From Cordylochernes scorpioides (Eukaryota > Arthropoda > Arachnida > Pseudoscorpiones > Chernetidae), in NCBI GenBank assembly GCA_030710605.1, contig CP092880.1, forward strand, positions 27,619,727 through 27,683,726: a stretch of 64,000 nt of DNA, written 5' to 3'. The translations under genes and the position numbers were made by a program. The notes below the pieces were generated by a model. The model did no database searches. It saw only the letters and a list, made by a program, of their open reading frames with translations, and had not been told where the DNA came from. Within the stretch, counting starts at the first letter, position 1; each line of letters begins with the position of its first letter. Below, piece after piece: positions 1-64,000 of the stretch.

Positions 1-276
1 TCATTTATAAATCGTACAGGGCTTTTGCAATTGATAATTGTATGTAATTCTGCTGTCCTCAAAGCTTATGTCCATAGATAATCTAATAGACCCCTTCCAA
101 GAGTCTAGCATCAGTATCACTATAAAAGGAAGATAGAAAAAAGCAATATAACAGCGGTATGGTAGATCAAACTGGCGAAACCGCTGAGAGGTTTCACCAC
201 TGATGAGCCATGCCCTCCCATTAAATTTTCCATTGCAGTAAGGGCAGTAAAAATTTTTATTTTTAAAAATAATCAT
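1..276 (-). CDS. Small repeat-borne ORF with one CPYC motif
   Basis: This is a complete 91-residue frame (ATG at 276, stop at 1) that I do not recognise. It has a single CxxC pair in the context NFYCPYCNGKF near the N-terminus, then a hydrophobic stretch at about residues 43-58. The same frame, broken by stops, recurs on the minus strand at about 41,560-41,760, 58,800-58,990 and 18,840-19,010, and on the plus strand near 18,185-18,300, always inside repeats. Just upstream lies a TATAGACGCG motif (minus-strand sense, about 278-290) that also forms the arms of a foldback at 54,442-54,568. I infer a fragment of a transposon protein. Chance conservation within a repeat is the alternative. Confidence 0.35.
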   Translation of the reverse strand: MIIFKNKNFYCPYCNGKFNGRAWLISGETSQRFRQFDLPYRCYIAFFYLPFIVILMLDSWKGSIRLSMDISFEDSRITYNYQLQKPCTIYK

Positions 277-1240
277 ACGCGTCTATAATAGTTTTGAATT
301 TTAAAAATACATGTATTATTCGACATAGTTCATAAAATTTATATAGACAAAGTGACAACTGTAAGAGAGTTAAATGTTTAAGATCAGGGAACAAACGATG
401 TCCCACTTCTGTAAAGTTGAGTATGGTTTAGTTGAGATGTCTTCTGTGTGGATATATCTAATATAAAATCCTACCTGATTTATTCTGCATTATTGATTTA
501 AACTTACATTGAAGTTAATTGCTTTTGCTCTAATATTCAATATTTTACTTGTAAATTCGTTGATTTAAATTTGAATTGAAGTTAATTCCTTTTTCTAATA
601 TTTAATATTTTACTTGCAGATTCTTGTTGGAATCTTATATGCATATAATTATCTGATTTTTATTGATTTATCAAGAAAAGGGATTGGCCAAATATCGAGG
701 AAGCAGGCTAAATTGTTCCACTAGATGGCGCTCTGCCATCTAAAAAGCACATGTGCTCGTGGTCAGGATATGCCTTCATCATTTTTAATATCAACATCTG
801 ACCTTTTATTTTCTATTGTTTTTTCATAAATTAATCTATTGAGCTTCTTGCTGAATTTCTTAAGATTCCAACTTGAGAAATCTTAATTCTTCTTATCACT
901 ATTATAGATTTCAAGATCATCGGAATTATACAGGTTCCATATTTGTTGTATGAATACTTTCTGTTACCCATGGTACTTTATCTTCCACGTTTTCTTTCTA
1001 AATATTTCCTTGTGTTTCAGATTTATTGTCGTGAAGAATCTGGATTTCTAAATAAGTAAATTTCAACAAAATATCACAGATAATTTCATAATTTATCGAT
1101 GTTTTGTGATGTCAAATTACATGGGATGATATATACTCTATGAAGTAAACGATTTTCAATAATATTTTGCCAAAGCAAATACAAATTTCATCGCATTTTA
1201 CTTTTACATTGATATACGTATGCCTATAGTTGATTGGAGA
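1..1240. repeat. Composite repeat, copy 1 (cut by window start)
   Basis: This block matches, with indels, 41,545-43,150 and 58,785-60,390, including the CPYC frame, the segment with CACTAGATGGCGCTCTGCCA (718-740) and the tail near TATGCCTATAGTT (1,215-1,230). It is shorter than the other copies because about 350 bp present after their ATATTTC segment are missing. It stops aligning near 1,235. No coding region other than the small CPYC frame is visible. Confidence 0.7.
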
Positions 1241-1294
1241 CATTGCTGACAGTGTTGAAGGGAAATCTCCTGGGGAAGAGATCGAGGGGAAGGA

Positions 1295-1502
1295 TGTTGA
1301 CTTTGCTTAGAATTTTCAATGAAACAGATTCCAAGAATTATTAATTAAACATTATATTTATTGATTAACAAGAGAGAGAACAAAATATAAAAGAGAAACC
1401 AATATTAAACCAAAGGAACCTTTTTTTTCTTCCGGTTAGCGCCTATTTACCTGTGAGCTTACTCACACTATGTGGTAACAAATAATTAATATATGTCCAA
1501 CA
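1295..1502 (-). repeat. Copia 3' LTR
   Basis: A 208-bp block begins TGTTGACTTTGC and ends ATGTCCAACA on the plus strand, so on the minus strand it starts TGTTGGACAT and ends GTCAACA, the usual TG...CA LTR form. It lies directly downstream of a minus-strand copia pol, the place expected for the 3' LTR. Its outer 70 bp recur at 8,965-9,034. A poly-T run at 1,421-1,429 lies inside. Confidence 0.65.
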
Positions 1503-2390
1503 CACGCGCCCCTGTGTGTAAGCCCTAATCAGCAAGTCCAAGGCTATCTGAACATTTCCGTAGCCTGTCCTTAGGGAGTCTCTTCGTTAGTATATCCGCC
1601 TCCATGTCTTCACTTTTAGTGTATGCCAGTTTGATTCCATTTTGAATTTCCTCTTTCACAAAATAATACTTTCGGTTTATGTGCTTTGTTCGTGATGTAA
1701 TTTTGTCGGTTTGTATCTAGTATATTGCAGCCTGGCTGTCACTTTTCAAGGTAATTGGGAAAGTTACATTGTCACAAAGTTCTTCTAGTAATCCCTTTAA
1801 CCATAATACTTCTGAAATGCCTTCACATATTGAAATAAGTTCTGCTTCACATGTAGACAAGGCTACTTAATTTTGCCCTCTACTTCTCCAGTTTATTAAG
1901 TTGTTGCCAAGTTTGACTGTATAGCCTGAATAGGATTTTGCGTCTTGGGTTGTACACCAGCTCGCATCAGTACTTATTGTGATATTGTTGTCTTTTGACT
2001 TATATGCCAACATTTTATTTCTTGTTCCCTTCAGATACCTATAGATCCTTTTAACTACAGTTAAATGTATTTCTCTTGGATCATTACTATACTGTGATAA
2101 ATTGCTGACGTTGAAGGATATGTCCGGTCGAGTACCCGTAGAAAGGTACATGAGTGATCCAATCATTTCCTGGTATACAGTTCTGTCTACTGGCTCAGAG
2201 TACAAATACTCATCCAAATTTTGATTTTGATCTCCAGGTATCTGCACACTGTTATATTCTTCCAGTCCAAATCTGTGAAGAATTACATCAAATAATGAGT
2301 CTGAGATAGATAAAATCCATCTTCTGCCCTTTTTATTTCAATTCCGATAAATGGTTCGCTAGCTTTCTTTTCTGTTAGAGTAACATCAAC
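1503..2390 (-). pseudogene. pol: Copia pol, 3' part: RT end and RNase H
   Basis: Read on the minus strand this encodes the end of a Ty1/copia reverse transcriptase and the RNase H domain. Visible motifs are SLMYLSTGTRPDISF and YRYLKGT (about 2,030-2,170), STDASWC (about 1,950), a TCEAELIS segment (about 1,845), KSDSQAAIY (about 1,735), KHINRKYYFVKE (about 1,670) and the copia signature ADILTKRLPKDR (about 1,580). Frame breaks occur near 1,866 and 1,725. The upstream part of the same gene continues at 4,548-5,440; the two are separated by Helitrons inserted next to an AT pair. The element is dead in this copy. Confidence 0.8.
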
Positions 2391-3351
2391 ATATATAGTC
2401 ACGACCGTCATGGGCGGGTCGGCCGGTTCTGTCACGGATGCGCGCGCATCATCATTATGATCATTATCATAATGAAAATTATATTTAAAAAAAAAGAAAA
2501 ACATTTTAAAATTAAAAACTTTATTTTAAAAATATATATATATTTTAAAATAACAGAATATTTTAATTTTCTATAAATTTCATAGATATATTTCATCCAA
2601 AAAAAAAATAATTTTGATAACTTGATTACTAATTGTTTACTTTGATTACTAATTACCCATATTCTTCTGCTTTTACTTAATATTACCTATTTACTAAAAT
2701 AATCATTGTATGCAAAAAAACATGCCTCCTAAGAAATATAACTCTGAAGAGGAAAGAAAGGCCGCAGCTGCCGCAAAAAGGCAAAATGCAAGGCAACAAG
2801 AAACAGCTGATCAACGCGCAGAACGACTCCAACGAGATTCTGAAGCTAAACGTCTAAAACTAGATAATGAAACAGCAGAACAACGTGCTGCAAGACTTCT
2901 GCGTAAAGCTGAAACTTCTAGAAGGCGTATTGACAATGAAACAGCAGAACAACGTGCTGCAAGACTTCTGCGTAAAGCTGAAACTTCTAGACGTCGTATT
3001 GACAATGAAACAGCAGAACAACGTGCTGCAAGACTTCTGCGTAAAGCTGAAACTTCTAGAAGTCGTATTGAAAATGAAACAGAAGAACAAAGTGCTGCAA
3101 GACTTCTGCGTAAAGCTGAAACTTCTAGAAGTCGTATTGACAATGAAACAGCAGAACAACATGCTGAAAGACTTCTGCGTAAAGCTGAAACTTCTAGAAG
3201 TCGTATTGACAATGAAACAGCAGAACAACGTGCTGCAAGACTTCTGTGTAAAGCTGAAACTTCTAGAAGTCGTATTGACAATGAAACAGCAGAACAAAGT
3301 GCTGCAACACTTCTAATAATAATAATTATTATTATATTATTATTATTATTA
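2391..3351 (+). mobile_element. Helitron 5' portion with coding remnant
   Basis: The block starts with ATATATAGTCACGACCGTCA, a 5' end shared with copies at about 3,355, 3,880 and 4,034. It continues through CATCATCATTATGATCATTA and AT-rich DNA into the repeat-rich reading frame at 2,710. No 3' hairpin of its own is present, because a second Helitron begins inside its AATAAT-rich tract at about 3,352. It is probably the left part of an autonomous or once-autonomous copy, since the short copies lack the coding segment. Confidence 0.6.
2710..3318 (+). pseudogene. Truncated Helitron-type N-terminal coiled-coil repeat protein
   Basis: The frame starts at 2,710, or more likely at the in-frame ATG at 2,722 giving MPPKKYNSEEERKAAAAAK, and consists of a lysine-rich head followed by six to seven copies of a 23-residue unit built around NETAEQRAARLLRKAE. 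The unit is charged and helical, as in the N-terminal segments that precede Rep-helicase domains in arthropod Helitron proteins. The frame then runs into an AAT/ATT microsatellite and the start of another Helitron, so helitron-like and helicase domains are absent. At DNA level it is a 69-bp tandem repeat, and the other five frames across it are shadows. Confidence 0.6.
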
Positions 3352-3874
3352 TCTATATATATATAGTCACGACCGTCATGGGCCGGTTCTGTCACGGATG
3401 CGCGCGCACAGGGAGGTCACGTGCTCGCCGGCAGCCAACGGGCGCGCGCCGCCGGTATTACGTCATAGATTATAAACACAAGGTAATAAGGCCAAATAAA
3501 AAAATAATGTGTGATAAGGCACAATTTGGATTATCTACTTATATAATTGCCTTATTCTCTCTGTGTGAAGTTCACGGATAGATTTTGGTCAGAATGGATA
3601 AAATAAAAAAAGTGTCAAGGGATGGGAATCGAACCCACGACCTTCCGCTTACCGGACAGATGCCATGACCACTAGGCTACCCTGGACATATTTTTCCGTT
3701 CACATTTTTATTTTTATATTTTCAAGACACACACAGTTTGGGGCGGGACGTTTCACAAGAGAGACATCCACGGCGCCAATTTATAATTGTAACGAATAGT
3801 ATTTTAATTAAAACATTTTAAAAATATATAAGCACTCGGGTAAAACCCGGGCGTTGCCCGGGCCATTTGTCTAG
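3352..3874 (+). mobile_element. Non-autonomous Helitron copy with a perfect 3' hairpin
   Basis: The left end lies in A|TCTATATATATATAG and is followed by the conserved CACGACCGTCATGGGCCGG. The right end has a perfect hairpin CCCGGGC-GTT-GCCCGGG (3,846-3,862), eight spacer bases, then CTAG followed by T (3,871-3,875). A 5' TC, a 3' hairpin about 10 nt from CTRR, insertion between A and T and no target duplication are the Helitron signature. The body carries a GC-rich head and a tRNA-like segment at 3,615-3,685. It encodes no protein. Confidence 0.8.
3615..3685 (-). repeat. tRNA-Thr-like SINE head inside Helitron
   Basis: On the minus strand this reads as a tRNA-like sequence with an A box (TAGCCTAGTGG) and a B box (GGTTCGATTCC). 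Folding by eye gives an anticodon stem TCTGT/GCGGA with a 7-nt loop CCGGTAA, hence anticodon GGT (threonine), but the invariant U33 is C. It is repeated at 4,284-4,355 in a sister Helitron, so it is cargo of the element and not a cellular tRNA gene. Confidence 0.65.
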
Positions 3875-3879
3875 TCCCT

Positions 3880-4033
3880 ATATATAGTCACGACCGTCAT
3901 GGGCCGGCTGGCCGGCCGGCCGGCCGGTTCTGTCACGGATGCGCGCGCATCATCATTATGATCATTATCATTATCTAATGATAATAATAATAATAATTAT
4001 TATTATTATTATTATATTATTATTATTATTAAC
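3880..4033 (+). mobile_element. Helitron 5' end fragment with GGCC microsatellite
   Basis: A third copy of the Helitron 5' end (TATATAGTCACGACCGTCAT) starts five bases after the CTAG end of the previous copy. It contains a run of GGCCGGCC repeats (3,901-3,927), then AAT/ATT microsatellite. It is broken at about 4,034 by another Helitron start, mirroring the arrangement at 3,352. Confidence 0.6.
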
Positions 4034-4544
4034 ATATATAGTCACGACCGTCATGGGCCGGTTATATCACGGATGCGCACGCACAGGGAGGTCACGTGCT
4101 CGCCGGCAGCCAACGGGCGCGCGCCGCCGGCATTACGTCATAGATTATAAAATAAAAAAAATAGTGTGTGATAAGGCACAATTTGGATTATCTACTTATA
4201 TAATTGCCTTATTCTGTCTGTGTGAATTTCACTGTGTGAAGTTCACGGATAGATTTTGATCAGAACAGATAAAATAAAAAAATTTCAAGGGATGGGAATC
4301 GAACCCACGACCTTCCGCTTACCAGGCAGATGCCATGACCACTAGGCTACCCTGTACATATTTTTCCGTTCACATTTTTATTTTTATATTTTCAAGACAC
4401 ACACAGTTTGGGGCGGGACGTTTCACAAAAGAGAGATCCACGGCGCCAATTTATAATTGTAACGAATAATATTTTAATTAAAACATTTTTAAAATATATA
4501 CGCACTCGGGTAAAACCCGGGCGTTGCCCGGGCCATTCGTCTAG
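4034..4544 (+). mobile_element. Non-autonomous Helitron, second full copy
   Basis: It is a close sister of the copy at 3,352-3,874, with the same head, the same tRNA-like segment (4,284-4,355, minus strand) and the same terminal hairpin (4,516-4,532) followed by CTAG at 4,541-4,544 and T. Copia coding sequence resumes immediately afterwards, so this end is the right-hand boundary of the Helitron cluster inside the copia gene. Confidence 0.8.
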
Positions 4545-4547
4545 TAT

Positions 4548-5440
4548 TTTTATATTTCTGAGTCTAGGTTGTCATTAATTTCCTTACTAGTTCCAGCAAT
4601 GATAAGATCATCTACATATAGACCCAGTATTGCATACTCTTCTCCTCTCTGGAGTTTATAGACACATGGATCACATTTGGTTCTAATCATTCCCAACTGG
4701 TTAAAAATTTCATTGATATTTTTGTTCCAACATTTTCCTGATTGTGGTAGACCATACAGGCTTTTTTTTCCAATTTACACACTTTGTTTTCTTCTACTTT
4801 TTGCATAAAACCATCTTGTTGTCTCATGTATACTGTATCTTCTAACTCACTGTAGAGATAAGCTGTCTTCACGTCATAAGTCTTTATGATTAAATTCTGT
4901 TGTGTTGCAAGAGCTACTATTGTTCGCAAGCTTTCCTTTCTGAGTACGATGAGAAAAATTCCTTATAGTCCACACCATATCTTTGATTGCATCCAACAGC
5001 AACCAGTCGGACCTTTCTTTTATGTGTGCCGTCATTCGATGTTTTCTTTGTACTGTAGACCCATTTACTATTGATCATTTTATACCATTTTCCCTTGGAA
5101 CTAGTGTTCATACTTTATGCTTCTCTATCTCACTGAGCTCTTCTTCCATTGCGTTGTGCCATTCATTTCTTTCTCTACTATCCATTGTTTCTTTAAAATT
5201 CTCCGGAATATAATGATCTATTTCCATAATTGAATTTGCCTCATTCCTATCCATTAATCTTTGTGAGCGTCGAACTCCTTCTTTGATCAATTTCCTTTCT
5301 TGTTCTTCAAGTCTTGCTTTGTGCCGTTTCTCTAAGATGCTCTTTTTTCTCCTTTCTTTCTTCCTCCTGTGGTGTGTCGATTTATTAGTCCTGCGATGGC
5401 CCAGAAAGTATTTCAAATTTAGTGTTTTATAGGTATTACT
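4548..5440 (-). pseudogene. pol: Copia pol, 5' part: reverse transcriptase
   Basis: The minus strand encodes the N-terminal half of a Ty1/copia reverse transcriptase. In order from 5,416 downwards I see a basic linker with RRSQRL, the segment WHNAMEEELSEIEKHKV, SKWVYSTKK (about 5,060), CNQRYGVDYKEFF (about 4,980), KTYDVKTAYLYSELEDTVYM (about 4,850) and the catalytic YVDDLIIAG (about 4,605). There are frame changes near 5,110, 4,930 and 4,760. It joins the RNase H part at 1,503-2,390 once the Helitrons are removed. Gag, protease and integrase are missing: the homology stops near 5,440. Confidence 0.8.
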
Positions 5441-5740
5441 TGTTATCTACATTTTTAGAGGAAGACAAAAGGACAACACCCTAGAATGTCTATTCTGGTT
5501 CTCTCTGGTTTCCGCCGCTGTGCCGCGCCGCGCAGCGGTGGTCACCTCCTATTACATGGCGCCGCTTGTATGTTTGTTGACGGCGTGGTCTGTCATCCCA
5601 GCAGGCTGGAAGGAAGTCTCTCGGCCTCCACAGTACTCCTCTTCCAGTGGCGAAGTCACGATTCGGAGCACAAAGTGGTTAATTACAATATATATTTACA
5701 TCATCAATGTAGGCAAGAAAAAAATAAGGAGAAATATAGT
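5441..5740. other. GC-richer spacer, probable Gypsy 3' end or LTR remnant
   Basis: This stretch lies between the truncated copia and the C-terminal stop of a minus-strand Gypsy integrase, where a 3' untranslated region and LTR would be expected. Its first 20 bp (ATCTACATTTTTAGAG) recur at about 7,595 inside the deleted LTR element. I cannot find a matching second LTR, and the two plus-strand frames across it have no recognisable motif. Confidence 0.3.
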
Positions 5741-7336
5741 CTATTGCTCCTTAAATCTCACGGGTTTCTTGATTATTCTCCCCGATCTTGTCTTAGTCAG
5801 GTCTGGTGCTGATCCTGTTCCTTGGAATTCTGTGTACTTCTCTATATCTGGTGGGTCAGGATTCTGTTGGGACGATGTAGAAGGCAGCGCTCCCGACACG
5901 ATCGGTCTTGCTGCAGTAGGGTGTACTAAAGTTAGATTGTCCGAATCTGCCAGTAAGTAAACAGGTCGCAATCGGTCAATCGATATGGTCACATTTCTTT
6001 CTTTCACTTTGAGTGTGAAATATTTGTCTGTTCTTTCTAGGACTGGAAAGGGTCCCTCATATGGTGGTTCCAGAGGTTTCCTCACTCTATCTGTCCTGAT
6101 AAATATATTAGAACATGTTTTCAGATCTTTATGGACAAATACTTTAGTCTTCGAATGATGTTTTTCATTCAAGGGTTTGAGCAATTCCATTTGCTTTTAA
6201 AGCTGTTGAACAAATTCTTCTACATCCGGGTGATGTTTAGAATCATCAAAGAATTCGCCAGGCAGTCTGATGGATTTGCCATATACCATTTGAGACAAAG
6301 AATGGTTGTTATCTTTGTTGATAGCACACACACAGCACACAAGCCTAGTAGAACTGTTGGCAGCGTTCTATCCACTTAATATTATTGTGGGCACGAATGG
6401 GAGTTTTGATGGTTCTGTGAAGTCTTTCGATCTTCCCGTTACACTGAGGGTGGTACGCCGTGGAATGACGAAGTTTGATACCAAACAGCGTTGTTAAATC
6501 TTTGAAAAGTTGAGAAGTAAACTGCTTTCCTTGGTCTGATATCACTGTATGCGGTGCTAAATCTAACAATCCAGTTTTCGTAGAACGCTCTCGCCACGGT
6601 TTCAGACATCATATCTGGTAGCGGAACAACTTCCATCCAGCTGGTGTACCTATCGATACAGGTTAGACAGTGGATTTTACCATTTGATGGAGGTAAAGGA
6701 CCAATTAGATCGATGTGGACAACACAAAATCTTTCATCTATTTCTTGATATTTGCCTATTTATGATTTCCTGTGTATCGACACCTTGCACCTTTGGCAGT
6801 TGACACAAGCTTTAGCCCATTTCCTAATGTCTTTATTCATATTAGGCCATATAAATCTTGATGTTAATTGTTTAGTTGTGGCTTTGATGCCTGGGTATGA
6901 AAGTTCGTGGAAGTTCCTAAAAACCATCATTCGGAATTTAATTGGAATGAATGGTCTAATATTATTGGTATACACGTCACACCATAACAAATTGCCTGAT
7001 TGTAGTGGGCATTGCTTAAATTTTAGAGAGGTATTCTTTTATATCAGGTTTTGTAGCTCTGAATCTGAATCTCTTCATAGTCGATGGTTGTGATAGCATA
7101 AACTCTGGACAGAGCATCGGCGACTATGTTGTCAGTACCTTTTATGTACTTGATGTCAGTAGTGAATTGAGAGATGTATTGTAGATTTTTAATTGTCTAG
7201 GAGAATCTTTCTCATTTTTTGTTTGAATGTGTAAATTAAAGGTTCAAGATCAGTTAAAATTGTAAATTCACGTGCCTCAAGCAGGTGTTTGAAGAATTTG
7301 ATAGACAAATATATTGAGAGAAGCTCTTTATCATAT
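5741..7336 (-). pseudogene. pol: Gypsy pol remnant: integrase and end of RNase H
   Basis: Read downwards from 7,336 the minus strand encodes the end of RNase H (DKELLSIYLSIKFF), a linker, the integrase zinc domain (YPGIKATTKQ...CVNCQRC, about 6,780-6,910, with the second His of HHCC read as Tyr), the catalytic core (CIDRYTSWMEVVPLPD near 6,630, ISDQGKQFTSQ near 6,540, NGKIERLHRT near 6,430) and the C-terminal domain (RVRKPLEPPYEGPFPVLER and VTISIDRLRP, 5,970-6,090), ending at 5,741 with KKPVRFKEQ. Several frameshifts separate these. The Asp, Asp and Glu of the core are present, but the gene is broken. The upstream half is at 8,044-8,963. Confidence 0.85.
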
Positions 7337-7523
7337 TGTAACCAAGTATTTATTAATTTTAATATTTTTTATTAACAGAGTGGTCATTTTTACGTTTAAA
7401 TCTTGCGACTCTGTAAATTCCCCTCGTGGCTTATCTTTTGTTTACATTTCATAGTTTGTCCTTGCCTGAAATAAATTTTGTTTCCTCCTGAAGTTTTTGT
7501 CTTCCCTAATTTTCCACGTGGCA
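7337..7523 (+). repeat. 5' LTR of the deleted element
   Basis: It is 187 bp, TG...CA, with AATAAA at about 7,471, and differs from the 3' LTR at a handful of positions, including short indels near 7,375, 7,440 and 7,505. The order of LTR, then TGGTGGAGATGC, fixes the plus orientation. Confidence 0.8.
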
Positions 7524-7857
7524 TTTTGGTGGAGATGCTGGGTAAGTTAGGGAAGACAAACTGAAGATCGCCGAGAAGATCTTGAAGCCATGGGTGCTGT
7601 GATCTACATTTTTAGAGACTGGCTCTAGGATTCCACCGCCGTGTCAAAGCAAAGACTTCCTTCCAAGATGACGATGTCCCTATAGACGACGATACGACGA
7701 CAAAGCCGCTCTTCACGCCGCAAGAAAATGGACGCAAAGGTACTAGGGACAAAGTTCCAAGACTTCGATGGAATCCTTGGCAGAAGCACGTCAGATCCAC
7801 GTCAGTATCTACAATAATTGCTAGCTGTGGGTCACAGCTTCCATAGGGAAGAAGCTA

Positions 7858-8043
7858 TGTAACCAAGTTTTTATTAATTTTATTATTTTTTATTAACAGA
7901 GTGGTCATTTTTTACGTTTAAATCTTGCGACTCTGTAAATTCCCCTCGTGGCTTATCTTTGTTCACATTTCATAGTTTGTCCTTGCCTGAAATAAATTTT
8001 GTTTCCTCCTGAAGTTTTTTCTTCCATAATATTCCACGTGGCA
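7858..8043 (+). repeat. 3' LTR of the deleted element
   Basis: It is 186 bp and starts TGTAACCAAG after GAAGCTA. It ends CCACGTGGCA directly before the ATAT target copy at 8,044. The purine tract before it (GGGAAGAAGC, about 7,846-7,855) is a weak polypurine-tract candidate. Confidence 0.8.
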
Positions 8044-8963
8044 ATATGTACTATAATTGCATTGAGCAAGATTTAATTTTTTTGAGAAAATTGCTATTGG
8101 TTTCCATGTATTATTGTCAAGCTGTTGGAGAACCGACCCAACTGCCCGATCTGAAGCATCTGTTCAGAGTGAGATAGGCAGTTCAGCATCGGGGGTAGGC
8201 TAACAGTGCTGTATTAGATAGGGCTTGTTTGCATTGTTCAAACTGAACTTCAGCTTCTTCAGTCCATTTTATTTAGCTTCTATCTTTTTTCTTTGCACCC
8301 CTCAAGTATTCATGAAGGATTGCCTGAGTCTCTGCTGCATTGTTCAAAAAGGTACGATAAAAGTTTAGCATACGCAAAAATATGCGTAATTGAAGCAAGA
8401 AGTTGAATATTCTTTGAGTGTGAAAGCTTGTAAAAAATAGGAACTTACCCTCTATTATTAATTTGTTTAATTTTTTGCTTTGTTGTCTGTTTTTGCACAA
8501 TTTGAATCTGGTTTGAAAATTTATAAAAATTAGACGATTCTTTTGTTGCCTCAAATACGAGGTAATTATCTCGTTTATCTATATATATATATCTAAAAGG
8601 TTTAAAGTTTAATAAATAATTTTATAAATCTGAGAGTTGTCTTTAAAAACGATCCAACAGTAATTCATGAACTGTTTTTGGTTTCTTATACTCTAAAATA
8701 GCTTGAACCTTTGTTGGGAGTGATTTCACACCGTGAGAGGTAATGAGGTATCCTAGAAAATCAATTTCCTGTACTAGGAATTTAGATTTAGAAAGATTGA
8801 TTCTTAATCCATAGGAATATAGTCTGCTGAATAAAGTTTCAAGGTGGCTTAAAGCTCTTCTTCTGTTTTAGAGGCTACCAGAATATCATCTAAGTAGACA
8901 AATGCAAAGTCCAAGTTTCTTAAAACTCCATGTATGAATCTCTGAAAGGTGGCAGTAGCATTT
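8044..8963 (-). pseudogene. pol: Gypsy pol remnant: RNase H start and reverse transcriptase end
   Basis: From 8,963 downwards the minus strand reads NATATFQRFIHGVLRNL, then FVYLDDILVAS (about 8,880, catalytic YLDD intact) and SKSKFLVQEIDFLGYLIT. After a 250-bp AT-rich interruption (about 8,407-8,655) it continues FLRMLNFYRTFLNNAAE, EVQFEQCKQALSNTALLAYP (about 8,230) and TDASDRAVGS (about 8,140), with a stop just before TDAS. It joins the integrase half at 7,336 once the nested LTR element is removed. The RT N-terminus is lost at about 8,963, where a copia LTR piece begins. Confidence 0.85.
8407..8655. other. AT-rich insertion inside Gypsy RT-RNase H junction
   Basis: About 250 bp with no coding signal interrupts the frame between ...PKTVHELL (upstream) and LRIFLRMLNFY (downstream). 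It includes the run TATATATATATATC near 8,580. I see no terminal repeats or target duplication, so its class is unknown. Confidence 0.5.
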
Positions 8964-8964
8964 C

Positions 8965-9034
8965 TAGTTAGCGCCTATTTACCTGTGAGCTTACACACAC
9001 TCTGTGATAACAATTAATTAATATATGTCCAACA
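8965..9034 (-). repeat. Copia LTR fragment
   Basis: This 70-bp piece, GTTAGCGCCTATTTACCTGT through ATGTCCAACA, matches the inner part of the copia LTR at 1,430-1,502. It abuts the truncated Gypsy RT on the left and continues on the right into GGTGGCAACGGGG. It may be the remnant of the 5' LTR of a second copia copy. Confidence 0.6.
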
Positions 9035-9480
9035 AAGGTGGCAACGGGGATACACAGACGATCTAAAACAATGTACTGAACGACACGAGGAGTTAAAGAG
9101 TATGGCGGAGAGCGGGAAGTATGGAGCGCCCATGTGGCCCATTCTCAGTAGAGGAAGGCTTTGAAAGATGAAATAGAAGCTAGGAACCAAGTTTACCTAG
9201 ACCTTATTGAGAACAGCAACACCCTCCTCATCAGAATTTACAATCACCTTGCTGCAAATATTAAGCTTAAGGCCGACCAAATCAAACATAATAAGTGAAT
9301 TGAACTCTGCTCTTCAATTGACCCAAAAACCAGCGACATAAAACTATTGAGACTGATACATGCCCTCAATTAGGACGCTCCATCTCCCAGAAGCTCAAAT
9401 ACTTTCAAGGATAATTCTTAAAACCCCTGACAGATAATTACAGCCTAGCAAATCTTATATAGCAATATCTATCTCACAGA
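9035..9480. other. Decayed coding-like stretch of unknown origin
   Basis: No intact frame is present, but the plus strand can be read with few stops as charged, helical-looking protein (for example KDEIEARNQVYLDLIENSN around 9,165-9,215 and SSIDPKTSDIKLLRLIHALN around 9,315-9,370). The style resembles a linker region of a LINE or a coiled coil. I cannot assign a family. Confidence 0.25.
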
Positions 9481-9539
9481 TCATTCCATCTACCATAGGT
9501 GCTTCGCCTATCTAAAAAGAGCCAGTGCTGCCGCCCCAC

Positions 9540-9910
9540 CAGATCTACACTTTAAATACATTTGAAACTCCGCCTTTGCCGGTCCAAAGCCTGCATGAAA
9601 AGGAGGAGGGGGAGCAGTAACAAGCTCGCTAAAACCTGGGCTCAGCTGACCCGGCTGATAGTACCTTGTAAGGGCTCCTGATCCAGGGTAACAGGATGAT
9701 CTGTACTCCATGTTAGGAGCGGCCTCAAATGGCGTCTGTTCCTCATGTCAGAGGCGGCCATTTCTTCTGGAGCTAAGTCGGCCTGCCACAGAGTAGCGCT
9801 CTTGATAACAAAGGCAGATGCATTCTACTTCACTCAGTCATGATGGTTGTCAATTCTACAAGCTAGATTCCCTAATATGATTGAGGGAAGATAAGGAAGA
9901 AGAAGAGAAA
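9540..9910 (+). repeat. Dispersed LINE-derived repeat A, copy 1
   Basis: The core GCCTTTGCCGGTCC...CTGATAGTACC...ATGGTTGTCAA...ATATGATTG and a (GA/GAA)-rich tail recurs at 19,245-19,615, 40,140-40,550, 45,640-45,987 and 57,460-57,800, always on the plus strand. Its 3' microsatellite tail and lack of coding capacity suggest a short, internally deleted non-LTR element or SINE-like derivative. Confidence 0.65.
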
Positions 9911-10925
9911 TGCATTTAAAGAAATAATTGGATGCTCATTTACTGTAGTCGCACCCTCCTTCATTGATGCCACAAATATTCTATTTTAAGTTAATGAAAA
10001 CCCTCCAAATATATAGAGTAACATTTATTTACTCTTTTTCCAAGGGAGTTAATAATTTATATACCGCATGAATGCCAAGTTATAAATAAGGGACTCGGTG
10101 ACATAAGAAGTGACCTGAAAGAAAGACAATTACCTAAATGTTAACTAGACATGGTAAGGGCTCCAGGTGATATCTAGATACATAACACAGAGGGGGTTAG
10201 ATGTATACTATACTATCTCCCTCCGTCATGAATTTCTACACCCCTGACCCCAACCTTCCAATTCCGACAGCTCGCTGTAGAGTTTCTATTGACAACAAAG
10301 TAGAATGCAGTGGACTAGAGACTGAAAACAGCACTGTTGGACACTGCCAACGCTGAAAGCCGGACTTACGTCTACACGCGAGGCCTCCCATCGGAGTTTT
10401 GCGCCAGAGCCAACAGCCTAGTAATCAGTACCTAGTCCTAGGTCAGTGGAGCGAGCAAGCTATCGGAGGGGAAGTTGAGTATCATTCCACGCTATGTGAA
10501 TACACAGGGTTAAAGTAGTAGGGTCCCCACCCCCCTTCCCAGCGTGGAAATGACCAATGACCAAAGCGGGACAGTCTAGGGCGGCTAATCGTCGCAGTGG
10601 CCACCACAGGGATGTAAGCACTAAACACTGACCCACTGTCAATGTCCCAGTACTGTCTAGTCACTATCTAGATCCTGCAACAATGGCATTAGTAGAGCCG
10701 GATCTCAGGGAAGTCACACTGTGGGTCTCTCCATCTGGAACATCTGTTACACACAGCCACCTAGAATTCAGACTTTATGTTCAACAGATTGCTATTGTCA
10801 CCGAGTCCCTTTTTTAATCCTTAGCATTCAAGCGGTTTGTAAGTTTTTTTATTCTACCAGATTCTTATTAATTTGAATTAGAAAAGTTTACACTTCACAA
10901 TAAGAGCTTTCAACTAAGACAAAGA
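9911..10925 (+). repeat. Composite repeat unit B, copy 1
   Basis: From CTCATTTACTGTAGTCGCAC to the TTTACACTTCACAA segment this matches 40,570-41,540 and 57,810-58,790 at high identity, including CTACACGCGAGGCCTCCC (10,370) and the GTGTGGGTCTCTC region (10,718). No long frame survives in all copies. Unlike the other copies it is not followed by the CPYC block: similarity ends near 10,925. Confidence 0.7.
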
Positions 10926-11090
10926 ACTGAATACATTTTTGTTGTTACCATCCAATTAATGGAGCAGCTCTAACAGCAACACAAGACACCAAATTCCTCC
11001 AAGAACCACAAGAAATCTTACAACCTCTAGATTGAATTCGCATTTCTTCAAGGTATATATATGAAACTCGGTCTCAGTGGTACAGCCTGC

Positions 11091-11132
11091 TCCACGCTGA
11101 CGAGCGCCAACAGCGCGAAACGCGTTTGTTGA
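11091..11132 (+). ncRNA. Hammerhead ribozyme motif (Penelope-type), degenerate stem I
   Basis: The core is CTGACGA (11,097-11,103), stem II GCGC-CAACA-GCGC (11,104-11,116), GAAA (11,117-11,120), a minimal stem III ACGCGT and cleavage-site T at 11,126. Stem I pairs TCCACG with TGTTGA imperfectly (one mismatch, one G-U). Minimal type I hammerheads with tiny stem III are known in Penelope-like elements, and a GIY-YIG-tail remnant of such an element lies downstream on the same strand at 11,942. The core fits the CUGANGA/GAAA consensus, but activity may be low. Confidence 0.7.
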
Positions 11133-11940
11133 TGACTCTCCTTGATTTATCAAGAAAATGGGTTGGCCAAATATCAGGGAACAGGTTATATCAATGTTTA
11201 GTTGATTTCTGTTCCACTAGATGGCGCTCTGCTATCTAAAAAGCACATGTGCTTTTGGTCAGGATATGCCTTCTTTATTTTTAATATATGAAACTATATC
11301 AGGGATATCGTTGAAAACATGTAAAATGGTTTTCAATATATCTGTGGATGATATCAAATAGTTAATAATAGATATGTATATAAATTTTAATAGATTCTGT
11401 AGAATGTTTTTTAGTAATAGATAGCCTAGGCTGTAATAAATGGTAAATAGTAATATGCTGTAAATAGCTCTAAATTTCTGTTCTTAACTGTGATGTTCAC
11501 TAATATTCATTATAGGGTAATTAAATCGTTAACTAACTGACAAATACGTTAATAATTTCTATTATAATAACTAAAATCATATTAATAATTACTGTAAAAG
11601 CTCCCAAACTTGTGTATGCATGCAAATATCCAAGACGGATATCGCGTGCTTTGTAAATGATAATAATAAAAAAAAAATATCACCATACTTCATTAAAAGG
11701 TAACTGTATAGGCACAAGTTAATAAGACCAAAGCCAAATAAATAAATAGTTTATGACGTTTCTGTAACAGCGTTGTTACCAACATCAGACAAAAGTACTG
11801 AATCTGTCTGAATATGGTAACATGATTGTAGGATGTTAATAAAGTTAATTAAACAAATTAGAATTAAATATTTACAAAAACACATGTTATATATTTATAA
11901 TTGTATGTAATTCTTCTGTCCTCAAAGCTTATGTCCATAG
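11133..11940 (+). repeat. Penelope-like terminal region and AT-rich debris
   Basis: After the hammerhead comes TTGATTTATCAAGAAAATGG, then CACTAGATGGCGCTCTGC (11,215), a segment also found at 645-790, 42,060-42,195, 59,310-59,445 and inverted at 49,165-49,285. The rest (11,285-11,930) is AT-rich and noncoding. It ends in a fragment that resembles the CPYC-frame repeat (11,905-11,945). Confidence 0.5.
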
Positions 11941-11941
11941 A

Positions 11942-12094
11942 TGTCCAGACTTCAATAATACCAGAATCCTCCATACAAATGCCAAACCTAAAACCCAAAG
12001 ACTCATTCTTGAAGCAATAGAAACCATGAAGCACCCTAAACCATTAAACAAAAGTATACAGTTGCCATCACAGTACGTTCCCCTTCTATCCTAA
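11942..12094 (+). pseudogene. Penelope-like element, GIY-YIG domain C-terminal tail
   Basis: An open stretch reads CPDFNNTRILHTNAKP, then RLILEAIETMKHPKPLNK and ends SIQLPSQYVPLLS with TAA at 12,092. The order of a TRIL strand, an ILEA helix and an LN(K/R) end followed by a short tail is that of the C-terminal half of the GIY-YIG endonuclease of Penelope-like retroelements, and the same arrangement (LLIESFVSHDLNSINRR...ELPSQYHSF) is seen at 50,540-50,830. Everything upstream (RT and the GIY-YIG core) is missing. Confidence 0.6.
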
Positions 12095-12425
12095 AAAAAT
12101 CTTCAAAAGCCATATAAAACAATAGCCATTCCATTTTTGTCTCCACTAAATCCTTTGAACTGTTTATAGTTAATTCTTTATATTTATTCAATTACGTAAA
12201 TTTCTTTTAAGATATTTTTTGTACTATATTATATTTATTCAATTATGTAAATTCCTTTAAGATATTTTTGTACTATATTAGCATAGATCCCTCCTTAAAA
12301 ACGATATATAATCTCTCTCATGCTTGCCTTGTTTGTACACTATAGTTAGCTGAAGAAGGGCTTGCCCGAAAGCTTCCTTAATCGCGTTAATAAAAAGAGT
12401 TGCGGCGATATATGATTCCCTCTTT
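12095..12425 (+). repeat. Penelope-like 3' untranslated end
   Basis: AT-rich DNA with a near-duplicate pair (TTTATATTTATTCAATTACG and TATTTATTCAATTATG, 12,175-12,260) leads to GCTGAAGAAGGGCTTGCCCG then AAAGCTTCC (12,350-12,383) and AATAAAAAGAG. CTGAAGA followed by a GGGC/GCCC hairpin and GAAA is a common 3' motif of such elements and is weakly hammerhead-like. Confidence 0.45.
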
Positions 12426-13518
12426 CTAAATAACATCATTGTTAATAGGGGTGGAACAAATGAAACTATTAACATTTTTAATATATTCAAATTGGTTTAA
12501 ACTAATTATGGAAACATTGGCTCCAGAGTCAATTAGGAAAGGCATCTTTAAAGAATGAATGATTGGGGTTAAAATAATTGCACTTACAGGCGTATGCTGG
12601 TTTAGGGTGCAGGTAGGTTCATTGAGCTTCGGAGGAGTTCTGCTGCCGAAGCTGGCATTACTTGGTTTCTCCCGAGCTCGTCGTTGCTGCGGTCTCGTAG
12701 ACACCTGCAGGCCCAGTCGATCTTTGGGGTTGCTCGACGCTGTGGACCGCAGGTGTAAAGGTCCGAAAAGTCCGCTGGTAGGGCCCTCGCTGCTGACACT
12801 GTGCGTGCCAGTGTTGTCCGCCACAGTAACGGCAAGGATATGGTGGGGTCTTGTCCACGGTGGTAGAAGGTGCTCTGCTCTGGCGCGGTGATCGTTGTTG
12901 GGCAGCTTTAGTGCTGGTGTTATCCCCTTCGTAGGTCAGCTGTCGGGCTAAGCACAACCATTCTTCTGGTCCCGAGGGTTGTGCCATCTTTAAAAGGTTG
13001 CCATAGTTACGTGGCACACCGTTGGATAGTGCTTGCACGATGGCACTCTTAGGGAGGTTAATCGCCAATCCTATTCGGACCTTGTTCTTGTAGTAGGTCT
13101 CGATCTCGGCCATCGATGTGCATTTAAGTTCATAGAACTCTTGAAGAGTGAAGCTAGGGCGTCGGGGATAGACGGCGCAGAGTGACTACTTGACCTCTTC
13201 ATAAGTCTTATTGAGTAGAGCTAAGTCTTGTGCAATTTTGCGAGGTTCGCCTCTGAGTGATGATAGAGCCTTTCGAGCTTGGCGTGCTGGCTCTAAGTTG
13301 TGAAAGTTCGGCTGAGACTCAAGTTGTGAGAAGAAGTGTGCGGCAGGTTCATCTCCGTCGAAGGTGATTGCTTCTTCTGACTCACAGTTTAAAAGTTGGT
13401 CGAGACAGAGGGTGAGAGTTCGAAGGGAAGCGGCTACAGTAGAGTCGGTCGTTGGTTCTTGTGGAACTTGGTTGTGGGTTTGTTCGATCATCGTGGTGTT
13501 GCTTCTTGTTTTCTTCAT
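12426..13518 (-). pseudogene. gag: Gypsy gag-protease remnant
   Basis: The minus strand from ATG 13,518 encodes a gag head (MKKTRSNTTMIEQ...), then AITFDGDEPAAHFFSQLE, a matrix/capsid-like region with LSSLRGEP, and after frame changes MAEIETYYKNKVRIGL and EEWLCLARQL, a zinc knuckle CRYCGGQHWHAQC (about 12,830; one residue shorter than CX2CX4HX4C) and the protease FLIDSGANVSII (about 12,520-12,550). At least three frameshifts or stops are needed. Homology stops near 12,426, so RT to integrase are gone. It is a different Gypsy family from the one at 5.7-9 kb by gag sequence. Confidence 0.75.
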
Positions 13519-13881
13519 GCTCTGGTATATGAGGGATTTGTTTCCCGGTCAGGTCTTATCCTGTCGACTTTCAATGTGGCAATATAGTGGTAATAATGTG
13601 GTGAGGCGAGAAATAATCACACGACGAGTTGGTAGAGCAATAACCCAGGCAGCCAGCCGAGAGAGAGAGAGAGAGGGAGCGAGGTTCTATGCGCTGAACG
13701 GCCGTTTGTCGTGTGTGTTCACCCCCCGGCTATCTATCCCCAGGTGTTGACGGGCGGGCCCCTTTTGCCCCCCCCCCCTTTGGAATGTCGTGATGTCTAA
13801 AGTGTCTCGTTTTAGCTGCCCATCTCTCTCTCGTTGACTGTAGGTTTGTTTTATTAATCCTGGAAGAGCATATATTATGAC

Positions 13882-13914
<33 letters not shown>

Positions 13915-13960
13915 TTTCTCCAGGTGATTATAGGGTCTCAAGCCCTATGCCAGTAATTAT
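13519..13960 (-). repeat. Gypsy leader/LTR-like region with GA and TA microsatellites
   Basis: Upstream of the gag remnant the DNA holds (GA)n runs at 13,660-13,675 and 13,901-13,914, (TA)n at 13,882-13,900, a C9-T3 tract near 13,771 and, on the minus strand, AATAAAAC (about 13,855). The position suits an LTR plus leader, but the matching LTR is absent and the ends cannot be fixed. Confidence 0.35.
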
Positions 13961-14280
13961 GTGTGGTGCTTATTGTCTTATATAAGGAGTAATTGGGTGC
14001 TTGGTTTCCTGTTGATGGGAACATCTGAGATACACAAAGGTAGGACTTTGCCTCATTGCCTGTTAATATTCAGCTGGGTTTAGTAGGAAAGTCTCCATGT
14101 CTAGGATACCAGGAATGCAAGACTCCAGATATACTGTCCTGCCCAGGGTCACCTCCCCGCCATACTGAGGCAGTTAACAGGACTTGGGGAGTAATTATGG
14201 CTTAATGCCTTAATACTAGCATTGCTACAGTTTTGATGTAGCAGTACTATGATGTTAACCTACAAATAACTTGCTATATA
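13961..14280. other. No feature recognised
   Basis: About 320 bp of moderate GC with no frame, repeat partner or terminal repeat that I can see, apart from directly abutting the MITE at 14,281. Confidence 0.5.
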
Positions 14281-14455
14281 CAGTATAACCTTCCTTTAGC
14301 GGACACCCTGCTAGCGGACACCTCTCTATAAATGACAATTTTCATTTACAAAATTACCATTTTCACTATTTAGAAACTTTCCAGTAAGAGGACACCTCTC
14401 CCTAAAAGACACTTTGGCTTTACAATTATGTATCCTTTACAGGGAGGTTCTACTG
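14281..14455. mobile_element. Pogo/Tigger-like MITE
   Basis: This 175-bp element has inverted termini CAGTATAACCTTCC and GGGAGGTTCTACTG, the CAGTAGAACCTCCC type typical of pogo/Tigger members of the Tc1-mariner superfamily, and is flanked by TA on both sides (14,279-14,280 and 14,456-14,457). The interior contains GCGGACACC repeats and no frame. Confidence 0.85.
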
Positions 14456-14683
14456 TATAGGAGAGAGAGAGAAGCGTGTCAAGCTTATTTAATATACAAC
14501 CAAAGGGATTTTTTTTTCATCCTGTTGAATAAAAATCCATGTTAAATTATGGTTGGTCAAATGCTTCAAGTAATCCATCTTATAAGTTGCCAAATTCAAT
14601 GATTATCATGGGGGGTTCAAATCTATAAATTCATTATAACATTCATCATAGTCTTCTTTATATATATATATATTAAGAAAAAG

Positions 14684-15046
14684 GCTTCTTCTTATCGAGC
14701 AACTGAAAGTTGCAGATGGCTTGCGCCATCTATCGGAATAAATATCAACTATTCTCGTTGATTTTTAATTATTCCAGAATTGGCCAAATTCCCATTCTTG
14801 ATTAATCAAGAAAAGCTAACCACGGACGCGTTTCGGGCTGTTGGCCCTCATCAGCGTGGTGCAAGCTGTACCTCAACGACCAAAAAATTGGTCATTAAGG
14901 CATCCTGAAAAATCATGAAACGGGTAGTTAAGGCCAGATTTGCGTGAGAACGCTACACAATGTGAAAAAATAGTACAAATGTAATATTATACTGGGATAA
15001 GGTGCATAAATTAAGAAAAAGGCTTCTTCTTATCGAGCAACTACCC
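14684..15046 (-). repeat. Penelope-like terminal repeat pair
   Basis: A 27-bp segment AAAGGCTTCTTCTTATCGAG... occurs at 14,684-14,712 and 15,017-15,045, bracketing a hammerhead (14,819-14,860) and the palindrome TTGATTAATCAAG (14,798). The pairing of direct repeats around a ribozyme is what the partly tandem terminal repeats of Penelope-like elements look like. Confidence 0.55.
14819..14860 (-). ncRNA. Hammerhead ribozyme, complete core and all three stems
   Basis: On the minus strand, reading from 14,860: stem I strand ACCACG, core CTGATGA (14,854-14,848), stem II GGGC-CAACA-GCCC (14,847-14,835), GAAA (14,834-14,831), minimal stem III ACGCGT, cleavage-site C at 14,825, and stem I return strand CGTGGT (14,824-14,819). 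Every core base of the hammerhead consensus is present and stem I pairs perfectly over six bases. The tiny stem III is the form reported for Penelope-like elements, which may work as dimers. Predicted self-cleavage is 3' of the C in GUC. Confidence 0.85.
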
Positions 15047-15224
15047 GTTTCATGAGCGTGGTTATAAAAACAACAAAAATTTAGATCCATTTTGGCGTTG
15101 TTATAGTACGGTTCAAACTGTAGTTAATATTGAGCAAATTGGAGAGAGGCCTAGAAAAATGATACAAAAAGCTGTGTCCATAGTTTTTTTTGAATATTAT
15201 TTCTAAGAACTTGTTAATATTATT
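15047..15224. other. No feature recognised
   Basis: Noncoding DNA between the Penelope-like repeat and the SINE. The poly-T run at 15,184-15,191 is the only visible structure. Confidence 0.4.
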
Positions 15225-15512
15225 GCTTATCCCTAGTACACGTGGTACAGGCCATTATAATCATGGTGGTAAGAAGTAGGCGACTGCTTTTACTGTAAGG
15301 GCACCACATGTCTACACATGTGAAAATCAGTTAGACTTTTGCACTTACAAATGTTCCAGAGCCCCATTTGATTATTTGCACTCGCTGTTGGGGTTGGACT
15401 TTTGCAAGAATCAGGGGATATTGGAGCATTTTTTTTTAAATCAGAAATGCGGGAATCAAACCCGGTCGTAGCGGTTGAAAACCAACAGTTTAGACCATTT
15501 TTATATTATAAA
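15225..15512 (-). repeat. tRNA-derived SINE family D, copy 1
   Basis: On the minus strand a tRNA-like head (about 15,510-15,445) has an A-box-like TGGTCTAAACTG and a B box GGTTTGATTCC. It is followed by a body with GCAAAAGTCCAACCCC, CACATGTGTAGACATGTGG and ending CATGGCCTGTACCACG near 15,230. The same order is present at 22,655-22,950 and 45,128-45,345 (minus) and, without the head, at 17,675-17,915 and 53,570-53,812 (plus). Confidence 0.75.
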
Positions 15513-15600
15513 ATGAAATGGTTAATATGTTAGGTACAAATGGCTGATATTCCCATCGCTGATATGCAATCCAAAATGTTTCCAATATTGAGGTCACTAC

Positions 15601-16150
15601 TTAACTAATTCCTATTTGAGTGATTTTGTTGAGGATAGGACGATGATAGGAGAAATATGAAATGAAAGGAAGTGTTTCTGCTGTAATGTGTCTTGCGAAA
15701 GTCAAGTCGATAGTTGTTCCTTTTAACGTAGTTGACTTAGAAACGTTTGATACGCAATCAAGATTATACGTATTTTTCATGAATTTAAGAAACGAGTTGT
15801 CAGGCTTTACGTTTTTGTTAAAATCACCACACAGAAGAATCGGTGTACTAGAATCAACTTGCACGAACGGTGGCACGTACTGGCTGTTGTGAATGTACGG
15901 ACCAAGTCCTTGCCATAGTAACATTCCAATATCCTGCATACTAGCTCCTGGATGAATATATACAACACCGAGTATAAACTTGAAGCTAGTATTAGCGGCG
16001 AAGCAAGTAACTTCAGTCATGCACATGTCACCCTTGGTTTTAATGACACGAGTTACGTCTGTAATCGCAACTTGGAACACTTCCGCCGTAGATGTCGATG
16101 ATAATTTACGATAGATCGCCACTCCACCAGCCGCGTTGGTATTTGAAAAT
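15601..16150 (-). pseudogene. Endonuclease/exonuclease/phosphatase domain, Helitron/Helentron type
   Basis: The frame ends with TAA at 15,601 and stays open upstream past the first ATG (16,122) to about 16,150 (NTNAAGGVAIYRK). Motifs of the EEP fold are clear: GVVYIHPGAS, the metal-binding ILLCGDFNKNVK (about 15,835), TTLKGTTIDLTFARH (about 15,690-15,735) and the C-terminal SYFSYHRPIL with the catalytic-site His (about 15,640). About 180 residues are present and the N-terminal strand with the catalytic Glu is missing. Domains of this subtype are fused to the C-terminus of Rep-helicase proteins in some arthropod Helitron-like elements. No helicase is seen here, so a fragment is inferred. Confidence 0.7.
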
Positions 16151-16620
16151 CAAAACACTTATTCAGATCGAAGGTTCAAATTTTTGCTAAATAAATTTGA
16201 AATTAAATAAAATTTGTAATTGTAAATGATGAAGTTGAAAATTAAAACATTTACTTAAATTAGATGTTAAAATTCTTGCTCAACACAGTTTAAATAAAGT
16301 TTTCTTATATCTGCCACTTTTTCTTAATATTTGTAATTTTAAAGAATCAATTCGAAAATCAAAACATTTATTCAGATCGAAGGTTCAAATTTTTGCTAAA
16401 TAAATTTGAAACTATTTAAAATTTGTAAAATAATAATTAATCAATTAATTAATTTTAAACTAATAATTTACTTAACACTATCAACATTTATCAATAGTAT
16501 GACATAACCTATAAACTCAGTTTCTCAACTTTTGTGTCAATCTAAAAATTAATCAATCAATCATAGTTTACGATAATGAAATATCAGTGTACAATTATTT
16601 ACCTTTATTGTTGTAGTTGT
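16151..16620. repeat. AT-rich direct repeats
   Basis: A segment with TTCAGATCGAAGGTTCAAAT and TTTGCTAAATAAATTTGAAA occurs at about 16,145-16,195 and again at 16,355-16,420, about 213 bp apart. The rest is AT-rich and noncoding. It may be a subterminal repeat of the element that carried the EEP domain. Confidence 0.5.
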
Positions 16621-16910
16621 TGTAAATGACGAATCTAAGCACTCCACATTTTCACTACAGACACAGCTGACGATACTTTAACCACACGTGTGAACTTGTA
16701 TTATGACGCTTTCTTGTTTTTCCAACGCCAAGAACGTTCGAGAAAGACAAAGACAGAGACAAGCATGCGCCGATTCAATGCGCCTAATTCTCTAGCGCTG
16801 CGCGCGCAGCTGCGCGCGCACACTCTCGTTCGGTGACTCATCGTAACGTTACCGGGCGTTACACTTTTTCATAAGTGACTCCCAGCCGCAACCTAATTTA
16901 AGACGTTGTC
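16621..16910. other. CpG-rich island with palindromes
   Basis: An abrupt GC/CpG-rich patch holds a perfect palindrome TGCGCGCGCAGCTGCGCGCG (about 16,799-16,820) and a hairpin GTAACG-TTACCGG-GCGTTAC (16,842-16,862). It contrasts with AT-rich flanks. It could be a transposon end or promoter, but I cannot tell which. Confidence 0.4.
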
Positions 16911-17375
16911 ACGTCAAAATATGGATCCTTCAGTTGGTGATAAAATTTCCACAAAAAATTACCTTTTGAACCAACCTTTTAAAAAGCAAAGAACTTTTAC
17001 TCTTTGTTTGTCTATTAGAAAATATTACAAAGTATGTAAAAATTACAAGGTAACAAGACCTAATCCAAATAAATTAATGTAGTGTGTGACGTTTCAGTAA
17101 CAGAGCTGTCATCATCATCAAACAAAAGAATAAATGAGAAAAAATATCGCAGCACGTTCTTAAATAGTACTGTTATCAAGTATGTAACCAAGATAGCAAA
17201 TAAGAAGAAAATAGTTTTCTGATACATTTTATAACAGTTTATTAAAGAAGTCTATTTAAGAACATGCTGTGATTTAAAAAAAAAATATTTTGTCTGATGA
17301 TGGTAATAACGTTGTTGCCGAAATGTTACACACTATTAATTTATTTGGATTAGGTACTATTGGCCATTGGACATG
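16910..17375. mobile_element. Foldback MITE family C, full copy
   Basis: Arms of about 115 bp (17,048-17,165 and 17,250-17,366) are inverted copies: CCTAATCCAAATAAATTAAT with GTGTGTGACGTTTC on the left, and its complement on the right, with GCAGCACGTTCTTAAATAG / CTATTTAAGAACATGCTG nearest the loop. A 130-bp left extension (from AAATATGGATCCTTCAGTT) is shared with 46,203-46,445. No coding sequence. Related copies are at 22,985-23,150, 45,563-46,090 and 49,358-50,008. Confidence 0.75.
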
Positions 17376-17674
17376 CGTTGGACCAAGAGGCTGTTGTTGG
17401 GTGCTGCGCTGCCTGGAGTATAGGAGCTCCATCTATTATTTCTTCCTGTGGTGAATCTGTATAAGACCAGTGGTCTTAATAAAGCTTTGTGTGTGTGTGG
17501 ATTTGGTCTTATTACCTTTGTAGTTCGAATCTATAATCCAAATTGTACCTCTCAAAGAGTCTATGATAGTTTTCTTTCAATTAGTGTTCAAATAAGAAGA
17601 TTGAATGACTTCACATATTATAAACAATACATGAGTCTATTCACACAATGATGAAATAGGAAAGTTATTTTATT
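17376..17674. other. MITE-like flank, partly shared with 53,245-53,337
   Basis: The second half (about 17,555-17,660, ATGACTTCACATATTATAAA) matches 53,245-53,337. It includes AATCTATAATCCAAATTGTA, which also ends family C copies. No frame is supported. Confidence 0.45.
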
Positions 17675-17915
17675 TTGGTGCAATGTATCAATTGCTCAAT
17701 GCTCAATAGCAATGCTTCAATGGCCCCCAATTCTCGCAAAAGTCCAACCCCACCAGCGAATGCAAGTAACTAAACAGGGCTCTGGCACATTTGTAAGTGC
17801 AAAGTCGAACTGCTTTTCACATGTGTAGAAATATGGTGCACTTATAGTAAAAGCATTCGCCTACTTCTACCCACCATGATTATCATGGCCTGTACCACGT
17901 GTACTAGGGATAAGC
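17675..17915 (+). repeat. SINE family D, copy 2 (reverse orientation)
   Basis: The SINE body is in plus orientation: GCAAAAGTCCAACCCCACC, CTGCTTTTCACATGTGTAG, CTACTTCTACCCACCATG, ATTATCATGGCCTGTACCAC. The tRNA-like head is missing. Confidence 0.65.
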
Positions 17916-18336
17916 AAAAAATAATGGATTGTAGTTGAAAATACCAAATTTCTATATTTGCTATCCAATAAAAGTGTTAGTTATTTGATCAAGGCATCCT
18001 TCAAAATTTTAAGTTGAAATAGAGACAGAATAAAATTTATACAAAGATTCTCTTTAACTGCTCAAAACATTTTTAGTGATTTTTAAAGAGCCTTGTAAAG
18101 ATAATAAAAAGTATTATGTGTATAACTATTAGATTGCATATAACAAATGAAAACATTAAGACTCGAAGGCTTCTTTTCACAAATAAATCAAACTTCTACT
18201 GTCCTTACTGCGATGAAATAATATTGGGAAGGCTTGGCTCATCAGTGGTGAACTCTCCCAATATATTCTGCTGTCCTAAAAGTTTATGTCCATAGTTTAC
18301 TTAAATACCATTTCTAAGATTTCACCCTTCAGTCTT
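17916..18336. other. AT-rich DNA with a CPYC-frame fragment
   Basis: The first part shows nothing. At 18,185-18,300 the plus strand reads FYCPYCDEI and LGRLGSSVVNSP, a diverged copy of the small frame at 1-276. Confidence 0.4.
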
Positions 18337-18835
18337 TTTTTTTGCTTATCCCTAGTACACGTGGTACAGGCCATGATGATCAACAACGACAAAAAGCCTT
18401 TATTTAGGGTCACTGACCCTATACAGGATTCACCAGAGGTATGCATAAGAACAAAGCAGTGAGACAAAGGAAACAACGATATAGACAGAAGAAAAAGAAA
18501 AAAAAAAGAGAAGAAGAAAAAAAATAATAAAGAGAAAGAGGGAAGCAAGAAAACAACACAAAAAGAGTAGCAGTAAGAAAGTGAGGAGTGAGTGTCACTT
18601 GGCCTTCTGAGATATGGACTTGTGGAAACCATAAAACGCCGTAGCAATATACTTATTCTGGGTCATATTGTCAATTATTGATGGAAGTGAAGCACAGAGT
18701 TGCCCAGTTTTGAGCATAAGGGTTCTTCTTTCAGAGCATAGCAATCAAAAATGGGCCATGATAATCATGGTGGGTAGTTAGCGACTGCTTTTAATGTAAG
18801 CGCACCACATGTCTACACATGTGAAAAGCAGACCC
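18337..18835. repeat. SINE D pieces around a purine-rich tract
   Basis: The SINE D end (CCCTAGTACACGTGGTACAG, 18,350) and body (CATGATAATCATGGTGGGTA, 18,757-18,835) flank a 350-bp insert with a 100-bp A/G-rich tract (18,480-18,560). The minus-strand frame across the tract is a low-complexity artefact. Confidence 0.5.
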
Positions 18836-19020
18836 TTCAGTCTAGCATATATAAGCAGAATGATCCAATACAGTATTAGAGCTCTAAGAGAAGCGTAGAT
18901 TAAATTGGCGAAACCGCTGGGAGGGTTCACCACTGATGAGCCAAGCCCTCCTAATATATTTTTTCACTGCAGTAAGGACAGTATAAGTTTGATTTATTTG
19001 TGAAAATAAACATTCGCATC
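18836..19020 (-). repeat. CPYC-frame repeat fragment
   Basis: The minus strand reads LYCPYCSEKI and GLAHQW with stops. The nucleotide segments AAACCGCTGGGAGGGTTCAC and CACTGATGAGCCAAGCCCTC match 41,665-41,710 and 58,915-58,950. Confidence 0.55.
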
Positions 19021-19244
19021 TTGATGTTTTCATTTGTTATATATTTAGTTGGCACGTTGTTGCTTTGTAATGGATTGTATATTTTTCATTTGACAAAACC
19101 AATATTTTAATAATATAGAATGTTTGAAGTGAGGAAGTTGTAAAAATAATTTACTTCATTTTTTTGATAAATCTTATTTGATGCAAAGGTTTGAATGGTC
19201 TGATATTTAAAACATGTAGAGCATATCAATAATGAAAATTTGGA
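19021..19244. other. AT-rich, no feature seen
   Basis: About 220 bp of AT-rich DNA without a frame or recognised repeat. Confidence 0.5.
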
Positions 19245-19615
19245 ATATAGTATAACTTCATCTTTGCCGGTCCCAAGCCCGGATAAAAAAGGAGGAGAAG
19301 GAGCAGTAACAAGCTCACTAAAAAACCTGGGCTAAGCTGGCCCGGCTGATAGTACCCTGTAAGGGCTCCTAATCCAGGGATACAGGATGAACAGCGTTTG
19401 TACTCCATGTTAGGAGCGGCTGCACATGGCATCTGTTCCTCATCTCAGAGGCGGCCATTTCTTTTAGAGCTAAGTCGGCCTGCTACTGAGTAGTGCCCCC
19501 AGTCTTAATGACAAAGGCTGACGGATTCTACTTCACCCAGTCATGATGGTTCTCAAATCTCAAGCTTTACAAGCTTGATACCCTAATATGATTGAGTGGA
19601 GATAAGAAAGTAGAA
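19245..19615 (+). repeat. Dispersed repeat A, copy 2
   Basis: It matches the copies at 9,540 and 45,640: TTTGCCGGTCCCAAGCCCGG, GGCTGATAGTACCCTGTAAG, and an A/G-rich tail after ATATGATTGAGTGG. Confidence 0.65.
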
Positions 19616-19659
19616 GAGGAATATAGTATACAAAAAAAGTTAAAGTAAATCATTTTTAA

Positions 19660-19725
19660 CTACACTGGGCTCTGGCACATTTGTGAGTGCAAAAGTCAAA
19701 CTGCTTTTCACATGTGTATAATGTT
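19660..19725 (+). repeat. SINE D left part, split by nested insertions
   Basis: GGGCTCTGGCACATTTGTGA through CTTTTCACATGTGTA is the first part of a plus-oriented SINE D. The rest resumes at 22,319 (ACATGTGG...CCACCATGATTATCATGG, to 22,405), so about 2.6 kb has been inserted in between. Confidence 0.65.
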
Positions 19726-19860
19726 GTTGTTGTTGCTAATTTCTCAAGTCGTTTAAACAATCAACATTAGGTCCCATTGTCTCAGCTTTTCTATTATAGT
19801 CTTGGGGTTTTCCAGGAGGTCTTTTTTGGAGAAGGAAAGAGGGGTGCTGTTGGTCTGAAG
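19726..19860 (-). repeat. LINE-like 3' tail with ACA repeats (split)
   Basis: On the minus strand this ends ...GAGAAATTAGCAACAACAAC, a 3' trinucleotide tail like the one at 53,522-53,537. An open reading GKPQDYNRKAETMG can be followed upstream. The sequence continues at 22,256-22,318 on the other side of the KH-bearing element. I infer a short 5'-truncated non-LTR insertion on the minus strand. Confidence 0.45.
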
Positions 19861-20032
19861 GGGTTTCTCTGGAGGGGTTTGGGATGGTCGGCGATTCCTT
19901 CTTGAGGGCATCTTGATTACTAATTGTCACTGAGCTGTCACTTAAAAAACGGCTATAATTAACCGAATGTCGACTGCGCCATGTTCTACCGAGTTAGGGT
20001 AAAGGTTCGAGCTGCAGTGAGAACTATAAATT
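19861..20032 (-). repeat. Inverted arm of snap-back palindrome (left)
   Basis: This is the reverse complement of 20,036-20,207 with very few differences, centred on TATAAATT-ATT-AATTTATA (20,025-20,043). It carries an inverted copy of the LTR end, primer-binding site, leader and the first 17 gag codons. Confidence 0.85.
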
Positions 20033-20086
20033 ATTAATTTATAGTTCTCACTGCAGCTCGAACCTTTACCCTAACTCGGTAGAACA
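20025..20086 (+). repeat. 5' LTR stub
   Basis: TATAAATTATTAATTTATAG through CTAACTCGGTAGAACA is identical to the last 62 bp of the 3' LTR (22,194-22,255). The other 249 bp of the 5' LTR are missing. Confidence 0.8.
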
Positions 20087-20105
20087 TGGCGCAGTCGACA
20101 TTCGG
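20087..20105 (+). promoter_or_regulatory. Primer-binding site
   Basis: TGGCGCAGTCGACATTCGG starts directly after the LTR end (...GAACA) with the obligatory TGG of a tRNA-primed site. The tRNA is not identified. Confidence 0.7.
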
Positions 20106-20156
20106 TTAATTATAGCCGTTTTTTAAGTGACAGCTCAGTGACAATTAGTAATCAAG

Positions 20157-20534
20157 ATGCCCTCAAGAAGGAATCGCCGACCATCCCAAACCCCTTCAGA
20201 GAACCCTGCCTCGCCGACCAGCACCGACATCCTCAGGTCCATAGCCGCACTGTTGCAGCAGATGGCTACTCGGAATCCGACACCGACTGTCCCATTAGGA
20301 GCTCCTCCTCACCACGCCACAAAAATCATCCAGCTTCCTAAACTGGCTTCCCCGGAGGAGTTAACGATGTCTTGTTTCCGCGATTGGAAACAACGTTGGA
20401 ACGACTACGTGGACGCCCAACAAGTAGCCACCTTCCCGCTATCCACACAGCAAGTGACTTTGCGTGCCGCCCTCCATTCCGAATGGACCATCCTTTGGCA
20501 ATCAGGCCGCCTTCATCCGTATCCGGATCCGTGA
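20157..20534 (+). pseudogene. gag: Gag N-terminal part, frame-broken
   Basis: The frame starts at ATG 20,157 with MPSRRNRRPSQTPSENPASP and runs through TDILRSIAALLQQMA, PKLASPEEL, CFRDWKQRWNDYVDAQQVA and [12 protein letters not shown], the N-terminal gag segment of a Gypsy element. It changes frame at about 20,510, where the second frame takes over with [18 protein letters not shown]. Gags of this kind normally have tens of residues between these two segments, so an internal deletion with loss of frame is inferred. Programmed shifting is unlikely because no slippery site is evident. Confidence 0.7.
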
Positions 20535-22053
20535 CAGGTTAATATGTGGCCTGTTTGATAAAGACCTCCAACGAAAAGTACTGGCGGAGCAGTACAATTC
20601 CGACCTCTCCCTGGACCGAGTCCTCTCAATTTGCATCGCACATGAGAGTGCTACCGCCGTGGGCGCGTCTCTTTCACCCTCCCCAACCACCTCCCCCGAA
20701 GCCTTCATTGCAACCAGACGTGCACCATCAACCTACAAGCATCAACAAGCCAGCTCGTCTGAAACCTCACCTAAGGCCAACCGTTTCTTTCAGAAACCCT
20801 ATGATCCTAACGACCCCTGCTCCGGATGTGGGGCTAACCCAAGACACCGCCGTGACCAGTGCCCAGCAAAAGACATAGAATGTAACAAATGCGGCATCAC
20901 CGGGCATTACGGAAGGGTTTGCCGACAACTGAAACGGAAACCCACAACCAAACCTAATATCCCGCCACCCGCAACCAGAAACAATCAGTCCCAACCAGGA
21001 CCCTCAAACACAGTTGTTGCAGCTGGAGTACGCAACGAACTCATAACCATCCCGACCGATATCAACCATAAGTTACACCAAATCCGTTGGCTGGCGGACC
21101 CGGGGTCAGATCTGGATCTAATCCCAGAATCAGAATTCCTGTTACTGGATGAGCAGACCCGATCAGCACTCAACCCGAAGAACGTCCCTTGCGTAGGAGC
21201 CAACGGCATCAGCTTAAGTCCTTGTGGATCGTTCGTCGCGGCACTGCATCTCAACGGGAAAACATACAGTACTACCGTTGGAGTCTGCAAGCACCTGAAC
21301 GCCCCTCTCTTGTGCAAGAGCGGATGCAAAGCCTTAGGACTTCTGCCGGATAACTGGCCCCATTCAATGATCGTCAATGCCATAACCAAAAAAGGCTCAT
21401 CACAAGTCACTATACCAAATGATCTCGCCGGTGCCATCATTGGGAAAGGTGGTCAACGCATCAGGAAGATCCGGCGCGAGTCTGGTGCGGGGATCACCAT
21501 AGATGAGTCTCAACCTGGTAGCAACGAACGGGTCATCACCATCTCTGGCACGCCCCAGCAGATCCAGATGGCCCAGTACCTCTTGCAGCAAAATGTAAGA
21601 GAACATTCCTTTCGGAAGCGATACAATCGCAACGCCAAGCCACTCTCACATTTGGAAGTGGGAGCAATAGTCCTTGTCCAGGATCACCGCACAAAATATT
21701 GGAACCTCCTTGCTGAGGTTCTCGAACAACTTCCACGCGGTCGCAGCTACCTCATCCGGACCGACGCCGGACGCCTTCTTCGCCGTAATCGCAGATTCTT
21801 ACGACCTTTCGTGCCTCCACCGTACACCACCCCACCCAACTCAGCTCAACATCAGCAGACCTTATCCCCTCGAACCCGAGAACCGAACCCGCGTTATAGC
21901 AACTACGTTGGATCGGTCCCAAGTCCCAATCTCCAGGGGGGGCATGAGAAAAGAGGCAGCCAGCGGGCGACGCTGGCATCCTGGGACGCTGGCTGGCCAG
22001 CCGGCCTGCGCGCGCACCGGGGGCTGCGCGCGCACTTTTCGAACACCGCCTGA
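20510..22053 (+). CDS. Fused gag C-terminus - protease - KH domain - integrase tail
   Basis: One uninterrupted frame (open from 20,464, homologous from about 20,510, TGA ending at 22,053) carries four blocks. First, a gag end with two zinc knuckles, [15 protein letters not shown] and [14 protein letters not shown] (20,819-20,934). Second, a retropepsin-like domain around [15 protein letters not shown], where the active-site triplet is Asp-Pro-Gly rather than DTG/DSG (21,096-21,104). Third, a KH domain at 21,397-21,603 with [19 protein letters not shown] (GxxG loop GKGG) and [17 protein letters not shown], the third-KH type of hnRNP K. Fourth, an integrase C-terminal domain ([12 protein letters not shown]...[10 protein letters not shown], to about 21,810), then a Pro-rich tail reading into the LTR. 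The polymerase and integrase core are absent. Confidence 0.85.
21397..21603 (+). other. Captured KH domain (hnRNP K KH3 type)
   Basis: Sixty-nine codons without intron encode a complete type I KH fold: first strand SSQVTIPN, helix, GKGG loop in [17 protein letters not shown], strands with [19 protein letters not shown], and a C-terminal helix. Known KH3 domains of hnRNP K bind C-rich single-stranded nucleic acid. The proteins flanking it are retroelement-derived on both sides, in the same frame. Confidence 0.85.
21933..21944 (+). promoter_or_regulatory. Polypurine tract
   Basis: CCAGGGGGGGCA directly precedes TGAGAAAAGAGG, the proposed start of the 3' LTR. A G-rich purine run adjoining TG is the usual site of plus-strand priming. 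Confidence 0.6.
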
Positions 22054-22255
22054 TATCGCCGGCTTGTTTACCGCCCGTCGCTACAACCTACGGCGGTTCC
22101 TTCTATTATATAATACTCTAGGCGCTGGTGGAGTAAAAACTGTACTCCACCTGCCTCTTATAATTGTATGTAATCTTTGGACACTTATTAAAATATAAAT
22201 TATTAATTTATAGTTCTCACTGCAGCTCGAACCTTTACCCTAACTCGGTAGAACA
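21945..22255 (+). repeat. 3' LTR of the KH-bearing element
   Basis: It is 311 bp from TGAGAAAAGAGGCAGCC to CTCGGTAGAACA. It contains GGCTGGCCAGCCGGCC and GCGCGCGCAC motifs, a TATA-like TTATATAATACTC (22,107) and the palindrome TATAAATTATTAATTTATA (22,194-22,212). The main frame ends inside it at 22,053. Confidence 0.75.
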
Positions 22256-22405
22256 GGTGCTGTTGGTCTGAAGACCTGGAAGTACCACTCAGTGTGACTT
22301 TGCTTATTTTGGTCTCCTGACATGTGGAGTACTTAGGATAAAAGCAGTTGCCAACTTCTACCCACCATGATTATCATGGCCTGTTCCACGTGTACTAGGG
22401 ATAAT
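22256..22405. repeat. LINE-tail continuation and SINE D right part
   Basis: After the 18-bp direct repeat, 22,274-22,318 continues the minus-strand LINE-like sequence. SINE D resumes at 22,319 and ends near 22,405 (GCCTGTTCCACGTGTACTAG). Confidence 0.5.
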
Positions 22406-22654
22406 ATGAAAAAAAAAACTATATTATAGAGCCAACCTAAAAATGGTGTTTTCGATAGAATGTTTACTTATTAAACCTATAGGTTACCTGGGTGATAAAG
22501 TAAAATATCTATTTTTGCATTGAAAGAGAATCTATCATAAATTATCATCAAAACGACCGAGTCTCCAATGAGAGGTCATCTCCTTGAGAGACTGGGGGTT
22601 GTTGTTTTTTGGGATGTGGTCTTTCATACTGTAATTTAGAGCCTGCAAATATTC
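22406..22654. other. No feature recognised
   Basis: About 250 bp of AT-rich DNA without a frame or repeat partner that I can identify. Confidence 0.5.
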
Positions 22655-22950
22655 TTCTTAATCCAAGTACACGTGGTACAGGCCATGATAATCATGGTGG
22701 GTAGAAGTAGGCGACTGCTTTTACTGTAAGTGCACTACATGTTTACATATGTGAATAGCAGTTCGACTTACACTTACAAATGTGCCAGAGCTCCGTTTGA
22801 TTACTTTCACTCGCTGGTGGGGTTTGACTTTTGCAAGAATCGGGGGCCAATAAGGTTTTTTTTAAATAAAAAAAAAGGTGTCAAATGCGGTAATCAAACC
22901 CGGGTCGTAGCGGTCAAACCCCAACAGTTTAGACCATCCTTCCACCCACC
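22655..22950 (-). repeat. SINE family D, copy with tRNA-like head
   Basis: It is a full-length copy on the minus strand: head at about 22,950-22,870 with TGGTCTAAACTG and GGGTTTGATTACC, body, and end at CCACGTGTACTTGG (22,662). The variant B box (TACC) suggests a decayed promoter. Confidence 0.75.
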
Positions 22951-22984
22951 AAGTAGAAACAAACAATCAACCAAATAATTCTAC

Positions 22985-23150
22985 GATCTGATAAGTCACA
23001 ACTTGGTTATAAACACAAGGTAATAAGACCATACCCAAATAAATAAACTGTGTGACGTTTCGGTAACAACGCTGTTACACAACATCACACACTAATTATA
23101 TATTTGGATTTGTTCTTATTACCTCGTGGTTATAATCTATAATCCAAATT
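22985..23150. mobile_element. Foldback MITE family C, short copy
   Basis: The arms TTATAAACACAAGGTAATAA and TTATTACCTCGTGGTTATAA are inverted, and the centre holds GTGTGACGTTTCGGTAACAA and its partner. It is about 160 bp without the long internal loop of the 17-kb copy. Confidence 0.65.
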
Positions 23151-23951
23151 GTTCCTTGTCATTATACAAGAAATATTTGATATTGTTCAGATTGATAGTT
23201 AAATTCTACCTGTTTTGCATGATAGTTAAATTATACATGTTTTGCATAATTTTCTTTTTTTTTTGTAAAATACTTTTTATTCTGTTTTTAATTCATGTGA
23301 CCACGTGCCAAAGGATGTATAAATAGATGTTTTGTTGATTAAAATCAGACAAGATATTCTACAAAATAAAGGATATATCAATCCCCGATTTCGACGACCC
23401 GGCCCTGACACTTAGTCAAGAGCTCATCGCCCAACAGCTGCCCTCCTGCAAGGCCAGGGGGACCACCTCTACTCCACCAACTCGCCATGTGTAAATAGCC
23501 AGGACAAGGTGACTCGCGAGCTGTGCTCGAATGTAAAACCTGTAAATTGAGACGAAATAAATAAATAAAATAAAATCAGTGTGTTTGTGAAGTACGCCTG
23601 TGTGTGGGATTCCCTTTTATAGAGTAGATCTTCCTTTGGAAGTCGACGAGTGATCGCCTCAACGTAAATCAATTACAGTCCTCAGAAGGTGGCGGAGGCA
23701 TAGAGATTGGTATTTGTAAGTTGAACACCGCCTCCAGCCAAGGTTAAACAAATTTGGTCCTGATCGAGCCCGATCCTAGGGAAGCTAAGAAAGTTGGGGA
23801 ATAAAGGAATCTAAAGAAGCTAAGAAAATTGAAGAAATAATTCTAAAGAAACTAAGAAAATTGAAGAAGAAATAATTCTAAAGAAGTTAAGAAAAAATTT
23901 AAATGTTTCTGAAGAACTTTAAAAAAATTAAGCTGATTGTTAAAGGAAATT
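23151..23951. other. AT-rich DNA, LTR-element debris and short tandem repeats
   Basis: The stretch 23,150-23,340 is AT-rich. The stretch 23,345-23,500 can be read on the plus strand as SIPDFDDPALTLSQELIAQQ with stops after it, and is followed by ATAAATAAATAAAATAAAAT and CAGAAGGTGGCGGAGGC, which looks like the end of an unidentified LTR element. The stretch 23,800-23,900 has three copies of a roughly 35-bp unit (AAGAAGCTAAGAAAATTGAA). Confidence 0.35.
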
Positions 23952-24011
23952 CCTCCACAGGAAGTGACGTCAGTTCCAGGGTTGCTGAGCCAGCAATTTC
24001 ACTTCGCTACA
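23952..24011 (-). repeat. Remnant of 3' LTR of minus-strand Gypsy
   Basis: CCTCCACAGGAAGTGACGTC to CACTTCGCTACA matches the end of the intact 5' LTR at 33,965-34,023 with a few changes. The remaining 215 bp are gone. It abuts a polypurine tract (minus strand GAGAGGGGGGCTA, 24,012-24,024). Confidence 0.75.
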
Positions 24012-24044
24012 TAGCCCCCCTCTCAAAGGAAATCGACCCGATAC

Positions 24045-26760
24045 TCAGCAGGAGACCTGCGCCTCCAGTCTACGAGCTCGCGACCGCGTAATAGGGCCAG
24101 GGATATCCAGGTCTCCTGGTTTGGGGACCTCCTCCTGGGCCAAGGGGGGTTGCCTCCCTTCCGCTGGAACTTCTTCCTTTTGAGGACTTGATAAGTCGTC
24201 TTCCATGTCCTCCTCCAGGTGGTCCTCCCGCTTCTCTGGATCTAAATAGGTCTTCATCCTGCAGATGTGAACTATGTCCTTTGTTTTACGACGACCATGC
24301 TGGTCTCCGAATGTCTCCACTTCATATGTCACATCGGATATTTTTCTTGTTACTTTATATGGGCCGAAATAACGTCGCATTAGTTTTTCAGACAAACCCA
24401 CCTTGCGCACAGGGATATAGATCCAAACGAGAACTCCGGGCTGATAGATTATGTTTCTGTGATGGGCGTCGTAACGGAGTTTATTTCCTCCCTGGGACCT
24501 CATAGTGTGAATGCGTGCCAGCTGTCGCGCTTCTTCGGCCCTTGATCCTAGAGTCTGGATGAAGTCATCTTCATCCTCTGAAGGAAATTTGGGGAATAGC
24601 AAGTCTAGTGGGGTTTCCGCCTCACGCCCGTGCACAAGGTAGAATGGACTAAACCCCGTGGACTCTTGCTTCGCCGTGTTGTATGCGAACGTCACGAATG
24701 GGAGAATCTCATCCCAATCTTTCTGGTTGACGTCCACATACATGGACAGCATGTCTGCTATTGTCTTATTCAACCTTTCAGTGAGTCCATTGGTCTGAGG
24801 GTGGTAGGCGGTTGTTGTCCGATGAGTTATTCTGCAGTGTTTGTTCAGATCACGAATCATTGAAGATGTAAAATTTCGTCCTCGGTCTGTGATAACTTCT
24901 CTCGGCGCACCGTGCTTCAGAATTACATCTTTAATGAAGAATTTCGCTACTTCCACTGATTCACTTGTCGGTAGAGCTTTCGTGATCGCAAACTTGGTGA
25001 GGTAATCCGTACAGACAATGATCCATCGATTCCCGCACATAGATTTTGGAAACCTTCCAAGGAGATCCATTCCCACTTTTTCGAAGGCGGCTATAGGCAC
25101 AGGTATCGGCTGCAAAAGTCCTGGAGGGAGTTGGGGCTGGCGTTTGCGTCGCTGACAATCTGGACAGTGAGCCACATACTTCCTAATATTTCTATACATT
25201 ACGGGCCAGTAGAATTTTTTTCTTATTCGATCATATGTCTTAGTAAATCCAAGATATCCTGAAGTGGGAGAATCATGTAAGTTTCTCAGTATTTCAGGCC
25301 TCAAGTGGCGGGGGACCACCAGAAACCATTCCCTTCCCATTGGATCGTAATTTTTTTTATGGAGAGTATCGTTTATTTTTATAAAGGACTTGTTAGATGT
25401 TTCCTGTTGGATTTTGTCGGCTATCTTCGTGAGGTCCGAGTCTTTCATTTGTTCCCGTCCAAAATTCTGTAAGGCAACTATGCAAGGAATATCTTCTTCT
25501 ATATCTTCACTACAATTTAGGGGACTTCTTGATAAACAGTCAGCGTCCTGATGTTTTCTTCCGCTCTTGTGCACAACAGTAACATCAAACTCCTGCAGCC
25601 GAAGAGCCCATCTTGCTAACCTCCCACATGGGTCCTTGAGGTTGGTCAGCCAGCACAAGGAGTGATGGTCAGTTACGATAGTGAATGGACGTCCAAAAAC
25701 ATACGGCCGGAATTTGCCAATAGCCCAAATAATAGCAAGACATTCTATCTCAGTCGTCGAATAATTTCTTTCCGCCTTATTGAGCGTTCTCGATGCATAG
25801 GCAATGGCTCTTTCCTTTTCCTTTTGAATTTGCGCTAAAACTGCTCCTATTCCATAGTTGCTCGCATCAGTATGTATTTCTGTTGGGGATGAATGATCAA
25901 AATGTCCCAAGACAGGCTCAGAAATTAGGGCTGACTTGAGAGCTTCAAATGCGTGCCGCTCTTCTATGTTCCAACTAAACACTGAATCTTTCTTTAAAAG
26001 AGCGTTAAATGGTTGGGCTATATGGGCATAATTGGGTATGAAACGGCGGTAGTAGGAAGATAGCCCTAGGAAACTTCTAACTTCTTTTAGCGACTTTGGT
26101 CTGGGGAAGTCACGGACTGCTCTAATTTTTTCTGGATCGAGACATATTCCATCTCCACTCACCTCATGTCCAAGAACTGTTATAGTTTTCGCACCAAACC
26201 TGCATTTCCCCGAGTTGAGGCACAAGCCATCCTTCCTCAAACAGCCTAATACCAGCTGAAGGCGTCTCAGATGTTCCTCAAAATCATCGGAAAAAACGAC
26301 TATATCATTAAGGTGACAGAGACAGATTGTCCACTTAAGACCCTTCAAGAGGCCGTCCAACATTCGTTCGAATGTAGCTGGAGCGTTGTATAACCCAAAT
26401 GGCATCACTTTGAACTCATACAATCCATCTGGGGTTATGAATGCAGTCTTCTCACGGTCCGCTTCCTCCACGTCGATCTGCCAGTATCCAGATTGGAGAT
26501 CCATAGAGGAATAAAATCGTGCTCCCTGTAGACAGTCCAAAGTGTCGTCGATCCTTTGGAGCGGGTAAACATCCTTTTTTGTTATCTTATTAAGGCGGCG
26601 GTAATCGACGCAGAATCTCCAGCTGCCATCTTTTTTCCTGACCAAAACGACCGGTGAGGCCCATGGGCTCGCAGAGGGCTGAATAATACCAATTTCTTCC
26701 ATTTTATTTACCTCCTCTTGAATAATTTGACGTTCCGCTGGTCTACTCGGTACGGTCGTT
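24045..26760 (-). pseudogene. pol: Gypsy pol: reverse transcriptase, RNase H, integrase (RT active site lost)
   Basis: A long open frame encodes RT (MEEIGIIQPSASPWASPVVL, RFCVDYRRLN, MPFGLYNAPATFERM), RNase H (EIHTDASNYGIGAVLAQ, TTEIECLAIIWAIGKF), the zinc domain (H...H with CPDCQRRK), the integrase core (VGMDLLGRFP, VITDRGRNFTSS, NGLTERLNKT) and a C-terminal domain (VWIYIPVRKVGLSEK, RRYFGPYKV). The polymerase motif YLDD is changed to HLND (about 26,305), replacing the first catalytic Asp with Asn, so the RT should be inactive. A frameshift near 26,705 separates it from the protease. It is the downstream half of the element whose gag is at 32,400-33,783. Confidence 0.9.
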
Positions 26761-27202
26761 GTTTAGTGGGAAGGTGTATCAGCTGACAAGATGCGGGCTC
26801 TATTCTGTATTCCCGTTCCGCGTAGAGAGGTGAGTTGTTCTTGGGTGTGTCCTCGACTAGGAATTCCTCTAAAAAAAAGTGTATCTTCTGCAGAATCAAT
26901 TACCGCCCTGGATAACTTCAAAAAGTCCAATCCGAGGATCACATCGTGACTACAGTCCTCCAGAACAATAAATTCGAAATTTTCCTGCAGACCATTTAAG
27001 TCCAATTTTAAAGAGCAGCGTCCTTTCGGTTTTATAATTTTACCGTTGGCCACTCTTAAGCTCACGTCAGTTTCGGCAAACATTATTTTCTTCAATTTGA
27101 ATCTGAACCTCTCGGACACGACAGAATAAGAAGCCCCAGAATCAACAAGGGCACTGGTTATATTTCCTTCTATTTTAATATTTATATAATTTCCTTTCAT
27201 AT
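26761..27202 (-). pseudogene. pol: Gypsy protease segment
   Basis: The minus strand from 27,198 encodes a retropepsin: INIKIEGNITSALVDSGASY (catalytic DSG, about 27,150), VANGKIIKPKGRC and HDVILGLDFLK (about 26,930). After a frameshift near 26,890 the linker EYRIEPASCQLIHLPTK leads to RT. The domain is cut at its N-terminal side by the plus-strand Gypsy. The frame continues beyond that insertion at 32,400 (PPSSTTVDMKGN across the joint). Confidence 0.85.
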
Positions 27203-27538
27203 TGTTACATCATGATTAATGGCGTATTTATTATATTATTTTTAATATATTTGAAATTTAAATTATATATTTATTTATTTTTATATTCTATGATATTTAA
27301 TTAAAACAGATTATTTTTAGATTATCATCATTTGTATTTAGGTACACTGTGACTTCACTGCTCTCTTTGATGTGAGAAAATAAATAAATGATTCTGGTGG
27401 CTACATAAAGTAGACTTATCTCATTATTCCCTTTTATAAATTTGTAGGATGGTTGAAACACGCTCTGGTAAGATGCAAGACCCAGCACCGGAGAGAATCA
27501 AGGCTGAAGAGTCTGCCAAGCCGCAACCTGGTGCAACA
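27203..27538 (+). repeat. 5' LTR of the intact Gypsy
   Basis: It runs from TGTTACATCATG to GGTGCAACA. The gag ATG (27,449) lies inside it, 90 bp before its end, so the U5 part is protein coding. AT-rich promoter-like DNA (TTTTTATATTCTATG) lies near 27,285. AATAAATAAATG occurs at 27,379. Confidence 0.9.
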
Positions 27539-28612
27539 ATTGGTAGAGATGCTAGTTCCGACCCAGTTGTCCTGAATCCCAACATCGACATCCCCAAGTA
27601 TGATGGAACAGAAGACCCTCGCCCATGGATTGAATCTCTTGAAGAAATTGGCTTCCTGTACCATTGGGCAGACTACATTATCTCCCGTTATGCTGCCATG
27701 AATATGATTGGTAGCGCCAAAACCTGGCTGAACCTACACAAAGTAAGTTTCACCAGCTGGGAAAATTTCAAGAGCCGCCTAATTGAGGATTTTGCCTCAG
27801 ACGCCAACAAAGAAGAAATGAGGATGAGATTAAACAGGATACAACAGTGGAATGAACCTGCAATCAGGTTCGCAGAGGATATCCTTGTACTGTGCAACAA
27901 GGTCGACCCCCAAATGGAAGAAGAGACTAAAATAAACTGGGTTATTGGAGGGTTAAAGAAAGAATACTCTTTTGCCCTTCACCTAAACCCTCCTAAAAAT
28001 ACCAATGAACTTCTAGAAATTTGTAAAAAGCTGGATTTGTTCGAAAAGAATTACCAAGAACGTGCAGAAAAATCAAAAGCTCTTTATAATGGACCACGCT
28101 CTCCTCGTCCCCATCATCAAGAGCAATGGAAGAATGCTACGTCGTTCAGAAGACCATATCAGAACACCTCCAAGCCCCAGGCCCCCGCTCCGAGGTACTA
28201 CCAGAACACCTCCAAGCCCCAGGCCCCCACTCCGAGGTATTACCAGAACAAGCCTCTGCCCCAGGTATCTGCCCCTAGACGATCTTACACTCCCAATCCT
28301 GAGCCAAAACCGGTCTACCCAAGTAAAACATACAATAAGAATCCAAATTCAAATAGGAATAGGACAGAAGACGGGAGACCAATATGTTTCAAGTGTAACA
28401 AGCCAGGACATGTAGCGCGGTATTGCAGAGTCAGGTTTGTAAGAATTGTGGAAGAGGACCCCATAGTTACACAAGACAAGGTCGAAGAAGAAATCCGAAT
28501 GGATAATGGAACTCAGAAGTCGAGACCTCTGCTCTACTCTGACGTAAGTAATAGCCCGTACTCGAGTATCCCTACAAGGAATAGATATGCTGCATTAGAA
28601 GATTTAAACTAA
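27449..28612 (+). CDS. gag: Gypsy Gag
   Basis: The frame encodes 387 residues. It starts with MVETRSGKMQDPAPERIKAE in the LTR, reads through the primer-binding site as IGRDASSDP, and then shows a capsid-like region (IPKYDGTEDPRPWIESLEEI, WENFKSRLIEDFAS, AIRFAEDILVLCNKV). A linker follows with a repeated SKPQAPAPRYYQNT unit (28,159-28,280), then one zinc knuckle CFKCNKPGHVARYC (28,386-28,427). It ends ALEDLN, TAA at 28,610. No upstream in-frame ATG is needed. The last codons form a -1 frameshift heptamer that leads into pol. Gag would package the element RNA. Confidence 0.9.
   Translation: MVETRSGKMQDPAPERIKAEESAKPQPGATIGRDASSDPVVLNPNIDIPKYDGTEDPRPWIESLEEIGFLYHWADYIISRYAAMNMIGSAKTWLNLHKVSFTSWENFKSRLIEDFASDANKEEMRMRLNRIQQWNEPAIRFAEDILVLCNKVDPQMEEETKINWVIGGLKKEYSFALHLNPPKNTNELLEICKKLDLFEKNYQERAEKSKALYNGPRSPRPHHQEQWKNATSFRRPYQNTSKPQAPAPRYYQNTSKPQAPTPRYYQNKPLPQVSAPRRSYTPNPEPKPVYPSKTYNKNPNSNRNRTEDGRPICFKCNKPGHVARYCRVRFVRIVEEDPIVTQDKVEEEIRMDNGTQKSRPLLYSDVSNSPYSSIPTRNRYAALEDLN
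27541..27556 (+). promoter_or_regulatory. Primer-binding site inside the gag frame
   Basis: TGGTAGAGATGCTAGT starts two bases after the LTR end. It resembles the sites after the LTRs at 7,523 (TGGTGGAGATGCTGGG) and before 33,749 (minus strand TGGTGGAGACGCTGGA), so the three elements probably use the same tRNA, with two mismatches here. Confidence 0.65.
28603..28609 (+). promoter_or_regulatory. -1 ribosomal frameshift heptamer TTTAAAC
   Basis: In the gag phase this reads T TTA AAC followed at once by the TAA stop. UUUAAAC is among the most efficient eukaryotic -1 slippery heptamers. After the slip, the -1 frame is open from CTA (28,609) straight into protease. I see no strong downstream stem or pseudoknot by eye. 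The adjacent stop codon may itself cause pausing. Confidence 0.75.
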
Positions 28613-31600
28613 ACATCGCGCCTGAGTCCGTCAATCAAAGCAAGTCGACCATAAATGGAATTAAAAAGTTGGACCCCAAATATAAAATGAACAATAACGT
28701 GGATAGAATCGGTATCTGCGAAGCTTTGATTGATACAGGCGCCGATCTTTCAGTGGTCGACCTTAGTACAGCTCTTAACACAGGTCTTGAAATAATAAAT
28801 CCTGATAAAATGTGCTCCGGACCCGATGGCAAAGAATTAGATATCGTAGGAAATATTATTTTAAATATAAAATTTGATGACAAAACAATTACACATCAAT
28901 TTGTGATAATGAGAACACATTTGCGAATATTTATACTTGGACGTGATTTTCTTAAGAAAATGAACGCAAAAATTGATTGTCAGCGTGAAATAATCAAATA
29001 TGACTTGACAGAAAATCGTGACGTAATCAAATATCAACAGAAGAAAATAAAAAGTGCAAAGGATGCCATTATACCAGAACTTTCTATTAAATTGATTAAT
29101 GCATTTGTAGAAGCAGAGGATGGCGAATACATCATCGAGGAGAACCATAAAATGTTTCAAACAAATGGACTTCGACTAGCGAGAAGCTTAATAAATGTTG
29201 TGAATAAGAAAACATATATCTGTATAACAAACCCTTACCCTCGACCATTAAAAATATTAAAAAACCAAACATTGTGCTTTGGAAGCCAGCCAGCCGAAGT
29301 GAATCTTATGGAAGAAAGTGAACAAAAAGAGCATGAAGAACCCCAATTTCAGATAAACGAAAATTTAGCATATACGGAAAAGGAGCAATTGAAACAAGTT
29401 TTGGAAAGGTACGAGGATTTGTTTTCGTCGGGATTAGGAAGATCCAACTTAGCGAAACATCGGATCGATACAGAAGGCGCGAAACCGATCAAACACAAGC
29501 CGTATAGGGTGAGCGCGAAAGAGCGAGAAATCATAAAAGAACAAATTGATGAAATGCTCAGAGACGGCATAATTAGACCATCCTCGAGTCCATGGTCCTT
29601 CCCTGTAATCTTGGTCAAGAAGCGAGATGGTAAGTACAGATTTTGCGTTGACTACAGAATATTGAATGATGTAACAGTGAAGGATGTTTACCCAATTCAC
29701 AGAATTGATGAAGTATTGGATACACTTCAAGGATCCAAATACCTTTCAGCAATTGACCTTAAATCAGGATATTGGCAAGTAGAGGTTGAGGAGAAAGATA
29801 AAGAAAAGACAGCCTTCACTACAGCACATGGCCTATATGAGTTCAACGTAATGCCCTTTGGTCTATGCAATGCCCCTGCTACATTTGAGAGGAACATGGA
29901 AAATATGCTTGGTAATCTTAGATGGCAAATTTGCTTATGTTATCTAGATGACGTAATCATTTATAGCTCGGATTTTTCAACACATCTCAAAAGAATAGAA
30001 GCTGTTTTAAAATGTTTTCGCGAGGCTAATTTAAAATTGAACAACAAAAAATGCCAATTTGCTTTCGAAGAACTGGAGATTCTTGGCCATATAACTAATC
30101 AACATGGTATAAAACCAGCGGAGCATAATATCAAGGCTATTAGAGATTTTCCTCGGCCCAAAAAGATAAAAGAAGTTCAATCATTTTTAGGAATGTGCTC
30201 ATATTATAGAAAATGTATCAAAGGTTTTTCAAAAATTGCCGATCAATTAACCAGTCTTATAAAAAAGAATGTACCTTTTACCTGGACAGAAAATCAAGAG
30301 AAAGCATTTCAAACCCTTAAAGTAGCATTGATAAATCCTCCAATCTTAGGGCACTTTGACCCGAATGCAATTACTTACATTCATACTGACGCATCTAACA
30401 TCGGCCTGGGTGCAACATTAGTCCAAAAGTTCGGCGATAAAGAAAAAGTTATCTCATATTTAAGTCGAACACTGAGCAAACCTGAGCAAAATTATTCGAC
30501 TACCGAAAAAGAATGTCTAGCTGTTGTGTGGTCAATGTCCAAGTTACGACCCTACCTATATGGAAAGCACTTCAAAATCGTAACTGATCATCACGCACTA
30601 TGCTGGCTTAAGAATCTGAAAGATCCGACCGGCCGATTAGCACGATGGGCACTGAAGATTCAGGAATATAATTTCGAAATCATACATAAATCGGGTAAAA
30701 AACATCTGGACGCTGATGGTCTATCTAGAGGACCCTTACCTGAAAACGAATGGGACGAAGATTATGAAAGACTATTTCTGAATCAAATAATAGACGAAAA
30801 GGATGATTTTATTGAGAATATTAAGGAGAACCTTAGTGGAAACAAGCGTTCAATTACACAGAACTTCAAAAAAGAAAATGGGTGTCTCTACAAGAAAAAT
30901 CCAAATCCTGAAGGTAGGGCATGGTTGCTGGTAGTGCCAAAGAAGAGAAGGAAGGAAGTCATGAGTGAATACCACAACCATATGCTGAATGGCCATCTGG
31001 GCGTCGCCAGAACCACTTACCGATTGAAGAATGAATACTATTGGCCTTCCATGTTGAAAGATGTTTCAGAATTTGTAAAGACGTGCCATCTTTGCCAAAG
31101 TCAGAAAGGTTCAAATCACTTGCCTTCTGGACTTCTACAACCTATTCCCCCAGCTAACTACCCTTTTGAAAGAATTGGAATTGACTTTGTTGGCCCCTTG
31201 CCATCAACGAAAAGAAGAAGGAAGTGGATAATTGTGTTGACTGATTATTATACCAAGTATGCTGAAACAAAGGCAGTATCAGAAGCAACCGTGAAAGAAG
31301 TCTCTACATTTTTAATCGAACATATTATTTTACGTCACGGGGCCCCAAGATTTCTTATTAGCGATAGAGGTTCACAATTCACTAGCAATTTGATGAAGGA
31401 GGTAATGAAAATGTGCAAAGTGAAACACTGCTTCACAACGAGCTACCACCCCCAGACTAACGGACTAACGGAACGGCTAAATAGAACTTTAATCAATATG
31501 ATCAGCATGTATGTGAACACAGACCAAAAGAACTGGGATGAAATCCTCCCTTTTATCACCCACGCGTATAATACCACGATTCAAGAAACCACAGGCTACT

Positions 31601-32076
31601 CTCCATTTTTCCTGTTGTTTGGAAGGGAACCCATGTCCCTCTTAGACGACGAGAATATCCCAACGGACAGTAACATGGACGATTACGGCGAATATATAGA
31701 AAACTACTTAGATAAAATAGCAAGGACGAGACAGGTAGTCATTAACAACACAGAGAAGACTCAGGAAAGAATGAAAAGAAACTATGACAAAAAACACAAT
31801 GAGAAAATCTATGAAGCAGGACATTTAGTGGCAGTTTGGACACCAGTCAGGAAAATCGGAAAATGCGAAAAACTATTGAGAAAATATTTTGGCCCATATC
31901 GAATATTAAAGAAGCTGTCTAACGTAAATTACTTAATTGAGCCGAAAGATAATCCTGGCCAAGACCCATTGATTGTCCATGTCTCAAGACTCAAACCCTA
32001 TTTTGAGAGAATTGATGAGGTAACTCACGAGGACGTGACGACCTCTGGAGAGGGGGAAGTGTTACATCATGATTAA
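28609..32076 (+). CDS. pol: Gypsy Pol (protease, RT, RNase H, integrase)
   Basis: The frame is open from the frameshift site to TAA at 32,076, about 1,155 residues, in the -1 phase relative to gag. Domains in order: protease (ALIDTGADLSVVD, near 28,720), RT (FCVDYRILND, PFGLCNAPATFER, CYLDDVIIYS near 29,940), RNase H (YIHTDASNIGLGATL near 30,380, KHLDADGLSR at its end), integrase zinc domain (HNHMLNGHLG...CHLCQ), integrase core (IGIDFVGPLP, LISDRGSQFTSN near 31,355, NGLTERLNRT near 31,465) and a C-terminal domain (AVWTPVRKIGKCEKLLRK, KYFGPYRILK). All catalytic Asp/Glu are present. The first in-frame ATG is far inside protease, which supports translation by frameshift. Confidence 0.92.
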   Translation, partial: LNIAPESVNQSKSTINGIKKLDPKYKMNNNVDRIGICEALIDTGADLSVVDLSTALNTGLEIINPDKMCSGPDGKELDIVGNIILNIKFDDKTITHQFVIMRTHLRIFILGRDFLKKMNAKIDCQREIIKYDLTENRDVIKYQQKKIKSAKDAIIPELSIKLINAFVEAEDGEYIIEENHKMFQTNGLRLARSLINVVNKKTYICITNPYPRPLKILKNQTLCFGSQPAEVNLMEESEQKEHEEPQFQINENLAYTEKEQLKQVLERYEDLFSSGLGRSNLAKHRIDTEGAKPIKHKPYRVSAKEREIIKEQIDEMLRDGIIRPSSSPWSFPVILVKKRDGKYRFCVDYRILNDVTVKDVYPIHRIDEVLDTLQGSKYLSAIDLKSGYWQVEVEEKDKEKTAFTTAHGLYEFNVMPFGLCNAPATFERNMENMLGNLRWQICLCYLDDVIIYSSDFSTHLKRIEAVLKCFREANLKLNNKKCQFAFEELEILGHITNQHGIKPAEHNIKAIRDFPRPKKIKEVQSFLGMCSYYRKCIKGFSKIADQLTSLIKKNVPFTWTENQEKAFQTLKVALINPPILGHFDPNAITYIHTDASNIGLGATLVQKFGDKEKVISYLSRTLSKPEQNYSTTEKECLAVVWSMSKLRPYLYGKHFKIVTDHHALCWLKNLKDPTGRLARWALKIQEYNFEIIHKSGKKHLDADGLSRGPLPENEWDEDYERLFLNQIIDEKDDFIENIKENLSGNKRSITQNFKKENGCLYKKNPNPEGRAWLLVVPKKRRKEVMSEYHNHMLNGHLGVARTTYRLKNEYYWPSMLKDVSEFVKTCHLCQSQKGSNHLPSGLLQPIPPANYPFERIGIDFVGPLPSTKRRRKWIIVLTDYYTKYAETKAVSEATVKEVSTFLIEHIILRHGAPRFLISDRGSQFTSNLMKEVMKMCKVKHCFTTSYHPQTNGLTERLNRTLINMISMYVNTDQKNWDEILPFITHAYNTTIQETTGYSPFFLLFGREPMSLLDDENIPTDSNMDDYGEYIENYLDKIARTRQVVINNTEKTQERMKRNYDKKHNEKIYEAGHLVAVWTPVRKIGKCEKLLRKYFGPYRILKKLSNVNYLIEPKDNPGQDPLIVHVSRLKPYFERIDEVTHEDVTTSGEGEVLHHD
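32048..32059 (+). promoter_or_regulatory. Polypurine tract
   Basis: GAGAGGGGGAAG lies immediately before the TG of the 3' LTR at 32,060, inside the last codons of pol. Confidence 0.8.
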
Positions 32077-32395
32077 TGGCGTATTTATTATATTATTTTT
32101 AATATATTTGAAATTTAAATTATATATTTATTTATTTTTATATTCTATGATATTTATTTAAAACATATTATTTTTAGATTATCATCATTTGTATTTAGGT
32201 ACACTGTGACTTCACTGCTCTCTTTGATGTGAGAAAATAAATAAATGATTCTGGTGGCTACATAAAGTAGACTTATCTCATTATTCCCTTTTATAAATTT
32301 GTAGGATGGTTGAAACACGCTCTGGTAAGATGCAAGACCCAGCACCGGAGAGAATCAAGGCTGAAGAGTCTGCCAAGCCGCAACCTGGTGCAACA
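32060..32395 (+). repeat. 3' LTR of the intact Gypsy
   Basis: It is the same 336 bp as the 5' LTR apart from two substitutions. Because gag starts within the LTR, this copy also provides an ATG (32,306) and about 30 codons that then read into flanking DNA and stop near 32,453. Confidence 0.9.
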
Positions 32396-32399
32396 ATAT

Positions 32400-33783
32400 C
32401 CACTGTAGTCGATGAGGGAGGGTTTCCAAATTTTGCGGCCCCACCTCCAAAATAGGTCGCAACCTCTAGTTTTCCTGGCGGGAAAGGCGAGGTGACCGAC
32501 TGGACCCTCTAATAGGCGACGAATGTTTTCCGTTTCGGCCAGGGTATGGGGAAGGGCTTCGGTAACGTCAAAAATTATCTCTTGGCTCGTCGTCATTGAG
32601 CGCCGGGAATTTGTAACGGGGTCCATAGAAGAACATTGATTCTTGCCTCCTTTGGGAATATCTCTTTTTCTCTTTCGTCATTCTGTCTCCTTCTGTCACG
32701 GCAGTAACGGGAGACATGGCCAGGGCGTCCGCAATGGAAGCAAATTGGTCTTCCCTCAGTGGTCCGCCATTCATTTGTGTCCAATCTTTCTCCCTGTTTC
32801 GGGTACCGAGCTCTGGGACGGGGAGTTTGGGGTGCGGCCGTCTCTCTTCTAGCGATTGGTGACGGCGTATAAGTTTAATATTGAGGGGAGCCTCTGGAAG
32901 GATTTGATTTTGGAGCGAGGGTTTTATCAATTTCTTCCCTCACCATATCTTCAATGGTGGCGATTCTTGGTTCTTCACGACGAGCGGCCAAGGCCCGTTG
33001 TACCTCCTCGCGGACAATTTGTCTAATCATGGATGACAAATCAGTATTATCATCGCAGACATCAAGGGATGCTACATTGGGCAAGCGTTCGTACTTGGCG
33101 GGGGTCACACGCCGACGATGAAGCGCTTCAATGCGGCGGCACTCAGACACAAATTGATCCGTATTGTTTAAGTCTCTTGGAAGAAGCGCCTGATAAAGTT
33201 CTTCCACTATTCCTTTCATGAGGTGGGAGATTTTATCCCCCTCGCTCATTTGGAGATCTACCTCTTTGCAGAGTCGTAGGACGTCTTGTATATAGAACTC
33301 GGTGCTTTCACCCTTTAGCTGAGCCCGGATTTTAAGTTTTTTCTCGGCAAGCAGCCGCAGACTCTCACTTTTCCCAAATACACTCTCCAATTGAGTAGTA
33401 AACTCTTCCCAATTCTGGATGGTCTCCTCATTATTCTCAAACCATTTGAGGGCAGTTCCATTCAGGTAAAAGTAGACATTGGCAAGACAGAGGGTTTCGT
33501 CCCAATGATTATGCTTTGCCACACGTTTGTAACCTTTTAACCAGGTAAGGGGATCCTCACCATCCTCTCCGGAGAACATGGAAGGATTCCTTGGTAGGTG
33601 CTGAACAAAATAATTGCCCACCTGGGTAGCATTCTCTATATTCACGGTCATCTCCTTGAGCTCTACACTATCTTTTTGTTTAACAGTTTCAGTCCTTCTT
33701 TTATGTCTGAAGGGATATCGGTCTTGACGATCCAGCGTCTCCACCAGTTGTAGCGTAGCAGAAAGGTAGAGTCGGTGATCCAC
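32400..33783 (-). pseudogene. gag: Gag of the older minus-strand Gypsy
   Basis: From ATG 33,783 the frame reads MDHRLYLSATLQ inside the LTR, then LVETLD across the primer-binding site, then gag: NPSMFSGEDGEDPLTWLKGY, WEEFTTQLESVFGKSESL, ESTEFYIQDVLRLCKEVD, and a coiled REEVQRALAARREEP region to 32,875. After a frameshift the zinc knuckle CFHCGRPGHVSRYC is read at about 32,700-32,740. The frame continues with further shifts to the insertion site at 32,399 and resumes as protease at 27,202. It resembles the gag of the younger element in order and length but is clearly a different family. Confidence 0.85.
33731..33746 (-). promoter_or_regulatory. Primer-binding site of minus-strand Gypsy
   Basis: The minus strand reads TGGTGGAGACGCTGGA two bases after the LTR end (GCTACA-AC-TGG). 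It is translated as part of gag. Confidence 0.7.
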
Positions 33784-34023
33784 AAACGAAGAACGTTATT
33801 TTATTAACCAAACAAACCGAGGTCAAAAGAAGAACAAACGAGAAATATGAATGAATTAATTAATTATAATTGAGTGATATCAAGAAATAGCTATATTTAA
33901 AATAGTAAACAAAGGAGAGAGAGCAAAGAATAAAGTCTCGTGGCCACGCGGCCTCGCAGGGGTAACCTCCACAGGAAGTGACGTCACTCAAGGTTGTTGA
34001 GCCAGCAATTTCACTTCGCTACA
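33749..34023 (-). repeat. 5' LTR of minus-strand Gypsy
   Basis: This 275-bp LTR has inverted ends TGTAGCG...CGCTACA. The gag ATG lies 35 bp from its inner end. ATAT follows at 34,024-34,027, the presumed target copy. The partner copy beyond the truncated 3' LTR at 23,952 is not visible. Confidence 0.8.
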
Positions 34024-34027
34024 ATAT

Positions 34028-34430
34028 GTAATGGTGGTAAGTAAATATTTTCTGAATCGATCAGGGGTAGATTTGCAATATTTTTATATTCTGGAGTAAA
34101 GTTTTTACGGTTTGGCCAGATTTTTTTAATGTAATGCCTTTCCCTATCTCTGCTATCCCACTCACACAGAAAACAACAAAATTTTGTATATCCAAGCTGT
34201 AATCCACGCAAGAGAGCAACGACTTTCAAATCGCTGCATATTTTCCAACCGTATCTTTCATATTCTATCTTTTTCAAAAGCAGTTTCAATAATTATGGCA
34301 TATATATTCATATATACAAGCATTTATTACTGTATTTATCCCAATACTAAAAAAAGACCATCAGGCAAAAACCATGGGTGATGGGAAATTTCTGATTAGA
34401 TTTTTGAGTTCAGCATGAAAAGTTACACTA
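34028..34430 (-). pseudogene. Conserved arthropod repeat-borne protein, fragment
   Basis: The minus strand encodes VALLRGLQLGYTKFCCFLCE, then WDSRDRERHYIKKIWPNRKN and NLPLIDSENIYLPPLHI, cut by the Gypsy LTR exactly at PPLHI. A plausible upstream piece (REPDGVSSVTFHAELKNLI, about 34,385-34,440) follows after stops. I recall similar GYTKYPCFLCxWDSR...LPPLHIKLGLMK proteins as multicopy, function-unknown genes in arthropod genomes, probably transposon-related. The paired CxxC suggests metal binding. No function can be assigned. Confidence 0.55.
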
Positions 34431-34492
34431 GAAACACCATCAGGTTCTCTTGTGCAAAAAAAAAGTTTTTTTTTTGTAGACCTGTGTTACCT

Positions 34493-37400
34493 ACTGCACT
34501 CTAACTCCTTACTGCGTTTTAGGATTACCTACTGCACTCTAACTCCTTACTGCGTTTTAGGATTACCTACTGCACTCTCACACCTTGCTGTGTTTTAGGA
34601 TTACCTACTGCACTCTTTCTCCTTGCTGCGTTTTGGGATTACCTACTGCACTATTTCTCCTTGCTGCGTTTTAGGATTACCTACTGCACTCTAACTCCTT
34701 TCTGCGTTCCAGAATTACCTACTGCACTCTTACTCCTTACTGCGTTTTAGGATTACCTACTGCACTCTTTCTCCTTGCTGCGTTTTAGGATTAACTACTG
34801 CACTCTTACTCCTTACTGCCTTTTAGGATTACCTACTGCACTCTTTCTCCTTGCTGCGTTTTAGGATTAACTACTGCAATCTTACTCCTTACTGCGTTTT
34901 AGGATTACCTACTGCACTCTAACTCCTTACCGCGTTTTATGATTATCTACTGCACTCTTACTCCTTACCGCGTTTTAGGATAACCCCTAATGCAGTCTAA
35001 CTCCTTACTGCGTATTAGGATTATTTACTGCACTCTTACTCCTTACTGCGTTTTAGGATTACCTACTACACTCTTACTCCTTACTGCGTTTCAGAATTAC
35101 CTACTGCACTCTTACTCCTTACTGCGTTTTAGGATTACCTACTGCACTCTTACTCCTTACTGCGTTTCAGAATTACCTACTACACTCTTACTCCTTACTG
35201 CGTTTTAGGATTACCTACTGCACTCTAACTCCTTACTGCGTTTTAGAATTACCTACTGCACTCTAACTCCTTACTGCGTTTTAGGATTACCTACTACACT
35301 CTTACTCCTTTCTGCGTTTCAGAATTACCTACTGCACTCTTACTCCTTACTGCGTTTTAGGATTACCTACTGCACTCTAACTTCTTACTGCGTTTTAGGA
35401 TTACCTACTGCACTCTAACTCCTTACTGCGTTTTAGGATTACCTACTACACTCTTACTCCTTTCTGCGTTTCAGAATTACCTACTGCACTCTTACTCCTT
35501 ACTGCGTTTTTGGATTACCTACTGCACTCTAACTTCTTACTGCGTTTTAGGATTACCTACTGCACTCTAATTCCTTACAGCGTTTTAGGATTACCTACTG
35601 CACTCTAACTCCTTACTGCGTTTTAGGATTACCTACTGCACTCTAACTCCTTACTGCGTTTTAGGATTACCTACTGCACTTTTACTCCTTAATGCGTTTT
35701 AGAATTACCTACTGCACTCTTACTCCTTACTGCGTTTTAGGATTACCTACTGCACTCTAACTTCTTACTGCGTTTTCGAATTACCTACTACACTCTTACT
35801 CCTTTCTGCGTTTCAGAATTACCTACTGCACTCTTACTCCTTACTGCGTTTTAGGATTACCTACTGCACTCTAACTTCTTACTGCGTTTTATGATTATCT
35901 ACTGCACTCTTACTCCTTACCGCGTTTTAGGATAACCCCTAATGCAGTCTAACTCCTTACTGCGTATTAGGATTATTTACTGCACTCTTACTCCTTACTG
36001 CGTTTTAGGATTACCTACTACACTCTTACTCCTCACTGCGTTTGGAATTACCTACTGCACTCTTACTCCTTACTGCGTTTTAGGATTACCTACTGCACAC
36101 TTACTCCTTACTGCGTTTCAGAATTACCTACTACACTCTTACTCCTTACTGCGTTTTAGGATTACCTACTGCACTCTAACTCCTTACTGCGTTTTAGAAA
36201 TACCTATTGCACTCTCACTCCTTACTGCGTTTTAGGATTACCTACTACACTCTTACTCCTCACTGCGTTTGGAATTACCTACTGCACTCTTACTCCTTTC
36301 TGCGTTTCAGAATTACCTACTGCACTCTTACTCCTTACTGCGTTTTAGGATTACCTACTGCACTCTAACTTCTTACTGCGTTTTAGGATTACCTACTGCA
36401 CTCTAACTCCTTACTGCGTTTTAGGATTACCTACTACACTCTTACTCCTTTCTGCGTTTCAGGATTACCTACTGCACTCTAACTTCTTACTGCGTTTTAG
36501 GATTCCCTACTGCACTCTAATTCCTTACAGCGTTTTAGGATTACCTACTGCACTCTAACTCCTTACTGCGTTTTAGGATTACCTACTGCACTTTAACTCC
36601 TTACTGCGTTTTAGGATTACCTACTGCACTCTTACTCCTTACTGCGTTTTAGAATTACCTACTGCACTCTTACTCCTTACTGCGTTTTAGGATTACCTAC
36701 TGCACTCTAACTTCTTACTGCGTTTTCGGATTATCTACTGCACTCTTACTCCTTTCTGCGTTTCAGAATTACCTACTGCACTCTTACTCCTTACTGCGTT
36801 TTAGGATTACCTACTGCACTCTAACTTCTTACTGCGTTTTAGGGTTATCTACTGCACTCTTACTCCTTTCTGCGTTTCAGAATTACCTACGGCACTCTTA
36901 CTCCTTACTGCGTTTTAGGATTACCTACTGCACTCTAACTTCTTACTGCGTTTTAGGATTACCTACTGCACTCTAACTTCCTACTGCGTTTTAGGATTAT
37001 CTACTGCACTCTTACTCCTTTCTGCGTTTCAGAATTACCTACTGCACTCTTACTCCTTACTGCATTTTAGGATTACCTACTGCACTCTAACTTCTTACTG
37101 CGTTTTAGGATTATCTACTGCACTCTTACTCCTTTCTGCCTTTCACAATTACCTACTGCACTCTTACTCCTTACTGCGTTTTAGGATTACCTACTGCACT
37201 CTAACTTCTTACTGCGTTTTAGGATTATCTACTGCACTCTTACTCGTTACTGCGTTTCAGGATTATTTACTGCACTCTTACTCCTTTCTGCGTTTCAGAA
37301 TTACCTACTGCACTCTTACTCCTTACTGCGTTTTAGGATTACCTACTGCACTCTAACTTCTTACTGCGTTTTAGGATTATCTACTGCACTCTTACTCCTT

Positions 37401-38717
37401 TCTGCGTTTCAGAATTACCTACTGCACTCTTACTCCTTACTGCGTTTTAGGATTACCTACTGCACTCTAACTTCTTACTACGTTTTAGGATTATCTACTG
37501 CACTCTTACTCCTTTCTGCGTTTCAGAATTACCTACTGCACTCTTACTCCTTACTGCGTTTTAGGATTACCTACTGCACTCTAACTTCTTACTGAGTTTT
37601 AGGATTATCTACTACACTCTTACTCCTTTCTGCGTTTCAGAATTACCTACTGCACTCTTACTCCTTACTGCGTTTTAGGATTACCTACTGCACTCTAACT
37701 TCTTACTGCGTTTTAGGATTATCTACTGCACTCTTACTCCTTTCTGCGTTCCAGAATTACCTACTGCACTCTTACTCCTTACTGCGTTTTAGGATTACCT
37801 ACTGCACTCTTACTCCTTACTGCGTTTTAGAAATACCTATTGCACTCTTACTCCTTACTGCGTTTTAGGATTACCTACTGCACTCTAACTCCTTAATGCG
37901 TTTTAGGATTACCTACTGCACTCTTTCTCCTTGCTGCGTTTTAGGATTAACTACTGCAATCTTATTCCTTTCTGATTTTTAGGATTACCCACTTATCTCT
38001 TACTCCTTACTGCTTCCCTTTAGTATTACCTACTGCACTCTTACTCCTTACTGCCTTTTAGGATTACCTACTGCACTCATTCTCCTTGCTGCGTTTTAGG
38101 ATCAACTACTGCACTCTTTCTCCTTGCTGCGTTTTAGGATTAACTACTGCAATCTTACTCCTTACTGCGTTAAAGGATTACCTACTGCACTCTAACTCCT
38201 TACTGCGTTTTAGGATTACCTACTGCACTCTCACTCCTTACTGCGTTTTAGGATTACCTACTGCACTTTAACTCCTTACTGCGTTTTAGGATTACCTACT
38301 GCACTATCACTTCTAACCTCGTCTTCGGATTACCTACTGCACTCTAACTCCTTACTGTGTTTTAGGATTATTTCCTGCCTTCTTACTCCTTACTGCGTTT
38401 TAGGATTACTTCCTGAACTCTTACACCTTACTTCGTTTTAGGATTACTTCCTGCACTCTTACTCCTTTCTGCGTTTTAGGATTACCTACTGCCATCTCAC
38501 TCCTTACTGCGTTTTAGGATTACCTACTGCACTTTAACTCCTTACTGCGTTTTAGGATTACCTACTGCACTATCACTTCTAACCTCGTCTTCGGATTACC
38601 TACTGCACTCTTACTCCTTACTGCGTTTTAGGATTTCTTACTGCACTCTTACTCCTTACTGCGTTTCAGGACTACCTACTGCACTCTCATTCGTTACCGC
38701 ATCTTCGGATTACCTAT
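34493..38717. repeat. 38-bp satellite array, about 110 copies
   Basis: The monomer is approximately TTAGGATTACCTACTGCACT + CTAACTCCTTACTGCGTT (38 bp), repeated head to tail over about 4.2 kb with substitutions. Sub-regions differ: the left end has CTTTCTCCTTGCTGCG variants, the middle has a 114-bp three-monomer unit, and the right end is degraded (TATCACTTCTAACCTCGTCT). Frames across it are by-products of the period. There are no spacers, so it is a satellite and not a CRISPR array. Confidence 0.95.
36700..37780. repeat. Higher-order 114-bp trimer within the satellite
   Basis: Three monomer types alternate in order, with diagnostic pieces ACTCTAACTTCTTACTG, GGATTATCTACTGCACTCTT + ACTCCTTTCTG, and TTCAGAATTACCTACTGCAC. 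The trio repeats about nine times with few exceptions (for example an extra monomer near 36,960). Confidence 0.8.
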
Positions 38718-39181
38718 AGGGTTGTACTACCGGGGAACAAACCAACTTTCAACCAGTAAATTATCTTCAAAAACAGTTCAATCAATATGTAAAATGATAC
38801 CCTTTAAACTCTAAGTTTTCGAAAATGTGCCACGATTAACTTTTAGTGATGGATAAAATTGAATTAATACATTCTTTTTTAGCAAATAAAAATGTCTAAT
38901 ACCATTTTATCTTTGTGAATAAAGGCATTGTGGCGGGTAAGCAAATAAATTCAGAATATGAAGAAAACCCTTATTTTTTATTTGAAAAAAAAATCATTAT
39001 ATTTTAAGGAAATCTTTGAGGGATGTTTACTTTTGGTCTAGAACCCTTTTTAGTGTGAATTCTAGCACATCAATCTTCAAAGGTCAGGAATGTATCATAT
39101 TTTTGTAGGTTTAAGTATTGTTTTGGTTTTTTGTATGGTTTAGTTGAAAATGGGATTTATTTTTGGAAAATAATAATAAAA
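38718..39181. other. AT-rich DNA, nothing recognised
   Basis: About 460 bp following the satellite with no frame, terminal repeat or recognised family. Confidence 0.5.
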
Positions 39182-39580
39182 TTATTCTTTATTTAGCACA
39201 TTTTTCATTGCTAGCCATTCCCTTTGCTCTCTTTCAAGCAAATGAATGTTGTTGTGTCCAATAAAATCCTTCAGATATCTACATGTACCTCTATCATAGC
39301 AGTCACAATATCTACACCTGCCTAGAAGTTCTCCTCTATGTGGTGGGCGGGAGAAGCAGCACAAGTAAGAGACTGCCCTGTAGTACGGTGTCGTGAACTC
39401 TGAGCCGCTACAGTAACCGTGAAAGCCTACAAGGAACTCTGAAATGTGGCTGACTAACGGAACAATGGCATCCTTCTTTCCATGGAGCAACAATATCCTC
39501 TTAGAAGAGAAAATTGTTATTAAGTATAAAGTAATAATATAAACAGTAGCAATGCGTTTCCTTATTCGCGCAAAGTGCAA
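39182..39580 (-). CDS. Hypothetical Cys-rich ORF, 132 residues
   Basis: This frame starts at ATG 39,580 and stops at 39,182. The central part is Cys/His rich (GYCSGSEF, YLCCFSRPPHRGELLGRCRY, CDCYDRGTCRYL), and the C-terminal part is a charged helix (LLEREQREWLAMKNVLNKE). I do not recognise it. Its first 45 codons overlap the inverted repeat at 39,520-39,740, so the start may lie further in. It could be an exon of a transposon gene, or chance. It has no second copy in the window. Confidence 0.3.
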   Translation of the reverse strand: MHFARIRKRIATVYIITLYLITIFSSKRILLLHGKKDAIVPLVSHISEFLVGFHGYCSGSEFTTPYYRAVSYLCCFSRPPHRGELLGRCRYCDCYDRGTCRYLKDFIGHNNIHLLEREQREWLAMKNVLNKE

Positions 39581-39740
39581 GTGTTCAGATCTTTATAATC
39601 CTTCTACTGGCATAGCTATAAACTGAGAGAATGAGGATTCCCTCAACTTATAGCTATACCTGTGGAAGTATTATAAAGATCCGAGAGCTTGCACTTTACA
39701 CGAATAAAGAAACGCATTGCTACTGTTAATATTCTTACAA
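39520..39740. repeat. Inverted repeat of Penelope-like terminal sequence
   Basis: AGTAGCAATGCGTTTCCTTA and GCATAGCTATAAACTGAGAG on the left are mirrored by CTCAACTTATAGCTATACC and AAGAAACGCATTGCTACTG on the right, a palindrome with a short centre near 39,640. The same arm occurs at 50,200-50,340 downstream of a GIY-YIG remnant and at 56,970-57,045. Confidence 0.7.
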
Positions 39741-40040
39741 TATTCTCTATCTTTGATAATTCTGCATTAAAATAATTACTCATCTTTTGAGACTATCCAC
39801 AATGTGACACAAATGTTGGTACCTTCATAAGATTGTAAGTTCTGTTCAGACAGGCAATGAGTTGTCAGTTGAAAGTCATGATAATTATTTGGAACATTGT
39901 CTATGGGTATGTGCAATAGGACATTCCAGTTGAGTGCTTTTAACATGTCCTTGACCACTTTTTCAACATGGTGGCATGTGCTGGAAAAACACTTTTTCAT
40001 CTACTTTATATCCCTGACCCATTCATCGCCAACTACTGAT
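39741..40040 (-). repeat. Conserved repeat segment with degenerate frame
   Basis: The minus strand reads CFSSTCHHVEKVVKDML and QLTTHCLSEQNLQSYEG, with NICVTLWIVSKDE at the end. The copy at 57,065-57,304 reads WFSSTCHMLQN, QLTTHSLSEQNFQSHEG, NICVTLGIVSKDE. Conservation in protein phase between two copies suggests former coding sequence of a transposon. The family is unknown. Confidence 0.4.
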
Positions 40041-40569
40041 CCCTACATATCTATCTCACAGACCATCCCATCTCCCATAGTGCCCCGTTATCTAAAAAAG
40101 GAGCCAGTGCTGCCGTCCCACCAGACCTACACTTTAAATGAATTTGAAACTCCGCCTTTTCTGGTCCCAATCCCGGATGAGAAAGAAGGAAGAGTAGCGG
40201 TAACAAAATTCGATAAAAAAACCAGGGCTTAGCTGGCCCGGCTGATAGTACCCTGCAATGGCTCCCGATCCAGGGATACAAGATGAGTCTGTACTCCATG
40301 TTAAGAGCGGCTTTACATGGCGTCTGTTCCTCATGCCACTGAGTAGTGCTCCCAGTCTTAATGACAAAGACAGACACATTCTAGTTCACCCAGTCATGAT
40401 GGTTGTAAGCAGTCGCCAACTTCTACCCACCATGATTATTTTGACTTGTACCACGTGTATTTGGTATAATTAAAAAAAGATTGTTGTCAACTCTACAATC
40501 TTGATACATCAATATGATTGAATAAAGATAAGAAAGAAGAGAAGAAAAATACATTTGAAGAAATAATAA
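40041..40569 (+). repeat. Dispersed repeat A, copy 3, with SINE D insertion
   Basis: Repeat A (CGCCTTTTCTGGTCCCAATC to a GAAGAGAAGAAAAAT tail) is interrupted at about 40,405-40,477 by a SINE D piece (CTTCTACCCACCATGATTAT...CCACGTG). The short repeats GATGGTTGT and GATTGTTGT lie on either side of it. Confidence 0.65.
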
Positions 40570-43500
40570 GATGCTCATTTACTGTAGTCGCACCCTCCTT
40601 CATTGTTGTCACAAATATTCTATTTTAAGATAATGAAAACCCTCCAAATATATAGAGTAATATTCATTTACTCTTTTCCAAAGAAGTTGATAATGCATTT
40701 ACCGCAAGAATGCCAAGTTATAAAGAAGGGACTCGATGACATAAGAAGGGGCCTTAAAGAAAGACATTTACCTAAATGTTAATATACATGGTGAGGGCTC
40801 CAGGTGATATCTAGATACATAACACAGAGGGGGTTAGATGTATACTATACTATCTCACTCCGTCATGTATTGCTACACCCCTGACCCCAACTTCCCAATT
40901 CCGACAGCTCGCTGTAAGGTTTCTTTTGACAACAAAGTAGAATGGAGCGGACTAGAGACTGAAAACAGCACTGTTGGACACCGACAACGCTGAAAGCTGG
41001 ACTTACGTCTACACGCGAGGCCTCCCGTCGGAGTTTTGCGCCAGAGCCAACAGCCTAGTAATCAGCACCTAGTCCTAGGTCAGTGGAGCGAGCAAGCTAT
41101 CGGAAGGGAAGTTGAGTATCATTCCACGCTATGTGAATACACAGGGTTAAAGTAGTAGGGTCCCCACCCCCCCTTCCCAGCGTGGAAATGACCAATGACC
41201 AAAGCGGGATAGTCTAGGGCGGCTAATCGCGCAGTGGCCACCACAGGGGTGTAAGCACTAAACACCGACTCACTGTCAATGTCCCAGTACTTTATAGAAA
41301 CTATCTATATCCTGCAACAATGGCATTAGTAGAGCCGGATCTCAGGGAAGTCACACTGTGGGTCTCTCAATCTGGAACATCTGTTACACACAGCAGCCTA
41401 GAATTCAGACTTTATGTTCAACAGATTGCTATTGTCACCGAGTCCCTTTTTTATTCTTGGCATTCAAGCGGTTTGTAAGTTTTTTTATTCTACCAGGTTC
41501 TTGGTATTTTGAATTTGAAAAGTTTAAACTTCACAACTAAGACAAATAACTAAAGCTTTATGTTCATAGATAATCTAAAATTACCATTCCAAGAGTCTAG
41601 TATCAGTATCACTTTGAAAGGAAGATCGAAAAAATCAATATAACAGCGATATGGTTAAATAAACTAGCAAAACCGCTGGGAGGGTTCACCACTGATGAGC
41701 CAAGCCCTCCCAATAATTTTTCCATTGCAGTAAGGGCAGTAGAAATTGTTTATTTTTAAAAAGAATCCTACACGTCTATAATAGTTATGAATTTTAAAAA
41801 CACATGTATTATTTGACAGAGTTCATAAAATTTATATAGACAAAGTGGCTGATGTAAGAGAGTTAAATGATTTAGAACAGTGAACAAACGATGCCTCACT
41901 TCTGTAAATTTGAGTATGGTTTAGTTGAGATGTCTTCTGTGTGGATATATCTGATATAAAATCCTACCTGATTTCTTCAGCATCATTGAATCGAACTCGC
42001 ATTGAAGTTAATTGTTTTTACTTGTAAATTCTTGTAGGGATTTTATATGCATATAATAATTTGTCTTTTTTTGATTTATCAAGAAAATGGGTTGGCCAAA
42101 TATCAGGGAACAGGTTAAATTGTTCCACTAGATGACGCTCTGCCATCTAAAAAGCACATGTGCTCATGGTCAGGATATGCCTTCATTATTTTTAATATCA
42201 ACACCTGACCTTTTTTCTATTGTTTTTTCATAAAATAATCTATTGAGCTTCTTGCTGAATTTCTCAGGATTCCAACTTGAGATATCTTAATTCTTCTTAT
42301 CACCATTATAGATTTCAAGATCAGCAGAATTATACAGGTTCCATATTTGTTGTATGAATAGTTTCTGTTAGCCATGATCATTAATTCTTCCATGTTCTCT
42401 TTTTAAATATTTCCTTGTGTTTTAGGTTTGTTGTCGTGAAGAATCCGATATTCGAAATAAATAAATTTCAACAAAATATCACAGATAATCTCATAATTTA
42501 TAAATATTTCTTCTTCTTCAAAACTTGGTACTATGAATAAAGATTTCTTTTGTACTAAATACAAAATTTTGAACTCTAATAATTCGATTAGACAAATTAT
42601 AAAATAAAATTTAGAGAAAAAAGAGATATAAATATGATTAACTTTAATAGTTTGAAATTGTATCTTTTTCTCTAACTAAAAACTACCATTGTTGTTTACC
42701 AAACCTATGAATATTTTAAAAATAAAATAAAGACATGGCTATAGTCTTGAATATCTCCATATTATTATTTTAACATAGATATTAAGAATTAGCCTATTTC
42801 AGGAATGTCATTTTCCTCTAAAATTTCTCTACATTAGTGGTCACTTTTAAAGATATCAATCAAATCTAGTTCTTAAGATCTTTTGTCCTGGACGTGACCT
42901 CTTTTTTTTTTTTGGAGCTCAAAAATCACACAATCTGGTTAGTAGCCCGTAAAACCATATTCTCTCTTAAGATCTTTGGTATTTTTAAATATTTATATAT
43001 GACATTATCTGATTAATTTACATGGGATCATATAAAGTCTATGAAGGAAATGATGTTTAATAAGATTTTGTTAAGGCAAATACAAATGTTGGTCTGCATT
43101 TTACTTCTACATAGATATAGGTATGCCTATAGTTTATGAGCAGACTTATAACATCAGTTCGTCTTTATACCTTGAATATTACCTTCAATATTTTTAACGC
43201 CTTGTCAAATGCTTTATTTTTATTTATTTCTCCTGACGACGACAAAACACTTTTGTCGAAACGTTGAGAAAATAAAAAAAACTTTAACTGGCTGAAGTGT
43301 CTATTTTTCACAGAAATATGAATGCCGGCCAGACAACCTCCATCTTCAGAACCTTCGATATTTGCTTCAGACTCTGTATACCATAAGTATTAAGACCACT
43401 ATAGGTGTTGAATAGGTTAGTATATAGGTGAGGATTTGTGATCTATAGGAGGGAATTGAGATTAAGATGAGAGAAAAACTGAATAATGGTTGTTATGTCT

Positions 43501-43640
43501 AGGTTGGATTATATTGCAGCATAATATTTATATTTTCTGAACAGATTATTAATTTTATATATTTATATATCTTTCTACTCTGTGTACCTATTGTTTATCT
43601 TGTATTTTATAAATTTTGGTTTGTATCCCTGCCTCAAATA
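40570..43640 (+). repeat. Composite repeat unit B and CPYC block, copy 3
   Basis: This 3.1-kb block aligns with 57,810-60,850 along its whole length and with 9,911-10,925 and 1-1,240 in part. Landmarks: CTACACGCGAGGCCTCCCGT (41,011), the minus-strand CPYC frame with stops (41,560-41,760), CACTAGATGACGCTCTGCC (42,126), a CTGACGACGACAAAACAC hairpin ending in GAAACGTTGAG (43,235-43,270). No intact gene. It looks like a fossil mosaic that was amplified as one unit. Confidence 0.75.
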
Positions 43641-44037
43641 AATTGCTGTGTCATCCTGAAGTTTGTCTTTCCTCTATGTGACAATATAAATGGTCCTTCC
43701 CAAGGTATGCCTCTTATCAGACTGTTTCCCAAGTTGTGAGTTTAAAGCTTCAGTTGAGGGAGCACATGTGTCTGATGTAACATATGTGATCAGTTGCTAC
43801 TCACAGACTGGTAGTCCGTATGGACTTATTCAGAGCAGACAGGTCCGTTGGTCCAGCAAGATGGACTTTTTATTTTATTAACGTAGTCTCAAGTTTTCTG
43901 GCATCTCTTCCCTTCTACAGGAGAGCATAAATAAACGAATAAAACGCCGCCTGATGCCAATTATTACAATTTTTTGTGTAATTTGCTGGCTTGGAATTTA
44001 TAACCGCCTCCGAAGAGAAGGGTAATTTTAAATTTTT
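43641..44037. other. LTR-end-like DNA and LINE leader
   Basis: CCTCAAATAAATTGCTGTGT...CATCCTGAAGTTTGTCTTTC (43,633-43,672) resembles the ends of the LTRs at 7,337 and 7,858 and may be a solo LTR piece. The remainder leads into LINE ORF1 without other features. Confidence 0.35.
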
Positions 44038-45126
44038 ATGGGGGATTCCCCACCCCCCGAATCACCAATGGACTTGGCTGATAGCCAATTGCCATCTTCA
44101 ACTGCTGATGTAATCAGCACTTCTCCGGTGACGGAGAAGACCACCGCCAACCATCAGCCTGGAACAGGCAAGCCGTCGACGGGCAGGGTGAATCTCGTCG
44201 ATCGGGCGAATCAACTCCCCATGGAGGAGGAAACAGACGGCTTCACCAAGGTGAAACCAAGGAGAAAGAGGCCGGAAAGGCTCAGCTCGAAAGGGAAAAC
44301 CAGAGCTGAGAAATCAGCAAATATAGGTTTTCGAAAGAATGCATCTCAAGAAAATCGGAAAATTCCTAAAGATGCAAATTTGCATGCTGGCATGACTCAT
44401 GCAAATACTGCCGCGGCGAATCTATTAGCGGCTAGGCCTTCTAACAGCGCCCTAAAGAATGCTGAGAATTGGGCGGAGAGTGTGGAGGAAGAGGAGAATA
44501 ACGGCGACGGCTTCACCGTGGTGAGCCACAAGAAGCGGCGCCGTGAATCGGGATCCTCCGGCACTACAGGAGCGCAGACCAGCGGCGCTGTACCGCGCAG
44601 AGTGACCACCACTGCTCCGCGAGGAAACACACCTAGGATGCGGTCACCGCAGGTCCAGGAGATTAAGACCACGCGAGCTCACATTGCGGACGCCAAGGCC
44701 CGACAGGCCTCCTCCACGCAGGAATACTGCGAGTATATTGAGCAATGCTCGGACTTCTCGCCCTACCAGTACCTCCGGGCGGTTGATGCGGTGTTCGGCG
44801 GGCCGAGGAACATCCTGCAAATCACCAAAATGAATGGCCACGTCCTCGTGGGATTGACAAGTAGGGCCCTTGCGGAGCGCCTCTTGGAGAGCAACATTGA
44901 AATCGAGGGCACGCTCCTCAGGACATTCCCCTTCCGCAATAGAGCTGAGAGGATTGTCATTGGCAACCTCCCCTTCTTTGTCGAGGACAACAGCATCGTC
45001 CAGGCGCTGCAGCCATATGGCAGGGTAACATCCATCACCCCCATGCAGTTTAAGCTAGGCGAGTACACCTACGCCGACGACCGCCGCGTGGCCTTCGTCC
45101 TCCTCAACAACGGCGTAACGCTTGGA
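44038..45126 (+). pseudogene. Non-LTR retrotransposon ORF1 (gag-like), 3'-truncated
   Basis: The frame starts with MGDSPPPESPMDLADSQLPS and runs 363 codons before it is cut by SINE D. Residues 1-225 are low-complexity, with a repeated DGFTKVKPRRKR / DGFTVVSHKKRR motif. The C-terminal part is folded: QYLRAVDAVFGGPRNILQIT, GLTSRALAERLLE, then RIVIGNLPFFVED and LQPYGRVTSI, an RRM-like arrangement, and YTYADDRRVAFVLL. Such ORF1 proteins bind LINE RNA. The zinc knuckles and ORF2 expected downstream are missing. GC content is far above the flanks. Confidence 0.65.
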
Positions 45127-45127
45127 C

Positions 45128-45345
45128 ATCTGCACATGTCTACACAAGTGAAAATCAGTTAAACTTTGCACTTACAAATGTGCCAGAGCCCCGTTTGGTT
45201 ACTTGCACTTGCTGGTGGGGTTGGACTTTTGCAAAAATCAAGGGTCATTGGAGCATTTTTTTTTTTTCTAATCAAAAAAAGTGCCCATTGCGGGAATTAA
45301 ACCCGGGTCGAAGCGGTTGAAAACCAACAGTTTTAACCATCCTTA
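45128..45345 (-). repeat. SINE family D, copy with tRNA-like head
   Basis: On the minus strand the head (45,342-45,280, GGTTTAATTCCC B box) precedes the body ending at ACATGTGCAGATGTCC. It truncates the LINE ORF1 frame. Confidence 0.7.
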
Positions 45346-45562
45346 TACCTGAAAATGAAATGGTTAATATGTTAGTTACAAATGGCTGATATTCCCATCT
45401 CTGATATGTGATCCAAAATGTTTCCAATATCGAGGCCACTACTTAAAATAAAAGCTTATTATTTTGCTAAAATAATTCAAAGCTTCCAATGTTTCTTTGA
45501 AAAGTTAATAGAACAATGCAACATTAAAATGGGAGAATAACTGAAGAAGATTTATAATACAA
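45346..45562. other. SINE-flanking DNA shared with 15,510-15,600
   Basis: ATGAAATGGTTAATATGTTA and CAAAATGTTTCCAATATCGAG occur in the same order at 15,512-15,595, so SINE D and this flank were amplified together, or the SINE is longer than the core described. Confidence 0.5.
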
Positions 45563-46100
45563 GAAAATAAGACCTAATCCAAATCCATCATCAGACAAAA
45601 GAATAAATGAGAAAAAATATCCTTTTGTCTGATGGCCTTTGCCGGTCCCAAGCCCGGATGAAAAAGGAGGAGGGGGAGCAGTAACAAGCTCACTAAAAAA
45701 CCTGGGCTCAGCTGGCCCGGCTGATAGTACCCTGTAAGGGCTCCTAATCCAAGGTTACAGGATGAGCAGCGTTTGTACTCCATGTTAGGAGCAGCTGCAC
45801 ATGGCGTCTGTTCCTCATGTCAGAGGCGGCCATTTCTTTTGGAGCTAGGTCAGCCTGCCACTGAGTAGTGCTCCCAGTCTTAACGACAAAGGCAGACACA
45901 TTCTACTTCACCCAGTCATGATGGTTGTCAATCAGACACCGTCGAGGGTCACAACTTGATACTCTAATATGATTGATTGGAGAAGAAGAAGATGGTGACA
46001 ATGCTGTTACTGAAACATCACACTATTTATTTATTTGGATTAGGTCTTATTACTTTGTGTTTATAATCTATAATCCAAATTGTGCTTTATTATGGAGATT
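45563..46100. mobile_element. MITE family C interrupted by repeat A
   Basis: The left part (AAGACCTAATCCAAATCC...TTTTGTCTGATG) stops at about 45,637, and the right part resumes at about 45,988 (GATGGTGACAATGCTGTTAC...AATCTATAATCCAAATTG). Between them is repeat A copy 4 (45,640-45,987) in plus orientation with a GAGAAGAAGAA tail. GATG is repeated at both joints. Confidence 0.65.
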
Positions 46101-46202
46101 TATTGTGAAAAAAATAAGAGAGCAATGTAATGATTATTCACTAGTGAAAATTTTAATTTGGATGAATGTGTCCGTTGAATAATGTAGTGTTCAAAAAGTC
46201 AT

Positions 46203-46445
46203 AGAAAAAAATGGATCCTTCAGTTAGTATTAAATTTACAAAAAAATATATATATAACTTTTAAACCAACATTTTAAAAGCCAAAAATCTTTTACTCTTT
46301 GTTGGTCTGTTAGAAAATCTCGGATATTACAAAGTATGTGAAAATTACAAGGTAGCAAGACCTAATCCAAATAAATTATTAGTGTGTGACGTTTCAGTAA
46401 CAGAGCTGTTACCATATCATCAGACAAAATAATAAATAAGAAAAA
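46203..46445 (+). mobile_element. MITE family C left arm with extension
   Basis: ATGGATCCTTCAGTTAGTAT to CATCAGACAAAATAATAAAT matches 16,918-17,140. The right arm is missing. Confidence 0.6.
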
Positions 46446-47231
46446 ATCTATCTTAAACTCGACTAATTGGCCATTTGAGAATGTTATTTTAGTCCACCAA
46501 GAGGCTGTACCAAGCAGGCCCGATTAAGATGCACCGTGGCAATGAGCTAAACCAGCAGCGATCCACCAGAGCTGCAACACAAGTGAGTATCCCCGGGTCA
46601 GGGAGGGAGAGAAGGGTGAGAAGTGACGCTGAAAGAGGGAAAAAGAAGAACAAAAAAGGGTATAAAATATAATAACAAAAATGAAAAAAAAAAAACTGGA
46701 ATGAAATGATAAAACATTAAAGCTAAGAGGTAACTTAAAAATAAATAAAATAAGAAAATTACGAGGAGAAAAAAAAAGGTGTGCAAAGAGAAAAAGAATC
46801 GAGTTCTAAGACGTTTTTCAAGGGGAAAAAGGATTTTTAGAAAATAAGTTAAAACGGATATGAAAATAAATGAAGGTGTATAGGGAACAGAAAAAATTCC
46901 TGAATCCTATGGTAGTGCCCAAAATAGAGAAAATTGCAATTAAAAGCACCAATTCAAAATGAAACAGAAATTTTAAAATTAAATTTCAAAATTCACGGCG
47001 GCCAGCCAATGAAAATGAGCGGCCTTCAAGCCACATGACCCAACGGTGACCTTGCGCGAGTAATCTACCAATCATAGAGCGGCGTCCAATTTCGACCATG
47101 CTCTCTAGTTCTTGGGTAACTAGAGATAGCCCTGTCGAAATCCGTCCGCTCTAAACTGGTAAACTAAGGCGTTTGACCTCAAACACACAATGTGAATACA
47201 CGTAGAAGCTGGTAACAGCACTATCATGGAA
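46446..47231 (-). other. Probable LINE 3' untranslated region
   Basis: This noncoding stretch lies downstream of the minus-strand LINE stop. It contains an A-rich region (46,620-46,800) that on the minus strand is T-rich, so it is not a poly-A tail of that LINE. The end of the element cannot be placed. Confidence 0.3.
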
Positions 47232-48625
47232 TTAAGAGGAAGCAGAGTCAGAGACTTCCTTTGATTCCCTCTCGCGGATCCGCGGTTTCAATCTGTCACT
47301 AGCCAGAAGAAAATCAACACAGGCCTGCCAGGTTGGTTTACTGTGGATGAAGTCGCGGAGCGATCTTGGCGTATGACCAAGTTCCCTCCCAAGCGATAAA
47401 TAAAAGGCGAAATCTAAGGATGTCGAGGCTGTCACACTCGAGCAAAATATGTTCAAGAGTTTCCTCCGCCCCAGAGTCGCAGTAGAGGCAGGTGGGATCA
47501 TCAATAAAACCCATTTTGTGGGAAAAGCTGTCTGTCCAAGTGTGTCCGGACAGCAGACGACGTGCACGCTGGGAATGATGAACGCAAACTTTTTGTCTAG
47601 GAGACTCATTGGAGTGAGGCCAAAGCGGGTGCAGATGGGGCGAGCGGTGGAGTCGAATTTGATCTGCCAGGCCGCCCACGCCTGTTTGCGCGCTGTGGAT
47701 TCAAGTTCCGACAGCGGAGCGAGGCGGTAACAGCTCGGGAGATCAGACCCAGCGCCACCTTTCGCGAGCGCATCTACAACGTCGTTGCCGACGATTCCGC
47801 TGCAGCCTTTGATCCAGCGTATGGAACATCTATTCCTATTGCGGTTCAGTTGTTAAATCAGAAACAAGGCCCTGTTTATAAGGAAGTTGCCTGTCCTACA
47901 GTTGAGGACTGAGTTCACAACTGAAAGATTGTCCAGGAGAACCTCAATAGTGGTATTAAGGGGAGCTCTGAAGCGTTCTCAAGTGCTTTGTTCAAATTAA
48001 ATGCTTCGGCTTGGAAGACTGAACAGTAACGTGACAAAACATAACAAACACGCATTTCATGTAAGTTGTCATTCACACACACTCTATATAAACCTGCGCC
48101 AACTCCATCCTTGGTTTTGGAGCCGTCTGTATAGTAGGTGACCTCAGGTGGTAGATCAGGAATATTAATGGAGTGAAAAAGAAAGGTGGATAAGGCAGAG
48201 TTTGAGGAGAGGGAGGAGATTCAACTGGAAATTAAGCGTCCACAAAACAATATTTTTAAAGATACAATTTCGATTTGACACCAATTTCCAGGTCAAGGGA
48301 GAGAACACGAGATAAAAAGATAAGGGAAGAGTTGTTTGTTGTTTTAAAAACACGGCAAACTAAGACAAGGAAAGAAAGTGGCGTGCTTAATAAGAGTTTT
48401 TTGGAACGTTCAGAAAGATTGGGAATAAGAAATAATATAAATATGCGAATCCTGTCGACTCTCTATAATATTATTCGATTTGGGGATTGGTTGTTTGGAT
48501 TGGACCCTTTTTTGTTTGTTGATTGTTGTAAGACCATGTTAACTTACTGTATGGCGCAGTCGTCTGGTCGAGGTGGTAGGTTTGTCACAGGGGAAATAAC
48601 GAGAAGGAATACTGGATGGGATTGA
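47232..48625 (-). pseudogene. I/R1-type LINE ORF2 C-terminus: RNase H and zinc knuckle
   Basis: From about 48,160 downwards the minus strand reads LPPEVTYYTDGSKTKDG, an RNase H start with catalytic Asp, and continues with stops through GLYRVCVNDNLHEMRV to HIPYAG-like text. Next come a C-terminal segment RQKVCVHHSQRARRLLSGHT and the terminal CLYCDSGAEETLEHILLEC (about 47,480) with the CCHC arrangement found at the end of I- and R1-group LINEs. The region 48,160-48,620 is consistent with the RT thumb/connection but is heavily broken. 5' parts are absent. Confidence 0.7.
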
Positions 48626-49164
48626 AGAGGACCTAGCGATTAAGGGAGAGAGGGTTTTGAGAGACTAATGGGGCACTTTGACTATGACATGCTCGGAGAT
48701 ATAGAAGATATTTTACCTTTGTGAGAAGGGCTTAAGCACGTCTTGCTTCCTGTGGTGTCCAGCTCCCAACTGACTAACTTGAGTCCGAGATTTACCTCGT
48801 TAACTCTCTATTGCTCTCATTGGTTGAAATCGTCTACGTGGCGACTTATGATTGGATGTTAGCTATGTATACTCAACTCTGATTGGATATTGGTGCCTCC
48901 ATTGTCTTTGTCATGATTACCATCCTCCAGGAAAAAGAAGGTCTTTGAACCTAGTTTTATGGTTCCTGGGTAATAACCCTTACTTCCTGGATAATGAAAT
49001 TCTGGTAATGGTTGTTCTCTCCAGTTCGCTAGGCCTAACCTTTATTAAAACCTTTTGGATCATACATTGCATATATTGTGGTGGGGTTACATCTTGTTAT
49101 ATACAAATTATGACATAAATATATATATAAATAATAATTGTATATATTTTAATATATTAAAAAT
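48626..49164. other. No feature recognised
   Basis: About 540 bp of moderate-AT DNA. No terminal repeats, tRNA-like segments or convincing frames. TATATATATAAATAATAATT near 49,120 is simple sequence. Confidence 0.5.
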
Positions 49165-49330
49165 AAAGAAGGCATCTCCTGACCACGAGCACATGTACTT
49201 TTTAGATGGCAGAGCGCCATCTAGTGGAGCAAGAATAAACTAAACGTTTATTTAGCTTGCTCCGGAATATTTGGCCAACCCAATTTCTTGATAAATCAAG
49301 AAAAGTCATCCACGAACGCGTTTCGCGCTA
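49165..49330 (-). repeat. Penelope-like terminal segment with 3' half of a hammerhead
   Basis: On the minus strand, GCGCGAAACGCGTT-CGTGGATGAC (49,328-49,303) is the GAAA, stem III, cleavage site and stem I return strand of a hammerhead like that at 14,819. The CTGATGA half is lost at the junction with (TA)-rich DNA at 49,331. It is followed by TTGATTTATCAAG and the CACTAGATGGCGCTCTGCC segment, as at 11,133. Confidence 0.65.
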
Positions 49331-49357
49331 TTATATTATATAATTATATAATAATTA

Positions 49358-50008
49358 TATAAAATAAGAAAAAATATCACAGCACGTTCCTAAATAGTAC
49401 TGTTATCAAGTATGTAAACAAGATATCAGATAAGAAGAAATAATTTTCTGATACACTTGATAACAATACTATTTAAGAACATGCTGTGATATTTTTTTCT
49501 TTTATTTTGGCTGTCCAGGTAGCGTGCGGGGACGCGTACTTGAGCGTACGTGGCCCCATCGTTGTGCGCACCCTTTGGCATTACCAATGGCGTTCCTCGT
49601 TGGCTTACCGAACGATTATTAACCTGGAGAAAGCGGATATTTTACAGCGCGGTCGCGGAAGGCGTACCGGCTGGGTTGTGCGAACTCGCGTCTGGACGGA
49701 TGCGTGGAAAGTGCCCGGACCAGCGGGTGGAGGTTCGGCCTTTCCGGCGGAGGGGGTCAAGGGTGCGGTGGCCGCCACGGAGAGGCGGGCGCTGCGTCCC
49801 TAAGCGTGGTCCCGGCGAGGCGGCCCGAGGGCGTCTCGCGGTGGTGACTAACGAAGGATACCTGGTTGATCCTGCCAGTAGTCATTTTTTCTTTTATTAT
49901 TTTGTCTGATGATGGTAACAATGCTGTTAACGAAACGTCACACACTATTAATTCATTTGGATTTGTTCTTATTATCTTTGTAGTTCTAATCTATAATCCA
50001 AATTGTAC
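49358..50008. mobile_element. Foldback MITE family C carrying a pre-rRNA spacer fragment
   Basis: The left arm, 49,358-49,491 (ATATCACAGCACGTTCCTAA ... AACATGCTGTGAT), and the right arm, 49,905-50,008 (GTCTGATGATGGTAACAATG ... AATCTATAATCCAAATTG), match the 17-kb copy. In the loop lies a 375-bp GC-rich insert bounded by T6CTTTTATT-type direct repeats (49,492-49,509 and 49,885-49,904). Confidence 0.75.
49510..49884 (+). pseudogene. External transcribed spacer plus first 26 nt of 18S rRNA
   Basis: The insert ends with TACCTGGTTGATCCTGCCAG then TAGTCAT (49,859-49,885), the universal 5' end of eukaryotic 18S rRNA, after which it diverges into the T-rich flank. The 349 bp before it are GC- and CpG-rich (GGGCGCTGCGTCCCTAAGCG, CCCGGCGAGGCGGCCCGAGG) and by position must be the 3' part of the 5' external transcribed spacer. 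It is an isolated fragment, not a working rRNA gene. The two plus-strand frames over it are incidental. Confidence 0.85.
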
Positions 50009-50020
50009 CCTTTCAAAGTA

Positions 50021-50195
50021 CAGTTAAACCTGTCTATAGCACTCCCTCTAAATAGCGCCTCCCCTCTATAGCGCCCGATATTAAATACTTAGTACGATGC
50101 GATTTACATTAAAAGTGACCTGTCTATACACCCCCTCTCTATAGCACCCTGTTTTGGTGAGTCCCAAGAGGGGGCGCTATAGACATGTTTAACTG
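50021..50195. mobile_element. Pogo-like MITE, second type
   Basis: The inverted termini CAGTTAAACCTGTCTATAGC and GCTATAGACATGTTTAACTG enclose 135 bp with CCCTCTCTATAGC repeats. TA precedes the left end, but no TA follows the right end, so the target duplication is not confirmed. Confidence 0.7.
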
Positions 50196-50540
50196 AAAAT
50201 AGACAAAATAATTGCTATAAAGTATGAAATAAAAATAAACGATAGCAATACGTTTCTTTATACGTGAAATTTTATGCAAGCTTTCGGATCTTATCGATCC
50301 TTCCACAGGCCAAGCTATAAGCTGAGAGAAAGAGTATATATAGATGTACAATATTATTTACATACACCTAACGAAGATAGAAAATAAAAATATAAAAAAT
50401 AAAAATAAATATAAACACATTTACATAAAATAATATACAAATTTCGCCAGACTGCAGGACATCTACATATTCGAAAATTAAGACGCAAGTAAAATTCTAT
50501 CTACATGCGAACAAAACATGGTGTATGGGGCTATGGGTGT
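50196..50540 (-). repeat. Penelope-like 3' end
   Basis: AACGATAGCAATACGTTTCT...TTTCGGATCTTATCGATCC...GCTATAAGCTGAGAGA matches the arm at 39,520-39,620. It lies just downstream, on the minus strand, of the GIY-YIG remnant, the expected place for the terminal repeat. The rest (50,340-50,540) is AT-rich. Confidence 0.55.
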
Positions 50541-50545
50541 GAAGG

Positions 50546-51256
50546 TCAAACTGGGGAAGATGAGGAAGGATCTGGTGAAAAGGAAGGGCTGAGCTGTTTT
50601 TTCCTGAATGAGTGGTACTGAGATGGTAGTTCTATACGCCTGTTGATACTGTTTAAATCATGAGAGACGAAGGATTCTATTAATAATCTTTGATATTTGG
50701 ATTTGATGTTGTGGTAATGACAGGTTGGGTCGGAAAGGTTAAAGGCATGGCCGGTTTTTGAGGTGTGCTGAAAGATCAAAGATTTGGGATCTTTGTTTAT
50801 TATATTTCTGTTGTGCTCGGAAATTCTGTTTTAAATGAAGCGGCCAGTCTCACCCACATATTTTGCGTTGCAATCTTGGCAACCTATGGAGTAAATGGCA
50901 TATGGTTGCTGGTCGGGACGTTTCTTAATATTGGATCTGGTGATGGGGTTCCGGAGTATTTGGCCTATTGAGAGGTGGTTGGTTAAAAAGGTTCTTAAAC
51001 CAAATTTTTTGAGGGAGTGGGCTATTGATTGATTTTCAAAGGAATAAGGTATAATGCAGGTGTTACGGTTTACTGCGAGCTGAGTGTGTTTGGAAGGGTT
51101 AAAACTATGTCTAAGTATAAAGGGAAGTGGATAGCCTCTTGATGTTAGATTACTGATGATGGTTGTCTTTTCTATTTTTTTGAAGGCTGGGGTGGAGGAT
51201 GTTAAGGATTCCTTTCTCCTTAACGACAAAAGGCCGTATATATTCAGAGGACTGTA
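50546..51256 (-). pseudogene. Penelope-like element: end of RT and GIY-YIG endonuclease
   Basis: The minus strand encodes STPAFKKIEKTTIISNL, LPFILRHSFNPSKHTQLAVN, then PYAIYSIGCQDCNAKYVGET (about 50,870-50,930), a GIY-YIG motif with the CxxC insertion typical of Penelope-like elements. A TAA follows GRFI at 50,831, after which the same frame continues NRISEHNRNIINKDPKSLIF, GHAFN, the catalytic-Glu helix RLLIESFVSH and ends at 50,546. The RT catalytic region is lost where a BEL-like LTR begins (51,257). Confidence 0.85.
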
Positions 51257-51498
51257 GAAGTCTTGATCTACCCTAGATGACACCCCAATGGTGAATCCTA
51301 TGCCCAGGCGACACCCCAATGGTGATTCCAATGCCCAGGCGAAGAGAGAAAGAAGCACGACCAAGAAAACTATTCACACTCACTCTATTTTCCAACCACA
51401 CTATATATACAATAAAATACACACACGTGACCAGTCACTCCTGGTCAAATACAAACATTTACAGAATAATATTAAAATAATAACAATAAACTCCAACA
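51257..51498 (-). repeat. 3' LTR of BEL-like element
   Basis: On the minus strand it starts TGTTGGAGTTTATTG (51,498) right after a polypurine tract CTCGGGGAGGAA (51,499-51,510). It contains two tandem 31-bp copies of GACACCCCAATGGTGA...CCCAGGC (51,269-51,332) and is cut on its far side by the Penelope-like remnant. Confidence 0.6.
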
Positions 51499-52380
51499 TT
51501 CCTCCCCGAGTTGATGGGTCACATCAAGTTCCGGAGGGGCCACCGGAAGCAGCACCAGCCTCACCAAGGGTCTTCGGAGCACTCCAAGTCTATGCTGGAT
51601 TCTTCTCTCTTCATGCAAGGTAATTTTGAAGATATGGCTTTAGGGCTCTTTGTTTGAGCTCCCACCTCTACATCGCTTGAAGCCCCCACTTCAGAACCCT
51701 CCACACCAGGAGGCCTTGAAGGTTGAGAATCTTCAATTGCAGACCTTTCGTCAGAATCCTCCACTGCAATTTCTGGAACCTCTTGAGAACCTTGAGCTTT
51801 ACCTCCCGAAGAATCAGGATCCGATGCTGAGGCATCGTCTGCAGGCCAAGAGGTATCGTCTGAAGGCTTAGGTGTATCGTCTGAAGGCTCAGAGGTATCG
51901 TCTGAAGGCCCAGAGGTATCGTCTTAAGGCTTAGAGCAGTCATAGGATTCTGAAATCTTCTTTAGAGATCTCAAACCACTTAATATTATATTCCTATATT
52001 CTACCGGATTCGCAATCCTTTCCAGTTTAGCACTTTTACCAGACTTTTCTGGAGACTTGTCTCCTAAATTAAGATTTTTCGCTGGAGTAGGCACTTGCCC
52101 CTTTGGAGAACTGGCGAGTATATAATATTGGAGTTATTACAGTTCCAGAAACAGTTTCCTTCGATGCAAGTTGCATTTTATTGTTTGGAAGATATTTGCC
52201 AATTGAACTTTTTTCTATTGGTTCTCTCTTCACATAGGTGATCTGGACAGTACAACCCTGTTTAGAAAGCGTTTTACTTTCTCCAACCTTTGCATCATCA
52301 TATTCAACCATTTCCTTTTCTTCCGGATTTTGAGGTACGGGGAACTTAATTAAAATCGTCTACAACCATTTCCCGCCCAA
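51499..52380 (-). pseudogene. C-terminal acidic tail of BEL-like polyprotein
   Basis: The minus strand can be read as EYDDAKVGESKTLSKQGCTV to about 52,069. In another frame it reads PVEYRNIILSGLRSLKKISE (about 51,975-52,035), then, after one stop, a run of PSDDTS hexapeptides (SGPSDDTSEPSDDTPKPSD, 51,860-51,925) and an acidic Ser-rich end EDSDERSAIEDSQPSRPPGV to a stop at 51,561. The PSDDTS run corresponds to an 18-bp/36-bp DNA repeat. The function is unknown. The position next to the LTR suggests the end of pol. Confidence 0.4.
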
Positions 52381-52386
52381 AAACCA

Positions 52387-53243
52387 TCAGTTATCCATTT
52401 TTTTCTTCCAAAGAAATCTGAGGTAGTCCCGATCATTCTCCTTAATGGCGATCATCCGGAAATATCTCCTCATGTCCACCAAAACTCCGTACTTATTCTC
52501 CCGAAATTTTATCCCCACTTCAGGGATTCTTTTCAGCAGACTGGGTCTCCTCCCCAAATACCGTCTTAAGGAGAGTCCGCCTTGTCCTGCATCTAGCCCT
52601 TCTGCCATCTTTGAATCAGTACCTTGTTCTGCATATAGCAGCTTCACTTCTTCAGTGTTCTTTGAATCTATTCCTTGTTCCACATCCAGCCCTTTCTCTT
52701 CATCTGGTTCAACGGATCCCTCTCAACTTCGTATTTTTCACTTTCTTCCGTTTCTACAACTGAATTTTTCTCAACTTGAGCTTTTTGACTTTCTTCAACT
52801 TCTACAACAGACTTTTCCTCAACTTGAGCTTTTTCACTTTCTTCAACGGCAATCTGCGTGGATGTCTCTTCTACCATTTGCTCGGATGATACCACAATCC
52901 CAGCATCTTCCTTAATAGAAGCTGGATCAACTCCTTTCTTCAAGGTAACTCCTACAACCCTTGGCTTCTCACTCATCCTGAATTCTAAACTGCTTCCATC
53001 GCAGATCTTCAAATCCAATTTGGGTAAGCGGCAAACTCTTGTTCCATTTAGATTTCCCCTAGGATTGAGATAATCTTTTACTTTCTTCTCTATTAGCAGA
53101 AAGTTCCTCTCATACTGCTTGACCAAATTCTGCTCTTTGTCCAATTCCTGCACGGCGGTGTTCTCATCGTCCAGCATTAACTCCTCAATTTGGGAATTCG
53201 CGATCCTCAGCCGGCTCACATCAATCTCCAGCAACTGTATATG
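52387..53243 (-). pseudogene. BEL/Pao-like gag fused by deletion to an RT fragment
   Basis: The 5' part (from 53,234) reads RIANSQIEELMLDDENTAVQ, ERNFLLIEKKVKDYLNPRG and RVCRLPKLDLKICDGSSLEF, a BEL/Pao gag style (coiled head, then LPKL-L-FDG). It is followed by three repeats of EESEKAQVEEKSVVE. A second frame carries EQGIDSKNTEEVKLLY/AEQGTDSKMAEG and then FRENKYGVLVDMRRYFRMIA with DYLRFLWKK, the BEL/Pao RT motif (D-R-F-QI...LRFLW). Protease and most of RT are missing between them, and integrase is absent. Confidence 0.6.
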
Positions 53244-53337
53244 ATAGTTTCAATTGGTTTTCAAATAAAAAGATTGCATGACTTCACATATTATGAACAA
53301 TACAGGAGTCTATTTACACAATGATGAATGAAATAGG
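53244..53337. repeat. Flank shared with 17,555-17,660
   Basis: ATGATAGTTTCAATTGG... and ATGACTTCACATATTATGAA occur in the same order near 17,560. Confidence 0.5.
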
Positions 53338-53537
53338 ACATGCAACAACTGTCCTGGTGTGGAACTAACACCTACTCACATATTCTCATGCCCAGCAATG
53401 GCCGCAGTCTTGCAGAAAATTGACATAGACCCAGAGCATCAGCTTTACACACCCAAGATAGTGGACATTGCTGCTGCTGTAATAGAGATGCATGGAGACA
53501 TCTGAGGCTCTTCATTGGACACGACAACAACAACAAC
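53338..53537 (+). pseudogene. 5'-truncated LINE: ORF2 terminal zinc knuckle with ACA tail
   Basis: A 200-bp insertion reads CNNCPGVELTPTHIFSCPAM, then QKIDIDPEHQLYTPKI and VDIAAAVIEMHGD with TGA at 53,503. The CxxC...H...C motif is the C-terminal knuckle of I-type LINE ORF2. A short 3' UTR ends in ACGACAACAACAACAAC. AATGAAAT lies on the left (53,326) and ATGAAAT on the right (53,538), a probable target duplication. Confidence 0.7.
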
Positions 53538-53554
53538 ATGAAATGAAATTAGAA

Positions 53555-53812
53555 AGTTATTTTATTTTGGGGCAAGGTATCAATTGCTCAATGCTCAATG
53601 GCAATGCTCCAAGGGCCCCCAATTATTGCAAAAGTCTAACTCCACCAGCGAGTGCAAGTAACCAAACGGTGCTCTGGCATATTTGTAGATACAAAATCGA
53701 ACTGCTTTTCACATGTGTAGACATGTGGTGCACTTACAGTAAAAGCAGTCACCTACTTCTACCCACCATGATTATCATGGCCTGTACCATGTGTACTAGG
53801 GAGAAGCAGGAA
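53555..53812 (+). repeat. SINE family D, headless copy
   Basis: Plus orientation, from GGGCAAGGTATCAATTGCTC to ATGGCCTGTACCATGTGTAC, parallel to 17,675-17,915. Confidence 0.6.
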
Positions 53813-54441
53813 AAGAAAAAGAATTACAACACACAAATGAGTGCTAACAACTTGAAATGTGTACATGGATAGCTTTTTCAATTAAACAGGAAAGTGTATT
53901 TGCCCAATTCAGGAATTATCAAAAATAACCATTAATTGGATATTTATTCTGATAGATGGAACAATACATCAGCATCTTTCAGTTGTACTATAAGGAGTTG
54001 CTTTTATCTTGATATTTCGAACCAGGTCCCAGTACAATGTCACTTTTGTGCTATTTGACCATATATTGGGTTGTAAAGAAAGTTCATAAAAAGTGGGTAA
54101 AAGTTGGTGACTGCTTTTACTATAAGTGCACTACATGTTTACATATATGAAAAGAAATTCTACTTTTGCACCTATAAGTGTGCCAGAGCCTTGTTTGGTT
54201 ACTTGCACTCACTGGTGGGGTTGAAATTTTGCAATAATCGAAGGCCATTGGAGCATTTTTAAAATTATTGTTTGGTATTGTCATTTCTTATGGCAATAAA
54301 TACCAATTCCATAATTAATCAGGAAACCGTAAAGACCAGCTTTGTTGGACATAGAGATTAGACTTGCAACACACAGATGAGGGCCAACAGCTTGAACTAC
54401 ATATATGGATATTATGTTGAATTAGCGCGCCATCTGTTATC
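53813..54441. repeat. Repeat debris with SINE D fragment
   Basis: A minus-oriented SINE D piece lies at 54,090-54,265 (GACTGCTTTTACTATAAGTG...GGTGGGGTTGAAATTTTGC). CAACAGCTTGAACTACATAT at 54,388 resembles CAACTTGAAATGTGTACATG at 53,849. The rest is AT-rich without frames. Confidence 0.45.
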
Positions 54442-54568
54442 AAAATTTGAAACTATTATAGACGCGTATGATTCTTTAAAAAAAATAATTTTCAATTGCA
54501 GTAAGGGCCGTAGAAATTGTTTTTAATTTTTAAAAAGAATCATACGCGTCTATAATAGTTTCGAATTT
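54442..54568. mobile_element. Minimal foldback with TATAGACGCG arms
   Basis: Arms AAATTTGAAACTATTATAGA... (54,442-54,478) and ...TCTATAATAGTTTCGAATTT (54,531-54,568) are inverted repeats of about 37 bp around a 50-bp centre holding CAATTGCAGTAAGGGCCGTA. The centre matches the start of the CPYC frame repeat, so this is an internal-deletion derivative of that element. Confidence 0.7.
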
Positions 54569-54779
54569 ACATATATGAATAGCTTTATTCTTGATTAATT
54601 ACGTATGGGTATTTGGCCAATTCAGGAATTATCAAAAATTGCTGATAATTAGATATGAACGTCAAAGAAAAAAAATAGAAATTGAAATATCTCAATACAT
54701 CTTTAAGTGCCAGTATATTAACGAAGAAAGAGAGATGTTCTTCTCAAAAGTAAACGACAGCCAACTTACCATGTGACAA
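54569..54779. other. AT-rich, LINE 5' junction
   Basis: No feature apart from a short open stretch (YINEEREMFFSKVNDSQLTM) ending just before LINE homology begins. Confidence 0.4.
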
Positions 54780-56025
54780 TACCTGGTGGCCAAAAGTGAT
54801 AAAGAGACTGGATGAAGGCAATGTCCACGCTTCGATTATTAAACTAATACAATCATTCTTTAACAACAGAACAGTGAATTCCAAATATTCTTCCTCAATA
54901 AATATTACTAGAAAACTAACTAAAGGATGTCCACAAGGAGGACCACTATCTCCCACATTATGGAACATACTGATTGAAGAATTATTAAACACTAATCTAG
55001 ATGATAACATTGAAAAAGTTGGCTATGCTGACGATATAACTATAATATGCTGGAACAAGAGCCATGACGAACTAAAGACAACAATTAACAATGTAATTAG
55101 TACAATTAATACCTGTTGTGAAAACAGTAAATAACAGATATCAAAGGACAAAACGAAAATATTATATTTATATAACTGAAAAAATATACAAAATTCCTTA
55201 ATAACAATATAGCTCGACCTGTCGAAACACTTAAGATCTTCGGATTGACCTTGAAAAATCATCGAAGCAGTAACAAGCTGGACTTCATGCCATACATTAA
55301 TGAAATCGTCAACAAAACTACTAGAGCTAGAGGTTACCTACTCAATTTAATAAAGAAAGCATGGAGTCTAGAATGCAGACGGAAATTAACTTTATACAAG
55401 ACAATATTCCGAAATACAATAAAATATGGTCAAACAATATGGTTTCCATTTATAAGCAAGAAAGCCAAAGACAAACTAAATTCCCTGCAGTATAATATTC
55501 TAAAACACTGCATACAGGCCTATACTACAACATCGTCAAACTGTACACATATACTAACACAAATACCAAAACTCACAGATTACATAGAATCCAACATACT
55601 GATAAATGAAATAGGCTACAATAGATTTGATTTATCAAGCAGAAAAGGAAGTGCTAACTATAATGAAAGAAAATTACAGGAATACTATGAAGAATCCAAC
55701 AATAATTTCAAACGTTTTTTCATCTCCTCTAAAATACCGAAAATTGTCAAATCAAATTTCTACAATGTTCAATTCTTTACAGGTCATGGTAAATTCAAAT
55801 CATATCTCTTAAGAATTAGAAAAATATATTCGCCTAGATGCTCTTGTGGAGCGGAAGAATAAACCCTCGAACACATTCTGAACTCATGCCCACTAGTGTC
55901 AAACCTAAGACAGCAGAGCAAGATGGAAAGAACCTATCTAGTTCAAATAGTTTATAATAGGGAAAGATATATGAAAATAAATAGGTTCTGCAGATTTATA
56001 AATAGACAGCTTCATTCAGCTTGAG
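54780..56025 (+). pseudogene. R1/I-type LINE: RT C-terminal half to zinc knuckle
   Basis: The plus strand encodes RT motifs IKLIQSFFNNRTVNSKY, GCPQGGPLSPTLWNIL (54,925-54,975) and GYADDITIIC (catalytic YADD, about 55,023), then a stop at 55,132. After a frame change come LTLKNHRSSNKLDFMPYINE, a thumb-like helical region (RKLTLYKTIFRNTIKYGQTI) and the end SPRCSCGAEE-stop-TLEHILNSCPLV (55,838-55,895), a C-terminal CCHC knuckle. No RNase H is seen between RT and the knuckle, which favours R1-type order. It is 5'-truncated near 54,780 and ends about 56,025. Confidence 0.8.
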
Positions 56026-56639
56026 GAACTGCACTACTATGTGACTTTATTTACATCAATGTAAATAATTGATATTTTACTTTAGAATATAACTCATTGT
56101 GAATAGCTCAACTTGACCAACTTTCTCCACGATACTAATTATTACAGATAACTTCATTAAATTAACTTCCATCATTGTTCAACTTATTGTATATAACTAC
56201 CTTGCGGTTTCGTCTATCTGATTATGTTGTTGCTTATTTGTTTAATGTATATGTTTATTCAATGCTCTTTTTCTTAATTGTTCATTTTCTTTTTGATAAT
56301 TCTGTTACCTACTCTACTACAATATGAATTATTGTAAATAGTTTTACACGCAATTATCCAGATTGGATATAGCGTGTCTTGTTTGTACCTGGTAATAAAT
56401 AATAAACTTACCTTGTTATCATTCTCCTCAGGGGAATGATGATTTTTATGCTATTTCTACTTATATACAAACATGATTTTCTAAAATATATGTAAATTGT
56501 TACATACATATTTACATATATCGAGAAATTAATAAGAGCTTAAAAATAAAAGGCACTTTTGAAAATTAAAATATTAAAATATAAATCATATACATGAACT
56601 TTGTTTAAAAATATTTGTCTGTATTTACATATATACTTA
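56026..56639 (+). other. LINE 3' untranslated region and AT-rich DNA
   Basis: The region runs to CAGATTGGATATAGCGTGTC...GGTAATAAATAATAAAC (56,357-56,408), which may be the LINE 3' end. A similar ATCCAAGACGGATATCGCGT...AATAATAAAA occurs at 11,629-11,675. 56,420-56,639 is AT-rich with nothing recognised. Confidence 0.45.
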
Positions 56640-56968
56640 TTCGGGTTATCTACTGCGCTCTTTCTCCTTACTGCGTCTTCGGAATACTTACTGCACTGTC
56701 ACTCCTTAATGCTTTTTCGGAATACTTACTGCACTGTCACTCCTTACTGCTTCTTCGGAATACTTAATGCACTGTCACTCCTTACTGCTTCTTCGGAATA
56801 CTTACTGCACTGTCACTCCTTACTGCTTCTTCGGAATACTTATTGCACTGTCACTCCATACTGCGTTTTCGGATTACCTACTGCACTCTTACTCCTTATT
56901 ATGTATTCGGATTATCTACTGCACTCTCACTCCTTACTGCGTCTTCGGATTACCTACTGCACTCTAGC
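56640..56968. repeat. Short 38-bp satellite array, about 9 copies
   Basis: The monomer TCGGAATACTTACTGCACTG + TCACTCCTTACTGCTTCT is a diverged version of the monomer at 34.5-38.7 kb with the same period. It is followed, as there, by Penelope-like terminal sequence and the composite repeat. Confidence 0.9.
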
Positions 56969-59900
56969 TACTTATAAAGATCCGAAAGCTTGCACTTTGA
57001 ACGAATAAAGAAACGCATTGCTACTGTTTATATTCTTACAATATCCTCTATCTTGGTTGATTCTTCATAAAAATAATGACTCATCTTTTGAGACTATCCC
57101 CAATGTGACACAAATGTTATTACCTTCATGGGATTGGAAGTTCTGTTCAGACAGGGAATGAGTTGTCAGTTGCAAGCAATGGTATTTGGCGGAACATTGT
57201 CTAGGGATAATGGTTGTGCAATAGGACATTCCTTTTTTGTGCTTTTTAACATTCCTTGACCAATTTTGCAACATATGGCATGTGCTGGAAAACCACTTTG
57301 TCATCTACTTTTGTGCATTTTGATATCTCCCTGACCCATTCCTCGCCAACTACTGATCCCTACATATCTATCTCACAGATCATCCCATAGTGCCCAGTTA
57401 TCTAAAAAGAACCCAGTGCTTCCGTCAAACCAGAGATACACTTTAAATGCATTTGAAATTCCGCCTTTGCCGGTCCCAAGCCCGGTTGAAAAAGAAGGAG
57501 GAGGAGCAGTAACAAGCTCGCTATAAACCTGGGCTCAGCTGTCCCGGCTGATAATACCCTATAAGGGCTCCTGATCCAGGGATAAAGGATGAGTTTGTAC
57601 TCTGTGTTAGGAGCGGCTGTACATGGCCTCTGTTCTTCATGTCAGAGGCGGCCATTTCTTTGGAGCTAAGTCGGCCTGCTACTGAGTAGTGCTCCCAGTC
57701 TTAATGAGAAAGGCAGAAGCATTCTACTTCACCTAGTCATGATGGTTGTCAAATCTATAAGCTTGATATTCTAATATGTAAGAAAGAAGAAGAGAAATGT
57801 ATTTGAAGAAATAATCAGATGCTCATTTACTGTAGTCGCACCCTCCCTTATTGTCGTAACAAATATTCTATTTCAAGATAATGAAAGTCCTCCAAATATA
57901 TATAGAGTAACAATATTTTACTATTTTCCAAAGAAGTTGATAATGCATATACCGCATGAATGCCAAGTTATAAATAAGGGACTCGGTGACATAGGAAGGG
58001 ACCTTAAAGAAAGACAATTACCTAAATGATAACTAGACATGGTGAGAGCTCCAGGTGATATCTAGATACATAACACAGAGGGGGTTAGATGTAGACTATA
58101 CTATCTCACTCCGTCATGTATTGCTACACCCCTGACCCCAACTTCCCAATTCCGACAGCTCGCTGTAGAGTTTCTATTGACAACAAAGTATAGTTAGTGG
58201 ACTAGAGACTGAAAACAGCACTGTTGGACACTGACAACGCTGAAAGCCGGACTTACGTCTACACGCGAGGCCTCCCATCGGAGTTTTGCGCCAGAGCCAA
58301 CATCCTAGTAATCAGTACCTAGTCCTAGGTCAGTGGAGCGAGCAAGCTATCGGAGGGGAATTTGAGTATCATTCCACGCTATGTGAATACACAGGGTTAA
58401 AGTAGTAGGGTCCCCACCCCCCTCCCAGCGTGGAAATGACCAATGACCAAAGCGGGATAGTCTAGGGCGGCTAATCGTCGCAGTGGCCACCACAGGGGTG
58501 TAAGCACTAAACATCGACCCGATGTCAATGTCCCAGTACTGTCTAGCACTATCTAGATCCTGCAAAAATGGCATTAGTAGAGCCGGATCGCAGGGAAGTC
58601 ACACTGTGGGTCTCTCCATCTGGAACATCTGTTACACACAGCAGCCTAGAATTCAGACTTTATGTTCAACAGATTGCTATTGTCACCCAGTCCCTTTTTT
58701 ATCCTTGGCATTCAAGCGGTTTGTGAGTTTTTTATTCTACCAGATTCATGGTAATTTGAATTAGAAAAGTTTAAACTTCACAGCTAAGACAAATAACTAA
58801 AGCTTATGTTCATAGATAATCTAAAATACCCATTCCAAGAGTATAGCATTAGAATCACTATAAAAGGAAGATCGAAAAATACAATATAACAGCGGTATGG
58901 TAGATTAAACTGGCGAAACCGCTGGGAGGGTTCACCACTGATGAGCCAGGCCCTTCCATTAATTTTTCCATTGCAGTGAGGGCAAAAGAAATTGTTTATT
59001 TTTAAAAGAATTATACGCGTCTATAATAGTTTTGAATTATAAAACATATGAATTATTCGACAGAGTTCATAAAATTTGTATAGACAAAGTGACTGATGTA
59101 AGAGAGTTAAATGATTTAGATCAGGGAACAAACGATGTCTCACTTCTGTAAAGGTGAGTATGGTTTAGTGGAGATGTCTTCTATGTGGATATACTCGTAT
59201 CTGATATAAAATCCTACCTGGTTTCTTCAACATCATTGTTATAAACTTGAATTGAAGTTGATTGTTTTACTTGTAAATTCTTGTTGGAATCTTATATGCA
59301 TATAATAATCTGGCTTTTATTGATTTACCAAGAAAATGGGTTGGCCAAATATCAGGGAACAGGTTAAATTGTTCCACTAGATGGCGCTCTGCCATATAAA
59401 AGTCACATGTTCTCGTGGTCAGGATATGCCTTCATTATTTTTTATATCAACACCTGACCTTTTATTTTCTATTGTTTTTTCATATAATAATCTATTGAAT
59501 TTCTTGCTGAATTACTTAGGATTCCAACTTGAGATTTCTTAATTCTTCTTATCACCATTATAGATTAGATCAAGATCAGAAGAACTATACAGGTTTCATA
59601 TTTTCTCTATGAATAGTTTCTTTTACCCATGATACATAATTCTTCCATGTATATTCTTAAATATTTCCTTATGTTTTAGATTTGTTGTCGCGAAGAATCT
59701 GATCTTCTAAATTAGTAAATTTCAACAAAATATCACAGATAATCTCATAATTTATCAATGTTTTCTACTTCTTCCAAACTTGGTACTTTGAATAAAGATT
59801 TATTTTGTACTAAATACAAATTTTAACACTCTAATAATTCAATTAGACAAATTTTCAAATATATTTAGAGAAAAAATATATAAATATGATTAATTTGAAT

Positions 59901-60854
59901 ATTTTGAAATTGTATCTTGTTTCTTTAACTAAAAACTACCATTGTTGTTATACCAAACCTATGATTTTTTAAAAATAAAGACACGGTTAAAAATGGTTTT
60001 AACTATCTCCATATTATTCTTTTTACATGGATATTAAGAATAGGTATATTTCAGTAACATCAATTTCCTCTAGGATCTCTACATTAATGGTTTCTTTTAA
60101 AGATATCTACCAAATCTAGTTCTTAAGATATTTTGTCTCGGACGAGCCCTTCTTTTGAGGGGGGGGGGGGCTCAAAAACCATACACTTTGGTTATTAGCC
60201 CATAAAACCATATTCTCTCTTAAGATCTTTGGTATTTTCAAATATTTTAAATATGAAATTATCTGATTAATTTACATGGAGTCATATAAAGTCTATGAAG
60301 GAGATGATTTTCCATAAGATTTTTTCAAGGCAAATACAAATGTTGCATTTTACTTCTACATAGATATAGGTATGCCTATAGTTTATAAGCAGACTTATAA
60401 CATCAGTTCGTCTTCATACCTTGAATATTAACTTCAATATTTTTAACTCCTTGTCAAATGTTTTATTTTTATTTATTTCTCTTGACGAAGACAAAATATT
60501 TTTGTCGAAACGTTGAGAAAATAAAAAACTCTAACTTGCCGAAATGTTTATTTTTCACAGAAATATGAATACCGACCAGACAACATCTATCTTCAGAGCC
60601 TTCAATATTTGCTTTAGACACTGTATACCATAAGTATTAAGACCACTATAGGTGTTGAATAGGTTAGTGTATAGGTGAGGATTTGTGATCTATAGGAGGG
60701 AATTGAAGTTAAGATGAGAGATAAACTGAATAATGGTTGTTATTTATGTCGAAGTTGGATTATATTTTGCATGAAAATTTTTATATCTTATGGAAATATT
60801 ATTAATTTAGATATATTTTTATATCTTGCTCTCTGTGTACTTATTGTTTATCTT
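56969..60854 (+). repeat. Composite repeat, copy 4
   Basis: It aligns with 39,670-43,600 in order: terminal arm (56,985-57,045), degenerate frame segment (57,065-57,304), repeat A copy 5 (57,460-57,800), unit B (57,810-58,790), CPYC block with stops (58,800-58,990), GATGGCGCTCTGCCAT segment (59,375), GACGAAGACAAAATATTTTT hairpin with GAAACGTTGAG (60,482-60,520). It is cut at about 60,854 by an R1-like LINE inserted after TTGTTTATCTTGT. Confidence 0.8.
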
Positions 60855-61745
60855 GTGCACACTTCATCCAATCCTCCTAACAATACTCAAAACTCTCATC
60901 CTCCTGCCACTACTCAGCATCTTCCCACAGCCCTCCCGCCGCCCTCCCCTCATATTTCCAATACTTATGCCACCACCCACCCATCCCATTCACCTGCTCA
61001 AACCCTACCCACCCATAATAACCGACCACGCTTCAAACATTTCGATACAAAATGTAACCCCTTCCACCTTACCCTCAGTCTAAACGACCGCTGCCAATCC
61101 CCCCTATCTTCCCGTTTGCTCGCCCTAGTTCCATCCAATTCCATAAGCATCCCCATCATGCACACCAAGTTGTCCCGCGACAAGATAATCATGCACACAA
61201 ATAGTAAACTTAACCTGGACAGACTATTTAAAAAATTGAGGCTGCCACCAAGAATACTGACATACAGGTTACATTACCTCCCTCCCTCAAACACAGATAC
61301 ACAGTTTTCAACATCCCAGACATCTATAAAGAAGACGAGTTATCTCAACTCTTCTCCTCTTCGTTGGACAATAACACAATTGAGGGAAAGCTAGTCCGCA
61401 CATTCATCAATAAGACCCAGAGTCGCCACGCTATTTTTGAGATAGATATATCATCTTCCTCGCTTCTTAACCCTATAAAAATAAATTTGGGTATTCAATC
61501 CTCTCAATAGCCCGAACGCGAGTCACTTTCCCCTGCCACCGCTGCGGTAGCCTGAGACATCGCGCCTCAACTTGTTCTAATGCACCGCGCTGCCTACACT
61601 GCGGAGTTGACCACATGTTGTCAGATTGTAAACAAAATAACCTTGCTCCTACTTGTTCCCGTTGCGTTGCCCCCAACAACAGGCACAAGGCTGACTCTCT
61701 CTCTCTTGCCCTACTATTAAAACCGCGGAAGATATTTTTTCTAAA
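60855..61745 (+). pseudogene. R1-like LINE ORF1 with three zinc knuckles
   Basis: The first part is Pro/His/Ser-rich (SHPPATTQHLPTALPPPSPH) and in frame from the insertion point to 61,394. The frame then shifts, and near 61,320-61,480 a domain reads TDTQFSTSQTSI and EGKLVRTFINKTQSRHAIF. The end carries CHRCGSLRHRASTC, CLHCGVDHMLSDC and CSRCVAPNNRHKAD (61,533-61,690), the triple CCHC array of R1/I-group LINE gags. Two or more frameshifts make this copy non-functional. Confidence 0.75.
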
Positions 61746-64000
61746 CTATTAATATGAAATCCATCTCTTTTCTTCAACTGCCGCCGTTCTCGGGACTGCC
61801 TTTCTTCCATCCTTCACACTGCGTCCTTGACAGGTGTAGATATTCTACTTCTCCAAGAACTCCCAATCTCGCAAGGTAGACTCCCCAGCATCTCCCCTAT
61901 CCCCTCTTCCTCCATTCTACACGCCCCTGTTCTTAACATCAAATTAGCCTCATGCATTATTGTCCTAAATCAGAATCTGCTAGTCCTTTTTCTTCCTGGG
62001 TTGTATTCTTGCAATCGAGCCATAGCTATTCTAGATCTCCCAGGTCTGCACCTAGCCATTTGCTCCATCTACATCCATCCTACCACCAAATACTCGAACC
62101 TTGTAGACTCTCTCTCGGAACTTTTTATCATTATATAATCTTATTTATTCGTATTTATTCAATTTTTTATTTCACCTTATATAATCAAATATGGACATTG
62201 TAATAAATCTCAATCTCTCGGCACTTTTTGGCCCTCCTCCTCCCTCTAAAATGGTATTTGCGGGAGATGTAAATGCGGAATCCTCGCGCTGGAGCAGTCG
62301 TTCACACCAATATAAGGGCACACACATGAACTTCATTCTAGACAACTTTGACTTGAGGGTCTGTAACTCTCCGGGTACTTTTAAATGGGCTTCTGGCTCC
62401 CGAAGCTCGTCTATTGACATTTCCTGTGTCACCTCCTCTCTCCTTACTGATGTCTATGGTTGGAAAGCCGAGGCTAACAGTCTCTCTGACCACTACCCTA
62501 TCAGCTTCTCCCTCTCTATTCCATCCTCAAATCCACCTCGAGCTCTCTCTCCTTTTCCATTCCCCCTTGCCTCTAAAATCCTCTTCAACAGTCTCCCCTC
62601 AGGCCGTCTTTTCACCACTCTTTCTCCGCTCTCCTCAGACGTAGGTTCCCTTTACTCCACATTCAACTCTTGTTCCTCCCCAGCACAACTCGACTCTGCT
62701 TTATCCCAGTTCTATTCTATCATTTTTAAAACCTGTTCTTTTTTCTCTACCACTTCCACGCCTAGGAATAAACGTCCACCACCAGCTCCTTGGTGGTCTC
62801 CATTCCTCCAAAAACTAAAAACTGAGACAAAAAACTACGCAGGGATTATGAGGCGTCACTCCCCTCACGGCGAGACATTTTACACCAAAGGTTCATTAGC
62901 ATGCGTTCTTGGTACACCAAAGAAATAAATATAGCTAAGAGCCGCTCTTTCAGGACTTTCTGTGATTCCTTTGTTAACAATCCTTGGGGTTTGATTCATA
63001 AATTCATTACCTCTGGTAGACTCAATTCCAACCCCCTTTCTTCTCTTTCTTCTGAGAGAAATTTTCGATCACACATTCCATTCCGAGCTATCTCGACTCC
63101 CTCTTATTGTCCTACTTCTCCCCTCCATCTCCAGATTCCCGACCTGCTAACTTTTCTTTTTCAAATAACAAATTCGATCCGATACCTCACTTTGACCCCT
63201 CCTTCACAAGTCTCGAACTGGAAATCGCCGCAAGGTCTCTCAAGCCGAGAAAGGCGCCTGGCCTCGACCTTCTTCCAGGGAGATTCACAAAATGGCTCAT
63301 TTCTTCCTTCCCCTCATTCTTTCTGAAACTCTTTAATACTTGCCAAAGCCTGGGACACTTCCCCGCCTTCTGGAAACAAGGGAGGCTGGCTTTTGTTCTA
63401 AAGAATAATTCCTCTTCCGATTTTGTTTAAAAAAATAGGCCAATCTTCATACTTTCCGCCTTTAGTAAGACACCCGAGAGCCTCTTATGCCTCACACATT
63501 TCCTGGAAACCAACTCTCTCTTAAACCCTCTTCAATTTGGTTTCCGCCGGGGGATATCCACAGTCGATGCACATTTTCTACTCAAGGTAAAAATTAAGAA
63601 GGCAATACACGACTTCCAATGCTACCTATTGATCAACTTGGACATCGTCTCTGCTTTTGATCAACTTTGGATCCCCGCCCTATCCCATCGCCTACATGCC
63701 CTAAACCTTCCTCCCTCCTTACTCAACATGTATGACTCCTTCCTGGTTAACCGTTCAGCCACTCTTACCTACAGAGGTCATTTGCGATCCGTCTCCCCCT
63801 CTAGAGGATGTGCACAGGGATCCGAGAGTGGTCCTATCCTCTGAAACATCTTCTTCGACCCTATTCTTTCCCTTCCATTTCCACAGGGCGTACATATCGA
63901 AGCCTTTGCTGATGATATTCAGTTGGTTATCACAGGACATCCTGACAGTCTTCCTTTCTCCGCACAGATCCCTCGATCTCATCAACACTTGGTGCCTTGA
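61746..64000 (+). pseudogene. R1-like LINE ORF2: endonuclease and RT (runs off window)
   Basis: The apurinic-type endonuclease starts with FNCRRSRDCLSSI and DILLLQELPISQ (61,840-61,870, catalytic Glu) and continues to LHLAICSIYIHPTTKYSNL. It is interrupted by a 75-bp AT-rich insert (about 62,131-62,204) and resumes at MVFAGDVNAESSRW (62,250), SSIDISCVTS and SLSDHYPISF (62,485). Next come NNPWGLIHKFITSG, ARSLKPRKAPGLDLLPGRF (63,230), LQFGFRRGISTVDAHFLL, LLINLDIVSAFD (63,635), GCAQGSESGPIL-stop-N (63,808-63,845) and EAFADDIQLVI (catalytic FADD, about 63,900). At least four frameshifts or stops. Its 3' end lies beyond 64,000. Confidence 0.85.

What the first reader, a model, noticed from the sequence alone, without database searches (positions are those of the whole stretch)
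20510..22053. Gypsy-like element with an in-frame hnRNP K-type KH domain replacing its polymerase and integrase core
Seen: a single frame runs gag zinc knuckles, retropepsin, a complete KH domain (GKGG loop; [17 protein letters not shown] end helix) and then an integrase C-terminal domain, a polypurine tract and an LTR. Known: KH3 of hnRNP K binds C-rich single-stranded RNA/DNA, and retroelement Gags rely on their own nucleic-acid binding. Inference: a retroelement lost RT-RNase H-integrase core and captured a host RNA-binding domain as an intronless cDNA, giving a Gag-PR-KH-IN tail protein that could bind element or host RNA. I know of no described Gypsy family with this layout.
Basis: partly seen in the sequence, partly recalled or inferred. 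Interest (0 to 1): 0.93.

Follow-up and report, generated by a model that had tools for sequence, protein, structure and literature searches.

The report
Retroelement family carrying hnRNP K domain
In a pseudoscorpion genome, a family of defective jumping genes has swapped its copying enzymes for a piece of a host RNA-binding protein; the capture recurs in several annotated copies, but the copy in this window is broken and nothing yet shows that the piece does anything.

Summary
An open frame (20464-22053) runs Gag end, zinc knuckles, retropepsin fold, KH domain, integrase C-terminus, then polypurine tract and 3' LTR. The KH is hnRNP K KH3: 84.7% identical to scorpion hnRNP K residues 379-450 of 451, so it ends one residue before the host C-terminus. 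It is not a one-off. Six annotated Cordylochernes scorpioides proteins carry it with the same 5' joint ([13 protein letters not shown], 6 of 6) and three of six show the same 3' joint. A KH-less relative, P0225, has RT, RNase H and integrase between those points. Simplest reading: two template switches into hnRNP K mRNA, then mobilisation in trans. Corrections: the family keeps about 110 residues of linker and RT N-terminus before the KH; this copy lost them, lost a piece of gag that breaks the frame, and lost most of its 5' LTR. The first ATG in the reported frame is 21367. The protease reads DPG, not DT/SG. Selection on the KH was not detected, with little power. New variant of a known process; function unproven.

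The parts
19843..19860 (.). 18-bp direct repeat, left, flanking the insertion
   Evidence: exact repeat at 22256-22273; these are the only two occurrences in the window
19861..20033 (-). inverted copy of LTR end, PBS and first gag codons, meeting the main copy at a palindrome
   Evidence: 19867-20033 compared without gaps: 167 bases, 1 mismatch; inverted repeat I1
20022..20086 (+). remnant of 5' LTR (last 65 bp)
   Evidence: 64 of 65 identical to 22191-22255
20087..20097 (+). primer-binding-site-like TGGCGCAGTCG right after the LTR end (tRNA-Ser assignment recalled, not tested)
   Evidence: sequence
20157..20534 (+). Gag start ORF (MPSRR...), cut short by a deletion that shifts the frame
   Evidence: 97.5% identical to P0228 residues 1-120
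20818..20922 (+). two Gag zinc knuckles (motif recalled)
   Evidence: sequence; present in related copies
21073..21366 (+). retropepsin domain, active-site triplet DPG instead of DT/SG
21388..21402 (+). KKGSS, last residues from the RT reading frame before the capture joint
   Evidence: shared with P0225 RT PKKGSSEPRVTVD
21403..21618 (+). captured hnRNP K KH3 plus C-terminal tail
   Evidence: 84.7% over 72 aa to Centruroides hnRNP K 379-450 of 451; Pfam; PDB; model
21619..21810 (+). integrase C-terminal domain
   Evidence: 90% identical to P0225 downstream of rve; group of strands in the model
21935..21944 (+). polypurine tract
21945..22255 (+). 3' LTR, 311 bp, TG...CA
   Evidence: end defined by repeat D2; start by PPT and TG
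22256..22273 (.). 18-bp direct repeat, right

Best explanation
This is one decayed member of a non-autonomous Ty3/Gypsy-type family of Cordylochernes scorpioides. An ancestor's RNA was copied in a particle that also held hnRNP K mRNA. Reverse transcriptase switched from the integrase-C-terminus region to the hnRNP K message one codon before its end, copied back through KH3, and switched into the RT region at KKGSS, staying in frame at both joints. About 725 codons (RT core, RNase H, integrase) were replaced by 72. The chimera kept LTR, PBS, PPT, Gag and protease fold and was spread in trans by KH-less relatives such as P0225. Shown: the joints in the window DNA, their recurrence in gene models, the domains. 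Inferred: template switching, trans-mobilisation, and that the KH is mainly a passenger.
For: KH identity. Same 5' joint in 6 of 6 KH-bearing proteins and same 3' joint in 3 of 6 (one with Q for R next to it), both also in the window. P0225 keeps the uninterrupted region: PKKGSS ends at residue 114, RYNRNAKP starts at 840, with RT, RNase H, H2C2 and rve between. P0228 and P0229 run from the gag ATG into the KH and align over residues 1-618 with the springtail element P0231. Of seven KH segments three are identical and four differ by one private residue each; they group together on a tree (86/77, an open fork), as expected from one capture and later copying. Template switching between LTR elements and host mRNA is described in PMC5408686 and PMC9674220 (passages read).
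Against: No DNA of other copies could be read, so their LTRs and target-site duplications were not seen; the copies are gene models. P0001 and P0004 share 72% identical upstream sequence over 264 aa, so some copies may be segmental duplicates. An ordinary hnRNP K of this species was not found, so microhomology and intron loss could not be checked. This insertion is flanked by an 18-bp repeat, longer than the few bases usual for this integrase class (recalled). Passenger status rests on few changes: KH 4 of 483 residues against 5 of 1325 elsewhere, p=0.26.
Confidence: 0.75

Rival explanations
1. The KH is a working part: the fusion gives the particle protein a C-rich RNA/DNA-binding domain used to select RNA, aid translation, or compete with host hnRNP K, which in mouse stem cells is needed for silencing endogenous retroviruses and in human cells aids retroviral translation.
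For: The GKGG loop is kept in the window and in the six proteins and the window KH is predicted to fold. Gag-to-KH frame open in the gene models P0228 and P0229. Element sense strand is C-rich, with more C motifs than the antisense (TCCC 15 against 5, CCC 53 against 23). hnRNP K acts on retroviral elements in mammals (PMC4303303 and PMC10954487, abstracts and outlines read).
Against: C-rich motifs are at or below the level of dinucleotide shuffles (TCCC 15 against mean 16.0; CCC 53 against 71.3). Three of the four private KH changes lie at residues mostly conserved in the hnRNP K rows (I52 134, T37 122, M61 113 of 135); the fourth, R29, was fixed by the row-picking pattern and says nothing. 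Copies look too young for openness to mean selection.
Confidence: 0.12
2. The family acts through RNA: captured hnRNP K sequence feeds piRNA or siRNA that targets host hnRNP K, as partial Masc retrocopies linked to LTR elements do in the diamondback moth.
For: A precedent exists (PMC9674220, passages read). The KH occurs in several gene models, and the window is rich in transposon sequence.
Against: No small-RNA data were available; KH and host hnRNP K DNA could not be compared.
Confidence: 0.08
3. Assembly or annotation artefact: chimeric join or gene-model exon shuffling.
For: The six proteins are gene models; three leave the KH at a donor-like GTAAGA (21595 in the window) into unrelated sequence.
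Against: In the window both joints are contiguous DNA, and the same 5' joint recurs in models on contigs of five different lengths.
Confidence: 0.03
4. A host gene made from the element (domestication).
For: Three of the six models (P0004, P0226, P0228) are named HNRNPK in the public set.
Against: Several near-identical copies; broken frames in the window gag and in the P0004 integrase end; the names look automatic.
Confidence: 0.02

Closest known systems
LTR-mediated retroposition in metazoans (Tan et al. 2016, as cited in PMC5408686 and PMC9674220; the paper itself is not held)
   Same: Chimeric LTR element plus part of a host mRNA, explained by template switching at short similarities.
   Different: Here the host piece sits in frame within the pol frame and the chimera occurs in several gene models with the same joint.
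Maize Bs1 (PMC13317346, passages read)
   Same: LTR element that carries transduced pieces of host genes.
   Different: Plant element with pieces of an ATPase, a xylan endohydrolase and a glucanase gene; here an RNA-binding KH domain in an arachnid Gypsy-type element.
P0225 (same species) and springtail element P0231, K02A2.6-like Ty3/Gypsy
   Same: P0231: 48-51% identity to Gag-PR-RT N-terminus of P0227-P0229; P0225: 93-94% in the RT N-terminus of those copies and 90% in the window integrase end.
   Different: They have RT, RNase H, H2C2 and rve and no KH.
hnRNP K KH3 (PDB 1zzi, 1zzj)
   Different: Single KH without KH1/KH2, fused to an integrase C-terminus, host stop removed.
Retroviral oncogene transduction (recalled)
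   Same: Host coding piece replaces viral genes, helper needed.
   Different: No envelope stage or helper tested here.

Membership tests
Ty3/Gypsy LTR retrotransposon | LTRs with TG...CA, PBS, PPT | tested here: met
   3' LTR, PPT and PBS-like site found; 5' LTR reduced to 65 bp in this copy
Ty3/Gypsy LTR retrotransposon | PR-RT-RNase H-IN order in pol | tested here: met
   met in relatives: RT, RNase H, IN order by Pfam in P0231 and P0225, DTG motif before them in P0231; in the window only PR, an RT trace and the IN C-terminus remain
Ty3/Gypsy LTR retrotransposon | catalytic RT and integrase | tested here: not met
   no RT or integrase Pfam hit in the window frame; so it is a non-autonomous derivative, not a complete member
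Ty3/Gypsy LTR retrotransposon | short target-site duplication (recalled, 4-6 bp) | tested here: not met
   18-bp direct repeat instead; concerns this insertion only
Ty3/Gypsy LTR retrotransposon | retropepsin DT/SG motif | tested here: not met
   fold met but motif DPG in the window and 9 of 9 conspecific proteins checked; of 13 outside relatives the pattern was found in 8, all DT/SG, and not found in 5
hnRNP K KH3 | type I KH sequence and fold, best match to KH3 not KH1/2 | tested here: met
   Centruroides KH3 84.7% over 72 aa against 46.8% and 43.6% for shorter matches to its other KH domains
hnRNP K KH3 | binding to C-rich single strands | not testable with these tools
   needs a binding assay
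Host-mRNA transduction by an LTR element | host exonic sequence inside the element, no introns | tested here: inconclusive
   72 codons without intron, but the host gene structure was not available
Host-mRNA transduction by an LTR element | several copies sharing both joints | tested here: met
   5' joint 6 of 6, 3' joint 3 of 6 proteins, plus the window
Host-mRNA transduction by an LTR element | microhomology at switch points | not tested
   host hnRNP K DNA of this species not found; only a protein-level likeness at the joints is visible

The most novel reading that the evidence does not exclude
A retroelement family has stolen the nucleic-acid-binding end of hnRNP K and uses it: a Gag-PR-RTn-KH-INc protein made by full-frame copies such as P0228/P0229 binds C-rich RNA or displaces host hnRNP K, helping a defective family spread on helpers or escape silencing.
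Probability: 0.12. Interest if true: 0.75.

Novelty: new variant of a known kind. Interest (0 to 1): 0.5.

Why it matters
In the passages I read, host pieces captured by animal LTR elements appear as retrocopies. Here the captured piece is a compact nucleic-acid-binding domain, in frame at both ends, and the chimera recurs in several annotated copies. That makes a testable case of whether domain theft by a retroelement is noise or the start of a new function, and whether host hnRNP K is affected.

Tried and rejected
Genome-wide copy search: the genome search with the KH segment was asked 18 times and never answered; copy number, LTR ages, flanks and dN/dS therefore could not be measured. A scan of viral contigs with KH plus integrase tail found no relative: 5 stretches matched a pattern, none was confirmed. 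Self-RNA binding by C-rich motif density: no enrichment over shuffles. Selection on the KH: 4 of 483 residues against 5 of 1325 elsewhere (p=0.26), or against 3 of 1130 in Gag knuckles plus PR (p=0.21). Rows dropped there: P0004 has no Gag-knuckle piece, and the integrase piece was counted only in the window, P0001 and P0226 (P0004 is out of frame, P0227-P0229 leave before it). The conservation table uses 135 rows picked by a pattern that itself fixes several residues. Ordinary hnRNP K of this species: not among the rows listed (best 120 of 331; 104; best 120 of 141); the conspecific rows named HNRNPK are element fusions. An empty insertion site elsewhere in the window: flanks match repeats separately but no match spans the join. 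The fold list for the KH-IN model shows KH matches (50 rows shown); that says nothing against the integrase tail. Gypsy clade assignment was not attempted. Literature: the eight searches listed no paper whose title or abstract start describes a KH-bearing LTR element; only listings were seen except for the five papers named with passages or outlines.

Full report

Which KH. By sequence the best solved match is hnRNP K KH3 (1.1e-25). Against the proteins fetched, the best are two scorpion hnRNP K proteins, 84.7% over 72 residues, covering residues 379-450 of 451 in Centruroides sculpturatus; the other KH domains of that protein match over shorter stretches at 46.8% and 43.6%. The captured piece thus ends one residue before the C-terminus of that protein and drops the host stop. 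A tree of 25 KH3 rows (18 hnRNP K rows that I chose, 7 element copies) groups the seven element copies with 86/77 support, an open fork; their closest relative is unresolved.

Not a one-off. Protein searches place the window in or very near Cordylochernes scorpioides (up to 99.5% identity over 198 residues to P0001). Six proteins annotated in that species carry the KH inside retroelement sequence: P0001, P0004, P0226, P0227, P0228, P0229, on contigs of five different lengths. In the rows listed, no row from another species shows a KH accession together with an RT or integrase accession; the lists are capped at 120. The 5' joint [13 protein letters not shown] is in 6 of 6, and KKGSS|QVT in the window; the 3' joint VREHSF(R/Q)K|RYNRN is in P0001, P0226 and, with Q, P0004, and in the window. 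The other three gene models leave the KH at YLLQQN, where the window DNA has a donor-like GTAAGA (21595), and go on into unrelated sequences, probably a gene-model effect. The six proteins keep residues before KKGSS that the window lacks, so the window is a seventh locus.

What was replaced. P0225, a KH-less relative from the same species, has RT (RVT_1 at 109-268), RNase H, H2C2 and rve domains; PKKGSS ends at its residue 114 and RYNRNAKP starts at 840. So about 725 residues, nearly all of the Pfam-defined RT included, were replaced by 72. P0228 and P0229 start with the same gag residues as the window and align over residues 1-618 with the springtail element P0231 (48% identity), entering the KH at 609: the family layout is Gag-PR-RT N-terminus-KH-integrase C-terminus, the last part seen in P0001 and P0226.

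The window copy is broken. Its gag ATG frame (20157) ends at 20534 after a deletion; the reported frame has its first ATG at 21367, just before the KH. A second deletion removed the stretch before KKGSS, so PR abuts KH only here. The 5' LTR is reduced to its last 65 bp, and in place of the rest lies an inverted copy of LTR end, PBS and first gag codons (167 bases compared, 1 mismatch) meeting the main copy at a palindrome. The whole is flanked by an exact 18-bp repeat. A self-primed snap-back cDNA would give such an end; this is inference, as is the reading of the near-identical arms as a young insertion. P0004 also goes out of frame in the integrase C-terminus: its end matches the other frame listed at 21674-22198.

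Protease. In 9 of 9 conspecific proteins with this region, and in the window, the triplet is DPG; among 13 relatives from other sources the search pattern was found in 8, all DT/SG, and missed in 5. KH-less conspecifics (P0002, P0003, P0230) have DPG too, so the change is not tied to the KH.

How it most likely works. Two template switches between element RNA and co-packaged hnRNP K mRNA, then spread in trans by KH-less relatives. Switching between LTR elements and host mRNA is described for animals and plants in the passages read (PMC5408686, PMC9674220, PMC13317346). The KH is most simply a passenger: private changes are 4 in 483 KH residues against 5 in 1325 elsewhere (p=0.26, little power), and C-rich motifs are not above dinucleotide shuffles, although the sense strand is C-rich and carries more of them than the antisense. 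Function remains open: the GKGG loop is kept, the window KH is predicted to fold, and hnRNP K takes part in silencing or translating retroviral elements in mammals (PMC4303303, PMC10954487; abstracts and outlines). A small-RNA route has a precedent in the moth Masc retrocopies (PMC9674220).

Limits. The other copies are known only as gene-model proteins. P0001 and P0004 share similar upstream sequence (72% over 264 aa) and may descend from one insertion. The genome search did not complete in 18 requests.

Noticed in passing
19843-20225 and 22256-22273: The 5' LTR is replaced by an inverted copy of LTR end, PBS and gag start meeting at a palindrome, and the whole insertion is flanked by an exact 18-bp repeat: looks like a self-primed snap-back cDNA inserted without the usual short duplication.
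   Followed up: partly
21088-21108: Retropepsin active-site triplet is DPG in the window and in 9 of 9 conspecific proteins checked, against DT/SG in the 8 of 13 outside relatives where the pattern was found: possibly an inactive or altered protease in a whole lineage.
   Followed up: partly
24045-33783: Nested Gypsy elements: a plus-strand Gag-Pol element (27449-32076) lies between the pol and protease frames (24045-27200) and the gag frame (32875-33783) of minus-strand sequence.
   Followed up: no
3612-3687 and 4284-4356: Two tRNA-Thr (ggt) genes predicted about 600 bp apart on the minus strand; could be tRNA-derived repeats.
   Followed up: no
2710-3366: Repetitive coding frame (units like RAARLLRKAETSRSRIDNETAEQ), with another long frame open on the opposite strand at 2811-3395.
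   Followed up: no
proteins P0003 and P0230 (no window coordinates): Both conspecific gene models jump from ...PPTPVR to AECSAYLPS, skipping RT and RNase H at the same points; either a shared deletion or a shared predicted intron.
   Followed up: no
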